In this document: one piece after another, positions 1 to 64,000 of the stretch
Position numbering within the stretch: position 1 is the first letter of the stretch
How the letters are laid out: each line of letters opens with the position of its first letter
NCBI RefSeq assembly: GCF_000013365.1
Contig: NC_007778.1
Coordinates: forward strand, 4,650,001 to 4,714,000
DNA: 64,000 nucleotides
Direction: 5' to 3'
Source of the DNA: Rhodopseudomonas palustris HaA2
GTDB lineage: Bacteria; Pseudomonadota; Alphaproteobacteria; Rhizobiales; Xanthobacteraceae
Program-made: the position numbers and the translations under genes
Notes under the pieces: generated by a model
Database searches by the model: none
What the model saw: the letters and a program-made list of their open reading frames with translations, nothing else
Told to the model about the DNA's origin: nothing

Positions 1-456
1 GCCGAAATAGCGCAGCGCCAGCGGAATGCCGGGCGCATCGATCAACTTGTCGGCGGCGGCATCGAAATCCTCGAACGCGCTGGGGCGATCGACGAACACC
101 GAGCCGAGCGCACCGGGCTTCATCTGCTCGAAGCCGAGCGCCAGCACGCAATCGGCCGCACCCGAGGCGATCGCCTGCCGCGCCAGAAACAGCGCGGTCG
201 AGCCGGTCGAGCAGTTGTTGTTGACGTTGACGATCGGCACGCCGGTCATGCCGACCTGATACAGCGCGCGCTGCCCGCAGGTGGAGTCGCCGTAAACGTA
301 GCCGACGAAGGCCTGCTGGATGGCGTCGTAGCCGACACCCGCGTCGCTGAGCGCGCGCCGCGCCGCTTCGGCGCCCATCAGGTGATAGGGCTCGTTGGCG
401 CCCGGCTTGACGAAAGGAATCATGCCGACACCGGCGACGTAGACGGATGACGCCAT
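1..456 (-). CDS. Thiolase / lipid-transfer protein, 3' end beyond window
   Basis: The 152 visible codons encode the N-terminal part of a thiolase-fold protein of the SCP-x / lipid-transfer type, which acts on acyl-CoA thioesters. The protein starts MASSVYVAGVGMIPF and continues to a NVNNNCSTGSTALF motif, whose Cys is the usual nucleophile of the family. The start is the ATG at 454-456, just downstream of a purine-rich stretch. The gene diverges from a TetR regulator and an acyl-CoA ligase, which suggests a shared beta-oxidation-like route for an unidentified acid. A palindrome at 491-508 lies in its promoter region. The stop codon is outside the window, so the C-terminal catalytic Cys/His cannot be checked. 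Confidence 0.85.
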   Translation of the reverse strand, partial: MASSVYVAGVGMIPFVKPGANEPYHLMGAEAARRALSDAGVGYDAIQQAFVGYVYGDSTCGQRALYQVGMTGVPIVNVNNNCSTGSTALFLARQAIASGAADCVLALGFEQMKPGALGSVFVDRPSAFEDFDAAADKLIDAPGIPLALRYFG

Positions 457-490
457 TTGTTTCTCTCCCTAACTTACCCGTTGGACTTTT

Positions 491-508
491 TATTACCCAT
501 GAGTAATA
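491..508. promoter_or_regulatory. Putative TetR operator palindrome
   Basis: TATTACCCATGAGTAATA is an 18-bp palindrome with a single mismatched pair. It lies between the divergent thiolase and tetR genes. A further half-site-like TTACCCG lies just to its left, around 473-479. Position and symmetry are what is expected for autoregulation by the adjacent TetR protein; binding is inferred. Confidence 0.6.
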
Positions 509-552
509 TAAGCCACCGTCGCTGGAGTCAATCGGCGACGCTTCACGGATGC

Positions 553-1233
553 ATGATGGACGGACGCCCCGCCAACGACCAATCGCCCTGGATGCCGTTC
601 GAGAGCCGCCGCCGCGCCCGCGACGAGAAGCGCGAGGCGGTGCTGCGCACGGCGGTGCAGCTGTTTCTCGAGCAGGGCTATCACCGCGCCACCCTGAACG
701 AGGTGGCCGAGCGGCTGAACATCACCAAGCCGGCGCTGTACAACTACTTCCGCAGCAAGGACGAGATCCTGTTCGAGTGCTGGGCGCTGGGGCAGGAGCA
801 AGTCGACGAGTTCATCGCCGTGATCAACCGCAGCGGCCAGAACGGCCTCGGCAAGCTGCGGGCACTGGTGCGCGCCTATGCCGGGACGATGGCGACCGAT
901 TTCGGCGCCAGCCTGGTGCGGTTCGATCCGCGCGACCTGAAGCCGCACAATGCGCAGACGGTGCGCGACGCCAAGCGCAGTATCGACCGGACGTTTCGGC
1001 GCTACATCGCGGAGGGCATCGCCGACAAATCGATCAAGCCGTGCGATCCGAAGCTGGCCGCATTCGCGATCGCCGGCTCGCTGAATTGGATCGGCCATTG
1101 GTACCAGCGCGGCGGCCCGCTGACGCCGGATGCGATCGCCGATGAATTCGCTGTCCGTCTCACGGAAGGGCTCGCCGCGCCATCGATCAAGAAGAGCGTC
1201 GTCAAGGCGCCGACTGCAACAAAGAAGAAGTAA
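553..1233 (+). CDS. TetR/AcrR family transcriptional regulator
   Basis: A 226-residue DNA-binding repressor of the TetR family. The N-terminal helix-turn-helix is clear (ATLNEVAERLNITKPALYNY), followed by FRSKDEIL. The C-terminal ligand-binding half is of the TetR_C type and presumably senses an acyl-CoA or its acid. The reading frame is open back to 457, but the family HTH spacing and the position of the palindrome at 491-508 favour the ATG at 553 (or the adjacent ATG at 556). No strong ribosome site is visible for either. The gene is followed 17 bp later by an acyl-CoA ligase, so the two are probably cotranscribed. Confidence 0.88.
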   Translation: MMDGRPANDQSPWMPFESRRRARDEKREAVLRTAVQLFLEQGYHRATLNEVAERLNITKPALYNYFRSKDEILFECWALGQEQVDEFIAVINRSGQNGLGKLRALVRAYAGTMATDFGASLVRFDPRDLKPHNAQTVRDAKRSIDRTFRRYIAEGIADKSIKPCDPKLAAFAIAGSLNWIGHWYQRGGPLTPDAIADEFAVRLTEGLAAPSIKKSVVKAPTATKKK

Positions 1234-1250
1234 CCCCAGGGAGGACACTC

Positions 1251-2807
1251 ATGAATATCACCCACGGCCTGCGGCGCGCGCTGCAGATCAACGCCGACGG
1301 CCTCGCCACCGTGTTCAACGGCCGCCGCCGCAGCTGGCGCGACGTCGGCGAGCGCGTCGCCCGCCTCGCCGCCGGCCTGCGTGCGCTCGGCGTCGGCGAA
1401 GGCGAGCGCGTCGCCGTGCTGTCGATGAATTCCGACCGCTATCTGGAGCTGTATCTGGCCGCCGGCTGGTGCGGCGGCGTGATCGTGCCGCTCAACATCC
1501 GCTGGAGCGCACTGGAGAACGAGGACGCGCTGCGCGACTGCCGTGCGGTGGCTCTGGTCGTCGACAAGGCGTTCGCCGCGACAGGCGCGACGCTGGCGCA
1601 AGCGATTCCAGGTCTGGCAATGGTCTTTGCCGACGATGGCGATGTGCCGGCAGGCATGAAGAGCTACGAAGACGTCATCGCGACCAACGCGCCGATCCCC
1701 GACGCGATGCGCAAGGCCGAGGACCTCGCCGGTATTTTCTATACCGGCGGCACCACCGGGCGTTCCAAGGGCGTGATGCTGAGCCACGGCAACCTGATGG
1801 CCAACGCGCTCAATGCTTTGGGCGAAGGTCTGTTTCCCAGCACCTCGGTGTATCTGCACGCGGCGCCGATGTTCCATCTCGCCAACGGGGCGGCGATGTA
1901 TTCGCTGCTGCTGTCCGGCGGCTCCAATGTCATGGTGCCGTCGTTCACGCCGGAAGGCGTGATGGCGGCGATGCAGAACGACCGCGTCACCGATGTGCTG
2001 CTGGTGCCGACCATGATCCAGATGTTCGTCGATCATCCGGCGCTGAAGAGCTACGACCTGTCGTCGCTGAAGAACATCATCTACGGCGCCTCCCCGATCA
2101 GCGAGGCGGTGCTCGCCCGCGCCAGCGCCGCGCTGCCCCACGTGCAGTTCACCCAGGCCTACGGCATGACCGAATTGTCGCCGATCGCCACGCTGCTGCA
2201 CTGGAAGGAGCATATCGGCGACGGCAAGGCCAAGGGACGGCAGCGCGCGGCCGGCCGCGCTACGCTCGGCTGCGAGGTCCGCATCGTCGACGCCGACGAC
2301 CAGCCGGTGCCGTACGGCACCGTCGGCGAGATCTGCGTGCGCGGCGACAATGTGATGATGGGCTATTGGGAGCGTCCGGAGGAGACCGCGCGGGCGCTGG
2401 CGGGCGGCTGGATGCACACCGGCGACGGCGGCTACATGGACGAGCACGGCTTCGTCTACGTCGTCGACCGCGTCAAGGACATGATCATCTCCGGCGGCGA
2501 GAACGTCTATTCGGTCGAGGTCGAGAACGCGGTGGCGCAGCATCCGGCCGTGGCGCAATGCGCGGTGATCGGGATTCCGCACGAGGCCTGGGGCGAGCAG
2601 GTCCACGCCGTGGTCGTCACCAAGGCCGGCGCGAGCGTCACCGCCGACGAACTGATCGCGCATTGCAAGGCGCTGATCGCCGGCTACAAATGCCCGCGCA
2701 GCGTCGACATCACCGAGACGCCGCTGCCGCTGTCGGGCGCCGGCAAGATCCTCAAGCGCGAATTGCGACAGCCCTATTGGGAGAACCGCGAACGCCGCGT
2801 GAGCTGA
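1251..2807 (+). CDS. AMP-dependent acyl-CoA synthetase/ligase
   Basis: A 518-residue member of the ANL superfamily that activates a carboxylic acid to its CoA thioester through an acyl-adenylate. Visible motifs are the P-loop-like YTGGTTGRSKGVMLSH, the YGMTE motif, the GWMHTGDGG and VDRVKDMIISGGENVYS hinge segments, and the C-terminal catalytic Lys in SGAGKILKREL. Length is normal. A good GGGAGG-type ribosome site precedes the ATG. Neighbouring thiolase and TetR genes suggest a fatty or aromatic acid catabolic unit; the substrate cannot be read from sequence. Confidence 0.9.
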   Translation: MNITHGLRRALQINADGLATVFNGRRRSWRDVGERVARLAAGLRALGVGEGERVAVLSMNSDRYLELYLAAGWCGGVIVPLNIRWSALENEDALRDCRAVALVVDKAFAATGATLAQAIPGLAMVFADDGDVPAGMKSYEDVIATNAPIPDAMRKAEDLAGIFYTGGTTGRSKGVMLSHGNLMANALNALGEGLFPSTSVYLHAAPMFHLANGAAMYSLLLSGGSNVMVPSFTPEGVMAAMQNDRVTDVLLVPTMIQMFVDHPALKSYDLSSLKNIIYGASPISEAVLARASAALPHVQFTQAYGMTELSPIATLLHWKEHIGDGKAKGRQRAAGRATLGCEVRIVDADDQPVPYGTVGEICVRGDNVMMGYWERPEETARALAGGWMHTGDGGYMDEHGFVYVVDRVKDMIISGGENVYSVEVENAVAQHPAVAQCAVIGIPHEAWGEQVHAVVVTKAGASVTADELIAHCKALIAGYKCPRSVDITETPLPLSGAGKILKRELRQPYWENRERRVS

Positions 2808-2825
2808 CCCTCGTGCCGCAACGCT

Positions 2826-3530
2826 TCACGGCATCGGCCGCAGTTGAAACTGGCCGATGCTGCGGAACCGCTCGCCGGCGCTGTCCTGCCGGCACACCGC
2901 GATCCGGTCGATCGCCAGCGTCCCGAGATCAAGCACGTCGAACTGTTGGCGCAGCAGGCCGAGCAGCTCGACGTGCCGCACGCGGTCGAGCGAGCCGGTC
3001 AGCGTCATGTGGAAGCGGAATTCCTCGATCACATAGGGGTAACCCCAATGATCGAGATATTGGATCTGCCGGGGCGTCAATTGCGCCGGCTTCCTGCGCG
3101 CCCGATCGGCCGCTGTCAGCGGCGCGCGGAAGGTGTCGAAACTGCGCACGCAATCGGTCGCGAGTTGCACGAGCTCGTCCGAGGGCGCTGAAGGCACCAC
3201 CGCGATGAAGCTGCCGATCGACTGGACCACCGGCGCGATGACGGGGATCGCCCGCGGCGTCTCGGCGAAGGTGGCGCAGGCCCACAGCAGCTCCGCCTCG
3301 CTCTGGCCTGCCGCCAAAGCGATCGGCGCCTTCAGCGTGGCGTGGAAGCCGTATTTGCGCGGCTCGCGGGTGATGGCGGCCCAGTCAGGCACGGCGCGCG
3401 TCATCGCCTCAGGAAACGGTGGTTCGGCGCCGGTGACAACGTCGTAGCCGAGCAGCGCGGACCCGAACCGGTCGAGCACGCTGCCGGGCGGCGGCAGATA
3501 ATAGATGGCGTAGCGGGGGATTTGCGTCAT
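2826..3530 (-). CDS. DUF1045 2H-phosphoesterase-like phosphonate metabolism protein
   Basis: 234 residues. Two HxT motifs, HAT at residue 63 and HMT at residue 174, are the signature of the 2H phosphoesterase fold, which opens cyclic phosphates or cleaves 2',5'-type phosphodiesters. The family (DUF1045) is known to occur with C-P lyase genes. It lies 21 bp downstream of a PhnM gene in a three-gene minus-strand operon. The window contains no phnP, the enzyme that normally opens 5-phosphoribosyl 1,2-cyclic phosphate. This protein is therefore a good candidate for that step; that role is inferred. Confidence 0.85.
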   Translation of the reverse strand: MTQIPRYAIYYLPPPGSVLDRFGSALLGYDVVTGAEPPFPEAMTRAVPDWAAITREPRKYGFHATLKAPIALAAGQSEAELLWACATFAETPRAIPVIAPVVQSIGSFIAVVPSAPSDELVQLATDCVRSFDTFRAPLTAADRARRKPAQLTPRQIQYLDHWGYPYVIEEFRFHMTLTGSLDRVRHVELLGLLRQQFDVLDLGTLAIDRIAVCRQDSAGERFRSIGQFQLRPMP

Positions 3531-3551
3531 CGCGGACAGGATAGCCTCGTC

Positions 3552-4745
3552 TCAGGCCGCGGCAACCGTCTCGTGCGCGGCCTTGTGCGACATCACGAAG
3601 CGCTCCGGCTCGTCGAGATGAACGAGCCGCCCTCCCGCGATCGCCGCGACCAGCCGCGGCCGCAGGGCGATCCGGTCGTCGACGATCAGGATATCGGCGC
3701 GCTTACCGGCCTCCAGCACGCCGCGGTCGGACAATCCCGCCGCGCGTGCCGGCGATTCCGAAACCAGCTTCCACGCCTGCGGCAGCGGCAGGATGCCGTC
3801 ATGCACCAGCCGGAACGCCGCCAGCAGCGGGGCGGGATAGTAGTAATCCGACGCCAGAACCGAACACAGCCCCTTGGCGATCATGTCCGCCGCTTTGGTC
3901 CAGCCGGTATGGCTGCCGCCGCGCACGACATTCGGCGCGCCAAACACGATGAAGTCGCCCGCGCCGGCGGCGTCCCGCGCGGTCTCCTCGGTGGTGGGGA
4001 ATTCGGCGATGCGGACGCCGAGCGAGCGGAAGCCCTGCCGCATCTGCGGTGTGTCGTCGTCATGCGACAGCATCGGCAGGCCGGCGTCGCGGGCGCAGGC
4101 GGCGAGCCGAGAAATCGCGTCCGGCACCTCGGCGGTGCGCGAGGCGACGCGCTCGACCAGCCGGTCGAAGTCTTCGCCGGACAGGCCGGTGCGTTCCACC
4201 ATCCGGGCGCGCCGATGCGGACGCGACAGATCCGCGATCGTCGAATCCATGTGGTCGTTGAAGGCGAACAGATCGACGCGGCGGTCGCCGATCCACTGCG
4301 CGATCTCCTCGACGGCGTCGAGATTGAAAGCCTCGTGGCGCAAGTGGATACGCGTATCGACGGCGAGCCTCGCCCTCGTGACGTCGATCGCGTCCAGCAT
4401 CCGCCGGGCATTGGCGGCGCTGCGCAGCCCCGGCTCCCACGACCAGGTCACGGCATGGAACATCGTGGTGATGCCGTTGGCGATCGCCTGCCGATCGCTG
4501 TCCGCCAAGGCCACGTCGATCGGGAAATCGACGCCCGGCCGCGGCATCATCTGCCGCTCGAACGCGTCGCCGTGCAAATCGACGATGCCGGGCAGCACCA
4601 GCAACCCGCGCGCGTCGATCCGGATCGCGGGATGACGCGAACTCGAACCCGCAGCCGCGATCACCCCGCCCGAACTCTCGAGCGAGGCTTCCGACAGCTC
4701 GTCGCCGAGCAGCGTGCGGCCGCCTTCGATCAGGATGTCGGTCAT
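3552..4745 (-). CDS. phnM: PhnM-type alpha-D-ribose 1-methylphosphonate 5-triphosphate diphosphatase (first copy)
   Basis: 397-residue amidohydrolase-superfamily enzyme that removes pyrophosphate from the ribosyl triphosphate phosphonate before C-P cleavage. The metal site HxD ([16 protein letters not shown]) and a later SHDDD motif are present, as is [11 protein letters not shown]. It differs clearly from the second PhnM at 14821-15975 (for example HGDAFER against HTDHLEAH), so the two are not a recent duplication. The ATG overlaps the stop of the upstream hexapeptide transferase by 4 bp. Confidence 0.87.
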
Positions 4746-5407
4746 GCCGTCACGTCCTTGCTGCGCGATCCCCGCCGCATTTTCGCGGCGGCTTCGTATT
4801 TGTCGAGGAATTCCTCCACCGCCAACTGGCGAAAATCCGGCAGTGCCAGGCGCAGCGCCTCATGCTCCCAATCCCACCACGCCAGTTCGGCCAACCGCTC
4901 GGCGACGACTTCCGGAAACCGCCACCGGATCGGCCGCGCCGGATTGCCGGCGACGATCGTATAGGCCGGCACGTCGCGGGTGACGATCGCGCCGGCGGCG
5001 ACCACCGCGCCGGTGCCGATGTTGCGGCCGGGCAGCACGATCGCGCCATGGCCGATCCAGACGTCGTGGCCGATATGGACATGGTGGGCGCGGCGCCAGG
5101 CGAAGAACTCCGCATCGTCGCTCTCGCCCTCGAAATACGCGCTGGCGCGATAGGTGAAATGCGCCTGCGTCGCGCGATGCATCGGATGATTGCCGGGATT
5201 GATCCGGGTCATGGCCGCGATCGAGCAGAATTTGCCGATGCTCGAATAGGTGATCTGCGAGTCGTTGACGACGTAGGAGTAATCGTCCATCGCCACCTCG
5301 TTCAGGATCGTGCGCGCTCCGACCTCGCAATAGGCGCCGAGCTTCACCTCGTGAAGCCGGGCCGAGGGATCCACCGTCGGTTCGACAGAGAGCATTTTTG
5401 CGACCAT
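4742..5407 (-). CDS. Hexapeptide-repeat transferase of phosphonate loci
   Basis: 221 residues forming a left-handed beta-helix (hexapeptide) protein of the xenobiotic acetyltransferase type, as found associated with phn operons. Repeats run through [33 protein letters not shown] closes the helix. The H in HHVHIGHD is the usual catalytic His of this family. The start at 5407 is chosen because GGGGA lies five bases before it; the open frame upstream to 5500 has no such site. It leads a likely three-gene operon with PhnM and DUF1045. The acceptor, possibly an aminoalkylphosphonate, is unknown. Confidence 0.82.
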
Positions 5408-5467
5408 TGAATCCCCGCATCCGGTTTGTCGAGGCTGAGGTTCTTCGGCGGACTTGGTGACGACGTC

Positions 5468-5485
5468 GTGACGTCGGGATGACAC
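5468..5485 (-). promoter_or_regulatory. Possible Pho box for the hexapeptide-transferase operon
   Basis: Read on the minus strand, GTGTCAT-CCCG-ACGTCAC follows the 7-4-7 spacing of the PhoB box (CTGTCAT-N4-CTGTCAT). The first half matches well and the second only in its GTCA core. It lies upstream of the gene starting at 5407. Weak evidence; assignment is by eye. Confidence 0.35.
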
Positions 5486-5518
5486 GCACATGCTGTGCAT
5501 AACGGCAGAGCCGCGCCG

Positions 5519-5536
5519 TTGTCACACGCCTGCAAA
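5519..5536 (+). promoter_or_regulatory. Possible Pho box for phnCDE
   Basis: TTGTCAC-ACGC-CTGCAAA has Pho-box spacing and a good first half, 45 bp before the phnC start. With the minus-strand candidate at 5468-5485 it suggests divergent phosphate-starvation control of both operons. The second half is poor. Confidence 0.35.
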
Positions 5537-5580
5537 ATAGCAGCGCTACCGATATGCTCAACAAGCTCCAGGAGCAGCGC

Positions 5581-6405
5581 ATGCTGGTAGTTGAAGGTCT
5601 CACCTGCCGGTTCGGCAACCATGCCGCCGTGGACAACGCTTCCTTCGCCATCGAGCGCGGCAGCTTCATCGGCGTGATCGGCCGATCCGGCGCCGGCAAA
5701 TCGACCTTGTTGCGAATGCTGAACAGGCTTGCGGAGCCTTCCGAAGGCCGCATCCTGTTCGAGGGCATCGACGTCACCGCACTGCAGGGCCGCGAACTCC
5801 GTCAGTGGCGGGCGCGGTCCGCCATGATCTTTCAGCAGTTCAATCTCGTCGGCCGGCTCGACGTGTTGACCAACGTGCTGATGGGACGGCTGGCGCATAT
5901 GCCCGCCTGGCGGTCGCTGGCGCAGGCCTGGCCGGAGAAGGATCGCGCGCTGGCGATGTCGGCGCTGGATCAGTTCGACATGGCGCCTTTCGCGGCGCAG
6001 CGCGCCGACCAATTGTCCGGCGGCCAGCAGCAACGGGTCGCGATCGCGCGGGCGCTGGTGCAGCAGCCCGACATCGTGTTGTCCGACGAGCCGATCGCGT
6101 CGCTCGACCCGCGCAATACCAAGATCGTGATGGATGCGCTGCTGCGCATCAACAAGCACTTCGGCATCACCGTGATCTGCAATCTGCACTCGCTCGATCT
6201 GGCGCGGGTCTACTGCGATCGGCTGATCGGGATGGCGGCGGGTCGCGTGGTGTTCGATGGCGCGCCGGCCGAACTCACCGACCGGGTCGCGCGGGAGCTG
6301 TACGATCTCGAAGCCAACGACGTCATGGGTGCAGACCATCACGCGCCGGTCGTTCCCACCTTGCCCGCCCTGCCCGCTTACGCCCAGGCCGTCGCCACCG
6401 GATGA
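5581..6405 (+). CDS. phnC: Phosphonate ABC transporter ATP-binding protein
   Basis: 274-residue ABC ATPase that energises phosphonate import. Walker A is GRSGAGKST, the signature [15 protein letters not shown] and Walker [14 protein letters not shown]. The start at 5581 is preceded by CAGGAG with suitable spacing; an ATG at 5554 lies in frame but is less likely. It heads the operon with phnD, phnE1 and phnE2 and diverges from the hexapeptide-phnM-DUF1045 operon. Confidence 0.93.
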
Positions 6406-6507
6406 ACCGGCGGCAAGAGCCGCCCCCGATCGCGCATCACCTCACCCTCGTTCGAAGCATCGTTCGAGGCTTGCCGTTCATGTCCACCCGAAAAGGCCCG
6501 TCACACC

Positions 6508-7416
6508 ATGATCAAGTTCAGCACCGTTCTCGCAGGCGCCCTCGCGCTGGCGTTGACCGCCTCGGCCGCTCCGGCCCAGGATTGGAAGTCGAAATATCCG
6601 GAACTGGTGTTCGGCAAGGTGCCGGACGAGAACGCCTCTGGCACCACCACCCGCTGGACGCCGCTGACGGAGTATCTGTCGAAGAAGCTCGGCACCAAGG
6701 TGACGCTGCGGATCGCCAACGACTATGCCGCCGTGATCGAAGGCCAGCGCTCCGGGAACATCCAGATCGCGATGTACGGTCCGGCATCCTATGCCCGCGC
6801 CTATCTGATCGGCGCCAAGGTCGAACCTTTCGCCATCGAAGTGAACAATGACGGCAGCAAAGGGTACTACTCGGTCCTCTACGTGAAGACGGAGTCGCCC
6901 TACAAGAACATTCAGGACCTGAAGGGCAAGAACCTTTGCCTGGTCGATCCGAATTCGACCTCGGGCAACAACGTCCCCCGCTTCGAGATGAACAAGCTGT
7001 CGATCGATCCGGACAAGTTCTTCGGCAAAGTGATTTACGCCGGCAGCCACGAGAATGCCGTGATCGGCGTCGCGCAGGGCACCTGCGACGCCGCATTCAA
7101 CTGGTGGAACACCGAAGCCGAATCCAACCTGCTGCGGATGGACCGCAAGGGCATGGCCAAGGCGGCCGACTTCCGCATCATCCTGAAGTCCGACCAGATC
7201 GTGAATTCGCCGATGGCCTATCTCACCGACCTGCCGGCGGACCTGAAGGCGGCGATCCGCAAGGCGGTTCTCGATCTGGCGACCGACGATCCGGAAACCT
7301 TCAACAAGATCTACGAAGGCAAGGGCAAGCCTTATGACGCGGTCGATCACAAGGCCTATCAGCCGGTCATCGATCTGACGAAATTCGTCGACACCCTGCG
7401 CAAGAGCAAATCCTGA
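6508..7416 (+). CDS. phnD: Phosphonate ABC transporter substrate-binding protein
   Basis: 302 residues, with a Sec signal peptide (MIKFSTVLAGALALALTASA, cleaved near APAQ/DW). It is a periplasmic PhnD-type binding protein that delivers phosphonates to the PhnE permeases. The body contains PDENASGTTTRWTPL near the N-terminus and the typical LCLVDPNSTSGNNVPRF segment. It lies 102 bp after phnC, and a strong hairpin with a T-run at 7438-7465 separates it from phnE1, which would raise binding-protein expression relative to the permeases. Confidence 0.93.
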   Translation: MIKFSTVLAGALALALTASAAPAQDWKSKYPELVFGKVPDENASGTTTRWTPLTEYLSKKLGTKVTLRIANDYAAVIEGQRSGNIQIAMYGPASYARAYLIGAKVEPFAIEVNNDGSKGYYSVLYVKTESPYKNIQDLKGKNLCLVDPNSTSGNNVPRFEMNKLSIDPDKFFGKVIYAGSHENAVIGVAQGTCDAAFNWWNTEAESNLLRMDRKGMAKAADFRIILKSDQIVNSPMAYLTDLPADLKAAIRKAVLDLATDDPETFNKIYEGKGKPYDAVDHKAYQPVIDLTKFVDTLRKSKS

Positions 7417-7437
7417 GCCGACACGATCGACTGAAAC

Positions 7438-7465
7438 GGGCGGCCTTCAAGGCCGCCCTCTTTTT
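7438..7465 (+). terminator. Intra-operon rho-independent terminator/attenuator between phnD and phnE
   Basis: GGGCGGCCTT and AAGGCCGCCC flank a minimal loop (7438-7458) and are followed by TCTTTTT. It has the full form of an intrinsic terminator, but a four-gene operon continues past it with phnE1 starting at 7479. Partial termination here would give an excess of the binding protein, as in other ABC operons. Confidence 0.8.
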
Positions 7466-7478
7466 GCCAGGATAGTGG

Positions 7479-8360
7479 ATGCCAGCGGTTGTTTCGGAAC
7501 TGCCCGACGCTCAGTTGCGTCACCTCATGGATCACTATGAGGACGCGGTGTCGGCCAAACGCCGCCGCACCGCGATTGGCGCGGCCATCCTGGTCGCTGC
7601 GATCGTCGCGGCGGCGTGGATGGGCGAAGTCGACCCGGCGAAGTTCGCGGACAATTTCTGGCGCTTCCCATCCTACTTCATTTCGATCATGCCGACGCTG
7701 TCGCTCGGCACGCTGTGGGCCGACCTCGCCGAATGGCTGTGGGGGTTGAAGCGCTGGACCGGGCTGCTGCTCGACACTCTGCTGATCGCCTATGTCGGCA
7801 CTTTGATCGGCGCCATCGCCGGTTTCGTGCTGTGCTTCCTGGCCTCCGCCAATCTAGTCCGCTCGCGCACCATGGTGTTCGTGACCCGCCGATTTCTGGA
7901 GATCTGCCGCACCGTTCCGGAGCTCGTCTTTGCGCTGGTGTTCGTGCTGGCCTTCGGACTCGGGCCGCTGCCGGGCGTGCTGGCGATCGCGATCCACACC
8001 ACAGGGGCGCTCGGCAAATTGTTCGCCGAAGTCGTCGAAAATATCGACGACGAACCGATCGACGGCGTCGTCGCCTCGGGCGGCAACTGGGTGGAGATGG
8101 TGCGCTTTGCGGTGGTGCCGCAGGTGCTGTCGAATTTCGTCAGTTACGCCTTGCTGCGCTTCGAGATCAACGTCCGCGGCGCTGCCGTAATGGGTTTCGT
8201 CGGCGCCGGCGGCATCGGGCAGGACCTGATCGAGGCGGTCCGCAAATTCTACTACACCGACGTCAGCGCCATCTTGATGCTGATCATCATCGCAGTGATA
8301 ACGATCGATTACGGCACAGAGGCGGTCCGTCATCGTCTGATCGGGCGGGAAAGCCGATGA
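7479..8360 (+). CDS. phnE: Phosphonate ABC transporter permease PhnE (first)
   Basis: 293-residue inner-membrane permease of the PhnE family, with an N-terminal membrane segment (about residues 25-45) and the binding-protein-dependent transport domain that follows. The EAA-type loop that contacts PhnC is visible (DGVVASGGNWVEMVRF), followed by GAGGIGQDL. AGGATAG precedes the ATG. Its stop overlaps the start of the second PhnE by 4 bp, indicating translational coupling and a heterodimeric channel. Confidence 0.92.
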   Translation: MPAVVSELPDAQLRHLMDHYEDAVSAKRRRTAIGAAILVAAIVAAAWMGEVDPAKFADNFWRFPSYFISIMPTLSLGTLWADLAEWLWGLKRWTGLLLDTLLIAYVGTLIGAIAGFVLCFLASANLVRSRTMVFVTRRFLEICRTVPELVFALVFVLAFGLGPLPGVLAIAIHTTGALGKLFAEVVENIDDEPIDGVVASGGNWVEMVRFAVVPQVLSNFVSYALLRFEINVRGAAVMGFVGAGGIGQDLIEAVRKFYYTDVSAILMLIIIAVITIDYGTEAVRHRLIGRESR

Positions 8361-9223
8361 CCGACACGCGCAGGGCGCTGAATTTCGACGATCAGGCCGA
8401 AATCGTCCGTCGCTTTCCGGATCAGTTCGGGATCGACTGGTGGCGGCGCGGCCGAGTGATCGGCGGTCTCGCCGTAATGGCGGCGCTGTTCGTGTTCGGG
8501 CTGATCAGGCTCGAGATTCCGTTCGACCGTCTGATCAGCGGCTCGATCCGGCTGGTCGAATTCACCGGGATGATGCTGCCGCCCGATCCCGGCTCCTGGG
8601 CGCAGGCGAAGATCTATCTGAACGCGATGGGCGAAACCATCGCGATCGCCTTCCTCGGCACGCTCGGCGGCGCGGTGCTGGCATTTCCCGTTTCGTTTCT
8701 GGCCGCGCGCAACGTCGTCGGCAGCCGCGTGCTGCAACTCGTCACCCGACGCGGGCTCGACACGGTGCGCGGCGTCGACACGCTGATCTGGGCACTGATC
8801 TGGGTCGGCGTCGTCGGACTCGGCCCGTTCGCCGGCATTCTCGCGGTGATGTGCAGCGATTTCGGCACCTTCGGCAAATTGTTTTCCGAAGCTTTCGAAA
8901 CCGCCGACAAGCGATCGATCGAAGGCGTCAAGGCGACCGGTGGATCGCACGTCCACAGCATCCGCTTTGGCCTGCTGCCGCAGGTGATCCCGATCCTCGC
9001 CAGCCAGGTGCTGTACTATTTCGAATCCAACACGCGCTCGGCCACCATCATCGGCATCGTCGGCGCCGGCGGCATCGGCTTGCAGCTCGCCGAGCAGATC
9101 CGCGTCCTGGAGTGGCAGAAAGTGTCGTTCCTGATCATGCTGATCATGATCGCGGTGGCGGCGATCGACTGGCTGTCCGGCAAGCTGCGCTTCGCGATCA
9201 TCGGCCGCCGCGCGGTCGTGTGA
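8357..9223 (+). CDS. phnE: Phosphonate ABC transporter permease PhnE (second)
   Basis: 288 residues, paralogous to the upstream permease. It shows the same FGTFGKLFSEAFE and GVKATGGSHVHSIRF coupling region and the GAGGIGLQL motif. The ATG overlaps the preceding stop (ATGA at 8357-8360). Two tandem permeases are common in alphaproteobacterial phn loci. An inverted-repeat element follows the gene. Confidence 0.92.
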   Translation: MTDTRRALNFDDQAEIVRRFPDQFGIDWWRRGRVIGGLAVMAALFVFGLIRLEIPFDRLISGSIRLVEFTGMMLPPDPGSWAQAKIYLNAMGETIAIAFLGTLGGAVLAFPVSFLAARNVVGSRVLQLVTRRGLDTVRGVDTLIWALIWVGVVGLGPFAGILAVMCSDFGTFGKLFSEAFETADKRSIEGVKATGGSHVHSIRFGLLPQVIPILASQVLYYFESNTRSATIIGIVGAGGIGLQLAEQIRVLEWQKVSFLIMLIMIAVAAIDWLSGKLRFAIIGRRAVV

Positions 9224-9263
9224 CGGCAATTGCCATTCCTCCTTTTTCTTCCGCCATTTCGGA

Positions 9264-9365
9264 CGTCATCCTCCGCGAATGCGGAGGATTCAGTATTCCG
9301 CGGCATCGCAAATGATGCGCCGACTCTCTGGAATACTGGGTCGCCCGCTTTCGCGGGCGATGACG
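9264..9365. repeat. Composite inverted-repeat intergenic element
   Basis: A 102-bp element with CGTCATC/GATGACG ends and three nested hairpins: ATCCTCCGC/GCGGAGGAT (9268-9289), CAGTATTCC/GGAATACTG (9291-9338) and TCGCCCGC/GCGGGCGA (9341-9360). It fits the palindromic intergenic repeats of this bacterial group and may serve as transcript end for phnE2 and phnF, which converge here. Confidence 0.7.
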
Positions 9366-9396
9366 ATTGTGGGCGGTGCGAAGCGACGGAACGGAG

Positions 9397-10125
9397 CTAC
9401 TCCGTCTCGACCACGAACTGGACCCGTTCCGCGGCGAAGCGGGAGCGGATCGCCAGCAGCGGGTGCCCCTCGCCGTCGACGTCCAGCGCCTCGACGATCA
9501 GCACCGGGCGGCCGATGCCGAGATCCAGCCGCGCCGCATCGCCGGCGTCGGCAATCGCCGCGGTGATTCGGGTCGAGGCGCGGCGATAGTCGCAGACACC
9601 GTACTGCGCCAGCACCTTGGTCATCGAGCCGAAGCGGCGATACAAGGTTTCGGCCTCCGGGAAGCGCTCGGCCGAGCACCAGGTGGTTCCGACGCAGATC
9701 GGCGCGCGGTCGGCGAGCCGCAGCCCCTCGATGCGGATGAGCGGCGCGCCCGCCGCAAGGTCGAGCTGCCGCGCCAGATCCTTGGTCGCCGCTTCACGGC
9801 TCGCCGCCAGCAATCGACCGCGCGGCTCGTGGCCGCCGGCGCCGACGATTTCGGAGAACCGCGTCCGCGAGCGCAGCGGATAGGCGATCCGCGAGGTCTC
9901 GACATAGGTGCCGCTGCCGCGTTCGGCGCGGACCAGCCCGCGTTCGGCGAGCGCCGCCAGCGCGCGACGGACGGTGTGGCGATTGACGCGATGCGCCTGC
10001 GCGATCTCGACCTCGCCGGGCAGCTTCTCGCCTGCCGCGTAGTGGCCGTCAGCGATCCCGCGCTCGATCGAATCGGCCACCTTGCGCCACAGCGCGACGC
10101 CCGAATCCGGTTCTAGAGTCGTCAT
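9397..10125 (-). CDS. phnF: PhnF-type GntR/HutC family regulator
   Basis: 242 residues. An N-terminal GntR winged helix (GEVEIAQAHRVNRHTVRRAL, about residues 38-57) is joined to a UTRA ligand-binding domain. This is the arrangement of PhnF, the repressor of phosphonate operons. It diverges from phnG, and the 126-bp gap between them carries a perfect 11-bp inverted repeat (10204-10233) as the likely operator, so PhnF probably represses phnG-N and possibly itself. The effector is unknown. Confidence 0.9.
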   Translation of the reverse strand: MTTLEPDSGVALWRKVADSIERGIADGHYAAGEKLPGEVEIAQAHRVNRHTVRRALAALAERGLVRAERGSGTYVETSRIAYPLRSRTRFSEIVGAGGHEPRGRLLAASREAATKDLARQLDLAAGAPLIRIEGLRLADRAPICVGTTWCSAERFPEAETLYRRFGSMTKVLAQYGVCDYRRASTRITAAIADAGDAARLDLGIGRPVLIVEALDVDGEGHPLLAIRSRFAAERVQFVVETE

Positions 10126-10203
10126 CCATCCACATCCGTTCGATCGTCGTCGCGGCCGCGCGATTTCGTCGCGCCGTCATCAAAAAGTCATGGCGCGGCT
10201 TTA

Positions 10204-10233
10204 TCAAGTTGTCTATTATCACAGACAACTTGA
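10204..10233. promoter_or_regulatory. Probable PhnF operator
   Basis: TCAAGTTGTCT, 8 bp, AGACAACTTGA: a perfect 11-bp inverted repeat 18 bp before the phnG start. A TATTAT -10-like hexamer (10214-10219) sits inside it, so bound repressor would cover the promoter. This matches the usual position of GntR-family operators. Confidence 0.78.
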
Positions 10234-10250
10234 TGCGGGCTAGAGTCAAG

Positions 10251-10709
10251 ATGACGACATCCTTCGAATCCGGTCCCCAGACCCGGCAGGCGGCGATGGC
10301 CGTGCTGGTTCATGCCGGGGCGGAGCAGATTGCGGCGCGGCTGTCGGGGTTGGAACTGCCTGCGAACGAGACGCTGCGCGAGCCGGAGAACGGCCTGGTG
10401 ATGGTGCGCGGCAGGATCGGCGGCGACGGCGCGGCGTTCAATCTCGGCGAGGCCACGGTGACGCGGGCGGCGGTGCGGCTCGACAGCGGCGAATGCGGCT
10501 TCGGCTATACGCTCGGGCGAGACCGCGACAAGGCGCGGCTGATCGCGCTGTGCGACGCGCTGATCCAGCGCCACGATTACGCCGAGGCGATCGAAGCCAG
10601 GGTGCTGGCGCCGCTGCGAGCCGAGCAGGCCACGGCGCAGCAGCGCAAGGCCGAACACACCGCTGCGACCAAGGTCGACTTTTATACTCTGGTGCGAGGC
10701 GAGGGTTGA
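10251..10709 (+). CDS. phnG: C-P lyase core complex subunit PhnG
   Basis: 152-residue subunit of the PhnGHIJ core complex, which transfers the phosphonate to the ribose C1 of ATP. It carries the typical QAAMAVLVHAGAEQI start and the FNLGEATVTRAAVRL segment. The start at 10251 is chosen because the upstream in-frame ATG at 10209 lies within the operator. It is first in the phnGHIJKLMN operon. GAGG at its 3' end serves the next gene. Confidence 0.93.
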   Translation: MTTSFESGPQTRQAAMAVLVHAGAEQIAARLSGLELPANETLREPENGLVMVRGRIGGDGAAFNLGEATVTRAAVRLDSGECGFGYTLGRDRDKARLIALCDALIQRHDYAEAIEARVLAPLRAEQATAQQRKAEHTAATKVDFYTLVRGEG

Positions 10710-10711
10710 CG

Positions 10712-11320
10712 ATGATCGGGACGGTCGAATTGTCCGCCGGCTTCGCCGACAAGGTCACCTCGGCGCAGGCGACGTTCCGCGCGGTGATGCAGGCGATGGC
10801 GCGGCCGGGCGCGCTGCAGCGGCTCGATGCCGAGCTGCACCATGTTCCGGCGCCGCTGATGCCGGCGACCGCGGCGATCGCGCTGACGCTGTTCGATCAC
10901 GATACGCCGCTGTGGCTCGACGCAGCGACGAAAACATCTGTCGTGACGCAATGGCTGAGATTTCACACCTCCGCGCCGGTCGTCGAAGCGCCCGAAGCCG
11001 CTGCATTCGCACTGATCGCCGAGCCTCATCGGATGCCGACACTCGAATGCTTCGCGCTCGGCAGCGACGACTATCCGGATCGCTCCACCACGCTGATCCT
11101 GCAGCTCGAGAGTCTGGACGAAGGCCCCGGGTTCGAGCTGAGCGGACCCGGCATCCGCGGGGCGGCGGCCCTGCGCGCGCCGCTGCCGGACAGCCTCGTG
11201 TCACAGCACGAAGCCGACCACGTCCTGTTTCCGCGCGGCATCGATCTGATCCTGGTCTCGGGCCCTGCGATGATCGCGATCCCGCGCACCACGCGGCTCG
11301 TCGCCAAGGGAGGCAACTGA
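10712..11320 (+). CDS. phnH: C-P lyase core complex subunit PhnH
   Basis: 202-residue core subunit of C-P lyase, needed with PhnG and PhnI for the first ribosylation step. The N-terminal segment SAQATFRAVMQAMARPGAL is conserved in the family. The gene begins 2 bp after phnG, behind GAGG, and its TGA overlaps the phnI ATG by one base, consistent with coupled translation of complex subunits. Confidence 0.92.
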   Translation: MIGTVELSAGFADKVTSAQATFRAVMQAMARPGALQRLDAELHHVPAPLMPATAAIALTLFDHDTPLWLDAATKTSVVTQWLRFHTSAPVVEAPEAAAFALIAEPHRMPTLECFALGSDDYPDRSTTLILQLESLDEGPGFELSGPGIRGAAALRAPLPDSLVSQHEADHVLFPRGIDLILVSGPAMIAIPRTTRLVAKGGN

Positions 11321-12426
11321 TGTATGTCGCCGTCAAGGGTGGCGAGCGCGCCATCGACAACGCCCACCGGCTGCTGGCGCACGAGCGCCGCGGCGACCGC
11401 GCCGTGCCTGAACTGACACTGGCGCAGATTTCCGAACAGCTCGCGCTCGGCGTCGACCGGGTGATGGTCGAGGGCTCGCTGTATGACCGCGAGTTGGCGG
11501 CACTCGCCATCAAGCAGGCCCGCGGCGATCTGATCGAGGCGATCTTCCTGCTGCGCGCATTCCGCGCCACGCTGCCCCGGTTCGGCGCCACCGAACCGCT
11601 CGACACCGGCGCGATGGCGGTGCGGCGGCGGGTGTCCTCGACCTTCAAGGATATTCCCGGCGGGCAGATTCTCGGACCGACCTTCGACTACACCCATCGG
11701 CTGCTCGATCCGCAACTCGCCGCAGGCGGCGAGCCGGATCAGCCGGTCAATGCGGAGGTGTCGAACGAAGCGATGCCGCGCGTCACCGATATCCTCGGCC
11801 GCGACGGACTGATCGAGCCGTCGCCCGCGCCGGCCCCCGATGCGCCGGTCGGCGACCTCACCCGCGAGCCGCTGAACTTTCCGGCGGATCGCGATCTGCG
11901 GCTGCAAAATCTGGCGCGCGGCGACGAGGGCTTCCTGCTCGCGCTCGGCTACTCGACGCAGCGTGGCTATGGCCGCTCGCATCCGTTCGCCGGCGAAATC
12001 CGCTTCGGCGAAGTCGAACTGGAGTTCGTCGCCGAGGACGTCGGCTTCGCGGTGCCGCTCGGCAGCATCGCGCTGACAGAATGCCAGATGGTCAATCAGT
12101 TCAAGGGTTCGGCCACAGAGCCGCCCTGCTTCACCCGCGGCTACGGCCTCGCCTTCGGGCAGAGCGAGCGCAAGACCATGGCGATGGCGCTGGTCGATCG
12201 TGCGCTCCGCGCCAAGGAACTCGGCGAGGAGGCGCTGGCGCCGGCGCAGGACGAGGAATTCGTGCTGTCGCATTCCGACAATGTGCAGGCGACCGGCTTC
12301 GTCGAACATCTGAAGCTGCCGCATTATGTCGACTTCCAGTCCGAGCTCGGACTGATCCGCCGGCTGCGGCAGGATTTTGCCGATGCCGCCGAGCAAGCGG
12401 ATGCGTTGCGGGAGGCCGCGGAATGA
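11320..12426 (+). CDS. phnI: C-P lyase core complex subunit PhnI
   Basis: 368-residue PhnI, with the typical start MYVAVKGGERAIDNAHRLL. PhnI is the nucleosidase-like component that exchanges the purine base for the phosphonate on ribose. Conserved segments such as GYSTQRGYGRSHPFAGEIR and NVQATGFVEHLKLPHYVDF are present. It overlaps phnH by one base and phnJ by four, as in other phn operons. Confidence 0.94.
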   Translation: MYVAVKGGERAIDNAHRLLAHERRGDRAVPELTLAQISEQLALGVDRVMVEGSLYDRELAALAIKQARGDLIEAIFLLRAFRATLPRFGATEPLDTGAMAVRRRVSSTFKDIPGGQILGPTFDYTHRLLDPQLAAGGEPDQPVNAEVSNEAMPRVTDILGRDGLIEPSPAPAPDAPVGDLTREPLNFPADRDLRLQNLARGDEGFLLALGYSTQRGYGRSHPFAGEIRFGEVELEFVAEDVGFAVPLGSIALTECQMVNQFKGSATEPPCFTRGYGLAFGQSERKTMAMALVDRALRAKELGEEALAPAQDEEFVLSHSDNVQATGFVEHLKLPHYVDFQSELGLIRRLRQDFADAAEQADALREAAE

Positions 12427-13304
12427 ACGCGCCACAATACAACTTCGCCTATCTCGACGAGCAGACCAAGCGGATGATCCGCCGCGCGATCCTGAAGGCG
12501 ATCGCGATCCCCGGCTATCAGGTGCCGTTCGCCAGCCGCGAGATGCCGATGCCGTATGGCTGGGGCACTGGCGGCGTGCAGGTCACCGCAGCGATCCTCG
12601 GCCCGGACGACGTGCTGAAGGTGATCGATCAGGGCAGCGACGACACCACCAATGCGATCTCGATCCGGAAATTCTTCGCCAAGACCGCCGGCGTTGCGAC
12701 CACCACCAGCACGACGGATGCCAGCGTGATCCAGACACGGCACCGGATTCCGGAAGCGCCGCTGCACGAGGGCCAGGTGCTGGTGTATCAGGTGCCGATC
12801 CCGGAGCCGCTGCGCTTTCTCGAGCCGCGCGAGACCGAGACGCGGCGGATGCACGCGCTCGCCGAATACGGGCTGATGCACGTCAAGCTGTACGAGGACA
12901 TCGCCAAATTCGGCCACATCGCGACGTCCTACGCCTATCCGGTGAAGGTCAATTCGCGCTACGTGATGGACCCGTCGCCGACGCCGAAATTCGACAATCC
13001 GAAGATGGACGATTGCCCGGCGCTGCAATTGTTCGGCGCCGGCCGCGAAAAGCGGATCTATGCGATCCCGCCCTATACGCACGTGGTGTCGCTGGACTTC
13101 CAGGACCATCCGTTCACGCGCTATCGCCAGGACGCGCCCTGCGCGCTGTGCGGATCGGAGGAGTCGTATCTAGACGAGATCGTCACCGACGATCGCGGCG
13201 GACGGATGTTCGTCTGCTCCGACACCGATTATTGCGAAACACGTCAGGTGCAAGGCCATCGCGGCAGCGAAAGCGCGCCGCATCAGGAGCGCGCAGATGC
13301 CTGA
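12423..13304 (+). CDS. phnJ: Radical SAM C-P lyase PhnJ
   Basis: 293 residues. PhnJ breaks the carbon-phosphorus bond of ribose 1-phosphonate 5-phosphate using SAM and a 4Fe-4S cluster. The cysteine set C240, C243, C265 and C271 is complete and spaced as in the E. coli enzyme, and Gly31 corresponds to the glycyl-radical position. The protein therefore looks catalytically intact. It overlaps phnI by 4 bp and phnK by 8 bp. Confidence 0.95.
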   Translation: MNAPQYNFAYLDEQTKRMIRRAILKAIAIPGYQVPFASREMPMPYGWGTGGVQVTAAILGPDDVLKVIDQGSDDTTNAISIRKFFAKTAGVATTTSTTDASVIQTRHRIPEAPLHEGQVLVYQVPIPEPLRFLEPRETETRRMHALAEYGLMHVKLYEDIAKFGHIATSYAYPVKVNSRYVMDPSPTPKFDNPKMDDCPALQLFGAGREKRIYAIPPYTHVVSLDFQDHPFTRYRQDAPCALCGSEESYLDEIVTDDRGGRMFVCSDTDYCETRQVQGHRGSESAPHQERADA

Positions 13305-14097
13305 TCGCACCTCATCCTCTCGGTTCAATGAACCGCTGCTGATCGCCGAAGGCCTGGCCAAATCCTACGGCCGACTGCAGGCGTGCCGCGATGTCTCGTT
13401 CACGCTGTATCCGGGCGAAGTGCTGGCGATCGTCGGCGAGAGCGGCTCCGGAAAGTCGACGCTGCTGCAGATGCTGTCGGCGCAACTGCCGCCGAGCGCC
13501 GGCCGGGTCTCGTACCGGATGCGCGACGGCGTGCTGCGTGATCTCGCGGCGCTCGGCGAAGCGGAGCGGCGGTTCCTGTTCCGCACCGATTGGGGCTATG
13601 TGCACCAGGATCCGGCGCAGGGCCTTCGCATGGCGGTGTCGGCCGGCGCCAATGTCGGCGAGCGGCTGATGGCGGTCGGCTGGAATCACTACGGCCGGAT
13701 CCGCGACACCGCATCGTCCTGGCTGTCGCGCGTCGAGATCGGCCTGGACCGCATCGACGACGCGCCGCGGACTTACTCGGGCGGGATGCGGCAGCGGCTG
13801 CAGATCGCGCGCAATCTGGTGACCGAGCCGCGGCTGATGTTCATGGACGAGCCGACCGGCGGCCTCGACGTCTCGGTGCAGGCGCGGCTGCTCGATCTGT
13901 TGCGCGGCCTCGTCACCGACCTCGGGCTTGCGGCCATCGTCGTCACGCATGATCTCGCGGTCGCGCGCCTGTTGTCACATCGGGTGATGGTGATGCAGGG
14001 TGGCCGCGTGATCGAAACCGGCCTCACCGACCAGGTGCTCGACGACCCGCACGAGCCCTACACCCAGCTTCTCGTCGCCTCGATCCTGCCGCCATGA
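13297..14097 (+). CDS. phnK: C-P lyase ABC-type protein PhnK
   Basis: 266-residue ABC ATPase that binds the PhnGHIJ core rather than a permease. Walker A is GESGSGKST, the signature YSGGMRQRLQIARNL, and Walker B LMFMDEPTGGLD. The start overlaps phnJ by 8 bp and the stop overlaps phnL by 4 bp. Unlike PhnC, it lies in the catalytic operon, which fits its known role in the complex. Confidence 0.92.
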   Translation: MPDRTSSSRFNEPLLIAEGLAKSYGRLQACRDVSFTLYPGEVLAIVGESGSGKSTLLQMLSAQLPPSAGRVSYRMRDGVLRDLAALGEAERRFLFRTDWGYVHQDPAQGLRMAVSAGANVGERLMAVGWNHYGRIRDTASSWLSRVEIGLDRIDDAPRTYSGGMRQRLQIARNLVTEPRLMFMDEPTGGLDVSVQARLLDLLRGLVTDLGLAAIVVTHDLAVARLLSHRVMVMQGGRVIETGLTDQVLDDPHEPYTQLLVASILPP

Positions 14098-14804
14098 GCC
14101 CGCCGATGTCCGCGATGATCCAACTCACCAACGCCGAGAAGACCTTCGTCATGCACCTGCAGGGCGGCGTGCGGCTGCCCGTGGTGCGCGGCGTCTCGTT
14201 CCACGTCGACGCCGGCGAATGCGTCGTCCTGGCCGGGCCGTCCGGCGCCGGCAAATCGTCGATCCTGAAGATGATCTTCGGCAATTATCGCTGCGACGCC
14301 GGTCGCATCGCCATCCTGCATCGCGGCGCGACGATCGACCTCGCTACCGCCGAGCCGCGGCAGGTGCTGGAGTTGCGCCGCGACACGATCGGCTATGTCA
14401 GCCAGTTTTTACGGGCGGTGCCGCGTGTTGCAGCAATCGACGTGGTCGCCGAGCCGCTGGTCGCAGGCAGCGTCGGCAAGGACGAGGCACGCGGGCGCGC
14501 CGGCGAATTGTTGAAGCGGCTCAACATCGCCGAGCGGCTGTGGTCGCTGCCGCCGGCGACGTTCTCCGGCGGCGAACAGCAGCGCGTCAACATCGCTCGC
14601 GGCTTCATCGCGCATGTGCCGATCCTGCTGCTCGACGAGCCGACCGCGTCGCTCGACGCCGCCAATCGCGAGGTGGTGATGCGCCTGATCGCCGAGAAGA
14701 AACGCGACGGCGTCGCCTTGATCGCCATTGTCCACGACGACGAAGTCCGCGCCCGGATCGCCGATCGGCTGATCGACGTCGCGAGCTTCGCCGCTGCCGC
14801 CTGA
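14094..14804 (+). CDS. phnL: C-P lyase ABC-type protein PhnL
   Basis: 236-residue second ABC-type protein of the C-P lyase pathway, with Walker A GPSGAGKSS, signature FSGGEQQRVNIARGF and Walker B ILLLDEPTASLD. It is thought to assemble with PhnK on the core complex. The annotated ATG gives MSPPM; the in-frame ATG at 14106 is an alternative. It ends 16 bp before phnM. Confidence 0.91.
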   Translation: MSPPMSAMIQLTNAEKTFVMHLQGGVRLPVVRGVSFHVDAGECVVLAGPSGAGKSSILKMIFGNYRCDAGRIAILHRGATIDLATAEPRQVLELRRDTIGYVSQFLRAVPRVAAIDVVAEPLVAGSVGKDEARGRAGELLKRLNIAERLWSLPPATFSGGEQQRVNIARGFIAHVPILLLDEPTASLDAANREVVMRLIAEKKRDGVALIAIVHDDEVRARIADRLIDVASFAAAA

Positions 14805-14820
14805 AGAGAGACGAAAACCG

Positions 14821-15975
14821 ATGACGACCAACTCCGAATTCGTTCTGCGCAACGCCCGCATCGTGCTCGCCGACCGGGTGATCGAGCACGGCTGGCTGGC
14901 GATCGAGAACGGCCGCATCGCCGAGATCGGCGAGAGCGGCGTCCCGGCCGGCAGTCTCGACATGGGCGGCGATCTGGTGATGCCCGGGCTGATCGAGCTG
15001 CACACCGATCACCTCGAGGCGCACTACATGCCGCGTCCGAAGGTGCAGTGGAATCCGGTCGCCGCCGTGGTGTCGTATGACGGACAGCTCGCGACCTGCG
15101 GCATCACCACGGTGCTGGATTCGTTGCGGGTCTGGCGCGAGGAAGGCGCCGAAGATGTCGACGGACAGGCCGGCGTGCTGGCGGAAGCGATCAGCACGGC
15201 GCGTGACGCCAATCTGCTGCGCGCCGAGCATTTCCTGCATCTGCGCTGCGAAATCCCGATGCCGAATGTGGTGGCGGAAGCCAAAGAGCTGATCGGCCGG
15301 CCCGACGTCCGGCTGATGTCGCTGATGGATCACACCCCCGGCCAACGGCAGTTTCGCGACGAGGAGAAGCTGCGTGATTACTACCGCGGAAAGGGCGCAG
15401 GCATGACCGACGCCGAGCTCGACGTGATGTTCGCGCGGCGGCTGTACTGCAAGGAAACCTACGCCGAAGCCAACATGCGCGCGATCGTCGCGTTGGCGCA
15501 ACAACACGAGATCCCTTTGGCAAGCCACGACGACACCACCGAGGAGAACGTCACCGACGCGATCCGTGACCGGGTCGCGGTGGCGGAATTCCCGACCACG
15601 CTGGAGGCCGCGCGCGGCCTGCACGAGGCCGGCATCGACATCCTGATGGGTGCGCCGAACGTGGTGCGCGGCGGTTCGCATTCCGGTAACATCGCCGCCA
15701 TCGATCTGGCGCGCGAGGGGCTGTTGGACATCCTGTCGTCGGACTACATCCCGTCGAGCCTGCTGATGGCCGCACTGCAATTGCCGCTGCGGGCGCCGGC
15801 GATCGATCTCGCGGCCGCCGTGCGGACCGTCACCAAGGCGCCGGCGGAAGCAGTCGGGCTGCCCGATCGCGGCGAGATCGCGGTCGGCAAGCGCGCCGAC
15901 CTGATCCGCGTGCACGTCGCCCACCACGTTCCGGCGGTGCGCAGCGTCTGGCGCGCAGGGCATCGCGTGGCATGA
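14821..15975 (+). CDS. phnM: PhnM alpha-D-ribose 1-methylphosphonate 5-triphosphate diphosphatase (second copy)
   Basis: 384-residue amidohydrolase closely resembling the classical PhnM, with ELHTDHLEAHYMPRPK, SHDDTTEENV and [11 protein letters not shown]. It hydrolyses the triphosphate to give the substrate of PhnJ. It sits in the expected operon position after phnL and overlaps phnN by 4 bp. This is the copy most likely to act in the main pathway; the other is at 3552-4745. Confidence 0.93.
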   Translation: MTTNSEFVLRNARIVLADRVIEHGWLAIENGRIAEIGESGVPAGSLDMGGDLVMPGLIELHTDHLEAHYMPRPKVQWNPVAAVVSYDGQLATCGITTVLDSLRVWREEGAEDVDGQAGVLAEAISTARDANLLRAEHFLHLRCEIPMPNVVAEAKELIGRPDVRLMSLMDHTPGQRQFRDEEKLRDYYRGKGAGMTDAELDVMFARRLYCKETYAEANMRAIVALAQQHEIPLASHDDTTEENVTDAIRDRVAVAEFPTTLEAARGLHEAGIDILMGAPNVVRGGSHSGNIAAIDLAREGLLDILSSDYIPSSLLMAALQLPLRAPAIDLAAAVRTVTKAPAEAVGLPDRGEIAVGKRADLIRVHVAHHVPAVRSVWRAGHRVA

Positions 15976-16577
15976 CCGACTTCGCGCCGATCACCGCACA
16001 CAACGGCCGGATCGGACCCGGACGGCTGGTGCTGTTGGTCGGCCCGAGCGGCGCCGGCAAGGACACGCTGCTCGGCATCGCCAAGGCGACCTGCCTCGGC
16101 AAGCGCGACATCGTGTTCGCACGGCGCGTGATCACGCGCGAGCCTTCGCCTGCCGAAGACAATCTGCAGAGCACGCCCGAGGCGTTTCGGGCCATGATCG
16201 CCGGCGGTGAATTCGCGCTGCATTGGCAGGCGCACGGCCACAGCTACGGCGTGCTGCGCTCGATCGACAACGAGCTTCGCGCCGGCCACACCGTGGTCGC
16301 GAACGTCTCGCGCACGGTCATCGCGCTGGCGCGGCAGACCTATGAGAACGTGACCGTCGTGCTCGTCACCGCCCCGGAGGACATTCTCGCGAACCGCATC
16401 GCGGCGCGGGCGAGACGCAGCGACGGCATCAGCGCGGATCGAATCGGCCGAACGGTCGGCAGTAGCGCTGACGCCGACTTCACCATCCTGAACGTCGCGA
16501 GCCGTGACGACCATGCTCGCGAACTCGTCGAGATCATCTGCGACGGAGATTCCGCCAGAAGGAGAGTGGTGCAGTGA
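15972..16577 (+). CDS. phnN: Ribose 1,5-bisphosphate phosphokinase PhnN
   Basis: 201-residue guanylate-kinase-like enzyme that phosphorylates ribose 1,5-bisphosphate to PRPP, returning the ribose carrier to metabolism. The P-loop GPSGAGKDTL is visible, as are the RRVITREPSPAEDN segment and ALHWQAHGHSYGV. It is coupled to phnM (ATGA overlap) and to the flavoprotein downstream (4 bp overlap). Confidence 0.91.
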   Translation: MTDFAPITAHNGRIGPGRLVLLVGPSGAGKDTLLGIAKATCLGKRDIVFARRVITREPSPAEDNLQSTPEAFRAMIAGGEFALHWQAHGHSYGVLRSIDNELRAGHTVVANVSRTVIALARQTYENVTVVLVTAPEDILANRIAARARRSDGISADRIGRTVGSSADADFTILNVASRDDHARELVEIICDGDSARRRVVQ

Positions 16578-17191
16578 CGATCCCGGCCATCACGTCGATC
16601 AACGATCTCGAGCAACTTTACGGCGTCGCGGGCGACGCTTCGACCGAAAAGGTCTCGGACCGCATCACGCCGGCGTATCGCACGCTGATCGCGCACTCAC
16701 CGTTCGCGGCGCTCGCGACCTGTGGCCCCGAAGGACTCGATTGTTCGCCGCGCGGAGACCTGCCCGGCTTCATCCATATCCACGACGACAAGACGCTGAT
16801 GCTTCCGGACCGGCACGGCAACAACCGCATCGACTCGCTGCGCAACGTCGTTCGCGATTCGCGCGTGGCGCTGATGCTGCTGATACCAGGTTCGCTCACG
16901 ACGCTGCGGATCAACGGGCGGGCGATCGTCTCGGCCGACGCCGATCTGCTGGAGCGATTTCGCGTGCAGGGCAAGCTGCCGCGCACCGTCCTGGTGATGA
17001 CGATCGCGGAGATCTATTTCCAGTGCGGGCGCGCGATTCTGCGCTCCGATTTGTGGAATCCCGCCACACGGGTCGATCCGGCCACGCTGCCGACGCCGGG
17101 CCAGATTCTCGCATCGATGACCGACAACCGCGTCGGCGGTGACGGCTACGATCGCGCCTGGCCCGAGCGCGCCAGCCAGACGATGTGGTGA
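16574..17191 (+). CDS. PPOX-type FMN-dependent flavoprotein (MSMEG_1061-like)
   Basis: 205 residues of the pyridoxamine 5'-phosphate oxidase-like fold. Visible segments are FAALATCGPEGLDCSPRGD, LMLPDRHGNNRIDSLRN and LRINGRAIVS, which form the FMN-binding split barrel. It overlaps the stop of phnN by 4 bp, so it is translated with the phosphonate operon. It is not part of the known C-P lyase pathway; a role in reductive or detoxifying chemistry is possible but unproven. Confidence 0.8.
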   Translation: MTIPAITSINDLEQLYGVAGDASTEKVSDRITPAYRTLIAHSPFAALATCGPEGLDCSPRGDLPGFIHIHDDKTLMLPDRHGNNRIDSLRNVVRDSRVALMLLIPGSLTTLRINGRAIVSADADLLERFRVQGKLPRTVLVMTIAEIYFQCGRAILRSDLWNPATRVDPATLPTPGQILASMTDNRVGGDGYDRAWPERASQTMW

Positions 17192-17292
17192 GCGATCGGC
17201 CTGCCCGAAATGGGCCGGCATTCTCGACCGCGAGATGAATCGCAGCTTCCGCCTCGGTTCATTCGGATGCATCCGGCGTCGTCAAGGGATCG

Positions 17293-17318
17293 GCGCGACC
17301 GGACGATGCCGGTCGCGC
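17293..17318 (+). other. Perfect 10-bp hairpin after the phn operon
   Basis: GCGCGACCGG, a 6-base loop, and CCGGTCGCGC. No T-run follows, so it is not a standard intrinsic terminator. It may protect the 3' end of the phn mRNA or be a regulatory palindrome for the gene starting at 17389. Confidence 0.45.
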
Positions 17319-17388
17319 GTCTGCGCGGGAACCGAACCGCCAGCCGGGACTTCACTCGCTGAATCAAACCCAGCAGCCCTTGTCGTGA

Positions 17389-18510
17389 GTGATCCCGATT
17401 CTGTCGCCAACCCACACCAAAGCTCTGATCGACCGGTCCCGGCTGTTCGCCACGACAGCGTTCGACAGGGCCGACAAAGCCGATGCCACGGCCACGATCG
17501 ACTCCACGCTCTGGTCGGAGTTTCACCGGTCGGGGTTGGCAATGGCCGCCTTTCCCGAACGGCTCGGCGGCTCCGGGCTTTGTGAGAACGAGCGGCAGGG
17601 CGTGCTCTGCACGGTGTTACGCATGGTGGGCGCCGGCGACTTGTCGATCGCCCGGTTGTTCGAAGGGCACGTCAACGCGATCTCGCTGGTCTGCCGCTAC
17701 GGGACCGAGGCGCAGATCGCCTCCCTCGCGATCGATGTCGCGGATGGCGCAACCGCGGGTGTGTGGGGCGCTGACGATGCCGCCGGCCTGACGATCGTCG
17801 GAGCCGGCAACGCGGCCGAGCTGCGCGGCCGCAAGATTCTCGCATCCGGGGCCGGCTTCGTGACCCGCCCGATCGTGACGGCCAAGGCCGGCGACGATCA
17901 GTTGATGTGCCTGCTGCGGCTGGCGCTGGACTATCCTGTCGATCTCAGCGGCTGGACGGCGCAGGGGATGCGATCCACCGCAACAGGCGCTGTCGAACTA
18001 TCGGGCATTGCTGTCGGCGGGGACGAGATCGTCGGCGTGGCCGGCGACTTCATGCGTCAGCCATACTTCTCCGGCGGCGCGTGGCGATTTTGCGCTGCGC
18101 ATCTCGGTGCGATGGAACGGCTGGTCGACCTGTTTCGCGATCACCTGATCTCGCGTGGGCGCGGTGAAGACCCTTATCAGCTTCAACGCGTCGCGCATTG
18201 CGTGGCTGCCGCCCGAACCGCACGCTTCTGGGTCGAAGAGGCCGCGCGACGGTTCGGCAGCGACGACAAGGACGCGTCCGCCGTCGTTGGTTTTACCAAC
18301 ATGACCCGTATGGTCACCGAGCGCTCGGCGCTCGACATCATGGAAGCCGTGCAGCGTGGCGTCGGCCTTCCCTCGTTCATTCGTCCGAGTCCGATCGAGC
18401 GGATCTGTCGTGATCTGGCAACCTATCTGCGGCAGCCGGTGCCGGATCTTGCGATGAGCGACGCCGCGCGGAGCTGGCTCAGATCTTCCGTATCCGTCGG
18501 GGATTTCTGA
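17389..18510 (+). CDS. Acyl-CoA dehydrogenase family protein
   Basis: 373 residues with the overall helical/beta plan of an acyl-CoA dehydrogenase: N-terminal FPERLGGSGLCENERQG, the middle domain with GVWGADDAAGLTIVGAGN and the C-terminal four-helix region. The start is a GTG at 17389 and its ribosome site is weak, so the start is uncertain. No clear catalytic Glu can be assigned. It is followed after 1 bp by a PIG-L deacetylase, which suggests a biosynthetic role, perhaps oxidising an acyl or amino-acyl intermediate, rather than beta-oxidation. Confidence 0.75.
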   Translation: MIPILSPTHTKALIDRSRLFATTAFDRADKADATATIDSTLWSEFHRSGLAMAAFPERLGGSGLCENERQGVLCTVLRMVGAGDLSIARLFEGHVNAISLVCRYGTEAQIASLAIDVADGATAGVWGADDAAGLTIVGAGNAAELRGRKILASGAGFVTRPIVTAKAGDDQLMCLLRLALDYPVDLSGWTAQGMRSTATGAVELSGIAVGGDEIVGVAGDFMRQPYFSGGAWRFCAAHLGAMERLVDLFRDHLISRGRGEDPYQLQRVAHCVAAARTARFWVEEAARRFGSDDKDASAVVGFTNMTRMVTERSALDIMEAVQRGVGLPSFIRPSPIERICRDLATYLRQPVPDLAMSDAARSWLRSSVSVGDF

Positions 18511-18511
18511 T

Positions 18512-19252
18512 TTGACGACGGCCGAATATCTCGAAGCGGTCAGGCGCTTGCCCCTCGGCTCGCGGCACGACCTCACCGGCGGCGCGCCGTTCGTGCTGCT
18601 GTCGCCTCACCCCGACGACGAATCGCTCGGGGCCGGCGGGCTGATCGCGTGCGCCTGCGACGCCAGCGAGCGCGCCGATGTCGTCGTCATCACCGACGGC
18701 GGCGGTTCGCATCCGGGCTCACGGATGTACCCAAGGCAGCGTCTGATCGAAATCCGACGGGCGGAATTCGAAGCCGCCGGATCACTTCTCGGCGTGGCGC
18801 CGGACCGGATGCATCATCTCGGGCTTCCGGACACCAACGCGCCGACCTCCGGGCCGCCGTTCGAGACGGCGGTGAGCGCCATCGCGGAACTCTGCAGCCG
18901 CGCGGGCGCCAAATCGCTGTTCGTGACCTGGGACGGCGATCCGCATTGCGACCACCTCGCCGCCGCGCGCATGGCGGACGCGGTGCTGAGCCGGCTTCCG
19001 CATCTCGTGCTGTGGGCCTATCCGATCTGGGGCTGGCATCTCGATCCGGCGACGCCGATCGACCGCCCCCCGCCGCAAGGATTTCGGCTCGACATCTCGA
19101 CGTATCAGGACAAAAAGCGCTCCGCCATCGCCGCACACGTCTCGCAGATGACCGACCTGATCGACGACGATCCGGACGGCTTCCGCTTCACCGCAACAAC
19201 GCTCGCGCCATTCGTCGGCCCATTCGAGTATTTCATCCGGGTGTCGTCATGA
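18512..19252 (+). CDS. PIG-L (LmbE-like) N-deacetylase
   Basis: 246-residue zinc-dependent deacetylase. HPDDE (residues about 32-36) and PHCDHLAA supply the metal ligands and catalytic Asp of the PIG-L family, which removes acetyl from N-acetylglucosaminyl lipids or similar sugars. The start is the TTG at 18512, one base after the upstream stop, with GGGGA about 8 bases ahead. It overlaps the next methyltransferase by 4 bp. Confidence 0.87.
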   Translation: MTTAEYLEAVRRLPLGSRHDLTGGAPFVLLSPHPDDESLGAGGLIACACDASERADVVVITDGGGSHPGSRMYPRQRLIEIRRAEFEAAGSLLGVAPDRMHHLGLPDTNAPTSGPPFETAVSAIAELCSRAGAKSLFVTWDGDPHCDHLAAARMADAVLSRLPHLVLWAYPIWGWHLDPATPIDRPPPQGFRLDISTYQDKKRSAIAAHVSQMTDLIDDDPDGFRFTATTLAPFVGPFEYFIRVSS

Positions 19253-19827
19253 GCCGAAAGACCGCGACCATCCCGCCCGATTATTTCGAACAGAAATATA
19301 TCGCCGACATCGACCCGTGGCGCTTTCGCAGCAGCGCCTACGAGCGGGAGAAGTATCAATCGACGATCGAGGCGCTCGGGCGGTCGCGTTACGATCGCGG
19401 GCTGGAAGTCGGCTGTTCGATCGGCGTGCTGACCGGCCTGCTGGCACCGCGCTGCGACACCTTGCTGGCGATCGACGCCTCGCCGACGGCGATCACCGCG
19501 GCACGCGAAACGCAGCCTCCCAATGTGACCTTCGCCGTCGCGACTTTGCCGAACGATTTTCCGCCCGGGGACTTCGACCTCATCGTCCTGTCCGAGGTGC
19601 TGTACTACTTCGACAGCGACGACCTGCAGCGCGTGGCCGCGCTCAGCGTCAAGGCGCTTCGTCCCGGCGGCCAGATCATCATGTGCCATTGGTTGGGCGA
19701 AACCGATTATCCGCTCACCGGCCAGGCAGCAAGCGATCAGTTCGCGGATGCTGTTGCTGTCAGGCTGCCGGCTCGAGCCATCGTTCGCGACGCGACATAT
19801 CGGCTGGAACGACTGTCGTCGCACTGA
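19249..19827 (+). CDS. NodS-like class I SAM-dependent methyltransferase
   Basis: 192 residues. DRGLEVGCSIGVLTGLLA is the SAM-binding motif I, with an acidic residue after LLAID. The overall pattern (YFEQKY at the start, FDLIVLSEVLYYF) is that of the NodS family, which N-methylates sugars in nodulation factor synthesis. It overlaps PIG-L by 4 bp. Its last 68 bp overlap the 3' end of the convergent glycosyltransferase. The substrate is probably a deacetylated glycan, by inference. Confidence 0.82.
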   Translation: MSRKTATIPPDYFEQKYIADIDPWRFRSSAYEREKYQSTIEALGRSRYDRGLEVGCSIGVLTGLLAPRCDTLLAIDASPTAITAARETQPPNVTFAVATLPNDFPPGDFDLIVLSEVLYYFDSDDLQRVAALSVKALRPGGQIIMCHWLGETDYPLTGQAASDQFADAVAVRLPARAIVRDATYRLERLSSH

Positions 19828-20962
19828 GCGGCAGCCGCAGATGCCGTAGCACCATGGTCGCAACGGCGATCTGCCGCGGCAGATCGGACGGTCGCAACGA
19901 CCCGCCGCGGCGAAGAACCGGATTGTCGCGACAAAGCTGCTGCCACGCCTCGTCGAACGTAGCGCCTGGGCGCGGTGGCTGCTGAGCCGGAATATCCTGA
20001 ACCTGCCGGGCGCGATACCTTTGTTCGTCCAGCAGCCGGCGCAGACGTCCGCGATAGATGGCGCGGCGGGTCGCCTGCAACGCCGGCTCGAGATCGTCGT
20101 CGCAGGGCGCGTCCGGCATCGCGTGGCGCAGCCGCATCGTATCGGCGGCGCCGCCCTGCGCACGACCGTCGAGCCGGCACGACGTCGTCACCGAGACGGC
20201 CATGGAATGTCGCACCTTGAACCCCCCGCGGTCGAGCGCAGCGGTGAGGGCGGCATCCTCGCCCACCGCGCGCAGCGGCAACCCGCCGATGGCCAGATAG
20301 GCCTTCAACACCACGGCCAGGCTCGCGCCGGACGCGACACGGTGGTTCGGCCAGGGATCATGGCGGCGGGGATCGCAACGGGCGTCGATTTCGGCGATCA
20401 ATCTCAGATACGCGTCTTCGAGCCGACCGCGCGCCAGAAACGCCGGCCCGAGGCCGACCAGTTCGAGCGGTTCGGCATCGATGTATCCCGCAACGCAATC
20501 CACACCGCCGCTCAATTCCCGCATCGTCGTCGAGAACCAGGTCGGCGCTACGCAGCTGTCTGCATCGGTCGTGAGGATCACCCCGTCGGCTGCGCCACGC
20601 TCGGCGAGCCTCGCGGCAGCGAGATCCATAGCCGTCTTGCGTGCCGCGCCGGCCGAGAGTTGCGACGGCGGCAATTGTGCTTCGATCACGATGATCGGAT
20701 GCGGAATGCAGCAGGCAAAGTGACGGACCACCTCGACGGTGCTGTCGCTGCAATTGTTGGCGTAGATCAGAATTTCGAATGCCCCGGCGCGCACCGGGCA
20801 ACCGGACTCGTCGCGCTGCATCGCCAGCGCCGCCAGGCACCGACGGATCGTGTCGGCCTCATTGTGAGCAGGAATGGCGACCACAGCGCCGTAAGTCGCG
20901 GCGGAGATCCTGGTCGATGACTGTTCAAACACCGAAGTCTCTCTGAATGCAAAAATTGGCAT
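19760..20962 (-). CDS. Family 2 glycosyltransferase
   Basis: 400 residues. AVVAIPAHNEADTIRRCLAAL opens the GT-A fold, followed by TDADSCVAPTW and EDAALTAAL, the usual nucleotide-sugar and acceptor motifs. No obvious transmembrane helix is seen, so it is probably cytosolic or peripheral. The start at 20962 is the first ATG before the conserved domain. It converges on and overlaps the methyltransferase gene, and belongs by function with the PIG-L and NodS-like genes, although it is on the other strand. Confidence 0.82.
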   Translation of the reverse strand: MPIFAFRETSVFEQSSTRISAATYGAVVAIPAHNEADTIRRCLAALAMQRDESGCPVRAGAFEILIYANNCSDSTVEVVRHFACCIPHPIIVIEAQLPPSQLSAGAARKTAMDLAAARLAERGAADGVILTTDADSCVAPTWFSTTMRELSGGVDCVAGYIDAEPLELVGLGPAFLARGRLEDAYLRLIAEIDARCDPRRHDPWPNHRVASGASLAVVLKAYLAIGGLPLRAVGEDAALTAALDRGGFKVRHSMAVSVTTSCRLDGRAQGGAADTMRLRHAMPDAPCDDDLEPALQATRRAIYRGRLRRLLDEQRYRARQVQDIPAQQPPRPGATFDEAWQQLCRDNPVLRRGGSLRPSDLPRQIAVATMVLRHLRLPLSATTVVPADMSRRERWLEPAA

Positions 20963-21244
20963 GCATTCAAGCAGCAAATGTCGATTCTGTTCCCGTCCGG
21001 CGTGCGCCTGAACTCTCGACGATTCGCGTATCTCAGATGATACGATCACGACTGCGTAGGCGGATGACCGGCTGGGTATCCAGGCCGGCAGCCGCCCGAT
21101 CTGTCGGCGGAGTAACAAGAGGCCGGAGAGAAGGCTGGTGCAGGTCTCTGGCCTAATCGGCCAACACAATTGAGGTGCGGCGTCATGTTGCGCATGTGCC
21201 ACGCTCGATACGGTCGATCGTTTCGAACCGGCTGGAGATCGCAC

Positions 21245-22432
21245 GTGGATTTTGAACTGTCCAAGGACCAACAGGAGATCAAGGCGCGGGCGGCGGCCTT
21301 TGTCGACGAGGTGTGCCGACCACTCGAGGATCAATGGGGCATCGACGACTACGCCGTTCCGCACGACGTCTTCATGGACGTCGTGCGCCGGTTTCGCGAG
21401 TATGGTTTCCGGGGTCTCGCCGTGCCGAAGGACGCCGGCGGTCAGGGGCTCGGCACCATGGCGAAGTGCCTCGTCTACGAAGAGATCGTCAAATCGCCGG
21501 TGATGCACGGCCTGCTGACGACCTGGTCGGGGTTCCTCGATCCGCACCCGGCGCTGTACGTTGCCCCGGAATGGCAGAAGGAGGCTTATCTCTACCCGAT
21601 CCTGAAAGAGGACAAGTTCTACCACATCAATATTTCCGAACCCGGCGCCGGCTCGGACGCCGCCGGAATCGAGACAACCGCGGTGCGCGACGGCGACACC
21701 TATGTGATCAACGGCATCAAGCGCTGGGCGCCGCCGCCGAACCATCCGGGCATCACGCCGAAATATCTGCTCTGTTACGCAGTCACCGATCCGGGCAAAG
21801 GCTACGAAGGCATCAGCCTGTTTCTGGTGGACTATCCCAATCCCGGCGTCTCGGTCTTGCGCGAATACACCACGATGGCGCCCGGAACCTATCTCGGGCG
21901 GAGCTGCGACTATCAGTACAAGGACTGCGTCGTTCCGGCGAAGAACTTGCTCGGCGCCGAGGGCATGGGCTTCCGCTACATGATGGATCAGCTCAACCGC
22001 AACCGCACCGTGATCGGTGCCCGGCTCACCGGCACCGCGCGTTGGGCGCAGACCCAGGCGGTCAAGCGCGCACGCGCGCGCGAGACCTTCGGCAAGCCGC
22101 TGTCCGAACGGCAGGCGATCCAGTGGATGCTCGCCGAGTCCGAGATGGACCTCGAGCAGTCGCGGCTGATGGTCTACAAGACCGCCTGGATGCTGGATCA
22201 GGGGCTCGACGCACGCAAGGAAGCCGCGATGGTGAAGTGCTTCGCGCCCCTCGCCGCCTGCCGGGTGATCGATCGCGCGATTCAGATCCACGGCGGGCTC
22301 GGCGTGCTGCAGGAGAGCCGGTTCGGCCAGCTCTATTTCCAGAGTCGCATCGCGCAGGTCGCCGAGGGCACCACCGAGGTGATGAAGATGACCATCGCCC
22401 GTGAGGTGCTGCGCGCCAGCATGACGGACTAG
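21245..22432 (+). CDS. Acyl-CoA dehydrogenase
   Basis: 395-residue FAD-dependent dehydrogenase that desaturates acyl-CoA. Typical features are INISEPGAGSDAAG, the ETFGKPLSERQAIQWMLAESEMD segment and IQIHGGLGVLQES, with EGTTEVMKM near the end. The start is the GTG at 21245 giving VDFELSKDQQ, preceded by GGAG with 8-base spacing; the family normally starts near this sequence. A bidirectional terminator lies downstream (22459-22482) and the ABC binding-protein gene converges. Confidence 0.9.
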   Translation: MDFELSKDQQEIKARAAAFVDEVCRPLEDQWGIDDYAVPHDVFMDVVRRFREYGFRGLAVPKDAGGQGLGTMAKCLVYEEIVKSPVMHGLLTTWSGFLDPHPALYVAPEWQKEAYLYPILKEDKFYHINISEPGAGSDAAGIETTAVRDGDTYVINGIKRWAPPPNHPGITPKYLLCYAVTDPGKGYEGISLFLVDYPNPGVSVLREYTTMAPGTYLGRSCDYQYKDCVVPAKNLLGAEGMGFRYMMDQLNRNRTVIGARLTGTARWAQTQAVKRARARETFGKPLSERQAIQWMLAESEMDLEQSRLMVYKTAWMLDQGLDARKEAAMVKCFAPLAACRVIDRAIQIHGGLGVLQESRFGQLYFQSRIAQVAEGTTEVMKMTIAREVLRASMTD

Positions 22433-22458
22433 TCGACGCATCTTCCGCCAGCAAGGAA

Positions 22459-22482
22459 CGCCCGGCTTTCGCCGGGCGTTTT
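22459..22482 (+). terminator. Rho-independent terminator after the acyl-CoA dehydrogenase
   Basis: CGCCCGGC, loop TTTC, GCCGGGCG, then TTTTC. It lies between two convergent genes and may serve both. Confidence 0.85.
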
Positions 22483-22496
22483 CATTTGTCGCCGAT

Positions 22497-23702
22497 CTAT
22501 TTTGCGGCGTCGATCACCACGCCGATCGGCTTCCACCTGGTGCCGTCGAACTGCATCAACTGCTCCTGGCTCATCGGCGTGAAGTGAGTCGCGCTGGTGT
22601 TGAGCTTGATGCCGGGCAGCAGGATCGGCAGTTCCAGATCCTTGATGCTGGCCGCCTGCTTCATCAGGTTCTCGCGGGTCAGTTCGTCGCCGCAGGCCTT
22701 CAACACATGCTCGAAGGTCTGCGCGGTGGCATAGCCAAACACGTAATACGTCTCGGACGGATCGGCGTTCGGCATGTATTGCTTCATGAATGCCAGATAC
22801 TGTTTCATCCCCGGATCCTCGGCCCAGGCCGGATCGTTCGGGTCCTTGCGGAACGCGACCGTGATCACGCCCTTGGAGTTCTCCAGCCCTGCCGGCACCA
22901 GCGTGCTCGAGATCGAACCGGCGGCGTCGCTCAGCATGTGCAGCGCCTCCCACTTGGTCTCGGTCATCTTTTTGATCGCCTGCGCGGAGAACTTCGGCGT
23001 CGAGATGTTCAGGAACACATCGGCACCGGTCGACTTCAACAGCAAGATCTGGGAGTCGACCGTCGGCTCGGTGATCTCGTAGCTGAGCTCCTTGACGATC
23101 ATGCTGCCGGCCTTGTCGCCGAGCCCGTCGCGAAAGCCCTTGGCATAGTCGCGGCCGAAATCGTCGTTCTGATACAGCACCGCGACCTTGGCGTTGGGGC
23201 GTTCCTTGAGAAGATATTTGGCGTAGATCACGCCCTTGGCGTGGTTGTTCGGCTGCCAGCCCATCGACCACGGATAGGTCTGCGGCTCGGAGACGCGGTT
23301 CGCCCCGGTGCCGAGGAACAGACCCGGCACCTTCCTGGTGTTGAGATATTTCTGAATCGCAAAATTGGTCGGCGAACCGAAGGTGCCGACGATCGCCAGC
23401 ACCTCGTCGCTCTCCACTAGCCGGCGGGTCTGCTCCACCGCCTTCGACGGACTGTAGCCGTCGTCGAGCGAGACCAGGTTGATCTTGCGGCCGTTGACAC
23501 CGCCCTCGGCATTCAGCTTCTCGAAATACGCCGTCATCGCGCGCCCGATCGCGGCGAAGCTCGAGGCCGGGCCGCTATACGGCATGGTCTGCCCGATCTT
23601 CACCTCGGTGTCGGTCACGCCCGGTCCGTAATTCCCGGCATACGCAGGCGCGGACGCGACGATGCACGCGGCGGCGCACGCCGCTGCCATCAGCTTTTTC
23701 AT
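22497..23702 (-). CDS. ABC transporter substrate-binding protein, branched-chain amino acid type
   Basis: 401 residues. A signal peptide (MKKLMAAACAAACIVASAPAYA) precedes a type I periplasmic-binding fold starting IGQTMPYSGPASSF and containing VAVLYQNDDFGRDYAKG. Proteins of this group bind branched-chain amino acids, amides or aromatic acids. The start at 23702 is the ATG at the signal peptide. No permease or ATPase gene is adjacent, so it is an orphan component, which is common in this group of bacteria. The ligand is unknown. Confidence 0.87.
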   Translation of the reverse strand: MKKLMAAACAAACIVASAPAYAGNYGPGVTDTEVKIGQTMPYSGPASSFAAIGRAMTAYFEKLNAEGGVNGRKINLVSLDDGYSPSKAVEQTRRLVESDEVLAIVGTFGSPTNFAIQKYLNTRKVPGLFLGTGANRVSEPQTYPWSMGWQPNNHAKGVIYAKYLLKERPNAKVAVLYQNDDFGRDYAKGFRDGLGDKAGSMIVKELSYEITEPTVDSQILLLKSTGADVFLNISTPKFSAQAIKKMTETKWEALHMLSDAAGSISSTLVPAGLENSKGVITVAFRKDPNDPAWAEDPGMKQYLAFMKQYMPNADPSETYYVFGYATAQTFEHVLKACGDELTRENLMKQAASIKDLELPILLPGIKLNTSATHFTPMSQEQLMQFDGTRWKPIGVVIDAAK

Positions 23703-23770
23703 GCTCTTGTCCTGTCGGTGTTGGAGAGAAAGCCGGATCAGGCCGGCTGGAGATAGCGCTGCTTGAGCAC

Positions 23771-25444
23771 GTGCCCGAGCGGCTGATCGCCGACAAGCTG
23801 CGAACAGCGGAAGACGCACGGACCCAGCAAATCGGAACCGGCATCGAACTGATCGCGCGCCGCAAGGACGGCAGCGAATTCCCGATCGAGATCATGTTGA
23901 GCCCGCTCGACAGTCCCGAAGGCGTCCTGGTCACCGCTGCCATACGCGACATCTCGGAGCGTAAGGACGCGGAAAAGCACCTGGTGCAGATGGAGGGACG
24001 ATACCAGGCGCTGCTGGAGGCGGCGCCTGACGCGATGGTGGTGGTGAATCAAACCGGGGAGATCGTCCTGCTCAACCTGCAAGCGGAAAAGCAGTTCGCC
24101 TATCGTCGCGACGAACTGCTCGGCCAGAAGGTGACGAACATCATCCCCGAAGGATTCGCCGAGCGGTTGATCGCCGACCGGTTACGATCCAGGGAAGATG
24201 CATTGGCCCAGCACATCGGCGCAGGAATCGAGCTCACCGGCCGGCGAAAGGACGGCAGCGAATTTCCGATCGAGATCATGCTCAGCCCGCTGGAAAGCGA
24301 AGGCAGCATCCTGGTAACCGCCGCGATCCGCGAGATCAGCGCCCGCAAGCACATGGAGCGCCTCAGGGACGAATTCGTCGCGACCGTCAGCCACGAATTG
24401 CGCACGCCGCTGACGTCGATCTCGGGCTCACTCGGCCTTCTGGTGGGGCAATGGGTCGGCATTTTTCCGGAGCCCGCGGCGAGGCTCGTGGCCATTGCCT
24501 ACAAGAACAGCCAACGGCTGGTGCGCCTGATCAACGACATCCTCGATATCGAAAAACTCGGCGACGGTCGCGTGGTCTTCAATCTGTGTCGCGTCGACGT
24601 GCACGCCATTGTGGAGCAGGCGATCGAGAGCAACCGCGGATTTGCCGAAGGCTACGGCGTCAATGTCGGGCTCACCACCGCATCGAGGAGCAGCGACGTC
24701 AACGCCGACCCGGATCGCCTCGCGCAGGTGATTACCAACCTTCTTTCGAACGCGATCAAGGCCTCGCCTCCTGGTCGGGACGTCCTTGTCGCGGTCGAAC
24801 CACACGACGCGTTTGTCCGCATTTCCGTTCGCGATCAGGGCGACGGAATTCCAGCCACCTTCCGGCTGCACATCTTCGAAAAATTCGCCCAGGCGGATGC
24901 GACCGACGCACGACAGAAAGGCGGTACCGGCCTCGGCCTCAGCATCGTCAAGCAGATCGTCGAACGGCTCAATGGCCGGGTCAGCTTCGAAGACGCGGCC
25001 GGCGGCGGCACGGTGTTCTGCGTCGATCTTCCGGAATGGAAGATTCCGATCGATGAACGGCCGTCGGTTCCAAAGTATCGAGTTCTGCACCTCGATGATG
25101 ATCCCAACATTCTGGCGGCTGTCGCCCATGCCCTCAGCCCGGCAGCCCAGGTGATATCGGTCGGGTCCCTCCAGGACGCACGACGCATCTTGTCGGTCGA
25201 TCCGGTCGACATGGTCCTGCTGGACATCTCGCTCGGCGAGCACTCCGGGCTGGAATTATTGGCTGATCTGCACGACGCTGACGGTGAAGCCATCCCGGTT
25301 ATCGTCTTTTGCACCAGCCCGATCGAACTGACACCCGACGGACAAGTGCATGTGATCCTCGTCAAATCACGGACCCCGCTGGATTCCTTGCTGGCGTCGG
25401 TGCGGGACTGCCTGGCTCATCGCGAACATCGCGAGGTGGCATGA
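23771..25444 (+). CDS. Hybrid PAS-histidine kinase with C-terminal receiver; first PAS half missing
   Basis: 557 residues. Residues 1-65 match only the C-terminal half of a PAS domain; residues about 75-190 are a complete second PAS nearly identical to it (GRRKDGSEFPIEIMLSPL in both). HisKA follows with His208 (SHELRTPL), then HATPase_c (NAIKASPPG, GDGIP, GTGLGLSIVKQ) and a REC domain (LLDIS phosphoacceptor Asp). The first start is GTG 23771, and only 68 bp separate it from the divergent gene at 23702. The frame is open further upstream without a start codon. The first PAS therefore looks truncated. It overlaps the next regulator by 4 bp. Confidence 0.85.
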   Translation: MPERLIADKLRTAEDARTQQIGTGIELIARRKDGSEFPIEIMLSPLDSPEGVLVTAAIRDISERKDAEKHLVQMEGRYQALLEAAPDAMVVVNQTGEIVLLNLQAEKQFAYRRDELLGQKVTNIIPEGFAERLIADRLRSREDALAQHIGAGIELTGRRKDGSEFPIEIMLSPLESEGSILVTAAIREISARKHMERLRDEFVATVSHELRTPLTSISGSLGLLVGQWVGIFPEPAARLVAIAYKNSQRLVRLINDILDIEKLGDGRVVFNLCRVDVHAIVEQAIESNRGFAEGYGVNVGLTTASRSSDVNADPDRLAQVITNLLSNAIKASPPGRDVLVAVEPHDAFVRISVRDQGDGIPATFRLHIFEKFAQADATDARQKGGTGLGLSIVKQIVERLNGRVSFEDAAGGGTVFCVDLPEWKIPIDERPSVPKYRVLHLDDDPNILAAVAHALSPAAQVISVGSLQDARRILSVDPVDMVLLDISLGEHSGLELLADLHDADGEAIPVIVFCTSPIELTPDGQVHVILVKSRTPLDSLLASVRDCLAHREHREVA

Positions 25445-26130
25445 CGATTCGTGTCCTTCACGTCGATGACGAGCCGGACATTCGCGAGATTGCAGCGATC
25501 TCGCTCGGTCTGAATTCCGAGTTCATCACGCGCAGCTGTGGATCTGGCTCCGAAGCCATCGCGGTCGCCGCCGAATGGCCTCCCGACATCATCCTGCTCG
25601 ATGTCATGATGCCGGGAATGGATGGTCCGGCGACGCTCGTGCGCCTGCGCGCGAACGCGATCACCGCCGGCATTCCAGTGGTGTTCATGACGGCCCGCGC
25701 CCAGACCCGCGAGCTCGACCTGTTCCGCTCTCTCGGCGCCGTCGGCGTCATCCCCAAGCCGTTCGACCCGATGACGCTCGCGGCTTCGGTCCGCTCCCAC
25801 ATCGAACCGATCGGCAGCAAGCTCGCACGGCTACAGTGCGATTTTCTGCAGCGTCTCGACAACGATGTCGCCAAGCTGGAACGACTCGCGAACACTCTGA
25901 GGTCGGGGAAGGCGAGGAAAGCGAGCTTGAAGCAAATCGGCGAGATTGCTCACGGGCTCGCCGGCGCCTCCGGCGTATTTGGATTTCCGCAGCTCGGCGA
26001 CCTCGCGGCCGAGCTCGAACAGGCAATCTCCGACGGAGGTGTCGATTCTGTCGACATTGCAAATGTGCGTCGCTCGCTCGCTCTGCTGCTCGCAGGCATC
26101 AAGGCGCGTGACGCCCGAGCGAACTCGTAA
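25441..26130 (+). CDS. Response regulator with C-terminal HPt-like domain
   Basis: 229 residues. REC domain with acidic pair VDDEPD, phosphoacceptor Asp54 (LLDVMMPG), Thr in MTARA and Lys106 (PKPFDP). The C-terminal part (about 125-229) is helical with EIAHGLAGASGVFGF, where His171 matches an HPt phosphoacceptor. There is no DNA-binding domain. It is translationally coupled to the hybrid kinase (ATGA) and probably passes phosphoryl groups on to the receiver protein at 28020-28982 or another partner. Confidence 0.82.
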   Translation: MTIRVLHVDDEPDIREIAAISLGLNSEFITRSCGSGSEAIAVAAEWPPDIILLDVMMPGMDGPATLVRLRANAITAGIPVVFMTARAQTRELDLFRSLGAVGVIPKPFDPMTLAASVRSHIEPIGSKLARLQCDFLQRLDNDVAKLERLANTLRSGKARKASLKQIGEIAHGLAGASGVFGFPQLGDLAAELEQAISDGGVDSVDIANVRRSLALLLAGIKARDARANS

Positions 26131-26134
26131 CGTG

Positions 26135-27175
26135 ATGCTCGCGCCGGGCAAATCGAGCGCTCGATCGCGGCGTTCGATCCCGCTGTTGGCGGCGCTGACG
26201 ATCACGCTGACGATCGCAGCCAGCAATCAGGTTGCCGCACAGCGACTCGACGGCTTCAACATCGTCGCGGCCGCGGGCCATCCGTTCGGCGGCGCCGACG
26301 CCGAACGCTCACTGCGCCTCGCAAAGCGGCTCGGCGCGCGCGCCGTTGCGATTGTTCCGTTCCTCTGGCAACCAACCATTTCAAGTCCGGATATCGGGTC
26401 CGGCAGCGAGATGCCCGACCAGACCCTACGGCTCGCCATCCGCCAAGCGAAGGGGCAAGGCCTGTCCGTGGTCGTGAAGCCGCACGTTTGGGTACCCGAG
26501 AGCTGGGCCGGCGCGGTCGAGCCGGACTCCGAGGCGGCATGGCGCAGCTGGTTCTCCAGGTATCAGATCGAACTGGAGCGTATCGCACGGATCGCGGCCG
26601 AAGAAGGCGCCGAGAGACTGGCGATTGGGACTGAACTCAAGAAGACCAGCCATCGGCTGGAGTGGATCGAGCTGATCGCCGCCGCACGCCGGCTGTTTCC
26701 CGGACAATTGCTCTACGTCGCGCACAATGTCGAAGAGGCCGAGGCGGTGACGTTCTGGCCGATGCTCGACGCAGTCGGCGTGTCGCTCTATCCCCCCTTG
26801 GGAGCAGACGACGATCGTGCCGGACGGCTGATCGTGATGGGCGCCGTCGCCGAGCGTCTCGAAGCCCTGTCGCGCCGAGTCGGCAAACCGATCCTGGTCG
26901 GCGAAATCGGATTGAGATCGGCCAAGGGAGCGACGGCAAAGCCCTGGGAAAGCGCGGAGGAGCGTGTCGCCCAGCCCGATCAGCAATTGCAGGCCGACGT
27001 CATCGCCGACTGGCTGGCGGCGCTCGACCGGCCGTCGATCCGCGGCGTGATGATCTGGCGCTGGTTCACCGACCCCGCGGCAGGCGGCGTCCACGACACC
27101 GACTTCACCGTCCAAGGCAAACCGGCGCAAACCGTGTTGTCCTGCGCCTGGACCGGCGTCTGCAATCAGCGCTGA
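26135..27175 (+). CDS. Secreted TIM-barrel glycoside hydrolase (GH113-like)
   Basis: 346 residues. An N-terminal hydrophobic segment (SIPLLAALTITLTIA) looks like a signal peptide. RLAIGTELKK and PILVGEIGLR supply two Glu residues at the places expected for acid/base and nucleophile of a TIM-barrel hydrolase. The resemblance to GH113 is from motif order only. It starts 4 bp after the response regulator stop, and sits next to the polysaccharide synthase operon, where a hydrolase could trim or release the product as BcsZ does for cellulose. Confidence 0.7.
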   Translation: MLAPGKSSARSRRSIPLLAALTITLTIAASNQVAAQRLDGFNIVAAAGHPFGGADAERSLRLAKRLGARAVAIVPFLWQPTISSPDIGSGSEMPDQTLRLAIRQAKGQGLSVVVKPHVWVPESWAGAVEPDSEAAWRSWFSRYQIELERIARIAAEEGAERLAIGTELKKTSHRLEWIELIAAARRLFPGQLLYVAHNVEEAEAVTFWPMLDAVGVSLYPPLGADDDRAGRLIVMGAVAERLEALSRRVGKPILVGEIGLRSAKGATAKPWESAEERVAQPDQQLQADVIADWLAALDRPSIRGVMIWRWFTDPAAGGVHDTDFTVQGKPAQTVLSCAWTGVCNQR

Positions 27176-27979
27176 TCAGAACCTGAACCAGGCCCCGACA
27201 ACCAGACCGTTCTCCTGCAACGCGTTGCGACCCGTGTAGGTGGTGTAACCGCCGGCCTGCAGCGACAGGGTCGGCGTCAGGGCGTAAACCGCGCTGAGTT
27301 GCAACTTGTGATACGCGAAGCTCGCATATCCCCAGCTTCCCACGCCTTCCGAAACCACATTGAACGATTGCGCCAGCAGCAGCCAGCGCTCCTGCGGCCG
27401 TATGCCGAAGGTGATGTCGGCCCGGAATTCGTCCGGCGGGCCGCCCAGCCTGAACCGCTGCGCGATCTGGACGTCGACGAAGGCTGGCAACCCTCCCACC
27501 GCGGTGCTGTATCCGACAAGGCCGCGTACATCGATTTCGGAATCACTGTATCCAATCGCCGCCGCATTCGACTTGTCGAACGTCCCCGGGATTCGGAACG
27601 TCGTCTGCGCCGAGACCACCCATGATCCGCCGGCCCAGAGGCGAACCCTGCCGCCTAAATCGGTGTAGCCAAATCCCGACCGGCTGGCGTCGACCGGCGC
27701 GGCGATGTCGACGTGCTGAAGCGACGGCGAGATGATCATGGTGAACCAGTCGGTGACACCATATTCGATCAAGGCCTGCGCCTCGGCCTTCCGGTAGCGC
27801 GGAATCGAATGCTGCGCGCCGGCACCGTCGAACGCGGTGTTTGCCGCACTGGCGGTCGCAGTGATGTAGCCGTAACCCTGCCCTTCTTGGAGCGTCCACG
27901 AACCGGCGAACGCCGCGGGTTGAGACGCCGTCACACCAGTTGCAATCACCACTGCCAACCCCACCCGTCCGCGCACCAC
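27176..27979 (-). CDS. Outer-membrane beta-barrel protein
   Basis: 267 residues with a signal peptide (MVRGRVGLAVVIATGVTASQPAAFA) and a C-terminal Phe (WFRF), as required for beta-barrel assembly. Alternating aromatic/hydrophobic strands are visible (for example GYGYITATAS and YTTYTGRNAL). It is last in the minus-strand operon with the BcsB-like and GT2 genes and is a candidate export porin or exopolysaccharide-associated barrel. The GH gene on the other strand ends right next to its stop. No specific family is certain. Confidence 0.68.
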   Translation of the reverse strand: MVRGRVGLAVVIATGVTASQPAAFAGSWTLQEGQGYGYITATASAANTAFDGAGAQHSIPRYRKAEAQALIEYGVTDWFTMIISPSLQHVDIAAPVDASRSGFGYTDLGGRVRLWAGGSWVVSAQTTFRIPGTFDKSNAAAIGYSDSEIDVRGLVGYSTAVGGLPAFVDVQIAQRFRLGGPPDEFRADITFGIRPQERWLLLAQSFNVVSEGVGSWGYASFAYHKLQLSAVYALTPTLSLQAGGYTTYTGRNALQENGLVVGAWFRF

Positions 27980-28019
27980 TCAGCACTCCCCTGCAAGGCG
28001 TTTCGTGACCGCAACAACG

Positions 28020-28982
28020 TCAGGCGGCTTCACTCACAATGCGATCGCCACCTTCGGCAGCCGCGCGGGACACCGCCGCCATCGCGCGTGTCAGCAAGTG
28101 AATTCTCTCGACGCTGCTATCCACTCGTCCGGTGACGACCGCGACGCTCGCGGTCGCGTGGTCGGCGCAAGTCGCTTCCGGTTCCGCAATACGAAGATCG
28201 GACACAGCGGCACGCAGCGCTTCGCCGAGATCGAGTGCGCGCTGCCGGGGCAATTCCGGAACGATCAGAACGATGGTGCCATTGCGATAAGCGCCGGCGA
28301 CGACTCCGACCGTCGCTGTCGCCGCTCTGACCAAGCGGGCCACGCGGGACACGATGTTCGCCGCTGCCGCATCGCCCAGGATCTGGCGCAAGGCTTCCAG
28401 CCGATCGAGACCGAGAGCAATGACGGACAGGTCGCCGCCGCCCTGATTTTCAGCGGTCAGGTAGGCTTCGGCCACCTCCCCGATGATCAGTCCGGTTCCT
28501 TCGTCGATCCAGTGTGACGTCCGACGGTCGCCCAAGGTCGCCAAGAACTCCAACAGTTCCCGCTCCCGCGCGCGGCGTCGATCGAGTTCGGACTTCAACT
28601 TCAGCGCCGAACGAACCCGAGCGTGCAGCTCGACCCGTTTGAGCGGCTTGGTGATGTAGTCCGTAGCGCCGGCCACGAACGCATTGGCGAGACTGTCGAC
28701 GTCGTCGAGCAACGTCACCATGATGATCGGCACATCCATCAGGTGCGGTTCGCCGCGAATGCGGGCGCAAGCTTCGATGCCGTCGATCTCGGGCATCATG
28801 ATGTCCATCAGGATCAGATCTACCGGCGACACTTTGGCCGCAGTTGAATGGCCCACCGCGAGTATCTGATACGCATCCGCCGCCGAATCGGATGTTTGGA
28901 CGTCCTCGTAACCTGCGGCAATCAACATGGCTTCCGCCACATCACGTCCGTCTTCACTGTCGTCGATAACCAGAATTCGCAT
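28020..28982 (-). CDS. Response regulator with degenerate GGDEF-like domain
   Basis: 320 residues. REC domain with DDSEDG acidic residues and Asp60 (LILMDIMMPEIDG), and TKPLKRVELHARVRSALKLK at its end. The C-terminal half has the size and secondary structure of a GGDEF domain, but the signature is absent: AGAYRNG lies where GGDEF is expected. Diguanylate cyclase activity is therefore unlikely; a binding or inhibitory role is possible. It lies within the synthase operon, 40 bp before the outer-membrane gene. Confidence 0.72.
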   Translation of the reverse strand: MRILVIDDSEDGRDVAEAMLIAAGYEDVQTSDSAADAYQILAVGHSTAAKVSPVDLILMDIMMPEIDGIEACARIRGEPHLMDVPIIMVTLLDDVDSLANAFVAGATDYITKPLKRVELHARVRSALKLKSELDRRRARERELLEFLATLGDRRTSHWIDEGTGLIIGEVAEAYLTAENQGGGDLSVIALGLDRLEALRQILGDAAAANIVSRVARLVRAATATVGVVAGAYRNGTIVLIVPELPRQRALDLGEALRAAVSDLRIAEPEATCADHATASVAVVTGRVDSSVERIHLLTRAMAAVSRAAAEGGDRIVSEAA

Positions 28983-29045
28983 GGAGATAGTCTCCTGTTT
29001 GTCGAATGACGGCTCAATCCGGAGCGACGGCGATTCCAGGCAGCA

Positions 29046-30512
29046 TCAGTCCCGCGCGAACAGTCTCCAGTTCGCGTTTTGGTAGACCAGGCGATAGCCG
29101 GGTGTGCCGCGCCAGTAGAGTGTTGGAAAAGCCTTGTTGAGGCGGTCCTGCACGCCGGCTCCCACCAGCGGATCCGGAACTGCGATGAACGGCGTCTCGA
29201 TTTTGGAGAAGCGGACACCGAAGGTGAACGCATCATCGGAAGGCGAAAGCAGTCCCCTTGCACGGCCACGGCCCAACACCACGGCCGGAGCGCTGAAGGT
29301 GTCGACCAGAATGCCGTCCCGACCGATCGTCGCGTTGCCGAGGTTGATGGCGGCGGCCCGCTCCGTGTCGATGCGCCCGCCGTCCAGTGCGATGCTGACA
29401 TTGATGGCGCCCCGCGGATCCAGCATCACCAGACCGGCGACGCCTCCGATCCATCCCACCGCCAGCAAAGCGATCACGAAGGCGAGTCGGTCGCGAACCA
29501 CGGGCACGCGCGCAACGATCACGGCAGCCAAAATCGGCGGCATCACAGCCAGTGCCGCCGGATCACCGAACAGACCGGTGGCGACGGCGATGCCGGCCGC
29601 AGCCATCGTCATCACAACGATCACCACGGCCGGTCCGACCAACGGCCGACGCTGCAGAATCCAGCCGATCGCAATCGGAACGACGGGCGCTGCCAGAAGC
29701 AGCGCCGCCGCGACTGCGATCGCGGCGTCGAGTGCCAGCCAGCCGCTGAGGCCCCGGCCGAACAATTGGGAAAAGCCGACGGCCCAGGCCGCCAGACCTT
29801 CAGACGGAGCGACCAGAAAGCTCCACCCACTTCCAGGAAAGACCCACGACATGTAGGTGAAAGCCACGACGCAGAACAGCGTCGGAAACACCAGCGCGAC
29901 GATCAGGTTGAGAACCGAACCCGCCAGCAATTCGGGCCTGAGCGCGAACACCAGCAACGGCACCGCGGCGCAAGTCAGCGCGGCGCCCATCGGATGCGTG
30001 AACGTCAGCCCCAGCATCGCCAACGCGACAGCCATCACTTCCGGTGCGGCGCTCCGACCGCGGATATCGTAGAGAGCGCGGCTCAGCAGATAGAGAAATC
30101 CAGCGAGCATGATCTCGGCGGGGCCGGCGATCGCCGCGCGGAGCAACGCGGGATGCAAAGCGAGAAGCAACGTCGCCGTCAGGGCCGCGAGCAGCGACAG
30201 GCCGGCACGCCGAAAGGAAACGAGCCAGATGCTCGCCAACGCGGCCAGCACGCAGGCAGTCAGCAACACCGGCGCCGAGATGCCGATCGGGCTGACAAAC
30301 TCCAGCACCGTCGTGGCGAGGAACGGGATGGTCGGATAGGCGGCCAGCACCCGCCCGATCGGCATCTGGCTGTCGCTCGCGGTGATCGCGTTCGACCACA
30401 GCGTGATCGCGTCCTCCGGCACCAGCCCCGCAGTCGCGGCTAGCTTCGCCATCAAGAGCACGATGACGAATGTCAGTAGCGCGATCGACAGAATCGGGAG
30501 AGCCCGCCTCAT
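29046..30512 (-). CDS. Polytopic membrane protein of the polysaccharide locus
   Basis: 488 residues with about ten hydrophobic segments, first at residues 5-25 (LPILSIALLTFVIVLLMAKL), and a soluble C-terminal tail of some 130 residues. A VPEDAITLWS loop after the first helix resembles an acidic motif of GT-C-type enzymes, but this is weak. The start overlaps the stop of the synthase gene (ATGA, 30509-30512). Its role could be glycan modification or lipid-linked sugar handling; no family can be named. Confidence 0.62.
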   Translation of the reverse strand: MRRALPILSIALLTFVIVLLMAKLAATAGLVPEDAITLWSNAITASDSQMPIGRVLAAYPTIPFLATTVLEFVSPIGISAPVLLTACVLAALASIWLVSFRRAGLSLLAALTATLLLALHPALLRAAIAGPAEIMLAGFLYLLSRALYDIRGRSAAPEVMAVALAMLGLTFTHPMGAALTCAAVPLLVFALRPELLAGSVLNLIVALVFPTLFCVVAFTYMSWVFPGSGWSFLVAPSEGLAAWAVGFSQLFGRGLSGWLALDAAIAVAAALLLAAPVVPIAIGWILQRRPLVGPAVVIVVMTMAAAGIAVATGLFGDPAALAVMPPILAAVIVARVPVVRDRLAFVIALLAVGWIGGVAGLVMLDPRGAINVSIALDGGRIDTERAAAINLGNATIGRDGILVDTFSAPAVVLGRGRARGLLSPSDDAFTFGVRFSKIETPFIAVPDPLVGAGVQDRLNKAFPTLYWRGTPGYRLVYQNANWRLFARD

Positions 30513-32389
30513 GTCGTCGTCTCCCGTCCGAGCGCCAATTCTCGGACGACATGCTTCGACACCCCGTGGTCGGTCTTTTCCCAGTAGAACGGATTTCGCA
30601 ACAGCTGCCAGAGGCCGCGGTAGCTCGCGATCGAGATCATCACCCAATAGCCGAACGCCGTGAGGCTGTAGGGAATGAGATTCAGCCACCCTCTTCGGAT
30701 CGGCGCCAGCATGTTGAGGAAGATGAAAGCGCCGTTGCCGGCCAGCAGATTGAACAGGCTGAGATAGAGCAGCGGCTCCGGAAAAAGCTGATCGAAGCCA
30801 TTGGCCAGCCCGAACAGCCAGATCGCGAACATCAACCAGAACACCGGATTGATCAGTCCGGCCAGTACGGTGCCCCCGATGAAGAAGACGAAGCCGAGAA
30901 AACCGAGCGGACCGATACTGCGCAGCAGGTGCAGCGGACGCCTGGTGTGTACCAGGAAGGTCTGCATGTAGCCCTTCATCCAGCGCGAGCGCTGTCTGAT
31001 CCAATTGCCGGCGTGGCAGCTCGCCTCCTCGAAGGTTGTGGAATCGACCACGCCGACGCGGTAGCCCTTCTGAGTCAGGCGAACGCCGAGATCGGCATCT
31101 TCGGTAACGTTGAAGGGATCCCAGGCGTGCAGCTCGCGCAACACGTCGATCTTGAAATGATTGGAGGTGCCGCCGAGCGGAATTGGAACGTTGAGCCGTT
31201 CGAGCCCCGGCAGCATCTGGTCGAACCACAGCGCGTAGTCCAGCGTGAACATCCGCGTCAGCCAGTTTTCGCGAGCGTTGAAGTAACTCAGGCGGCATTG
31301 CAGGCACGCGGTGTTGGCCGGCGCCTGCCGGAACGTCGCCACCACCTTGCGGAGTTGGTCCGGCTCCGGCCGATCCTCGGCGTCGTAGATCACCAGGAAT
31401 TCGCCACGGGCGAATTGCAGCGCGAAATTGCAGGCCTTCGGCTTGGTCTGCGGATGCGACGGCGGCACTCGAATGACTTCGAAGATGCCTTCGAGTCCGA
31501 GCGTGCTGGCGACCTCGATGGTTTCGTGATCGTCGGCCTCCAGCACCAATTTGATGTCGAGCTTGCCGAGCGGGTAATCGAGCTGACGCAACGAGCGGGC
31601 CAGCATCGGCAGCATTTTCGGCTCGCGATACATCGGCACCAGCACGGTGAACACCGGCAGATCGTCGTCGCTGAGCGCACGCGCCGCGATCGCGATGGCC
31701 TCGTCGCGATCGACCGAGCGGGCGCCCCCGACCGAAACCAGAACCCCCTTGAACAGGAAGTTGCCGAGATAGAACAGGCTCAGGATCAGATTGACCGCGA
31801 CCAGCGTCGCGATCGGTGCGAGCGCCAGCCCGACCAGCAGACACGTCGCCACACCATATCCAAACAGCACCTGGACCGGCGAAAACACCTGTTGGGCCGA
31901 CATGTCCGGATCGAGCTCGGCGAGCTCGTACACGGCGCGATGCGACAGCGCGTCGGCAAAGACGGTTTGCACCGCCCAGACAATGTCGAATTTGGAAGCG
32001 ACGACGAATTCGATCGCGTTGCCCCAGCGACGCCGTGCGAACAGGACAACGCCGGGACCAGGCTCCGCGGTCGCGATCACGAGCCGGCCATCCCGGATTC
32101 GCCAAGGCATCGTCAGCCGGCGGGCGTAAAGCTCCGCCTCGTCGGCGGCGAGCAGCGACGGATCCGGGGCGTCGCCGATCAGATCGACGAACGGCAGCTC
32201 GTAGTGATAGGCGACCGCCTGGTAGTACACAGCGGGTTCGATCCAGGCCCGCGACAGGATCGCGTCGCCGAGCCGGACATGCCAAGCCTCGGCGAGGCCG
32301 ACGGCCTCGTCGAGTTGCTGCAGATTGAGAACGCGGCGGGCGACGAGCAGGTCGCCGAGGGCGAGATCCGAGGGCGAGAGCGGCTGCAT
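30509..32389 (-). CDS. BcsA-like family 2 glycan synthase with N-terminal MshEN-like domain
   Basis: 626 residues. Residues about 8-70 carry two LGDxx(L/V) repeats (LGDLLVARRV, LGDAILSRAW) of a GspE_N/MshEN-type domain. Two hydrophobic segments (about 175-215) precede a processive GT2 core: DD at 286-287, DAED at 336-339, TEDAD at 429-433 and QRSRW at 466-470. Further membrane segments follow from about residue 490. Unlike BcsA it has no C-terminal PilZ domain. MshEN domains elsewhere bind c-di-GMP; the Gly of each repeat is replaced here, so binding is uncertain. It lies 7 bp after the BcsB-like gene. Confidence 0.8.
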   Translation of the reverse strand: MQPLSPSDLALGDLLVARRVLNLQQLDEAVGLAEAWHVRLGDAILSRAWIEPAVYYQAVAYHYELPFVDLIGDAPDPSLLAADEAELYARRLTMPWRIRDGRLVIATAEPGPGVVLFARRRWGNAIEFVVASKFDIVWAVQTVFADALSHRAVYELAELDPDMSAQQVFSPVQVLFGYGVATCLLVGLALAPIATLVAVNLILSLFYLGNFLFKGVLVSVGGARSVDRDEAIAIAARALSDDDLPVFTVLVPMYREPKMLPMLARSLRQLDYPLGKLDIKLVLEADDHETIEVASTLGLEGIFEVIRVPPSHPQTKPKACNFALQFARGEFLVIYDAEDRPEPDQLRKVVATFRQAPANTACLQCRLSYFNARENWLTRMFTLDYALWFDQMLPGLERLNVPIPLGGTSNHFKIDVLRELHAWDPFNVTEDADLGVRLTQKGYRVGVVDSTTFEEASCHAGNWIRQRSRWMKGYMQTFLVHTRRPLHLLRSIGPLGFLGFVFFIGGTVLAGLINPVFWLMFAIWLFGLANGFDQLFPEPLLYLSLFNLLAGNGAFIFLNMLAPIRRGWLNLIPYSLTAFGYWVMISIASYRGLWQLLRNPFYWEKTDHGVSKHVVRELALGRETTT

Positions 32390-32396
32390 CGGTCCC

Positions 32397-34517
32397 TCAC
32401 TTGTCCGTGGTCAGGGCGCGGCGCCGGTATACGCGTTGCAGAATGAACAACAGGCCGAGCGTGACGAGAACCCAGACCCCGCCGATGATCCACGATCGGA
32501 AGCGTGAGAACGAATTCAGCCAGGATCGCTGATCGGGATAAGACACCCGCAGCAAGGTGTCGCGCTCGGTCGACATCGCCAAAGCAACGCCGGTTTTGTC
32601 GAGAAACGCCACGTCGCCGCGATCGAGGTCGATGGCGGGCGCGACGGGGAGCGCGCTGTCGGCTGAGAGAGGTTTGATCCAAAGTCCCGGAAACGCCCCG
32701 GCGGTCACGATTTGCGCCACCGCGCCGCTGGCGAATCCACCGATATCAAGACGCGTTCGGCCGGATCGGTCGACGATCGCCACCCTGCCGCGATCGAAGC
32801 GAACCCGTTGCTCGGCGCCGGCCGGCGCCAGATTGCTGACCGCGATAAACGACGCTGTCGGCGTTGGCGTAGCGCCGGCATCGACGTATCGCACGGTGAT
32901 CGGTGCCGCTTCGCGCGACAGCCCGTTCACGACATCCGCCAGCATTGGGATGACGGAGAGCGGCTTGACCGCGGTCGCGGACGGCACCAGCACTTCGACA
33001 CCATTTGCCCAGAACGTCGAAAGGTCGGAAAAATCCTGGGCGGCCGCTCCAGTCGGTGAGAGAATCACCGAACTCGAACCGAGAATCTCCGCCGGATAGC
33101 CTTGCGGTTCGAACCTGCAATCGCCCTGCGCGCTGCGACGCTGGACAACCACGCGGATGTTCGCGGCCGCGCCGACCAGCCCCTCGGGGAGCGCCAGATC
33201 GAGCCGGGTCGGCTCGCCGATTGCGGCGACCGAACTCGAGATCAGCCGCTCATTGACGAACGCACTCACGACGGCCTTTTCGCCGGCACCATCCGGCGCC
33301 ACCATCACATCGAGCAGGATCCGGGATGGCCGCGTGCCGCCCGGCAGCATGCGGTTGGCGACGGTGACGGCGAGATCGGCACGGCCGAACACCTCCGCCT
33401 TCGCCGGCACCAGGCCCAGTTCGTCGAAATTGACGCGTTCGGTCGAACCGTTCGGCGACGTTGCGTGGCCGACCGAGGCGGATGGCGTGTCGCGCAAGGC
33501 TGCGAGAGAAGGATTCCCGATCAAGCGGCCGGCGCGCGCGGAAGCGGCGTCGGTCAACATCAACATCGGAATGCCGCCAATCCTGCCGGCGGCGAGCGTA
33601 TTATCGATCGGGGCTGTTCCCGCAGCGCTCGCCACGCTCGGCCGCGGCGGGTCGATGTGTCCCACCATACGGTCAAGACTGCCAACCACGATCAGACCGC
33701 GGATCCATTGATGGGGGTCGTCGGATTTCACCAGCGGCGGCAAGCTTTCGACGCCGTGATAGAAACTGATCTGTCGGCCGTTGGCGCTGAGCGAGCGCGC
33801 CAGCGTCAAGGCGGCCGCGACATCCGCCGACGGCGGACGTGGACTCGACAGCAGGATGGCGACATTCTGCGGCATCAGCGCCGCGGTCGCGGCGATACTC
33901 GGCGCGCCGCTCACGCCGATCTCGAACTCCACCGCGGATTCCGGGCGCATCGTCAGGCTGTCGCCGACATAACGCACGTCGATGCAGCGATCCTGCGTTG
34001 CTGCGCCGGAATACAGAAACGACAGTTTGAGAAACCCGTCGCGCGCCGCGACGCCGAGCAGAGGCACATGGACGGTGCGGCCACTGCTCTTGCCGTCGAG
34101 CGCGACCGCCGACACCGAGCGATCGTTCACCAGAATTTCCAGACTGCGGCGTGCCTCATGGGCGCTGACGTCGTCGAAGACCAGGACAAGAGCGGCGGGG
34201 CTTAGTTCGATGCCCTGCGGCACCGGAATGTAGACGTCGCGGCGGCCGCCCAGATTGGAGAACCGGAAGCCGTTGGGATAGCCGACATTGGCAAACAGCA
34301 CTCCGACCGAAACCGACTTCAGGAGTTGCGGATCGGGCAAAGGGGTGCGCGCGCCCGGCACGGCCGCCACGATATTGCCGGGCACCGATTGCGCGCGCAC
34401 CGCCGTCGGGCGATTGGGGAGAATCGGCTTCGGCTCGGAATGCGCCGAGGAGAGGACGGTCGTCGTCAGAGCTGCGGCGAGCAGAACGCGTACAGAGGAT
34501 CGTATCAAGCTACTCAC
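32397..34517 (-). CDS. BcsB-like periplasmic glycan-synthase partner
   Basis: 706 residues with a signal peptide (VRVLLAAALTTTVLSSAHS), a long periplasmic part with the beta-domains and flavodoxin-like segments of BcsB, and a single C-terminal membrane helix (WIIGGVWVLVTLGLLFILQRVY). The family accepts the growing glucan from the synthase and guides it through the periplasm. It is slightly shorter than cellulose BcsB. The ATG overlaps the HPt stop by 4 bp. Its pairing with the GT2 gene is as in bcsAB, but the order here is BcsB first. Confidence 0.78.
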   Translation of the reverse strand: MSSLIRSSVRVLLAAALTTTVLSSAHSEPKPILPNRPTAVRAQSVPGNIVAAVPGARTPLPDPQLLKSVSVGVLFANVGYPNGFRFSNLGGRRDVYIPVPQGIELSPAALVLVFDDVSAHEARRSLEILVNDRSVSAVALDGKSSGRTVHVPLLGVAARDGFLKLSFLYSGAATQDRCIDVRYVGDSLTMRPESAVEFEIGVSGAPSIAATAALMPQNVAILLSSPRPPSADVAAALTLARSLSANGRQISFYHGVESLPPLVKSDDPHQWIRGLIVVGSLDRMVGHIDPPRPSVASAAGTAPIDNTLAAGRIGGIPMLMLTDAASARAGRLIGNPSLAALRDTPSASVGHATSPNGSTERVNFDELGLVPAKAEVFGRADLAVTVANRMLPGGTRPSRILLDVMVAPDGAGEKAVVSAFVNERLISSSVAAIGEPTRLDLALPEGLVGAAANIRVVVQRRSAQGDCRFEPQGYPAEILGSSSVILSPTGAAAQDFSDLSTFWANGVEVLVPSATAVKPLSVIPMLADVVNGLSREAAPITVRYVDAGATPTPTASFIAVSNLAPAGAEQRVRFDRGRVAIVDRSGRTRLDIGGFASGAVAQIVTAGAFPGLWIKPLSADSALPVAPAIDLDRGDVAFLDKTGVALAMSTERDTLLRVSYPDQRSWLNSFSRFRSWIIGGVWVLVTLGLLFILQRVYRRRALTTDK

Positions 34518-34897
34518 TCCTGAACTGTCTCATATGAAATGTCGGCAAGCGCGGCGGTCCAGAGCGCAGTGAGGCCGTCCTTCAACTGCGCGAGTTCGTC
34601 ATCGGTCAACCCGCGCTGCGCGCGAAACGGATCAATCAGAAGGCTGTCGAGCGCGCGCGCCGACAAGCCAGCCTCGGTCAGGCCGACAGTCGATGCGATG
34701 CCGCAGACATCGTGAATTTGTCGGTAGGCCCGCGCGACAGCCGCCGCCGAATCCGTCAGGGCGCACGGCATCGATTTGGCGGTGCCGTCGATGGACCTGA
34801 TCGTGTCGTCGAGCTTGGTAATGAAGCGAGCGCGGATCCTGGCCAATCGCCGCGCGAATTCCGCATCCTGGGCCGATTGCGCTTGCGAGCTTGCCAT
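34514..34897 (-). CDS. HPt-domain-like protein heading the synthase operon
   Basis: 127 residues, all helical by composition. RQIHDVCGIASTVGL around His62 fits the HPt phosphoacceptor helix (H-x3-G-x-A pattern). It overlaps the BcsB-like gene by 4 bp, so an HPt protein is translated together with a glycan synthase system. Possible donors are the hybrid kinase receiver at 23771-25444; the acceptor may be the REC protein at 28020-28982. That circuit is inferred from position only. Confidence 0.65.
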   Translation of the reverse strand: MASSQAQSAQDAEFARRLARIRARFITKLDDTIRSIDGTAKSMPCALTDSAAAVARAYRQIHDVCGIASTVGLTEAGLSARALDSLLIDPFRAQRGLTDDELAQLKDGLTALWTAALADISYETVQE

Positions 34898-34918
34898 GAC
34901 GCATGGATCGCACGCTTC

Positions 34919-35057
34919 ACTTAATAAGACTTGAATATATTGAAATGTAGGTATTTTATACTTCTTACCTACGTACTATTCTGTAAATAACGTCGTTCCT
35001 ATAGTATACGTAGGTGAAATCACTTATCTTATTACATAGATGACTTTGGGCCGCCGG
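34919..35057. promoter_or_regulatory. AT-rich regulatory region upstream of the HPt-synthase operon
   Basis: A sharp drop in GC content compared with the surroundings. GTAGGTA (34947-34953) and TACCTAC (34966-34972) form an inverted repeat around a TATTTTATAC core, and a further GTAGGT lies at 35010-35015. On the minus strand TATAAAAT is a possible -10 box for the operon starting at 34897. No gene is seen. Confidence 0.5.
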
Positions 35058-35082
35058 CAGCGGCGAAAAGAAGATGAGATCT

Positions 35083-35600
35083 CCGGCCCGCTGGACGGGT
35101 GGCCACGGTGGCCAGGCATTGTTTGCTTATCCGACGAACTATCTGATCGACGCTGACAATGCGATCATCGTCGATGTCGCGACTGCGATCAGGCAGGCCG
35201 GCATGGCGGCCGCCAAGCGCATGATCGAGCGGTCCCTTGAGCGTTTTGGCCTGTATCCAAACCTGCTTCTCGGTGACAGCGGTTACGGTTTCGACCGAAA
35301 TGATCGGCTGGCTGCTCTACGACCGAGGGATTGAGCCGCTCGTCACGGCGTTCGACAAATCGGCTCGAACAGACGGCCCTCTCGCGCGAAGACCTCACTT
35401 ACGAGCGTGAAAGCGGCGTCTATCGCTACCCTGGCCGAAAGCCCTTCCAACCGCACGTGCGCTGCCACGGTGCTTATACAGCCCGCCAGCACGATTGCGA
35501 CCGGTGTACGCTGAAGCCGCGATGCTGCCCCAAGCAGCCATTGCGAAGAGCCTGCGGAGTCCACACCACGTCGCGTGGCCGCTCGCTGTGTCCAAAGCCG
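35083..35600 (+). pseudogene. Decayed IS1182-type transposase fragment
   Basis: The first frame reads PARWTGGHGGQA and NYLIDADNAIIVDV, then MIERSLERFGLYPNLLLGDSGYG, as in IS1182-type DDE transposases. A frameshift near 35290 moves to EMIGWLLYDRGIEPLVTAFDKSARTDG, and another near 35385 to LSREDLTYERESGVYRYPGRK, ending at CDRCTLKPRCCPKQPL. The N-terminus and C-terminus are missing and no terminal repeats are visible. It is inactive. It lies between the AT-rich region and a tRNA. Confidence 0.75.
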
Positions 35601-35835
35601 AGACCGAGAGGCGATAATTCGATATCAGCAATCCAACGACCAAAACGGTCTGGGCCCGCTGAAAACTGCCGAACGAGTCGGCGCATATGTGCGCTCGACC
35701 ATTGACCATGGCTCCCGAGGAAGATGCGGACCGCGGCGACGACGGAAAGACCTTCTCCGAAGTATCGATGATACATCCCTCTGGCGCAGCCTCAATCGGC
35801 CAAGGTCTGTCATTTCAAGGATTTACGGGGAAACA

Positions 35836-35912
35836 TGGTAGCGGGAGAGGGACTCGAACCCCCGACCCCAGGATTATGATTCCCGTGCTCTAACCAGCTG
35901 AGCTACCCCGCC
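35836..35912 (-). tRNA. tRNA with CAT anticodon, probably tRNA-Met (elongator)
   Basis: A 77-nt cloverleaf read on the minus strand: acceptor GGCGGGG paired with TCCCGCT, D-arm GCTC/GAGC, anticodon stem CGGGA/TCCTG with loop ATCATAA (anticodon CAT), T-arm with GGTTCGAGTCC and encoded CCA. The G1-U72 and G7-U66 pairs are wobble. Elongator Met fits best; tRNA-Ile with lysidine-modified CAT cannot be fully excluded from sequence. Confidence 0.9.
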
Positions 35913-36026
35913 ACGGCGTCCGCGCATCGGCAGCTGAAGCTGCGGCCGTGCGAACGCGCGGCATATAAGAAGTCGTGCGCCGCCGTGTCAAGCAATGGCG
36001 GGCGATCGGGCGAATTGGTCGGGACG

Positions 36027-36380
36027 CTATTTCGGCTGCACGCTCTGGTCACCACCGGGGGAGCCTGGAGGCGGGATCACGCGCATCGTGCCGGTGTCGG
36101 GCGTGGGCGCTCGAATGTCCGGGTCGACCCCGGCAGGGGGGCAGAGAACGCCGTCGGAGCGGGCGAGCTTGTCGGTGAGCGGCTCCTGGGTCTGGCCGGT
36201 CGTCGCCCCGGGCGGCGCGGTGCCCGGCGGATGCACCCTGGCCGCACCCGGAGGGCAGCCATTCGCCGTGGGGTTGACCGTCGCCGACGGCGATTTCGGC
36301 GGTGCCTGCGCCAGCGCGGGAGCCGCAACCATCAACACACAACCGAAAGCGAGCATGATCTGTCTGGTCATGCCCGTCAA
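36027..36380 (-). CDS. Small secreted proline-rich protein of unknown function
   Basis: 117 residues with a signal peptide (MTRQIMLAFGCVLMVAAPALA) and a mature part rich in Pro, Gly and Thr, with two Cys residues. No known domain is recognised. The start could be the ATG at 36380 or the one at 36371. Its length and secretion signal are the only functional hints. Confidence 0.55.
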   Translation of the reverse strand: MTGMTRQIMLAFGCVLMVAAPALAQAPPKSPSATVNPTANGCPPGAARVHPPGTAPPGATTGQTQEPLTDKLARSDGVLCPPAGVDPDIRAPTPDTGTMRVIPPPGSPGGDQSVQPK

Positions 36381-36411
36381 CGTGAGGAGCGGCGCGCAGT
36401 TCCGGCTTTGC

Positions 36412-37050
36412 TCAGAGCTTGCGATAACGGATCAGCGAGAAATGACCCATCGGGGGCATCGGCCGCCGTTCGGCCAGTTCCACGCCGCCGTGCCGCGCGG
36501 CCCAGTTCACCAGCCGCGCCCACGGGAATTCGGGGCGCCAGCCGAGCCGGCGCGCCAGCGGCGCGAACGCCAGTTCGAACAGCTTGCGCGGACCGCTCTC
36601 GGCGCCGATGTGGTTGACGAGAATCAGTTCGCCGCCGGGCTTCAGCACGCGAATGAAATCGTCGAGCGTCGCTTCCGGGTCGGGGACGGCGGTGATGACG
36701 TATTGCGCCACGACCGCATCGAAGAAGTTATCCGGGAACGCCAGATTCTTGGCGTCCATCACCGCGAGCGTCTCGACATTGGTGAGGTTCAGCGTGCGGA
36801 CGCGCTCGTGCGCCCGGCGCAGCATCGGCTCGGAAATGTCGACGCCGCACAGCTTGGTGCTCGGCGAATAATCCGACAGCGACAGTCCGGTGCCGACGCC
36901 GACGTCGAGCACGCGGCCACCGATCGCATCCGCCACCGCGATGGTCGATTGCCGGCCGCTGTCGAACACTTTGCCGAACACCATGTCGTAGATCGGCGCC
37001 CAGCGCGCATACGCCTTGGCGACGCCCGCGCGGTCGATATCGTTTGCCAT
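36412..37050 (-). CDS. pmtA: PmtA-like phosphatidylethanolamine N-methyltransferase
   Basis: 212-residue SAM-dependent methyltransferase of the Rhodobacter-type PmtA group, which converts phosphatidylethanolamine to phosphatidylcholine. AKAYARWAPIYDMVFGKVFD opens the protein, then GRVLDVGVGTGLSLSDYSP and GVDISEPMLRRA form the SAM site, with LVNHIGAESGPRKLFEL later. The start at 37050 lies 17 bp after the mnmA stop. A plain class I methyltransferase with another lipid substrate is possible. Confidence 0.8.
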   Translation of the reverse strand: MANDIDRAGVAKAYARWAPIYDMVFGKVFDSGRQSTIAVADAIGGRVLDVGVGTGLSLSDYSPSTKLCGVDISEPMLRRAHERVRTLNLTNVETLAVMDAKNLAFPDNFFDAVVAQYVITAVPDPEATLDDFIRVLKPGGELILVNHIGAESGPRKLFELAFAPLARRLGWRPEFPWARLVNWAARHGGVELAERRPMPPMGHFSLIRYRKL

Positions 37051-37067
37051 GCCCCGCCCCGAAATCC

Positions 37068-38276
37068 CTATCCGCGCATCGCGGCCAGCGCCGGCGATGC
37101 CGCGTCGTCGTGCGCCGGCTCCGCGATCGATCGCGGCGCGGCGCTCTTGATGAAGCCGCCGCCGAGCACGCGGGCCTGGCCTTCCGCCGCGTCGTAGAAC
37201 ACGCAGGCCTGGCCGGGCGACACGCCCTCTTCGCCGGCGACCAGTTCGACCTCGTAGCCGCCCTTGACGGCGCGCAGCCATGCCGGCTGCGGCGCGCGGG
37301 TCGAGCGCACCCGCACGAACAATTCCAGCCCGTCGCCGACCGCCCGATCGAGCGCACCGTCGCCGATCCAGTTGACGTCGCGCAGCACGATGCGCTCCAT
37401 CCGCAGCGCCTCGCGCGGACCGACCACCACACGCCGACGCGCCGCGTCGAGCCGCAGCACATACAGCGGCGCCCGCGAGGCGATGCCGAGGCCGCGGCGC
37501 TGGCCGACGGTGAAATGCACGATGCCCGGGTGGCTGCCGAGCACACGGCCGTTGAGATCGACGATCTCGCCGGGCTCCATCGCGTTCGGCTTCAGCCGCT
37601 CGACCACGTCGGTATAGCGGCCGGTCGGCACGAAGCAGATGTCCTGGCTGTCGTGCTTGTCGGCGACCGAGAGGCCGAACTGCCGCGCCAGATCGCGGGT
37701 CTGCGGCTTGGTCATGTCGCCGAGCGGGAAGCGCAGGAAATCGAGCTGCTCGCGGGTCGTCGCGAACAGGAAGTAACTCTGATCGCGGTCGCGATCGGCG
37801 GCGCAGATCAGCGCGCGCGATCCGTCGGCGAGACGGCGCGACGAGACGTAGTGGCCGGTGGCGAGCGCCGAGGCCCCGAGCTCGCGCGCGGTGGCCAGCA
37901 GGTCGCGGAACTTGACCGAACGGTTGCACTCGATGCACGGCACCGGGGTTTCGCCGAGCGCGTAGCTGTCGGCGAAGCTATCGATCACCGACTCGCGGAA
38001 GCGGCTTTCATAGTCGAGCACGTAATGCGGAATCCCGATCCGCTCGGCGACGTCGCGGGCGTCGTGGATGTCCTGGCCGGCGCAGCAGGCGCCCTTGCGA
38101 TGGGTGGCGGCGCCGTGATCGTAGAGCTGCAGCGTGATGCCGACGACGTCGTAGCCCTGCGACTTCAGCAGCGCGGCGGTCGCCGAGGAATCGACGCCGC
38201 CCGACATCGCCACCACGACGCGGGTGTCCTGCGGGCGTCCCGCCAGATCCAAGCTGTTGAGCATGGTGTCAGTCAT
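37068..38276 (-). CDS. mnmA: tRNA-specific 2-thiouridylase MnmA
   Basis: 402-residue enzyme that adds sulfur to U34 of tRNA for Glu, Gln and Lys. The PP-loop AMSGGVDSS lies at residues 24-31. The first catalytic Cys is in [13 protein letters not shown] and the second in DSQDICFVP. The ATP-binding and C-terminal oligonucleotide-binding parts are of normal length. The start is at 38276, with a possible in-frame ATG at 38264. It lies immediately upstream of pmtA. Confidence 0.93.
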
Positions 38277-38591
38277 ACGCTGCGGTCGCGGGGCGGGGCC
38301 GTCGCGACCAATCCTTCCGCCTGTTCGGGAAGCGGTGAAGCCAGATTCCGCAAACCGTCGTCAATGCCAGCCTTTAATATAGTCCGGCCTTCGGTGGCGC
38401 AATGCGGCGGCCCCGGTTTTGCGGACAGGTTGGGGCAATTCTTGCCGGGACCGGCAGAAACGGCGCGGCCAGAACCCCGCCCGGCTTTCGGCCGTAGAAT
38501 CTATATCGTTGCGATGTCTGAATAATTTCAGCTTTTCGGGGGTGGCCCGGTCCTTGCTCAGAAGGGCGTGGATCAGTGTGAGAACGCGCCC
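38277..38591. other. Intergenic region between mnmA and fliK
   Basis: 315 bp separate the divergent mnmA and fliK genes. Apart from the sigma-54-like site at 38543-38558 no gene or RNA is recognised here. Confidence 0.6.
38543..38558 (+). promoter_or_regulatory. Sigma-54-like promoter upstream of fliK
   Basis: TGGCCCG-GTCC-TTGCT agrees with the consensus TGGCACG-N4-TTGC at all but one position. The GC of the -12 element at 38556-38557 predicts transcription from about 38569. This fits sigma-54 control of hook genes in alphaproteobacteria and makes the GTG at 38568 an unlikely start. Confidence 0.6.
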
Positions 38592-40169
38592 GTGTTGAAT
38601 GCCCCCTCGGAAATCGTCTCGACCGCGCAGGCCTCGGCCCAGCGCGCGACCACGCGCCAGGACCGAACGTCCCCGACCGACAGCTTCTCCTCGCTGGTCG
38701 ACAGCAATATCGCGGCGAACACCGCCAGCAGCCAACCGGCGCCGACGCTCGATACCCGTGCGTCCGGCAGTTCGAGCGACGACCGCAGCGCCGGCACCCG
38801 TCGAAACGACACCACCGACCAGAGCCGGACCAACGATCGCAACGACGACAGCCGGCGGGCGTCGGATTCCGGCAGCAGCAACACTCCTTCGGCGCGCGAC
38901 GACGCGGCGCGAGGCGATGCGGCTGCGACCTCGACATCGACCACCAAGACCAAGACCGACGGGAGCAAAGACGCCAAAGCGGCCGGTGACGGCAAGGACG
39001 GCGACGGCAAGGACGGCGCCGACGCGGCCGCTTCCCCGGATCAGAGCCCGATGGTTGCCACGACCGCAACGACGCCCCAGCTGATCGCGGCGCCTGTCGC
39101 CGTGGCGACCGCCACGGTCGACACCGCGACCGATGCGGCTGCAGCAGTGACCGGAACGACCGCCGATGCCGCCACAACCGTCGCCGGCGGACCGCTCGCG
39201 CTCGTCGCCGCCGCGGCGCAGAAGGCCAAGGCCGCGGTCGACGATCTCGCCGCGACCGGTCAGCCGACCGAAACCGCGGCTCCCGACGCCGCGGCCGAGA
39301 CCGCGACCGCGACCGCCGCTGGGACGGCCGTGCTCGATCCGAAGCTCGCGGCGCTGGCGGCGCAGCCCAATGCCGCCAAGGCCGGCACCAAGCCCGCGGC
39401 CCAGTCCGACGATTCCGCCGCCACGGCCAAGACCAACGCCGTCACCGCTGCGACCGACGCCTCGACGCCTGGCCAGGCCCAGACCGGAACGGCGCAACCG
39501 CAGGCGACATCCGGCGATGCGGCGAAGACCCCCGAGACGACCGCCGCCGCCGTCGACCAGACGAACGCGCAACCGAAGGCGGCCGTGCATCACCACGCCG
39601 ATGCGCCGACGCCGTCGCTGACCGACGCCGCTTCACAGCCGCAAACGCAGGTGCCGACCGCGCAGCCGCTGCAGGCCTCCACCGTGACCCAGCAGACGGC
39701 CGCGTCGTCGCAGCTCACCGCCGCGCTCGCGACCAATGCGCCGGTGGCGATGCAGGACCTCGCCGTCACCATCGCCGCACGGGCGACCAGTGGCGCCAGC
39801 CGGTTCGATATCCGGCTCGATCCCGCCGAACTCGGCCGCATCGACGTCCGCATCGAGGTCGACCGCAGCGGCAACGTGACCTCGCATCTCACCGTCGAGA
39901 AGCCCGAGACGCTGGCGATGCTGCGGCAGGATCAGAACCAGCTGCAGCGCGCGCTCGACAATGCCGGGCTGAGAACCGGCGACAGCGGCCTGCAATTCAG
40001 CCTGCGCGATCAATCCTCGTCGGGTCAGCAGCAGGGCCAACAGCAGGACAACGGCCGGCACGCGCAGCGGCTGGTGATCAGCGAGGAAGAGCTGCCGACC
40101 GCGGTCGCCGCCGGTCGCAGCTACGGCCGGATGCTCGGTGCGAGCAGCGGCGTCGATATCCGGATCTGA
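38592..40169 (+). CDS. fliK: Flagellar hook-length control protein FliK
   Basis: 525 residues. A long low-complexity N-terminal region rich in Ala, Thr and Asp is followed by a C-terminal Flg_hook domain: ASRFDIRLDPAELGRIDVRI, then SGNVTSHLTVEKPETLAMLR and LQRALDNAGL. FliK measures hook length and switches the export gate. The GTG at 38592 is chosen because the sigma-54-like promoter predicts a transcript start near 38569; TTG 38595 and GTG 38568 are alternatives. flgD follows 12 bp later. Confidence 0.88.
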   Translation: MLNAPSEIVSTAQASAQRATTRQDRTSPTDSFSSLVDSNIAANTASSQPAPTLDTRASGSSSDDRSAGTRRNDTTDQSRTNDRNDDSRRASDSGSSNTPSARDDAARGDAAATSTSTTKTKTDGSKDAKAAGDGKDGDGKDGADAAASPDQSPMVATTATTPQLIAAPVAVATATVDTATDAAAAVTGTTADAATTVAGGPLALVAAAAQKAKAAVDDLAATGQPTETAAPDAAAETATATAAGTAVLDPKLAALAAQPNAAKAGTKPAAQSDDSAATAKTNAVTAATDASTPGQAQTGTAQPQATSGDAAKTPETTAAAVDQTNAQPKAAVHHHADAPTPSLTDAASQPQTQVPTAQPLQASTVTQQTAASSQLTAALATNAPVAMQDLAVTIAARATSGASRFDIRLDPAELGRIDVRIEVDRSGNVTSHLTVEKPETLAMLRQDQNQLQRALDNAGLRTGDSGLQFSLRDQSSSGQQQGQQQDNGRHAQRLVISEEELPTAVAAGRSYGRMLGASSGVDIRI

Positions 40170-40181
40170 GGAGTCATCACC

Positions 40182-40883
40182 ATGTCAGCCGCAGCCACCA
40201 CCGCGACGACGCCGTATTCGGCTCCCAACGCCAACTACACCGCGACCGCGACGTCGAGCTCGACCACCGGCATCGCCGACAATTTCCAGACCTTCCTGAC
40301 GCTGCTGACGACACAATTGCAGAACCAGAATCCGCTGGAGCCGCTGGACACCAACCAGTTCACCCAGCAGCTGGTGCAGTTCGCCGGCGTCGAGCAGCAG
40401 CTCAAGACCAATGAAACGCTGTCCTCGCTCCTGAAGATGCAGTCCACCGCACAGACCACGCAGGCGATGAACTTCATCGGCGCCACCGCCGTGGTCGACG
40501 GCAGCAAATCGCACTACGACGGCAAGACCGCGGGTTGGACGCTGTCCACCGACAAGCCGGTGACGGCGCAGGTGTCGGTCCAGAGCTCGACCGGGCAGAC
40601 GGTGTATTCCGGCAAATTCACGCTCAACGCCGGCGCCAACCAGGGCTTCACCTGGGACGGCCGCGGCAATGACGGGACGCAGTGGCCGGAGGGCGACTAC
40701 ACGCTGTCGGTGGTCGCGACCGACGCCGCCGGCCAGCCGGCGGCCGTCTCCACCCAGATCCAGGGCACCATCGATTCCGTCGACCTGACCCAATCGCCAC
40801 CGATGTTGACGATCGGCCTGCAGACCTTCACCCTCGACCAGATCAAGCGCGTGGTGAAACCGAGCACCGGCACGACGACGTGA
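40182..40883 (+). CDS. flgD: Flagellar hook capping protein FlgD
   Basis: 233 residues. The N-terminal FLTLLTTQLQNQNPLEPLDT segment followed by FTQQLVQFAGVEQQLKTN is diagnostic of FlgD. A beta-sandwich middle part (TWDGRGNDGTQWPEGDYTL) follows. FlgD caps the growing hook. GAGGAG precedes the ATG. No hook gene follows; the next gene converges from the other strand. Confidence 0.93.
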   Translation: MSAAATTATTPYSAPNANYTATATSSSTTGIADNFQTFLTLLTTQLQNQNPLEPLDTNQFTQQLVQFAGVEQQLKTNETLSSLLKMQSTAQTTQAMNFIGATAVVDGSKSHYDGKTAGWTLSTDKPVTAQVSVQSSTGQTVYSGKFTLNAGANQGFTWDGRGNDGTQWPEGDYTLSVVATDAAGQPAAVSTQIQGTIDSVDLTQSPPMLTIGLQTFTLDQIKRVVKPSTGTTT

Positions 40884-40934
40884 CGCCCGCTGCGCGCGGC
40901 TCGATGCGACGCGGTGTCTTCGGGCGAGATCGCG

Positions 40935-41753
40935 TTACTGCCCGATCAGCTGATCGGCGAAATACGCGATGGTCTTGCGATACACCAGCGCGCGATTCCA
41001 TTCGCGCATCGCCTCGAAATTCGGCGTGCCTTCTTCGTAGGAGCCGCCGGCGCGCCAGCCCGCTGTCTTCAGCAGGTTGGCAGTCGAGGCCAGCACGTCG
41101 GGCACGCTGTGGCGCAGATCGACATGGCCGTTGCCGTCGAAATCGACGCCGTATTTGATGTAGGACGACGGCAAAAATTGCGTCTGGCCGAGCTCGCCCG
41201 CATAGGCGCCGACCATGTCGCGCATCGTCAGATCGCCGCGCTGCACGATCTTCAGCGCCGCCAGCAATTCGCCCTGAAACAGCTCGGTGCGACGGCAATC
41301 ATGCGCCATCGTCGCCAGCACCCGGAACACCGGCAGCTTGCCGATGTCGCCCTTGCCGAAATCCGACTCCAGCCCCCAGATCGCCACCAGGATCTGCGGC
41401 GGCACGCCGAACTGGCGCTCGATCCGGGACAGCAGCGAGGCGTGCCGCTGCAGCATCGCCCGCCCCGACTTGATCCGGCCGGCGCCGACGCGGGTCGCGA
41501 CGTATTGCTCGAAGGTCTTGTTGAAGGTGCCGCGCTGGCGGCGATCGAACGCCAGCACCGCGGGGTCCGGGGTGACGCCGCCCAGCGCCTCGGAAATCAC
41601 ATCGCGCGAAACTCCCGCCTGCGCCGCCTCGGCCGACATGCTGGCGATGAAGGCGTTGAAATCGCCACCGCAGCGCGCGGCCTGGGCCGGTGCGGCGGCG
41701 AGGAGCGCGCAGCCAATGGCGCAGCTCAGAAGGGCAAGACGCAGCTTGGACAT
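40935..41753 (-). CDS. Lytic murein transglycosylase (MltB-like)
   Basis: 272 residues with a signal peptide (LRLALLSCAIGCALLAAAPAQA). The catalytic Glu lies in ILVAIWGLESDFGKG, and GAYAGELGQTQFLPSSYIKY and the NGHVDLRHSVPDVLASTANLL segment are typical of the SLT_2 / MltB family, which cleaves peptidoglycan glycan strands to form 1,6-anhydro ends. The start at 41753 begins the signal peptide; the frame extends further but without a natural start. Its position next to fliK-flgD is suggestive but a role in flagellar assembly is not shown. Confidence 0.88.
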   Translation of the reverse strand: MSKLRLALLSCAIGCALLAAAPAQAARCGGDFNAFIASMSAEAAQAGVSRDVISEALGGVTPDPAVLAFDRRQRGTFNKTFEQYVATRVGAGRIKSGRAMLQRHASLLSRIERQFGVPPQILVAIWGLESDFGKGDIGKLPVFRVLATMAHDCRRTELFQGELLAALKIVQRGDLTMRDMVGAYAGELGQTQFLPSSYIKYGVDFDGNGHVDLRHSVPDVLASTANLLKTAGWRAGGSYEEGTPNFEAMREWNRALVYRKTIAYFADQLIGQ

Positions 41754-41960
41754 TTTAAACCATTTCTCCAAATCGACGGGGGCTGAGGCGAGCGGCGGCG
41801 ATGCGTATTGCGAGAACAATGCGGCGAATCTAGCATTTCTGCCTTGCGGTTGCGAGGCGGCCCTCGGCGCGCCATATTGGACGGTATCAGAGATGATCGG
41901 CGGATGAACGACGGCCGCGCCGACCACGGTTTCGACAGCCCGTCACGAGAGGACCGCAAC

Positions 41961-42326
41961 ATGCCCCGCGCGCTTCTGCGGCAACCGCTGTTCCGGCTGC
42001 TGGCGATCAATCTGGCCGCCGGCGTCTGCCTCGCGGCGCTGCTGCTGGGCGGCCTGCTGTGGGTCAATCCGGGGCATTTGCGCGAACTGATCTTCGCAGA
42101 CAGTTCGCCCGGCACCGCGCTCGGGCTGCTGATGTTCGGCTTCGTGATCACCTTCGGCAGCGCGGCGATGGGTTCGGCGATCATGGCGATGGGCACCGAT
42201 CTGCGCGGCGGCGACCGCGGCGGCCGACGCATCCCGATCGAACTGATCCCCGGCGCCGAGCCGATTCCGGTGCGCGCCGAACGTTCGATGCGGCCGGCGC
42301 GGCGGCAGAGCGAGTTGCGGTTCTGA
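41961..42326 (+). CDS. Small membrane protein of unknown function
   Basis: 121 residues with two hydrophobic helices (about residues 10-31 and 50-75) and a charged C-terminal tail rich in Arg. The start at 41961 is preceded by GAGAGGA; the in-frame ATG at 41904 is an alternative with 19 more residues. No family is recognised. It diverges from the lytic transglycosylase gene. Confidence 0.6.
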   Translation: MPRALLRQPLFRLLAINLAAGVCLAALLLGGLLWVNPGHLRELIFADSSPGTALGLLMFGFVITFGSAAMGSAIMAMGTDLRGGDRGGRRIPIELIPGAEPIPVRAERSMRPARRQSELRF

Positions 42327-42424
42327 AGACCCCAACGCTCGAATGGCCGGGACGCGCCCGGCCATCGAGATTTGATATCCGCGCGACTTGATATCAGCGA
42401 ATTGACCTCACCCGCCGCTCGATC

Positions 42425-42988
42425 TCACGCCGCGCGGCGCTGATGCTTACCTTCGCGGATCTCTTCGATGATCTTGGCCGAGAACGCTTCGAGATCGCCC
42501 GGGTTGCGCGACGTGATCACGCCGTTGTCGGTGACGACGGCGGAGTCTTCCCACTTGGCGCCAGCATTGATCACGTCCTGTTTGATCGAATTGTAGGAGG
42601 TCATCTTGCGGCCCTTGGCGATGCCGGTGTCGATCAAGAGCCACGGCGCATGGCAGACCGCGGCCACCGTCTTGCCGGCATCGAAGAACGACTTGATCAG
42701 CTTCAGCGCATCGGCATTCACGCGCAGCAAGTCCGGATTGATCTGTCCGCCCGGCAGCACGATCGCGTCGTAATCGTCGGCCTTGGCCGAGCCGAGCGCC
42801 TTGTCGACCTTGACCGGCCGGCCCCAATCCTTGCCGTCCCAGCCCTTGATCTCGCCCTGCTCCGGCGACACGATGTCGACCTGCGCACCCGCCGCCTTCA
42901 GCCGATCGCGCGGCACTTCGAGTTCCGATTGTTCGAAGCCGTGGGTGGCGAGAATGAGCACGCGCTTGCCGTCGAGTTGGCCTGCCAT
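42425..42988 (-). CDS. DJ-1/PfpI family protein (YhbO-like)
   Basis: 187 residues. A flavodoxin-like core with VLILATHGFEQSELEVPRD, DAIVLPGGQINPDLLR and the nucleophile elbow AVCHAPWLL, whose Cys is conserved in the PfpI/DJ-1 family. Such proteins act as glyoxalase III, deglycase or chaperone-like enzymes under stress. The start at 42988 has a GAGATC-type purine stretch ahead. Reaction not determinable from sequence. Confidence 0.86.
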   Translation of the reverse strand: MAGQLDGKRVLILATHGFEQSELEVPRDRLKAAGAQVDIVSPEQGEIKGWDGKDWGRPVKVDKALGSAKADDYDAIVLPGGQINPDLLRVNADALKLIKSFFDAGKTVAAVCHAPWLLIDTGIAKGRKMTSYNSIKQDVINAGAKWEDSAVVTDNGVITSRNPGDLEAFSAKIIEEIREGKHQRRAA

Positions 42989-43771
42989 GAGGGATCTCCG
43001 TATCCGTTTTCGTTGCGCCCCGCCTGCTCCGCTAATCGACAGCGCGTGTGATCGTTCCGGACGCATCAGCGCCGTCATCCTGAGAGCCTGCCCCGGACTT
43101 GATCCGGGGTGCTCGCCCGATAAGGCGAGCCTCGAAGGATGCGGACACGAGGGCCGAGCTTGCGGCTCATCCTTCGAGGCTCGCTGCGCTCGCGCCTCAG
43201 GATGACGGAGTGCAAGTTGAGAACCCGCACGCGCCGGCATCTTCACCTGTCCAACAGCCACGGCTCTTCGTTCTCGCGGCTCGCTGAGCCCGAGTTGTGC
43301 ACCCGTCGCTGTCACAGCGAGGGGTGGGGGCGCGCCGGTCGGCGCGAAGGTGGTGAGTTTTCGCGATGACTTGCGAAGTCATCGCGCAACGCCTCGTCGG
43401 CGCGCCCACCGCGGCGGTTTTGGGCTTCGGGACCGTTCTTCCGGGAGCACAGCGGAGCGGGATCTCCCCGGCCTTGCTGCGCCCGTCCAGCCACGAAAGC
43501 GGCAGCCGCTCGTAGTAGCGGCGGACGGTGACCTCTGCCTCCCGGACGTGCGGGTGCGAGCCGCAACGCGCAGGACGCCGCGTCCGTCCGACTTCGCTGA
43601 CCAGCGTCAGCTCCATCGAACCATCGTTCCGGGCTGGTTTCCCAGCCCGCCGATCTGTCCCGCTTGTACGACGCCTCGCGAAGCGCCCCTCACGGACAGG
43701 ACGATGCGGACTATAATCTTAATAGGAATGTTGTCAAGAGGCGCGGCGTGAGCCGAACGACGCGACAGCTC
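42989..43771. other. Intergenic region with palindromic repeat, no convincing gene
   Basis: 783 bp. The first part holds one copy of the CGTCATCC repeat family (43073-43207). The remainder is GC-rich and shows only shadow frames. One minus-strand frame (43197-43616) contains RYYERLPLSWLDGRSKAGEI, but no ribosome site or family match is apparent. An AT-rich stretch near 43710-43735 (ACTATAATCTTAATAGGA) may hold a promoter. Confidence 0.5.
43073..43207. repeat. Palindromic repeat family A, copy 1
   Basis: Bounded by CGTCATCC and GGATGACG, with CTCGAAGGATG and CATCCTTCGAG inner arms. The same end and inner sequences occur at 58930-59050 and 61327-61448. This copy holds an extra CCCCGGACTTGATCCGGGG hairpin that also occurs in the 52.8 kb region. 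Confidence 0.8.
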
Positions 43772-44137
43772 TCATGTCGTCCTGTCGGTTTGATCCGCTT
43801 CTGCCTCGCCCGCTTCCGCCGGCCAGAACACCGCCAGCCACACTGTCGGCTCGCCCGCCGCGGTCGCTTCGACGCGGTGGCGGCAATGGGCGGGAATGTC
43901 GACCCAGACGCCCGGCGTGAGTTGCACCTCGCGGCCGTCGTCGAAGCGCAGCGTCGCGGCGCCGGACAGCAGCACGACGAATTCGTCCTCGGCCTGGTCG
44001 TACCAGAAGCCCTCGGGGCTCGCCTGGCCGAACGAGACGATGCGCTCGATGCGGACGCCGCCGCGTGCGAGCAGGGTATCGAGCGCTTCGTCCGGACCGG
44101 CGGGCGGCAGCGGTGTGAGCAGATGGCCGGTTTGCAT
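43772..44137 (-). CDS. Cupin-domain protein
   Basis: 121 residues with a small beta-barrel of the cupin type: FWYDQAEDEFVVLLSGAATLRF and the second motif PGVWVDIPAHCRHRVEA. The first-motif ligand pattern is reduced (no HxH, only the Glu), so metal binding is uncertain. The start at 44137 is the first ATG with reasonable context. It diverges from a KAS III gene after 330 bp. No substrate is indicated. Confidence 0.75.
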   Translation of the reverse strand: MQTGHLLTPLPPAGPDEALDTLLARGGVRIERIVSFGQASPEGFWYDQAEDEFVVLLSGAATLRFDDGREVQLTPGVWVDIPAHCRHRVEATAAGEPTVWLAVFWPAEAGEAEADQTDRTT

Positions 44138-44467
44138 GGGCAATATCCTGAAGCTGGCGGCGACACGTGGCCGGGGCGGGCGGCCTGCGCCTGCCCCCGC
44201 AGTGCAGCGCATTTTAGCGCCTGTTTGGCAGGCAATCTGCTTGTGTTTCGCGGCCGGCCGTTTCATACCCCATCCGCCCGCGCCGGCCGCCTGCCGACGC
44301 GCCCCGCAGCGGCGGCCGGCGCTCCCGACCAAGGGACGAGACGACCGCCTCGCGCTGTTTGTCCGACGTCAAAGCCGACGCCGGGCAATCGGCGTGGGAT
44401 ACCGCGGGGCGCGGCGGATCGCCAACGGCCGGCGGTCCTCACTCAGCCAATCCGACCGGAGCTTTCC
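44138..44467. other. Intergenic region between the cupin and KAS III genes
   Basis: 330 bp of GC-rich DNA between divergent genes. No palindrome or promoter motif stands out, apart from GGAG before the KAS III start. Confidence 0.5.
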
Positions 44468-45595
44468 GTGCGCCCTGCCGTCATTGCCGCGACCGGCCTC
44501 TACACCCCGCCCGACAGTATTTCGAATGTCGAGCTGGTGCAGGCGTTCAACACCTATGTGGCGAACTTCAACGCAGCCAACCAGGCGGCGATCGCCGCCG
44601 GGCAGATCGAGCCGCTGCTGCCGTCGTCGCCGGAATTCATCGAGAAGGCGTCCGGCATCAAGTCGCGCTACGTGGTGGCGAAAGCCGGCATCCTCGATCC
44701 GGAGCTGATGCGGCCGGTGATCCCGGAGCGGCCGAACGAACAGGTCTCGGTGCTGGCCGAGATCGCCGTGAAGGCCGCCGACGAGGCGCTGGCGCGCTGG
44801 GGCAAGCCGCGCGAGCGGATCGGCGCGGTGCTGTGCGCCTGCTCCAACATGCAGCGCGCCTACCCCGCAATGGCGGTCGAGGTGCAGGACGCGCTCGGCC
44901 TCGGCGGCTTCGCCTTCGACATGAACGTGGCCTGCTCGTCCGCGACCTTCGGCATCAAGACCGCGGCGGATTTCGTCGCCACCGGCTCGGCCGACGCGGT
45001 GCTGATGGTCAATCCCGAGATCTGCTCCGGGCATCTCAATTTCCGCGACCGCGACAGTCACTTCATTTTCGGCGACGTCGCCACCGCGGTGATCGTCGAG
45101 CGCGCCGACGAAGCGCAAGATGGTGAACGGGCCGGCTGGGCGATCCTCGGCACAAGGCTGAAGACGCAGTTCTCCAACAACATCCGCAACAATTCCGGAT
45201 TCCTCAACCGCGCCTGGCCGGAAGGCCGCGACCTCACCGACAAGCTGTTCGTGCAGCAGGGCCGCAAGGTGTTCAAGGAAGTGGTGCCGATGGTCTCCGA
45301 CATGATCATCGACCACGCCGCCGAACTCGGCATCGATCCGCACGCGCTGAAGCGGATGTGGCTGCACCAAGCCAACATCAACATGAACGAGATCATCGGC
45401 CGCAAGGTGCTGGGCCGCGATCCGACGCGCGAAGAGAACGTCATCATCCTCGACAGCTACGCCAACACCTCGTCGGCCGGCTCGATCATCGCCTTCCACA
45501 CCGCCTCGGACGATCTGGCGCAAGGCGACCTCGGCCTGATCTGCTCGTTCGGCGCCGGATATTCGGCCGGCACGGTGTTCGTGCAGAAGCGCTGA
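44468..45595 (+). CDS. Beta-ketoacyl-ACP synthase III-like condensing enzyme
   Basis: 375 residues. The catalytic Cys156 is in DMNVACSSATFG, the His in MWLHQANINM and the Asn in YANTSSAGS, giving the Cys-His-Asn triad of KAS III. The start is the GTG at 44468, with GGAG six bases ahead. It is longer than FabH and closer to the FabH-like proteins of about 370 residues seen in alphaproteobacteria and pseudomonads, which may initiate fatty acid or ketide synthesis. It stands alone, not in a fab operon. Confidence 0.85.
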   Translation: MRPAVIAATGLYTPPDSISNVELVQAFNTYVANFNAANQAAIAAGQIEPLLPSSPEFIEKASGIKSRYVVAKAGILDPELMRPVIPERPNEQVSVLAEIAVKAADEALARWGKPRERIGAVLCACSNMQRAYPAMAVEVQDALGLGGFAFDMNVACSSATFGIKTAADFVATGSADAVLMVNPEICSGHLNFRDRDSHFIFGDVATAVIVERADEAQDGERAGWAILGTRLKTQFSNNIRNNSGFLNRAWPEGRDLTDKLFVQQGRKVFKEVVPMVSDMIIDHAAELGIDPHALKRMWLHQANINMNEIIGRKVLGRDPTREENVIILDSYANTSSAGSIIAFHTASDDLAQGDLGLICSFGAGYSAGTVFVQKR

Positions 45596-45631
45596 GCAGC
45601 GCCGGCGCGCGCGGCGGACCGCTACCGGAAC

Positions 45632-46000
45632 TCACGCGCGCGCCGATTTGATCTTCCTGATCTCGCGCATCTGCGCGGAGAAATCCTCCAGCGCGGCGGC
45701 GGCCTGCTCGCTCAGCCCCTCGCGCGGGAATTCCTTCACCAGCACTTCCAGCGCCTCGCCGATCCGGCCGATCTGGCGGCCATAGGAGCCGACCTCGTCG
45801 AGGATCTTGGCCTCGATCTGCGGCGCGGTGGAGCGGCCGAGATTGATGCTGAAGATGCTGAACTGATTGCCCATCAGCGTGGTGATGAAGCGCCACGGAT
45901 TGATCGCCTGCGCCACCCCGCCGGACCACGGCCCGATGCCGCCCGAGGCAACCGGCATGTCGGTGTCACTGATCGAGAGAGGCGCGAGCATCTGGGCCAT
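45632..46000 (-). CDS. Conserved protein of unknown function
   Basis: 122 residues. The N-terminal half is Gly/Ser-rich and the C-terminal half is a predicted long helix (IEAKILDEVGSYGRQIGRIGEALE, shown split here only in part). GAGGAG with a 7-base spacer supports the start at 46000. No domain is recognised; the helix might mediate oligomerisation. It lies between the KAS III and diguanylate cyclase genes on the minus strand. Confidence 0.55.
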   Translation of the reverse strand: MAQMLAPLSISDTDMPVASGGIGPWSGGVAQAINPWRFITTLMGNQFSIFSINLGRSTAPQIEAKILDEVGSYGRQIGRIGEALEVLVKEFPREGLSEQAAAALEDFSAQMREIRKIKSARA

Positions 46001-46163
46001 GGGGAAGCTCCTCAAAATGCGGACGGTGAAAGGACGGGGCGACGCGAATGCGGCGATGATAACGCGATTCCGCGCGCGCCGCCGTCCGGTTTGAGACGGA
46101 CGCGCGGCCGCCGAAGCCGCGCCGTGCAGATGGGACGCGATGCGGCGCCCGCCGCCCGGCCGC

Positions 46164-47942
46164 TCAGGCCTTGGCCGTCACCACCGCGTCGAGCGCCGAT
46201 CCGGCGTCGGCGTCGAACAGCACGAACCGGTTGCGACCGGCGCGCTTGGCGGCGTAGAGCGCTGCATCGGCCTCCGCGAAGGCGGCGTCGATCGAACTGC
46301 CCGAAACCACCCGACAGCCGCCGATGCTGACCGTCAGCGCAATGTCCTGACCATCGTCGGAGCGGATCGGCGTGGCGTTCATCGCGGCGACCATGCGGGC
46401 GCACAGCGCCCGCAGGCCGTCCTGGTCGCAATCCTCGACCAGCACGACGAACTCGTCGCCGCCCCAGCGGGCGCAGATGTCCCTGTCGGTGAGGAGCGGC
46501 GCCAGCCGCCGCGCGGTCTCGCACAGCAGGCGATCGCCGGCCAGATGGCCGAACGCGTCGTTGACGTCCTTGAAGTCATCCAGATCGATCAGCAGCAGCC
46601 CGGCCGACCGCGGCACCAGAGGCGACCTGGCCAGCCACTGCTCGAACACCTGGGTGAAACCGCGCCGGTTGGGGATCTCGGTCAAGAGATCGATATTGGC
46701 GAGACGCCGCAGCTTCTCGGTTCGCTCGTCGACCAGATCCTCGAGAATGCGGGTGTGGTCGCGCACCGCATGCGCCATGCCGGACAACGTCCGCGACAGC
46801 CGGCCGATCTCGTCGCTGCCGCGATCGACCACGATATTGTCGAAATCGCCGTCTTCGACCCGTCGCGCGGCCGCCTCGACGATCGCCAGCCGATCCAGCA
46901 CGACGCGCCGGAACAGGATGGTGACGAGCGCGACCGCCGCGGTCATCATGAACACCAGCAGCAGCGCGATCGGCGTGAACAGCCGGCGATCGATGATGGC
47001 GTCGATGTCCATCAACGTCACGTTGAACCAGCCGAGCCGATCGAGATAGCCGACACCGACCAGGAATTCGCGCCCGCCGATGTTCATGAAGCGCGATTCG
47101 ACCATCCTGGAGCCGGCGGAGACGCGCGCCATCATGGCGGCGAGTTCGCCGGCCTCGGCCGGCTTGTCGACCTGCTGGAAGATCGTCTTCTTGGTCTTGG
47201 TGTCCTTGGTGAGGCTGTGGAAATCGACCATCCCCGGATCGCGGTGCGCCTGGATGGCGCCGGCGCGATCGACGAACATGCTGGTGATGCCGGTCTGCGG
47301 CAACGCCACCACCTCGCGGATGAATTCGCTGAGGTCGACGCCGGTGCCGATCACGCCGAGAATCCGGCCCTGATCGGTGATGACGCAATTGATCCAGACT
47401 TTGGTGACGGCGAGATTGTCGTCGCGGTCGACGTTGAGCTGGCAGGCCTGACCGGCCGCGATCGTCTTGAAGTACCAGCCGTCGCGCGAATTGTCGCGCT
47501 TGACCTGATAGCGGAGCTGGTTGCCGTTGTAATTGTTGTCGGCATCGTTGAAGTAGTAATTGCCCGACTCGTGCACGACGAAGAAATAGCTCTTGTCGTG
47601 AAACGACAGCCGGTAGTGCTCGAGTTCGGCCAGCCCGCGCACCGTCTTGTCGGGGTCGGCCTCGTCGCGGGCCCAGGCGCGCACCGCCGGCGAGCGGGCG
47701 ACCGTCTCGGCCAACGAGACCTCGCGGATCAGCGCCTCGAGGCCGCGGTAGCGATCGAACAGCACCTGCTTCTCGGCGAACAGCGTGCCGAGCGCGACCA
47801 CGGTCTTGCGGGTGAGGAATTCGAACGCCGCATAGGCCGGCAGGGCGACCAGGCCGAACACGCAGATCGTCACGACCAGAAATTTCGTCTTGAGACTGGT
47901 GGCGATCTGATTCCAGAGAGCGCGCATCGTGTTTCGTGTCAT
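46164..47942 (-). CDS. Membrane-bound diguanylate cyclase with periplasmic Cache-like sensor
   Basis: 592 residues. An N-terminal membrane helix (residues about 18-35) and a second one (about 335-360) frame a large periplasmic sensor of Cache type. A HAMP-like segment and a GGDEF domain with intact ARWGGDEFVVL follow. The position nine residues before GGDEF is Thr, not Arg, so the usual RxxD inhibitory site is absent and product inhibition may be lacking. The ATG at 47927 is an alternative start. It produces c-di-GMP, which could reach the flagellar and polysaccharide systems in the window. Confidence 0.87.
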   Translation of the reverse strand: MTRNTMRALWNQIATSLKTKFLVVTICVFGLVALPAYAAFEFLTRKTVVALGTLFAEKQVLFDRYRGLEALIREVSLAETVARSPAVRAWARDEADPDKTVRGLAELEHYRLSFHDKSYFFVVHESGNYYFNDADNNYNGNQLRYQVKRDNSRDGWYFKTIAAGQACQLNVDRDDNLAVTKVWINCVITDQGRILGVIGTGVDLSEFIREVVALPQTGITSMFVDRAGAIQAHRDPGMVDFHSLTKDTKTKKTIFQQVDKPAEAGELAAMMARVSAGSRMVESRFMNIGGREFLVGVGYLDRLGWFNVTLMDIDAIIDRRLFTPIALLLVFMMTAAVALVTILFRRVVLDRLAIVEAAARRVEDGDFDNIVVDRGSDEIGRLSRTLSGMAHAVRDHTRILEDLVDERTEKLRRLANIDLLTEIPNRRGFTQVFEQWLARSPLVPRSAGLLLIDLDDFKDVNDAFGHLAGDRLLCETARRLAPLLTDRDICARWGGDEFVVLVEDCDQDGLRALCARMVAAMNATPIRSDDGQDIALTVSIGGCRVVSGSSIDAAFAEADAALYAAKRAGRNRFVLFDADAGSALDAVVTAKA

Positions 47943-48102
47943 CTCCGCCGAAACAGGCCGTCGTTCCGAGCGACCGCCGAACGCGGCTGCGCCGAGACCA
48001 TCGCTTACGACCAAAAGCTGAATGCATCACTAATGGTTTACGCTCTCGCGCACGAGCGCGCGGCGGAGCCGCGCCGCGCGCCGTTGTCGTGCTGCGGCGG
48101 CG

Positions 48103-49140
48103 TCACGCGGCGCGGTCGAATTCCACGCGCGCGGTGGTGCCCGGCCCGACCTCGTAGACGATGCTGCCGCCGAGCTGGGTGGCGAGGCTGTGGACGATCT
48201 TCAGGCCGAGACTCTTGCTCTGCTCGGGATTGGGGTTCGCCGCCATCCCTTTGCCGTCATCCGCGATGGTGAAGACGATGTGGTCGCCGTGCTGCACGAG
48301 ACGCAGCGCGATGCTGCCGCGACCGTCGGGGAAGGCGTGTTTCAGCGCGTTGGTGATCACCTCGACCGCGATCAGCGACAGCGGTGTCAATTGGTCGAGA
48401 TCGAACTGCACCGGCGGCATGTCGATGCTGAAGCGAACGTCTTTGGCGCCGGCGGCCTCGGCGAGGTTGGCGCACAGCTCCTGGAAGAACTCCCCGACCG
48501 GGCGGGTGACGTTGACCGGATCGTAGAGATGGCGATGCAGCCGCGACATGGTGTCGAGGCGGACGCGGGCGTCGTCGAGCGCGGTCAGCATCGCGGCGGG
48601 ATCCTGGCCGGCGCGCTTAGCGTACAGCCGCAGCATCGCCGAGACGAACTGCATGTTGTTGGCGACGCGGTGCTGCAGCTCCTGGAACATCGTGCGCTGC
48701 CGCTCGTACAGCCGCGCGGTCTCCTCGGCGTCGGCGCGCAGCCTTGCGGCGGCCAGATGCATGATGTGGATCAGCGCGATGTCGACCGCGACGATGAAGA
48801 CGTAGAACACCAGCGCGATCGCGGTCTGCGACGTCAGCTCGAACGTGTAGAACGGCGGCATGAAGAAGTACCATGACGCCAGGCCGCTCAGCACCGCGCA
48901 GACGATGCCGGGGCGCAGCCCGAAGAAGAACGCAGTCAGCACCACCGCGGGGAAGAAGGTGAGATAGGGGAACCCGGCCGGCAGCGCCGCATCGAAGGCG
49001 AAGCGCAGCGCCAGCGCCGCCGCGGCCGCGCCGACGCCGACGAGGTCGCCGATCCAGCCCAGCGACCGCAGCCGCCGTGTGGCGTGGATGATGTCCCAGA
49101 CTTTCAAGCGATGCAGTGCGGGCTCCGCGGGGTTCGGCAC
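48103..49140 (-). CDS. HWE/HisKA_2 sensor histidine kinase with DUF4118 membrane domain
   Basis: 345 residues. Several membrane segments of DUF4118 type (about residues 28-125: FPYLTFFPAVVLTAFFFGL and neighbours) precede a coiled linker. The phosphoacceptor His lies in FQELQHRVANNMQF, the form found in HisKA_2 kinases, followed by HATPase with EVITNALKHAFPDG and GKGMAANP and a GLKIVHSLATQLGG lid. Such kinases often signal to single-domain receivers or the general stress response. No partner regulator is adjacent. Confidence 0.87.
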   Translation of the reverse strand: MPNPAEPALHRLKVWDIIHATRRLRSLGWIGDLVGVGAAAAALALRFAFDAALPAGFPYLTFFPAVVLTAFFFGLRPGIVCAVLSGLASWYFFMPPFYTFELTSQTAIALVFYVFIVAVDIALIHIMHLAAARLRADAEETARLYERQRTMFQELQHRVANNMQFVSAMLRLYAKRAGQDPAAMLTALDDARVRLDTMSRLHRHLYDPVNVTRPVGEFFQELCANLAEAAGAKDVRFSIDMPPVQFDLDQLTPLSLIAVEVITNALKHAFPDGRGSIALRLVQHGDHIVFTIADDGKGMAANPNPEQSKSLGLKIVHSLATQLGGSIVYEVGPGTTARVEFDRAA

Positions 49141-49997
49141 GATGAGCCGATGTTATGACGGAAGCGGCGGCAAAAGGACAGACGGGGAGCGGCCGCCGCG
49201 CCCGCTTGCGGCCATTCGGCGCGCGCGCCGACGCGGACATGCGGCATCGCCCCTGTTGTTTGGACGGCGCGGGGGCGCCGGTGGTCTTTATGCGAATGGG
49301 CCGCCTGCCCCTTCGCCGCGCCAAAAAACGAGGGCGCGCGGAACGCCGGACGCGCGATGCGTCCGCAGCCTCATGCGCAAGGCAAAAAGCGCATGAGTTA
49401 GTCACCACGAAAGCACCGACACGTCCGGCGTTCCGCACGCGGTGAGGCTTCCGGCTTGCTTCGTGCTCTCCCCGGTGGCGTTGATGCGCCTGGTTCGTCA
49501 CCGTCGGGACTGAGCGGCGCGGACGCGAGCGTCCCCGCCTGTGTTTCCTGCGGCCGGTCGGCGCGCAGGCGCTCCGTCCCTTGACGCCAGCGACGGGCGT
49601 CGGGACCACACGATTTGGGCCGGCGCGCAACGGCGATGCAGATGGGGCGCATCTCCGCCCCGGCCCGCATCGCACAGCGTCGTCGTCATGCGCCTGAAGT
49701 CCGGCGGCTCCATAGACCCCGAGGCCAAGCCCAGCGGACTTGCTGCCCCGCGGCCCCCAACCGCCTTCCTCCGCGCCGACGCTGCCGCGTCCACCGCACC
49801 CCGCCCCGCGACTAGTGACGATCGCGAGCCGCCCCTCGGTATTGGAGCGGGATGGATAGGAATATATGCAGGGATGGGAAGATTGTAAAGTCGCCGTAGG
49901 GCGAGTTGAGCGAAGCAGACTATCTCGCCAAAGATGATAGGGTGCGCAAGCCGTTCACCCGGACGCGACTAGCCAACTACAGTGACCGTCCGATTGA
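49141..49997. other. Intergenic region, no recognised gene
   Basis: 857 bp. Only shadow frames occur. The first 650 bp have normal GC; from about 49850 the composition shifts towards AT, marking the left edge of the island with the Nudix genes. No tRNA, repeat end or terminal inverted repeat is visible at the transition. Confidence 0.5.
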
Positions 49998-50450
49998 TCA
50001 CACGCCAAAATCCGCCTGAGCGGACCTATCACTATTCTGCAAAAAAGCCTCAACCGGAGCAAACAGAGAATGGCCGACCACAGAGCCGAGGGAATCGACA
50101 CTAACCCAGTCAATCTGATCAAGCTTCTTCGGTTCTCGGATTCGCGGCAGACCGCGCTTATATTGAAAACTAATATAGTGAATCTTCAGACCGGAAACAG
50201 GATGAATTCGACATCCGATAATATCGGGCCTCGATACATCGATCCCAGTCTCTTCTTTTAGCTCTCGTTTTGCGGCTGCTCCAGCGCTTTCTCCCGCATC
50301 GATTTTTCCTCCAGGGAAAACCCACCTAGGGCAATTTTCATTTGGGTCCGCTCTGCGGACCATCAATACAGAAGTGTTTCCCTCGTGGCGCCTAACAACT
50401 ATCGCCACGGCAACCTCACGTTTTTCGTGAAACGATCCACGTACAGCCAT
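49998..50450 (-). CDS. Nudix hydrolase, partner of the cyclase-Nudix gene
   Basis: 150 residues with a complete Nudix box in the segment GGKIDAGESAGAAAKRELKE, continued by ETGI; every catalytic position of G-x5-E-x7-REUxEExGU is present. Nudix enzymes cleave nucleoside diphosphates linked to other groups. GGAG with 6-base spacing supports the start at 50450. The upstream cyclase-Nudix gene ends only 76 bp before, on the same strand, so the two are probably cotranscribed. Both are in low-GC DNA unlike their surroundings. Confidence 0.82.
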   Translation of the reverse strand: MAVRGSFHEKREVAVAIVVRRHEGNTSVLMVRRADPNENCPRWVFPGGKIDAGESAGAAAKRELKEETGIDVSRPDIIGCRIHPVSGLKIHYISFQYKRGLPRIREPKKLDQIDWVSVDSLGSVVGHSLFAPVEAFLQNSDRSAQADFGV

Positions 50451-50526
50451 CGTCTTCTCCGACCGAGGCTTTATGGCAGACCCCGGGGGCAGACACAACA
50501 TTAGCTGTGTCATCCTTGGCTCCAAA

Positions 50527-51594
50527 TCAGGCGGAATCAACCCTGAATCCTGCCAGGAATCTAGCAACATCGGGATTTATGGCAGATCCAATCTTGGCTA
50601 ACCCGTCAGAAATTGGCACCCATTGGACATCATCGTTTTCCAACGGATCGCCGTTCACGATTTCGACATCATCCCCAGGCTCCATATGAAAGTAGCTGCA
50701 TTTGAACCCAGTAGTGGGGTGCTTTTCGACGTGAGCGATTTTCGCAATCACGCCACAGGTGATTCCCGCCTCCTCCATTACCTCCTTTTCAATTACTGAA
50801 ACTTCATCTTGATTGGGCCATTTCTTTCCCGAAGGAAACATCCATTCCAATCCTTCGCTTCGATCATTCCTTTTTACCAGCAGAACTTCGCCGCGATGCA
50901 CGACAACTCCTATGACAACTGCATACGATCTGATCTGGTCTCTGCTCACCAATTCTCGGATATCACTATCCCGATCTACCACACCCCCAAGTTCAAGTCG
51001 CACACGCTCCGCCTCCCGTATCTCCTTGAGATCTTGATCGCACAGCGGTGGCTCGGCGGTTCGACGTAACGTTGCTATTTCGATGACTCCGTACTTCTTT
51101 GGGAGTTGAATTTCGCCGACGTGATCAATCGCAAAATATGGCGCGTCATCCCCGCTCATGTGCTGCTTCAGCATACTGGCAGCTTGAGCCGTCATCCATA
51201 TTTTGCCTGGCGGAGTGACTGGCTCGATTCGAGCCGCCGTCACCACACTTCGGCCACAAAATGTGGGACGTTCGGTGAACGGGTCAGACCCCTCCAGATA
51301 CTCCCCATGATGAATTGAAATCCTGATATCAAGTTTTGGCAAATCATGCCGGCGCCAATTGAAACCCTGAAATAGATCCTTCAAATGAAGAGCCGCCTCA
51401 CACACATCTTCTATTTTGTCACAAATTATTACTATTCCATCTCCCCAAGTATTCTTATATTTTATCGGAATCTCTTGTAGCCTACGCGCGATATTACTTA
51501 GCACAACTTCGACAAATACCTTCATTTGCGTATCTTTGAGAGCGCTATAACCCTTAACGTCTGCGAAAAGAATATTTGCGGTGCGCCACTGCAT
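50527..51594 (-). CDS. Class III nucleotide cyclase domain fused to a Nudix domain
   Basis: 355 residues. The N-terminal ~190 residues are a class III cyclase domain: metal-binding Asp12 (LFADVKGYS) and Asp52 (NTWGDGIVI), then CGRSVVTAARIEPVTPPG, where the usual catalytic Asn is replaced by Val although the Arg is kept. A helical linker joins a Nudix domain (about 225-350) with box GKKWPNQDEVSVIEKEVMEE; its Glu at box position 7 is Gln, and Arg at 15 is Lys, but EExG is intact. No membrane segment is seen. The fusion could make and recycle a nucleotide signal. GGGGTG precedes the start. Confidence 0.8.
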   Translation of the reverse strand: MQWRTANILFADVKGYSALKDTQMKVFVEVVLSNIARRLQEIPIKYKNTWGDGIVIICDKIEDVCEAALHLKDLFQGFNWRRHDLPKLDIRISIHHGEYLEGSDPFTERPTFCGRSVVTAARIEPVTPPGKIWMTAQAASMLKQHMSGDDAPYFAIDHVGEIQLPKKYGVIEIATLRRTAEPPLCDQDLKEIREAERVRLELGGVVDRDSDIRELVSRDQIRSYAVVIGVVVHRGEVLLVKRNDRSEGLEWMFPSGKKWPNQDEVSVIEKEVMEEAGITCGVIAKIAHVEKHPTTGFKCSYFHMEPGDDVEIVNGDPLENDDVQWVPISDGLAKIGSAINPDVARFLAGFRVDSA

Positions 51595-51696
51595 GAATCA
51601 CCCCCCAACTACAATCACTAATTGTGATTGCGCACTCGGGAAGGTCAAGCCGTTAAAAGGTCAATTTTGGCCGGGCAGCGTTGACACTAGCAGAGC

Positions 51697-51776
51697 CCGT
51701 AGGGCAGATGAGCCGAAGGCGTAATCCGCCGCGATCGGAATGTTGGGTTACGGCTTCGCCTAACCCACCTTACGGC
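51697..51776. repeat. Palindromic repeat family C, copy 1
   Basis: Starts CCGTAGGGC and ends TTACGG, with TGGGTTACGGCTTCGCCTAA in the middle. A second copy is at 52376-52453 with only a few differences. Confidence 0.75.
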
Positions 51777-51835
51777 CCTGAACATTCTGCGGAAAAGCGC
51801 CGTTCCCGGTCTCCTCTCAGCCCGGGGCTGATAGG

Positions 51836-51991
51836 TTAGAACCCAAAGTCCAACTGATCTTTCGATTTGCGAAGACTGAGAGTTAGGCGGTTTGAGCGGC
51901 GGCCAGATGACACCGATTGCCGCTTACCGGCTCGCCAACGCGAGTACGAACGAAAGAATACGTCTTTGGGTCCGTTGCCGTGCTTTCGCAT
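51836..51991 (-). CDS. Possible small basic protein
   Basis: 51 residues: MRKHGNGPKDVFFRSYSRWR at the start and RLTLSLRKSKDQLDFGF at the end. Very basic and without membrane segments. The frame extends further upstream to 52048. The pattern recalls small basic proteins that I have seen in related genomes, but I cannot name a family and there is no strong ribosome site. Confidence 0.35.
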   Translation of the reverse strand: MRKHGNGPKDVFFRSYSRWRAGKRQSVSSGRRSNRLTLSLRKSKDQLDFGF

Positions 51992-52199
51992 GACCAACGA
52001 CTCCTCTTTGACGGGCAGCGAACACCTGCCCGGCTTGGAAACGCACAAGCCCGCGCATTCAAAGTGAAGCGACCGGGAACGGTACTGAGAATGCTACCCT
52101 GATTCGACGAACAGACAATCCGGGTGCTCGCCGAGATCTCTCCCGGATTTTGTGGCGTTCATCCGGATCACAGACTGCTACTCCTGGAGGTGACGCAAG

Positions 52200-52269
52200 C
52201 GTAGCCCGCATGAGCGCAGCGATATGCGGGGGCGTGGTCCCGGATGTCGCTTCGCTCATCCGGGCTACG
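52200..52269. repeat. Palindromic repeat family B, copy 1
   Basis: CGTAGCCCGCATGAGCGCAG at the left and TCGCTCATCCGGGCTACG at the right. The ends form an inverted repeat. Related copies are at 52670-52702 (right half) and 52934-53000. Confidence 0.8.
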
Positions 52270-52375
52270 GGCTGCGACCAGCGCTGTTTTGCAGGTCGCG
52301 AAACGCAAAAGCGGCGGGCCTTGGCCCGCCGCTTTTGGATGGATGGCCGGGTCGAGCCCGGCCATGACAGTCAGC

Positions 52376-52453
52376 CCGTAGGGCGGATCACCGAAGGCGT
52401 CATCTGCCGCGATCGAAGTGGTGGGTTACGGCTGCGCCTAACCCACCCTACGG
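52376..52453. repeat. Palindromic repeat family C, copy 2
   Basis: Same ends and core as the copy at 51697-51776, with small differences (for example TGCGCC in place of TTCGCC). Confidence 0.75.
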
Positions 52454-52669
52454 TTCTCCGCCGAATAGCAACGACCCTGGATTTGGCGCTGCCTCCTCAT
52501 CCCGAGCAGTCCGGCGAAGCCCGCAGGGCGGAGCCGGGGCGTCTCGAAGGGTGAGGCCACGGGGGGCTGCGGCGCATGGTTCGAGACGGCGCTGCGCGCC
52601 TCCTCACCATGAGGCGGTCTGGGTCGTGAGATCTCCGGATCACCAAGGCTGATGGCATCAGCAAGCGCA

Positions 52670-52702
52670 GCCCCGGATGTCGCTTCGCTCATCCGGGCTA
52701 CG
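52670..52702. repeat. Palindromic repeat family B, right half
   Basis: Contains CGGATGTCGCTTCGCTCATC followed by CGGGCTACG, the right arm of family B without the left one. Confidence 0.65.
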
Positions 52703-52867
52703 CACGACGCGCAGCGCCCGTGTCGCCCTCACCCCAACCCTCTCCCGCAAGCGGGAGAGGGAGCGCGCTGCGCTCCGTCTCCCCTCCCCCTTGCGGGGAG
52801 GGAGCCTGCCCCGGACTTGATCCGGGGTCGGGGGTGGGGGTCCGCGGGCACTGCGGATGAACGCTTC

Positions 52868-52920
52868 GCCACCCCACCCCGCTCGCTCCGCGAGCGACCC
52901 TCCCCCTCCAGGGGAGGGTG
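52868..52920. repeat. Palindromic repeat family D, half copy
   Basis: GCCACCCCACCCCGCTCGCT followed by CCGCGAGCGACCC and CCCTCCAGGGGAGGGTG. The same sequence forms the right half of the larger element at 58173-58320. Confidence 0.7.
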
Positions 52921-52933
52921 AGGCTCGCACGAG

Positions 52934-53000
52934 CGTAGCCCGCATGAGCGCAGCGATAGGCGGCGGCGTGATCCCGGATGTCGCTTCGCTCATCCGGGCA
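52934..53000. repeat. Palindromic repeat family B, copy 3
   Basis: CGTAGCCCGCATGAGCGCAG through TCGCTCATCCGGGCA. It is complete on the left, while the right end diverges from TACG. Confidence 0.7.
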
Positions 53001-53034
53001 CCAGGGCTCGAAAGCTTCGACTCGAAGCCGCCGC

Positions 53035-53232
53035 TCAAAACGCCTTGGGCAGCCCGGCCTGGCGCAGGATGGCATTCGCGGTGTGACGGCTCGGGATGCC
53101 GATCGGCACGGCGAAATTGCGACCGGTGATGGGGCTGTGCCAGATCTCGTGGCTTCCCTTGCCTTGCCGGACCATCGCGCAGCCGGCGGCGCGCAGCAGC
53201 TCTCTCAGTTCGCGGTCGAACTGCGGCGCCAT
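53035..53232 (-). CDS. hicA: HicA-type mRNA interferase toxin
   Basis: 65 residues. AGCAMVRQGKGSHEIWHSP contains the catalytic His region (GSHEIW) of the HicA double-stranded-RNA-binding fold, followed by VPIGIPSRHTANAILRQAGL. It starts one base inside the stop of the antitoxin gene (TGATG overlap). The toxin cleaves mRNA when the antitoxin is lost; the pair may stabilise this repeat-rich area or respond to stress. Confidence 0.82.
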   Translation of the reverse strand: MAPQFDRELRELLRAAGCAMVRQGKGSHEIWHSPITGRNFAVPIGIPSRHTANAILRQAGLPKAF

Positions 53233-53468
53233 CAGGCCGCCGATAGCGCTTCGCGCAAGGCGGTGATCTGCAAGAACACCGCCGCCGGATCGACGCCGGG
53301 ATGATTATCCGGCAACAGATCCAGCGTCATGGCTTCCATCTTGGCGAGCAATTCGTCGAGCGTCGGTGCATCGGCCGCGGCCGGAATCTCGTCGCAATGC
53401 CCGCTCCACACGCCCGCGTCGGCGTCCCAGATCGCAGACACGGTGAAGATGACCGGTTTCGACATCAT
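53232..53468 (-). CDS. hicB: HicB-like antitoxin (DUF1902 type)
   Basis: 78 residues with the start at 53468 (or the next ATG, 53465). FTVSAIWDADAGVWSGHCDE and PTLDELLAKMEAM are the RNase-H-like fold of HicB-type antitoxins. It lies upstream of hicA and overlaps it by one base, so the order is antitoxin first, unlike the classical hicAB order. No DNA-binding domain is seen at its C-terminus, so autoregulation may differ. Confidence 0.75.
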   Translation of the reverse strand: MMSKPVIFTVSAIWDADAGVWSGHCDEIPAAADAPTLDELLAKMEAMTLDLLPDNHPGVDPAAVFLQITALREALSAA

Positions 53469-53577
53469 CGCCTCGTCTCGCTTGCCGGCGGCAGGCCCGG
53501 ACTCGATCCGGGCATCCATCCTGAAGAGTGATGGATTGCCGGGTCAAGCCCGGCAATGACGACGCTGGTTGATCGTC

Positions 53578-55722
53578 TCAGTTGTCCAAGAAGCTCCGCA
53601 GCTTCCTTGACCGGCTCGGATGCTTCAACTTGCGCAGCGCCTTGGCTTCGATCTGGCGGATGCGTTCGCGGGTGACCGAGAACTGCTGGCCGACTTCTTC
53701 CAGCGTGTGGTCGGTGTTCATGCCGATGCCGAAGCGCATGCGCAGCACGCGTTCTTCGCGCGGGGTGAGCGAGGCGAGCACGCGCGTCGTGGTTTCGCGC
53801 AGGTTCGACTGGATCGCGGCGTCGATCGGCAGCACCGCGTTCTTGTCCTCGATGAAGTCGCCGAGATGGCTGTCCTCTTCGTCACCCACCGGGGTTTCGA
53901 GCGACAGCGGCTCCTTGGCGATCTTGAGGACCTTGCGGACCTTCTCCAGCGGCATGCCGAGCTTCTCGGCGAGCTCTTCCGGGGTCGGCTCGCGGCCGAT
54001 CTCGTTGAGCATCTGCCGCGAGGTGCGCACGATCTTGTTGATCGTCTCGATCATGTGCACCGGAATGCGGATGGTGCGGGCCTGGTCGGCGATCGAACGC
54101 GTGATCGCCTGCCGGATCCACCACGTCGCATAGGTGGAGAATTTGTAGCCGCGGCGATATTCGAATTTGTCGACCGCCTTCATCAGGCCGATATTGCCTT
54201 CCTGAATGAGATCGAGGAACTGCAGGCCGCGGTTGGTGTATTTCTTGGCAATCGAGATCACCAGACGCAGGTTGGCCTCGACCATTTCCTTCTTGGCCTG
54301 GCGGGCTTCGCGCTCGCCCTTCTGCACCGAATGCACGATCTTGCGGAATTCGCCGATCTCGAGCCCGGTGAGCGCGGCCATCGACTGGATTTCCTGGCGC
54401 AGCTCGCGGATCCGGTCCTTCTCGAAATGGACGAAGTTCTTCCAGCCCTTGGCGGAGAGTTTCGAGACGCGGTTGAGCCAGCGCGGATCGAGCTCGGAGC
54501 CCTGATAGTTGCGCAGGAAGTCCTCGCGCGCCACGCCGTGGCTGTCGCCGAGGCGCAGCAGCCGGCCTTCGAACGACACCAGCTTCTTGTTGATGTCGTA
54601 GAGCTGCTCGACCAGTGAGTCGATACGCGCCTGATTGAGCCGCAGCGACTTCACCTCGACGATGATTTCGTCCTTGAGCTTCTTGTATTTGCGCTCCTGC
54701 GAGGGCGACAGCGACGGCCCCTGCGACGCGCTTTCGAGCTGGTTGGCGATGTCCTGCTCTTGCAGCTTGCGCAGCTTCTTGTAGTTGTCGGCGATCTTGT
54801 CGAAGGTCTCGACCACCTTCGGCTTGAGTTCGGCCTCGATGGCGGCGAGCGACATCTGGTTCTCGAACTCGTCGTCGTCCATGTCGCCTTCGGCGGCGCC
54901 TTCACCGCCGCCCTCGCCGGCGGCCGGGGCCGCGGCGGGCGCCGAGCGCTGCTGCGCGGGACGGAACGGCGTCGCCGTCGGCGGCGCGGCGGGCGGCGCG
55001 ACATGCGCGGGCGCTCCGGCGTCGGCCTCGCCTTCGGCGCTGGCTTCCTCGCCGGCGCCCTCGGCCATCGCAGGGTTCATGTTGGCCTTGGCGTCGGGGC
55101 CCGCATAGGTGGCTTCGAGATCGATGATGTCGCGAAGGAAGATCTTGCCTTCGTTGAGCTCGTCGCGCCAGATGATGATCGCCTGGAAGGTCAGCGGGCT
55201 TTCGCAGAGTCCGGCGATCATCGCCTCGCGGCCGGCCTCGATCCGCTTGGCGATGGCGATTTCGCCCTCGCGCGACAGCAGCTCGACGGTGCCCATCTCG
55301 CGCAGATACATCCGGACGGGATCGTCGGTGCGCTCGCCGGGCTCGGACTTCTTGGTCTCGGTGACGGCCTTCTGGGTGACCTCGACGAGGTCGTTATCGG
55401 GCTCTTCCTCGGCCTCGTCCTTGGCGTCCTCGTCCTCGCTGTCGCTCTCTTCCGCCTCGGACACGTTGATGCCCATGTCGGAGAGCATCGACATGATGTC
55501 CTCGATCTGCTCCGGCGACGTGGTGTCGGACGGCAGCACTTCGTTGAGCTGATCGAAGGTCACGAAGCCGCGCTTCTTGGCCTGCTTGATCATCTTCTTG
55601 ACGGCCGCGTCCGACAGGTCGAGCAACGGCGAGGGAGCGTCGGCGGAGTCCTTCTCCGGCGCGTCGGCCTTGTCGTCCTTTTCCTTGTCTTTCAACTGAA
55701 CCGTCTTCGCCTTGCTGGCCAT
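53578..55722 (-). CDS. rpoD: RNA polymerase primary sigma factor RpoD
   Basis: 714-residue sigma-70. Region 1.1 is acidic at the start, region 1.2 includes [20 protein letters not shown], and a Pro/Ala-rich insert follows near residues 235-270. Regions 2.3-2.4 contain [20 protein letters not shown], and region 4.2 ends with [20 protein letters not shown]. All sigma regions are intact, so it is the housekeeping factor. dnaG lies upstream in the same direction, 268 bp away, as in the macromolecular synthesis operon of other bacteria (without rpsU here). Confidence 0.96.
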
Positions 55723-55990
55723 TCACTGCTCCTGAACGCGCGCATGACGATCGCGTCGCCGCGCCGTCAAAAACTCGCCTTAAAATTCGCCTTGCCGGGT
55801 GAGACACGCAAAGGGCGGCGCTCGCCTGCGCCACCCGACACGATCCCGCTTGCTGGTTTCCCAAAAATGGTGCCCGAGGCCTTCTACCGGAATGCCGTTA
55901 AGCCCTTACTAACCCTGTTTTTGCAGCCAATGTGCGGGTTTGGCGAGTCTTTTCACGGCACCCGCCGTCACCCGACCGCCTCGAACCCGG
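55723..55990. other. dnaG-rpoD intergenic region
   Basis: 268 bp. AT-richer than the neighbours near 55900-55925. It probably contains an rpoD promoter on the minus strand; no motif can be assigned with confidence. Confidence 0.4.
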
Positions 55991-58042
55991 TCACACGCTC
56001 CGATGGAACCGGCCCGATGACTGGCCGAACCCCTCGATCAGCGCCTCAGTCCCTTCCACTTCCGAGAGCCGCGCCTTGACGTCCCTCAACCAGGCGACGT
56101 TGGCCTCGCTGCCGTCTTCACCCAAAGCCAGCTCGGCATCCTTCAGCTCCCTAAGTAAGGAGTGAGATTGTCGATGCAAGGCAACGAGTTGCTGCCACGT
56201 CGAAAGAACGTCCTCGGGCGCCGCGTCCGGCCCCGCGCCCCACACCGCGTGGGTCGTGATCGCGCGTTCAAGCCGTTGCAATTGCTCGGATAAACCGGCC
56301 TTCGCGAGATCGGCGCGAAGTTTCTCGGACTGTCCGGCCGGATCGTCGCCGTGATGATGGTCGGCCGCGAAGGCGGCGATGATCGCCGCGCGCAGCCGGT
56401 GCGCCTCCGGATGGGCGAATTCCAGCGCCGCGACTTCTTCGAGATGATCGTGCAGCAGCCAGGGGTGGTTGAGCAGCGATTGCAGGATCAGCGCCTCGCG
56501 GCGCGACAGCGCGCTGCGCTGCCCGCGCATGATCGGGCTCGACGCCAGATCGGGGCTTGCGACCTGATACGGCCCGCGCCCCTGCGGCGGCGAACTGAGG
56601 CCGGTCTGCCGGCCGAACGGTGCATAACGGCCGCCGCCCTGTGGAAAACTCCCGCGCGGCTGAAACCGGCGCCCCGAATCAGCACCACCGCGCGCGCCGC
56701 CGCCGGCCCGGAAGCCTCCGCCGAACCCTCCGCCGAAGCCACCCTGCGGCGCGAAGGCCGCGCGCAGCCGCTCGGCCCAGTCCTTCCGATAGTAGCGCCG
56801 CACCACCTCGTCGCGGATGCCGTTGGCGAGCTCGTTGATCCGCGCCTCCAGCGCCGCGCGCCGCTCCGGCGTGGCGAAACTGCCGCCTTCGGCCTCGCGC
56901 GACCACAGCAGGTCGGCCAGCGGCCGCGCCGCGCCGATCACCTCCTCGATCGCTAGCCGCCCGCCGGCGCGGGCGAGATCGTCGGGATCCTGGCCCTCGG
57001 GCAAGAGGGCGAAGCGCAGGCTCTTGCCGGGCTTGAGATGCGGCAGCGCCAGATCGGCGGCGCGATATGCCGCCTTCTGGCCGGCGCGGTCGCCGTCGAA
57101 ACACAGGATCGGCTCGTCCGCCATCTTCCACAGCAGCTGAAGCTGGTTCTCGGTCAGCGCGGTGCCGAGCGGCGCGACGGTGGCTGCGAAGCCCGCCGTG
57201 ACCATGGCGATGACGTCGATATAGCCCTCGACCACGATCACCGACGCGGCGCCGGTCGGCGTCGACTTGCCGGCCGCGTCATGCGCCGCCTTGCGCGCGG
57301 TGGCGAGGTTGTAGAGGTTGTCGCCCTTGTGAAACAGCGGGGTTTCCGGCGAGTTCAGATACTTCGCCGCGACGTCCTTCTCCAGCGCGCGACCGCCGAA
57401 GGCGATCACCCGGCCGCGGATGTCGGTGATCGGAAACATCACCCGGTCGCGAAACTTGTCGAACGGCACCGGGATGTCGTCGCCGGCCGACAACAGCCCG
57501 GCCTCGACCATGTCGTCGACCGACACGCCGTGCTTGCCGAGATGCTCCTTGAGCGCGAAGCGATCCGGCGAGGCATAGCCGATGCGGAATTTGACCTGGG
57601 TCGACGGCAGGATGCCGCGATCGGCGAGATAGCCGCGGGCCCGGGCGCCGGCGCGCGAGGCGAGATTCTCGGAGAAATACACCGCCGCCATTTCCATGAC
57701 GTCGTACAGCGAGCGGCGGCGCTGCTCCTGGCGCGCGGCGTCGGGCGTCGCGGCCGGCAAGGCGAGGCCCGCCATCGCGGCGAGCCGCTCGACCGCTTCG
57801 GGGAAATCCACCCCGTCGGTCTGCATGATGAAGTCGAAGATCGAGCCGTTCTTGCCGGAGGAGAAGTCGAACCAGGCCTGCTTCTCGTCATTGACGAAGA
57901 ACGACGGCGTCTTCTCTTGTTGAAAGGGCGAAAGCCCCTTCCACTCCCGCCCGGCCTTCTTCAGCTTGACCCGGCGGCCGACCACCTCCGACACCAGCAG
58001 CCGGGCTTTCAACTCGTCGAGAAATTGCGGCGTGAAGCGCAT
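55991..58042 (-). CDS. dnaG: DNA primase DnaG with altered zinc-binding domain
   Basis: 683 residues. The N-terminal domain reads GLSPFQQEKTPSF and WFDFSSGKNGS, where canonical DnaG has C-P-F-H and H-C-F-G-C-G; the three Cys and the His are all missing. The TOPRIM part is intact (VIVVEGYIDVIAMV, CFDGDRAGQKAAYRAADLAL). A Gly-rich linker (GGFGGGFGGGFRAGGGARGG) joins the C-terminal helicase-binding domain. A zinc-free form seems characteristic of Bradyrhizobium-related bacteria. It synthesises primers at the fork. Confidence 0.95.
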   Translation of the reverse strand: MRFTPQFLDELKARLLVSEVVGRRVKLKKAGREWKGLSPFQQEKTPSFFVNDEKQAWFDFSSGKNGSIFDFIMQTDGVDFPEAVERLAAMAGLALPAATPDAARQEQRRRSLYDVMEMAAVYFSENLASRAGARARGYLADRGILPSTQVKFRIGYASPDRFALKEHLGKHGVSVDDMVEAGLLSAGDDIPVPFDKFRDRVMFPITDIRGRVIAFGGRALEKDVAAKYLNSPETPLFHKGDNLYNLATARKAAHDAAGKSTPTGAASVIVVEGYIDVIAMVTAGFAATVAPLGTALTENQLQLLWKMADEPILCFDGDRAGQKAAYRAADLALPHLKPGKSLRFALLPEGQDPDDLARAGGRLAIEEVIGAARPLADLLWSREAEGGSFATPERRAALEARINELANGIRDEVVRRYYRKDWAERLRAAFAPQGGFGGGFGGGFRAGGGARGGADSGRRFQPRGSFPQGGGRYAPFGRQTGLSSPPQGRGPYQVASPDLASSPIMRGQRSALSRREALILQSLLNHPWLLHDHLEEVAALEFAHPEAHRLRAAIIAAFAADHHHGDDPAGQSEKLRADLAKAGLSEQLQRLERAITTHAVWGAGPDAAPEDVLSTWQQLVALHRQSHSLLRELKDAELALGEDGSEANVAWLRDVKARLSEVEGTEALIEGFGQSSGRFHRSV

Positions 58043-58668
58043 GGGGTGCGGAGACTCTGGGTCGGGCGCGATGGCGCCAACCGATTAGGGATATAGGTCT
58101 CGCCCCGGCAATGCCGAAGTTCGATTGGCTTATACCGGCTTTCCACAGGCGCAGACCGGTCCCGCGCCTGTCCACCCTCCCCTGGAGGGGGAGGGTCGGC
58201 CCGCAGCCCGCAGAGCGGGATGCGGGACGGGGTGGGGTGAGCCGCAGGCGCGGAGGTTGAACTCATCGCCACCCCACCCCGCTCGCTGCGCGAGCGACCC
58301 TCCCCCTCCAGGGGAGGGTGAAGAGGGCGCCGGGACGACACGCACTTGCCTGGGTCAGCGGCCCTCGGTCCCGAGCTCGAACTTCGCGAAGATGCTACCG
58401 ATGCGGGAGATGAGTCATCCTCACACGCTGTCAAATTCCCGCAATATTCCGCATTGCAGCATAAGAATTCTACGCTATATCAGCATCAATTCGCAACTGC
58501 GGTAGGTTTGATCTGCCTCATTGCTGCACCGCATAAGCGGGATTGAAGTGCCGCACCCACGCGCGATGCGCGGGAGTCGGGGGAGAGCGTTTCACCAAGG
58601 TCCAGGGCTCACTTGCGCCGTTTCCGGCAACGGAACCGGGCGCGGTCGACCAATAAGGAGCCAGAGCC
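58043..58668. other. Intergenic region with family D repeat
   Basis: 626 bp. One large palindromic element at 58173-58320. The remainder, towards 58440-58510, is AT-richer and may hold the promoter of the gene at 58669. No other gene is seen. Confidence 0.5.
58173..58320. repeat. Palindromic repeat family D, full copy
   Basis: A 148-bp inverted repeat: CACCCTCCCCTGGAGGGGGA at the left is the reverse complement of the right end, TCCCCCTCCAGGGGAGGGTG. The right half is also at 52868-52920. Confidence 0.8.
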
Positions 58669-58911
58669 ATGGCAAATTGTACCTGTTGCAAAGCGGAAAT
58701 GACGTCGCTCGGCGTTGAGACCGTCGACGGCATCTACGCGATCCACTCCTGGAAATGCGACGAATGCGGCAACGCGCTCGACATCGCGACCGCCGCGGTC
58801 GACGTCTACGACTTTCCGAGCTTCTGCCTGACCGAGCCCGGCAATCCGGACTGGCTGACGCTGCTGCCGCTCGCGGGCAACGCGCATATCGAATTGCATC
58901 TGAACCGCTAG
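58669..58911 (+). CDS. Small zinc-ribbon-like protein
   Basis: 80 residues. CTCC at residues 4-7 and CDECG at about 30-34 give two CxxC pairs able to bind zinc. The rest has no known domain. AAGGAG lies upstream of the ATG, so expression is well supported. No neighbour suggests a function. The repeat family A copy at 58930 follows directly. Confidence 0.65.
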   Translation: MANCTCCKAEMTSLGVETVDGIYAIHSWKCDECGNALDIATAAVDVYDFPSFCLTEPGNPDWLTLLPLAGNAHIELHLNR

Positions 58912-58929
58912 AGCGCTCAAATGCAGAGT

Positions 58930-59050
58930 CGTCATCCTGAGGTGCGCGCGTAGCGCGCATCGAAGGATGCGGCGAAAGGCACCTGCGGCCCATCCTTCGA
59001 GGCCCGCCGCGCCGCGCATAGCGCGGCCCAGTAGGCACCTCAGGATGACG
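58930..59050. repeat. Palindromic repeat family A, copy 2
   Basis: Bounded by CGTCATCC and GGATGACG, with ATCGAAGGATG and CATCCTTCGAG inner arms. Confidence 0.8.
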
Positions 59051-59103
59051 GCGGCGGTCGGATCAGAACGGCTCTAAGTCCGCCGACGCAGCTTCAGCCG
59101 GCT

Positions 59104-59520
59104 TCAATCCCCCGGCTGAAAGCGCCCCGAGACGATGTGCGGCAGCGCCGCCACGTCCCAATTGTAGATGTAGACGAACGCATCGACCACCGTGCCGTCC
59201 GCCAGCGTGACGCGCGCGACCTCTCGCCGGTACTCCCTCGGTTCGGGATAGTCCTCAGTGCAACTCTCGTAGTCGTCGAGCTGCACCAGTAACTCTTGCG
59301 GCTGCCGCATCCGGAACACTTCGCCGTAAACGATATCGGCGGGATCGCGCGCCGCGACCAGGCCCGGATAGTGCCGGATCCGGACCAGCCGGCCGGGGAT
59401 GGTCGCCGCGCCGAGGCACTCCGCGCCGGCCGACAGCAGGCGCGCCATCGGATTGTCGAAGCCGCGCATCAGCGTGCCGTAGACGAACAGCCGGTCGAGC
59501 ATCGAATCCGCCTCAGCCAT
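59104..59520 (-). CDS. Gamma-glutamylcyclotransferase-like (AIG2) protein
   Basis: 138 residues. LFVYGTLMRGFDNP is the glycine-rich phosphate-cradle motif of the family, and LDDYESC holds the Glu that is catalytic in gamma-glutamylcyclotransferases. The start at 59520 overlaps the stop of the upstream transglutaminase gene by 8 bp. The substrate is not certain; the family also includes gamma-glutamylamine cyclotransferases. Confidence 0.8.
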   Translation of the reverse strand: MAEADSMLDRLFVYGTLMRGFDNPMARLLSAGAECLGAATIPGRLVRIRHYPGLVAARDPADIVYGEVFRMRQPQELLVQLDDYESCTEDYPEPREYRREVARVTLADGTVVDAFVYIYNWDVAALPHIVSGRFQPGD

Positions 59521-60427
59521 GCGCCGCGGCAGTCGCGTCGTGGGGCGTATCGTCGCCGGCCGAGACGACGTTGATGCTGACGTCCATCCGCAGGAATGCG
59601 TCGGCGCCGCCGAAATAGCTGCCGTGCAGCGGCACCGCCTGAATCGGATCGCGCGCCACCGCCACCCGCACCAGATCGCGACTGCCGATGATGCCGTTGG
59701 TCGGATCGAACTCGATCCAGCCGGCGCTCGGCAGATAGACCTGCACCCAGGCGTGGGTCGAGCCGCCGCCGACATAGCCGTGCGCGCGGTCGCCATGCAC
59801 GAACAGATAGCCGGAGACGAAACGCGCGGCGATGCCGAGCCGGCGCAGCGCCTCGATCATCAGCAGCGCGAAATCGCGGCAGGTGCCGGAGCCGGTCTGC
59901 AACGTGTCGAGCGGATGCTGGGTGCCGTGGGCATGGCGCTTGCGATAGCTGAACGCGCCGCGGATGCCGTGGGTGAGGCCGCTCAGAATCTTGAAGGTCG
60001 GGGTCGAGCCCTGGGCATCGAGAAAGCTGAGCGCCCAGGCCGAGAGCTCTCCGTCCGGATCGCCGTATTGCGGACGAATGAACGGTTCGAGATCGGGAAA
60101 TTCCTCCTCGTCGTACAGGAACGGGTAGAAGAACGCGCGATCTTCAGGGGTCAATGCGAATTCATCGCTGGGATGGTGCTCGACGGTGGCGGTGGAATCG
60201 AACGTCAGCGTGGTCGCGCGCTGGTCGAAGGTCGCGATTGCGACGCTGTTGCCGAACACGTCGTGGATCCAGCGCAGCGACGCCGGCTGCGGCGTGATCA
60301 GCAGCGCGCCCTGCAGCATCCGCAGGTCGTGGCCATCGCGCGGCCGCAGCATCACCCGGTGTTCGCCGAAGCCGACCGGATGGGCATAGTGATATTCGGT
60401 GCGGTGAGTGATGGTCAGCAAGGGCAT
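59513..60427 (-). CDS. Transglutaminase-like cysteine protease family protein
   Basis: 304 residues. An N-terminal beta-domain (LTITHRTEYHYAHPVGFGEH) precedes the core with catalytic Cys in GSGTCRDFALLMIEALRRLG, His in STHAWVQVYLP and Asp in FDPTNGI. These proteins are common in operons with a glutamate-amide or gamma-glutamyl enzyme. The start at 60427 is chosen because MPLLTI is the normal beginning of the family; the extension upstream is probably not translated. It overlaps the cyclotransferase-like gene. Confidence 0.86.
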   Translation of the reverse strand: MPLLTITHRTEYHYAHPVGFGEHRVMLRPRDGHDLRMLQGALLITPQPASLRWIHDVFGNSVAIATFDQRATTLTFDSTATVEHHPSDEFALTPEDRAFFYPFLYDEEEFPDLEPFIRPQYGDPDGELSAWALSFLDAQGSTPTFKILSGLTHGIRGAFSYRKRHAHGTQHPLDTLQTGSGTCRDFALLMIEALRRLGIAARFVSGYLFVHGDRAHGYVGGGSTHAWVQVYLPSAGWIEFDPTNGIIGSRDLVRVAVARDPIQAVPLHGSYFGGADAFLRMDVSINVVSAGDDTPHDATAAAHG

Positions 60428-60500
60428 GGGCAGCGATCTGGTTCTCGACTTTGCGGCGCCGAGACGATACCAGCAAGGTTCGGGGCGGACTGCTGATTTG

Positions 60501-61316
60501 ATGGGCACTTCACAGATGAACGGCGCGCGTGATCAATCCTTACGCCTCGAGCCCGAAGAGGTTCCGGTGATCGAGCGGAATCCGGCGGGAGGATCGCCGT
60601 TTCTGCTGATTTGCGACCATTACGGACGCAAGATCCCGCCGCAGCTCGGCGATCTCGGCCTGCCCGACACCGAACTCACCCGCCACATCGCCTGGGATGT
60701 CGGCATCGCCGGCGTCGCCGAGCGATTGTCCGACGCGCTCGGCGCGCATCTGATCGCGCAGCGCTATTCGCGGCTGGTGATCGACTGCAACCGGCCGCCG
60801 AGCGCCGAGAGCTCGATCCCGCTGGTCAGCGAAATCACCACCATTCCCGGCAATGACGGGCTGACGCGCGAACAGGCCGAAGAGCGCCGGCGGCTGATCT
60901 TCGATCCGTACCACACACGGATCGAAGCGGCGATCGACGCACGCCTCGCCGCGGGACGGCCGACCATCCTGCTGGCGCTGCATTCGTTCACGCCGGTGTA
61001 TCACGGCATGGCGCGGCCCTGGCACATCGGCACGCTGTATCAGCACGACAGGACGTTGCCGCCGCTGCTGCTCGCCGAGCTGCGCCGCGAGGACGGCCTC
61101 GTCGTCGGCGACAACCAGCCTTATGCGGTGAGCGACGCCACCGACTACGCGATCCCGGTGCACGGCGAAGCGCGCGGCCTGATCAATTCCGGCATCGAGA
61201 TCCGCCAGGACCAGATCATCGACGAGACCGGCCAGGCCGAATGGGCCGAGCGGCTGACGCGGGTGCTGACCGCGATCGAAGAAAAGCTGCGGGCGCGGCA
61301 GGCGCTGTCGCCGTAG
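60501..61316 (+). CDS. N-formylglutamate amidohydrolase family protein
   Basis: 271 residues. FLLICDHYGRKIP, HIAWDVGIAGVAERL, SRLVIDCNRPP and LHSFTPVYHG are the conserved metal-site segments. ATG at 60501 is picked over 60516 and 60408, but no clear ribosome site is present. It diverges from the transglutaminase gene. The family hydrolyses N-formylglutamate to formate and glutamate, although paralogues may use other amides. Confidence 0.83.
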   Translation: MGTSQMNGARDQSLRLEPEEVPVIERNPAGGSPFLLICDHYGRKIPPQLGDLGLPDTELTRHIAWDVGIAGVAERLSDALGAHLIAQRYSRLVIDCNRPPSAESSIPLVSEITTIPGNDGLTREQAEERRRLIFDPYHTRIEAAIDARLAAGRPTILLALHSFTPVYHGMARPWHIGTLYQHDRTLPPLLLAELRREDGLVVGDNQPYAVSDATDYAIPVHGEARGLINSGIEIRQDQIIDETGQAEWAERLTRVLTAIEEKLRARQALSP

Positions 61317-61326
61317 CCCTGCTGGG

Positions 61327-61448
61327 CGTCATCCTGAGGTGTCCAACGAGCCGCGCTCGTGCGCGGCACGTTGGACCTCGAAGGATGAGACACGGTGCCC
61401 GTCTCCGACATCCTTCGAGGCTCGCTGCGCTCGCTCCTCAGGATGACG
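61327..61448. repeat. Palindromic repeat family A, copy 3
   Basis: CGTCATCC and GGATGACG ends, inner CTCGAAGGATG / CATCCTTCGAG arms, and an additional TCCAACG/CGTTGGA inner stem. Confidence 0.8.
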
Positions 61449-61475
61449 TCCGCGCGTGTTGCCGAACAAGGCGCC

Positions 61476-62093
61476 TCACTTCGCCCGGCTGAGCGCGAGC
61501 CAAACGCCGCCGCCGATCATGAAGCCACCGGAAATCCGCGACAGCAGCCGGGTGCGGCGCGCCGAGAACATCGTGCGCGCCCGGCCCGCCAGCAACGCGT
61601 AGGCCGCGTCGGTGACGGCGACGATCGCCATGAAGGTCGCCCCCAGCAGCGCCACCTGCGGGACGTGATCGCGCTGCATGTCGACGAATTGCGGGATGAA
61701 CGCGCCGAAGAACACCAGCACCTTGGGATTGGCGAGCAGCACCACCACGCCCTGCAGGAAGAAGCCGCCGCGCGGCGGCGGTGGCGGCGCGTCGGTCGCC
61801 ACGCCCTGGACCGGATGGCGGATCAGGCCGATGCCGAGCCACACCAGATAGGCGGCGCCGAGGAAGCGCAGCCAGTCGAACCAATAGCCCATCGTCGCCA
61901 TCAGCGTGGTCAGCCCCGCCGCGACCAGCGCGATGACGAGGCCCAGCCCGAGCTGCGCGCCGACGATGTTGGCGAGCGCCGCGCGGGTGCCGTGGCGCAG
62001 GCCGTTGGCGATCACCAGCGTCACCACCGGCCCCGGCAGCAGCGCCAGCACGATGCAGGCGGAGACATAGGTGAGATACAGCTGCAGCGACAT
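61476..62093 (-). CDS. LysE/RhtB family exporter
   Basis: 205 residues with about six membrane segments. YLTYVSACIVLALLPGPVVT is the typical first helix with the PGP motif. Such proteins export amino acids or homoserine lactones. The ATG at 62093 is taken as start; MGRP gives four more residues from 62105. No regulator is adjacent, so the substrate is unknown. Confidence 0.85.
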   Translation of the reverse strand: MSLQLYLTYVSACIVLALLPGPVVTLVIANGLRHGTRAALANIVGAQLGLGLVIALVAAGLTTLMATMGYWFDWLRFLGAAYLVWLGIGLIRHPVQGVATDAPPPPPRGGFFLQGVVVLLANPKVLVFFGAFIPQFVDMQRDHVPQVALLGATFMAIVAVTDAAYALLAGRARTMFSARRTRLLSRISGGFMIGGGVWLALSRAK

Positions 62094-62205
62094 CGGCCTT
62101 CCCATTCGCGATCAAAGGTCGCGAATGATAGCAGCCGCGCGGCGGCGGCGCGAGCCGGTCGGGCATCATCCCGCCGGCGCGCGACACGCCGAGCGACCGG
62201 CGGCG

Positions 62206-63054
62206 TCAGCCGTGCGCCGCGGTCCGCGGCAGCGCCATCACGTTGTCGGCGGCCGCCTCGGGCATCGCTTCCGGCAGCTCGGCGGCGACCGGGGCCACGA
62301 TCTTCCGATACAGGTGCCAGGTGGTGTGGCCGAGGATCGGCAGCGTCACGATCAGGCCGAGGAAATACGGCAGCGCCGAGATCGCTAGCAGCAGCACGAT
62401 GGTGGCGGCCCAGGCGATCATCGGCCCCGGGCTCATCACCACGGCGCGGACGCTGGTCAGCATCGCGGTGACGAAATCGACGTCGCGGTCGAGCAGCAGC
62501 GGAAACGACACCACGGTGAGCGAGAACAGCACCAGCGCCAGCGCCGCGCCGACGCAATTACCGACCGCGAGGAACACCAGCCCCTCATTGGTCGTCAACA
62601 CCACCGAGATGAACTCCTGCAGGCTGCCGAACGAGGCGCTGACGCCGAGGAACAGCGCGATCAGCAGCCGGACCTGGTACATCCAGATCACGAACAGGAA
62701 CAGCGTGACGAACGCCATCCAGCCGAGCTCGCCGCGACTGCGGATCAGCCCGACGATCTGCATCGGCGACGGCCGCTTGCCCGCCTCGCGCTGGCGGCTG
62801 ACCTCGTACAGGCCGAGCGCCACGAACGGCCCGATCAGCGCGAAGCCGGCGGCGAGCGGATAGGCCAGATACACCATGTGCAGTGCGGTGAGACACAGCA
62901 GGATCAGCACGCCGCCGGCGGCGTAGAACGCGCCGAAGGCGAGGCCGATCAGCGGCGCCGCCTGGAAATCGCGCAGGCCCTGGCCGAACGCATCCGCGAT
63001 GTCGGCGAACGTCACGCGCCGCACGACGGGATCAACCTTACCGGAGATCGACAT
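62206..63054 (-). CDS. DUF2189 membrane protein
   Basis: 282 residues with several hydrophobic segments. The opening VRRVTFADIADAFGQGLRDF and the helices that follow are characteristic of DUF2189, a family of inner-membrane proteins without known role. The minus-strand start at 63054 is clear; no promoter motif is obvious. Confidence 0.8.
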   Translation of the reverse strand: MSISGKVDPVVRRVTFADIADAFGQGLRDFQAAPLIGLAFGAFYAAGGVLILLCLTALHMVYLAYPLAAGFALIGPFVALGLYEVSRQREAGKRPSPMQIVGLIRSRGELGWMAFVTLFLFVIWMYQVRLLIALFLGVSASFGSLQEFISVVLTTNEGLVFLAVGNCVGAALALVLFSLTVVSFPLLLDRDVDFVTAMLTSVRAVVMSPGPMIAWAATIVLLLAISALPYFLGLIVTLPILGHTTWHLYRKIVAPVAAELPEAMPEAAADNVMALPRTAAHG

Positions 63055-63577
63055 GGTCGCTCCTCCCTGGTCAACGGTTGGGATGTTCGTTGTTGTTAGT
63101 TGCAGGGATTAGGCGCGCAGTCGCGGCCTCCGTCAATGATGATCATGCATGGAACCGATCACGCCTGCGCGCAACGCAGCCGCGTGGCGCCTTCGTCGCG
63201 TCGCAACATAATCGAGGTGCAATGCAGCGATTACTTCGGCGTCGGCCCTCGGCGCGTTCGCCATATCGGAACGGCGGTCGCCAACTCTTCGGCCCGGCAA
63301 TGGCGGTGATCGACCAGATGGTCCAGACCCAGGCGGGCGCGCTGCGCGCCATATCGACGTGGCCATGACGCTGGCGCCGATCGCCGCGGCGATGGCGCCA
63401 CTGACGCCGTCACTGCGCACGGTCGACCGCAGCGCCAAGCCTGTGACGGGGCATCGAGGGCGCAAGCAGGCGCCCGGCATTCAACTCCACGCGGCACTCG
63501 AAGGGCAAGGCGGGGAAACCTGTTGATGCTGTGTAAGAAGGCCGATAGCATTCCTTGGTAATAGCGCGAACTTGGAC
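63055..63577. other. Intergenic region, no recognised gene
   Basis: 523 bp between DUF2189 and the truncated gene at 63578. No motif or repeat end stands out; shadow frames only. Confidence 0.45.
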
Positions 63578-64000
63578 ATGCCCGACTTCAACTCCTTGAT
63601 CCAAAAATATCTCTCAGGCATCGACGCGTCAAAGGCTGGCGAACGGGCAATCGCCTATGAGCAGGTTCGCTCGGCGTTGGACGCAGCGTTCAAGGACGAC
63701 CCCGGACACCCGGATCATCTCGGCTATCTGTACGACCTCGATCAAGCCATTGCTGCCGCGGAGGCGCGATATCGGACGCACCGCACGAAACTCGACGACC
63801 TTCTCGACCCGGTCCGCCAACTCTCGACGAGAGCGAAGCTGAAATTCGGAGCGATCGCCGGCATAATATCGTTGGCTTCCGATTTCATCAAACCCATCAT
63901 CGAGCTCACGCTGCCCATTCTCCTCGGCTCCGCCGTGGCAGGGTTGGTCCTCTTCGCCGGCTCGCGACTCTTTCAAGGCTCGCGCGCCCTGCTGCAGAGC
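63578..64000 (+). CDS. Membrane protein of unknown function, 3' end beyond window
   Basis: The 141 visible codons begin MPDFNSLIQKYLSGIDASKA. A soluble helical N-terminal part of about 90 residues is followed by a basic stretch (STRAKLKF) and hydrophobic segments (LTLPILLGSAVAGLVLFAG). No ribosome site stands out strongly. The reading frame is intact to the edge. No family is recognised. Confidence 0.6.
   Translation, partial: MPDFNSLIQKYLSGIDASKAGERAIAYEQVRSALDAAFKDDPGHPDHLGYLYDLDQAIAAAEARYRTHRTKLDDLLDPVRQLSTRAKLKFGAIAGIISLASDFIKPIIELTLPILLGSAVAGLVLFAGSRLFQGSRALLQS

Follow-up and report, generated by a model that had tools for sequence, protein, structure and literature searches.

A cyclase-Nudix fusion gene and its intact Nudix neighbor in Rhodopseudomonas palustris HaA2: a candidate mobile nucleotide-sensing module

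Introduction

The described systems closest to the locus reported here are Pycsar, CBASS with Cap16, the NrtR-type Nudix regulators, and a lineage of cyclases linked to TPR-S, RyR, and TIR. In Pycsar, a class III cyclase with two metal-binding Asp residues (PycC; accessible portion of PMC11224242) is accompanied by a receptor-effector gene, PycTIR or PycTM. In CBASS, the TM effector Cap16 carries a NUDIX domain, and mutation of that domain leaves the effector's toxicity in place according to the excerpted text of PMC10419184. NrtR-type proteins are DNA-binding regulators whose Nudix domains sense ADP-ribose (PMC9503650, in the sections available).

We analyzed a 64,000-nucleotide stretch of the R. 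palustris HaA2 genome, which consists of one contig of 5,331,656 bases; the whole stretch is called the window below. It contains a two-gene cassette composed of a cyclase-Nudix fusion gene and a gene for an intact Nudix hydrolase. Like Pycsar, the cassette has a class III cyclase with the two metal Asp residues and a mobile setting. Unlike Pycsar, it has no receptor-effector gene (PycTIR or PycTM) among the two window and 10 Rhizobium genes scanned, and its Nudix parts are extra. The PADLOC model for PycC, a general one that matches 178 of 249 genomes, scored the fusion at E 0.036, which leaves membership in PycC unsupported. A 56-row tree separates 51 rows, the cyclase domain among them, from five canonical class III cyclases with support of 100/96, and these 51 rows are the lineage linked to TPR-S, RyR, and TIR. 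The fusion differs from that lineage in having neither TPR-S nor RyR by Pfam, and no TIR or cNMP-binding gene was found among the cassette and its scanned neighbors.

The resemblance to CBASS lies in the Nudix domain of Cap16 joined to an output domain (PMC10419184, as excerpted), an arrangement also seen in a TM-Nudix protein from a cousin locus described below. PADLOC, however, yields only its general Nudix model, PDC-S07, no CD-NTase is encoded among the genes scanned, and the partner here is an intact Nudix enzyme. With the NrtR-type sensors (PMC9503650, same sections) the cassette would share a Nudix domain serving as nucleotide sensor, while its output would be a cyclase, and in the cousin a membrane helix, rather than DNA binding. 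The preliminary description of this locus knew of no system with such an architecture. Our search of the open-access literature agrees, as no description of a cyclase-Nudix pair was found in it, including the accessible parts of PMC9503650, PMC11224242, PMC7159879, PMC8195603, and PMC10419184; an earlier mention is possible. Judged from its sequence, the cassette probably belongs among the nucleotide-signaling conflict systems. It can be assigned neither to Pycsar, since no receptor-effector was found, nor to CBASS, since no CD-NTase was found.

Results

The preliminary description had placed here a gene combining a cyclase and a Nudix domain, with a second Nudix gene 76 nt further on. Both ORFs were recovered at that place with these domains by Pfam (Table 1). 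For the second gene the longest ORF is 50570..49998(-). Its likely start is the ATG at 50450, 76 nt past the fusion stop, and this 150-aa start is favored because the Rhizobium homologue begins there. The claim of an AT-rich island also held. The GC content of the cassette is 0.493, below the minimum of 0.591 found in 591 other 1597-nt stretches of the 64-kb window (mean 0.659, sd 0.023).

Table 1. Positions of the features discussed; coordinates are those of the window unless the L148 locus is named.
Feature	Position	Strand	Evidence or remark
Cyclase-Nudix fusion gene, 355 aa	50527..51594	(-)	ORF and Pfam; full-length Rhizobium beringeri plasmid homologue
Class III nucleotide cyclase domain, residues 6-165	51100..51579	(-)	Pfam Guanylate_cyc E 6e-10; 25-row alignment
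Degraded Nudix domain of the fusion, residues 225-331	50602..50922	(-)	Pfam NUDIX E 8.4e-9
Stand-alone intact Nudix hydrolase, 150 aa	49998..50450	(-)	Pfam NUDIX E 3e-22
Variable insertion site, lower GC	49890..52370	.	Other cargo there in sister species
Conserved block, left border of the site	49233..49890	.	blastn and junctions; 7/12 same-genus loci
Membrane helix and degraded Nudix gene, overlapping intact Nudix gene	L148 6067-7090		Low-GC island

Just upstream of the fusion start codon (51594), a perfect palindrome, CAATCAC-TAATT-GTGATTG, was spotted by eye at window 51612-51630; the surrounding stretch includes a promoter-like match. It is a possible operator; a chance origin is conceivable. 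An imperfect 14-nt direct repeat (12/14) flanks the cassette outside both ends, at window 49973-49986 and 51605-51618. No equally good match to this repeat was found among 12 sister loci, and it may be a product of chance.

The alignment places the two metal-binding Asp residues of the cyclase domain at D12 and D52 and the transition-state Arg at R122, while the position of the transition-state Asn is occupied by Val118. The domain thus has the profile, both Asp residues, and the Arg of a class III cyclase and lacks the Asn. A profile of 25 such cyclase domains matched 66 distinct PDB sequences, and among the 60 matches listed the names are mostly adenylate or guanylate cyclases. The preliminary description had reported both Asp residues and the Val correctly but not that most relatives of the cyclase also lack the Asn. 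Across the 25 aligned rows, both cassettes included, the position is T in nine, V in five, S in five, N in four, and A and M in one each. With Asn in only four of the 25, the Val is not a private loss.

The substitution bears on whether the cyclase is dead, its domain only binding nucleotide or dimerizing so that the module would be a nucleotide-binding switch. Such a role is consistent with the Val at 118 and with the PycC model, which scores the fusion at 0.036 and other loci of the same genome at up to 4.6e-28. Inactive cNMP cyclase domains do occur in conflict proteins (PMC7159879, in the part accessible). We nevertheless consider a dead cyclase unlikely, as both metal Asp residues and the Arg are retained, Asn is also missing from 21 of the 25 rows, and cNMP-binding proteins are encoded near some relatives.

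The two Nudix domains differ in their catalytic boxes. That of the stand-alone protein, GKIDAGESAGAAAKRELKEETGI, is complete and satisfies GX5EX7REUXEEXGU. In the fusion the box, GKKWPNQDEVSVIEKEVMEEAGI, is incomplete, with the Glu of Gx5E replaced by Gln262 and the Arg by Lys270; in the Rhizobium homologue this Glu position is Ala. FPSG replaces FPGG in the fused domain and a KHPTTG motif is present. Since its three core Glu residues (Glu271, Glu274, and Glu275) are retained, the fused Nudix may still be an enzyme. The best NCBIfam matches of the intact Nudix are to housekeeping families, MutT and NudG among them, all below the cut-offs.

To find relatives of the fusion we searched 72,556 plasmid records by tblastn. 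Five records matched at E 1e-5 or better, one of them over the full length: Rhizobium beringeri pRlX2 encodes a homologue with 56.2% identity over 99%. A Nudix hydrolase gene lies 88 nt after it, in the same order as in the window. This gene ranks first among the 52 plasmid records matched by the second Nudix of the window (E 2e-27), the next lowest E among the 25 matches listed being 1e-17, and its product is about 42-44.6% identical to the window protein. At codon positions one, two, and three the fusion genes of the two loci diverge by 0.334/0.266/0.703 and the second Nudix genes by 0.472/0.361/0.667, a pattern that suggests selection on both proteins. The cassette is chromosomal in the window but plasmid-borne in Rhizobium, where an HsdM-type type I methyltransferase (1.3e-186) lies on one side of the pair and a GajB C-terminal fragment of 163 aa (PADLOC 1.7e-31) on the other.

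The gene pair is real and present in two loci. According to the preliminary description, homologues scattered without common neighbors would speak against a module; the second Nudix gene is kept beside both full-length fusions known. No further full-length fusion was found beyond the R. palustris genome in overlapping sets of 150, 397, 394, 398, and 148 genomes, nor was one found in phages, in viral contigs, or in two scans of genome contigs, one of which gave six cyclase-only relatives. The viral-contig and genome-contig scans are based on short exact peptides and would miss most relatives that are not close. When the degraded Nudix domains were used to search plasmids and phages, no other cyclase or TM fusion was recognized. 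Stand-alone Nudix relatives in six plasmid records had no signaling neighbor in common. Pfam detected no cNMP receptor or effector gene in the cassettes, for which the two window genes and 10 Rhizobium genes were scanned.

A related arrangement came from a search with a profile of the fusion across 148 genomes from the genus of G112, a Rhizobium-like genome chosen through a 96% identical insertion element. One of the 148, G1315, has two adjacent Nudix matches, at 1.9e-15 and 4.3e-12. The first protein of this locus (L148) has 200 aa, with a single hydrophobic stretch at residues 37-55 (Kyte-Doolittle 2.2) and a degraded Nudix domain that reads QEVRAE for REUxEE and keeps KHPDTG. The second is an intact Nudix protein of 144 aa, and its gene overlaps the upstream membrane-helix gene by 14 nt. 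The pair has a GC content of 0.519 and its flanks 0.63 and 0.605; from their sequences we take the neighboring genes to be those for threonyl-tRNA synthetase and YidD. An output domain with a degraded Nudix, followed by an intact Nudix, thus recurs with a swapped N-terminus, suggesting that what stays constant is the Nudix pair.

The module evidence comprises these two cyclase-Nudix loci and the one cousin locus. Phylogeny clusters the three degraded Nudix domains weakly (76/16). A single clade of the three intact Nudix proteins, or of all six, is absent from the best tree, though not rejected (p-AU 0.36 and 0.43, respectively). L148 is termed a cousin, not an orthologue, because of this weak support for the degraded clade and the absence of the intact clade from the best tree.

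We also compared the cassette domains with the 12 Nudix matches of their own genome, which include the two in the cassette. The fused domain has just one close paralogue there, its neighbor in the cassette (4.2e-9); the next match is 0.005. From the intact gene, another paralogue (3.6e-9) is about as close as the fused domain (1.2e-8), and the kinship is therefore evident only when one starts from the fused domain. When 160 genomes of the order were searched with a profile of the three degraded domains, the adjacent intact gene scored 3.5e-15, and no other genome gave a match better than 7.1e-10. An HPx[TS]G motif after the box is present in both cassette Nudix domains and in none of six distinct boxes listed from the 10 other matches in the genome; it is also found in four of six plasmid relatives compared, all Streptomyces. 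Judging by these profile and motif comparisons, the degraded fused Nudix is kin to the adjacent intact one.

A PADLOC match to PDC-S07 was considered as a sign of defense and rejected. All 10 of the other Nudix proteins compared (five plasmid relatives of the second gene and five from genomes of the order) match this model, at 4.7e-11 to 3.2e-20.

The setting of the cassette was examined in 12 sister loci of the same genus. The left block, ending near 49890, is kept in seven (L048, L049, L050, L051, L053, L058, and L059) and has no match in the other five (L052 and L054-L057). Beyond it the sequence differs among the seven, and a scan of ten ORFs from all but L058 recovered a PD-Lambda-3_B protein (PADLOC 1.1e-81) in L049, an RES protein with an HEPN_RES match below the cut-off (0.0034) in L051, an NO VEIN C-terminal protein in L050, an 841-aa protein matching UvrD-type helicases in L053, and a ParA-type ATPase in L048. 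In L059 the scan recognized nothing known. As the scanned cargoes differ, the site accepts changing cargo. One of the six scanned loci clearly carries cargo from a listed phage-defense candidate, and some of the sister-species cargo is of conflict type.

To the right of the site lies a gene that its sequence suggests is rpoD-like. Low-GC cargo beside the rpoD-like gene was noted at L049 2649-5162, L050 3818-5749, L051 2751-3974, L053 3261-5783, and L059 4579-6100; Pfam has no match for the gene pair in L059 or for the 495-aa partner in L049. REP-like repeats in several copies (window 52198-53018) separate the site from the rpoD-like gene and are also found in sister loci. Rfam gave nothing in 48000-54000 and no tRNA was found at the site.

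Cargo of this kind could also be accessory, the two genes serving ordinary nucleotide-pool sanitation or metabolism with no role in defense. The sub-threshold scores of the intact Nudix with the MutT and NudG families would fit this, as would the ParA-type protein at the same site in one sister species. The pairing, however, is conserved, the N-terminal domain is exchanged, and the neighbors or the site cargo are of defense type, making a purely accessory role improbable.

We next surveyed the lineage to which the cyclase domain belongs. The two cassette cyclases cluster at 100/100 in the 56-row tree. Within the lineage Pfam recognizes RyR with TPR-S (L037) and TPR-S (L005, L062, and L024), and by eye we noted a cyclase with a VOC-like domain (L042) and one with an ATPase-like domain (L009). 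In L062 and L024 an N-terminal cyclase is followed by TPR-S, for which the full Pfam name is Tetratricopeptide Repeats-Sensor; in the fusion the Nudix domain occupies the same place. Two genomes of the order, G125 and G126 (loci L007, L008, L032, and L034-L036), have two and four matches to lineage cyclases, respectively, at 1e-12 or better.

Neighborhoods were sampled at 26 hand-picked lineage loci, six from genome contigs and 20 from genomes. From the 24 with a script-detected cyclase ORF, 89 neighbor ORFs were scanned, 88 within two genes and one (L041:7017-7685) added by hand. Pfam matches among the 89 were 10 TIR_2, seven ThsB_TIR, six TIR, and four cNMP_binding. A local TIR model, built from seven of the 26 loci, found a TIR gene near the cyclase in 11 of 26 lineage loci and in none of 20 control loci, which surround general class III cyclases ranked highest by the PycC model and are not matched by taxon. 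With a local cNMP-binding model, built from two of the loci, the counts were seven of 26, several of them weak, and one of the same 20 controls. The TIR model was negative in 15 lineage loci, among which L081 is positive by Pfam. No Nudix gene was found near the lineage cyclases in the 26 loci by a local model.

Among the plasmid relatives, L024 has a gene annotated as a Pycsar effector three genes away, L043 is near TIR and DUF4231 genes, and L044 adjoins a TIR gene. Given its TIR-gene neighborhoods, the lineage looks like the signal makers of TIR-type conflict systems. In L039 (1968-6782) and L041 (7017-12715) a TIR gene, a lineage cyclase, and a cNMP-binding protein stand in a row, with a fusion to a protein kinase in L039, and these rows look like a cyclic-nucleotide signaling system. 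In L086 (7504-8835) FHA, GGDEF-like, and TIR domains are joined in one protein beside a lineage cyclase.

These neighborhoods bring in the main rival to our reading, that the fusion makes a signal which triggers the intact Nudix as a toxic effector, depleting NAD+ or another nucleotide in the place of TIR. TIR genes are found near the cyclase lineage, and in the cassettes, where Pfam found no TIR among the two window and 10 Rhizobium genes, a Nudix gene adjoins the cyclase instead. However, the intact Nudix has only one domain (about 150 aa), Pfam shows no receptor domain in it, and the NCBIfam families it matches best, below cut-offs, are housekeeping ones. We regard an effector role for it as rather unlikely.

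Discussion

Our preferred reading, to which we give a probability of roughly 0.4, is that the cassette is a mobile two-gene nucleotide-sensing module in which the degraded Nudix is the sensor, the cyclase or membrane helix the output, and the intact Nudix the eraser, with phage defense as its likely function. The swapped N-terminus, the placement of TPR-S, and the Cap16 and NrtR precedents lead us to assign the parts in this way. We infer the sensing, the ligand, the trigger, the cyclase activity with its product, and the defense role. The fused degraded Nudix would act mainly as a sensor of a phosphoanhydride-containing nucleotide of the NDP-X type, and the intact neighboring Nudix would hydrolyze the same class of ligand, keeping its level low. 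Infection would raise the ligand or block the intact enzyme, and the sensor would then activate the N-terminal output domain. In the window cassette this output would be a cyclase that converts an NTP into a cyclic mononucleotide; the membrane helix would take that role in the cousin pair. The neighborhood and the lineage, both known from sequence, point to the possible defense role.

The preliminary description had proposed instead that the module is self-limiting, the cyclase producing a signal that the Nudix domains then remove, as the presence of a cyclase and Nudix domains within one gene pair might suggest. A 3',5'-cyclic mononucleotide has no link of the NDP-X type. Nudix enzymes cut the central link of NDP-X compounds (PMC9503650, in the available sections), and such a loop is thus very unlikely, leaving competition for the NTP substrate as a possible form of it. 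What stands of that proposal is the mobile two-gene module in a defense-like setting; the making and destroying of a cyclic signal, for which Nudix chemistry seems unsuited, is not supported.

The sensor, output, and eraser arrangement may extend to a more general type, a proposal we hold to be speculative and on balance doubtful: an immune module whose core is a Nudix pair, one degraded reader and one intact eraser, with exchangeable outputs. It would be triggered when infection raises the level of the eraser's substrate, or when the eraser is lost or inhibited, much as a guard on nucleotide-pool enzymes would be. If the module works as proposed, the Nudix fold would join nucleotide-based bacterial immunity in two roles, sensor and eraser, within a single gene pair. 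One sensor would be linked to two types of output, cyclic mononucleotide synthesis and a membrane helix, and a poorly studied, partly TIR-associated cyclase lineage would be tied to a minimal two-gene system.
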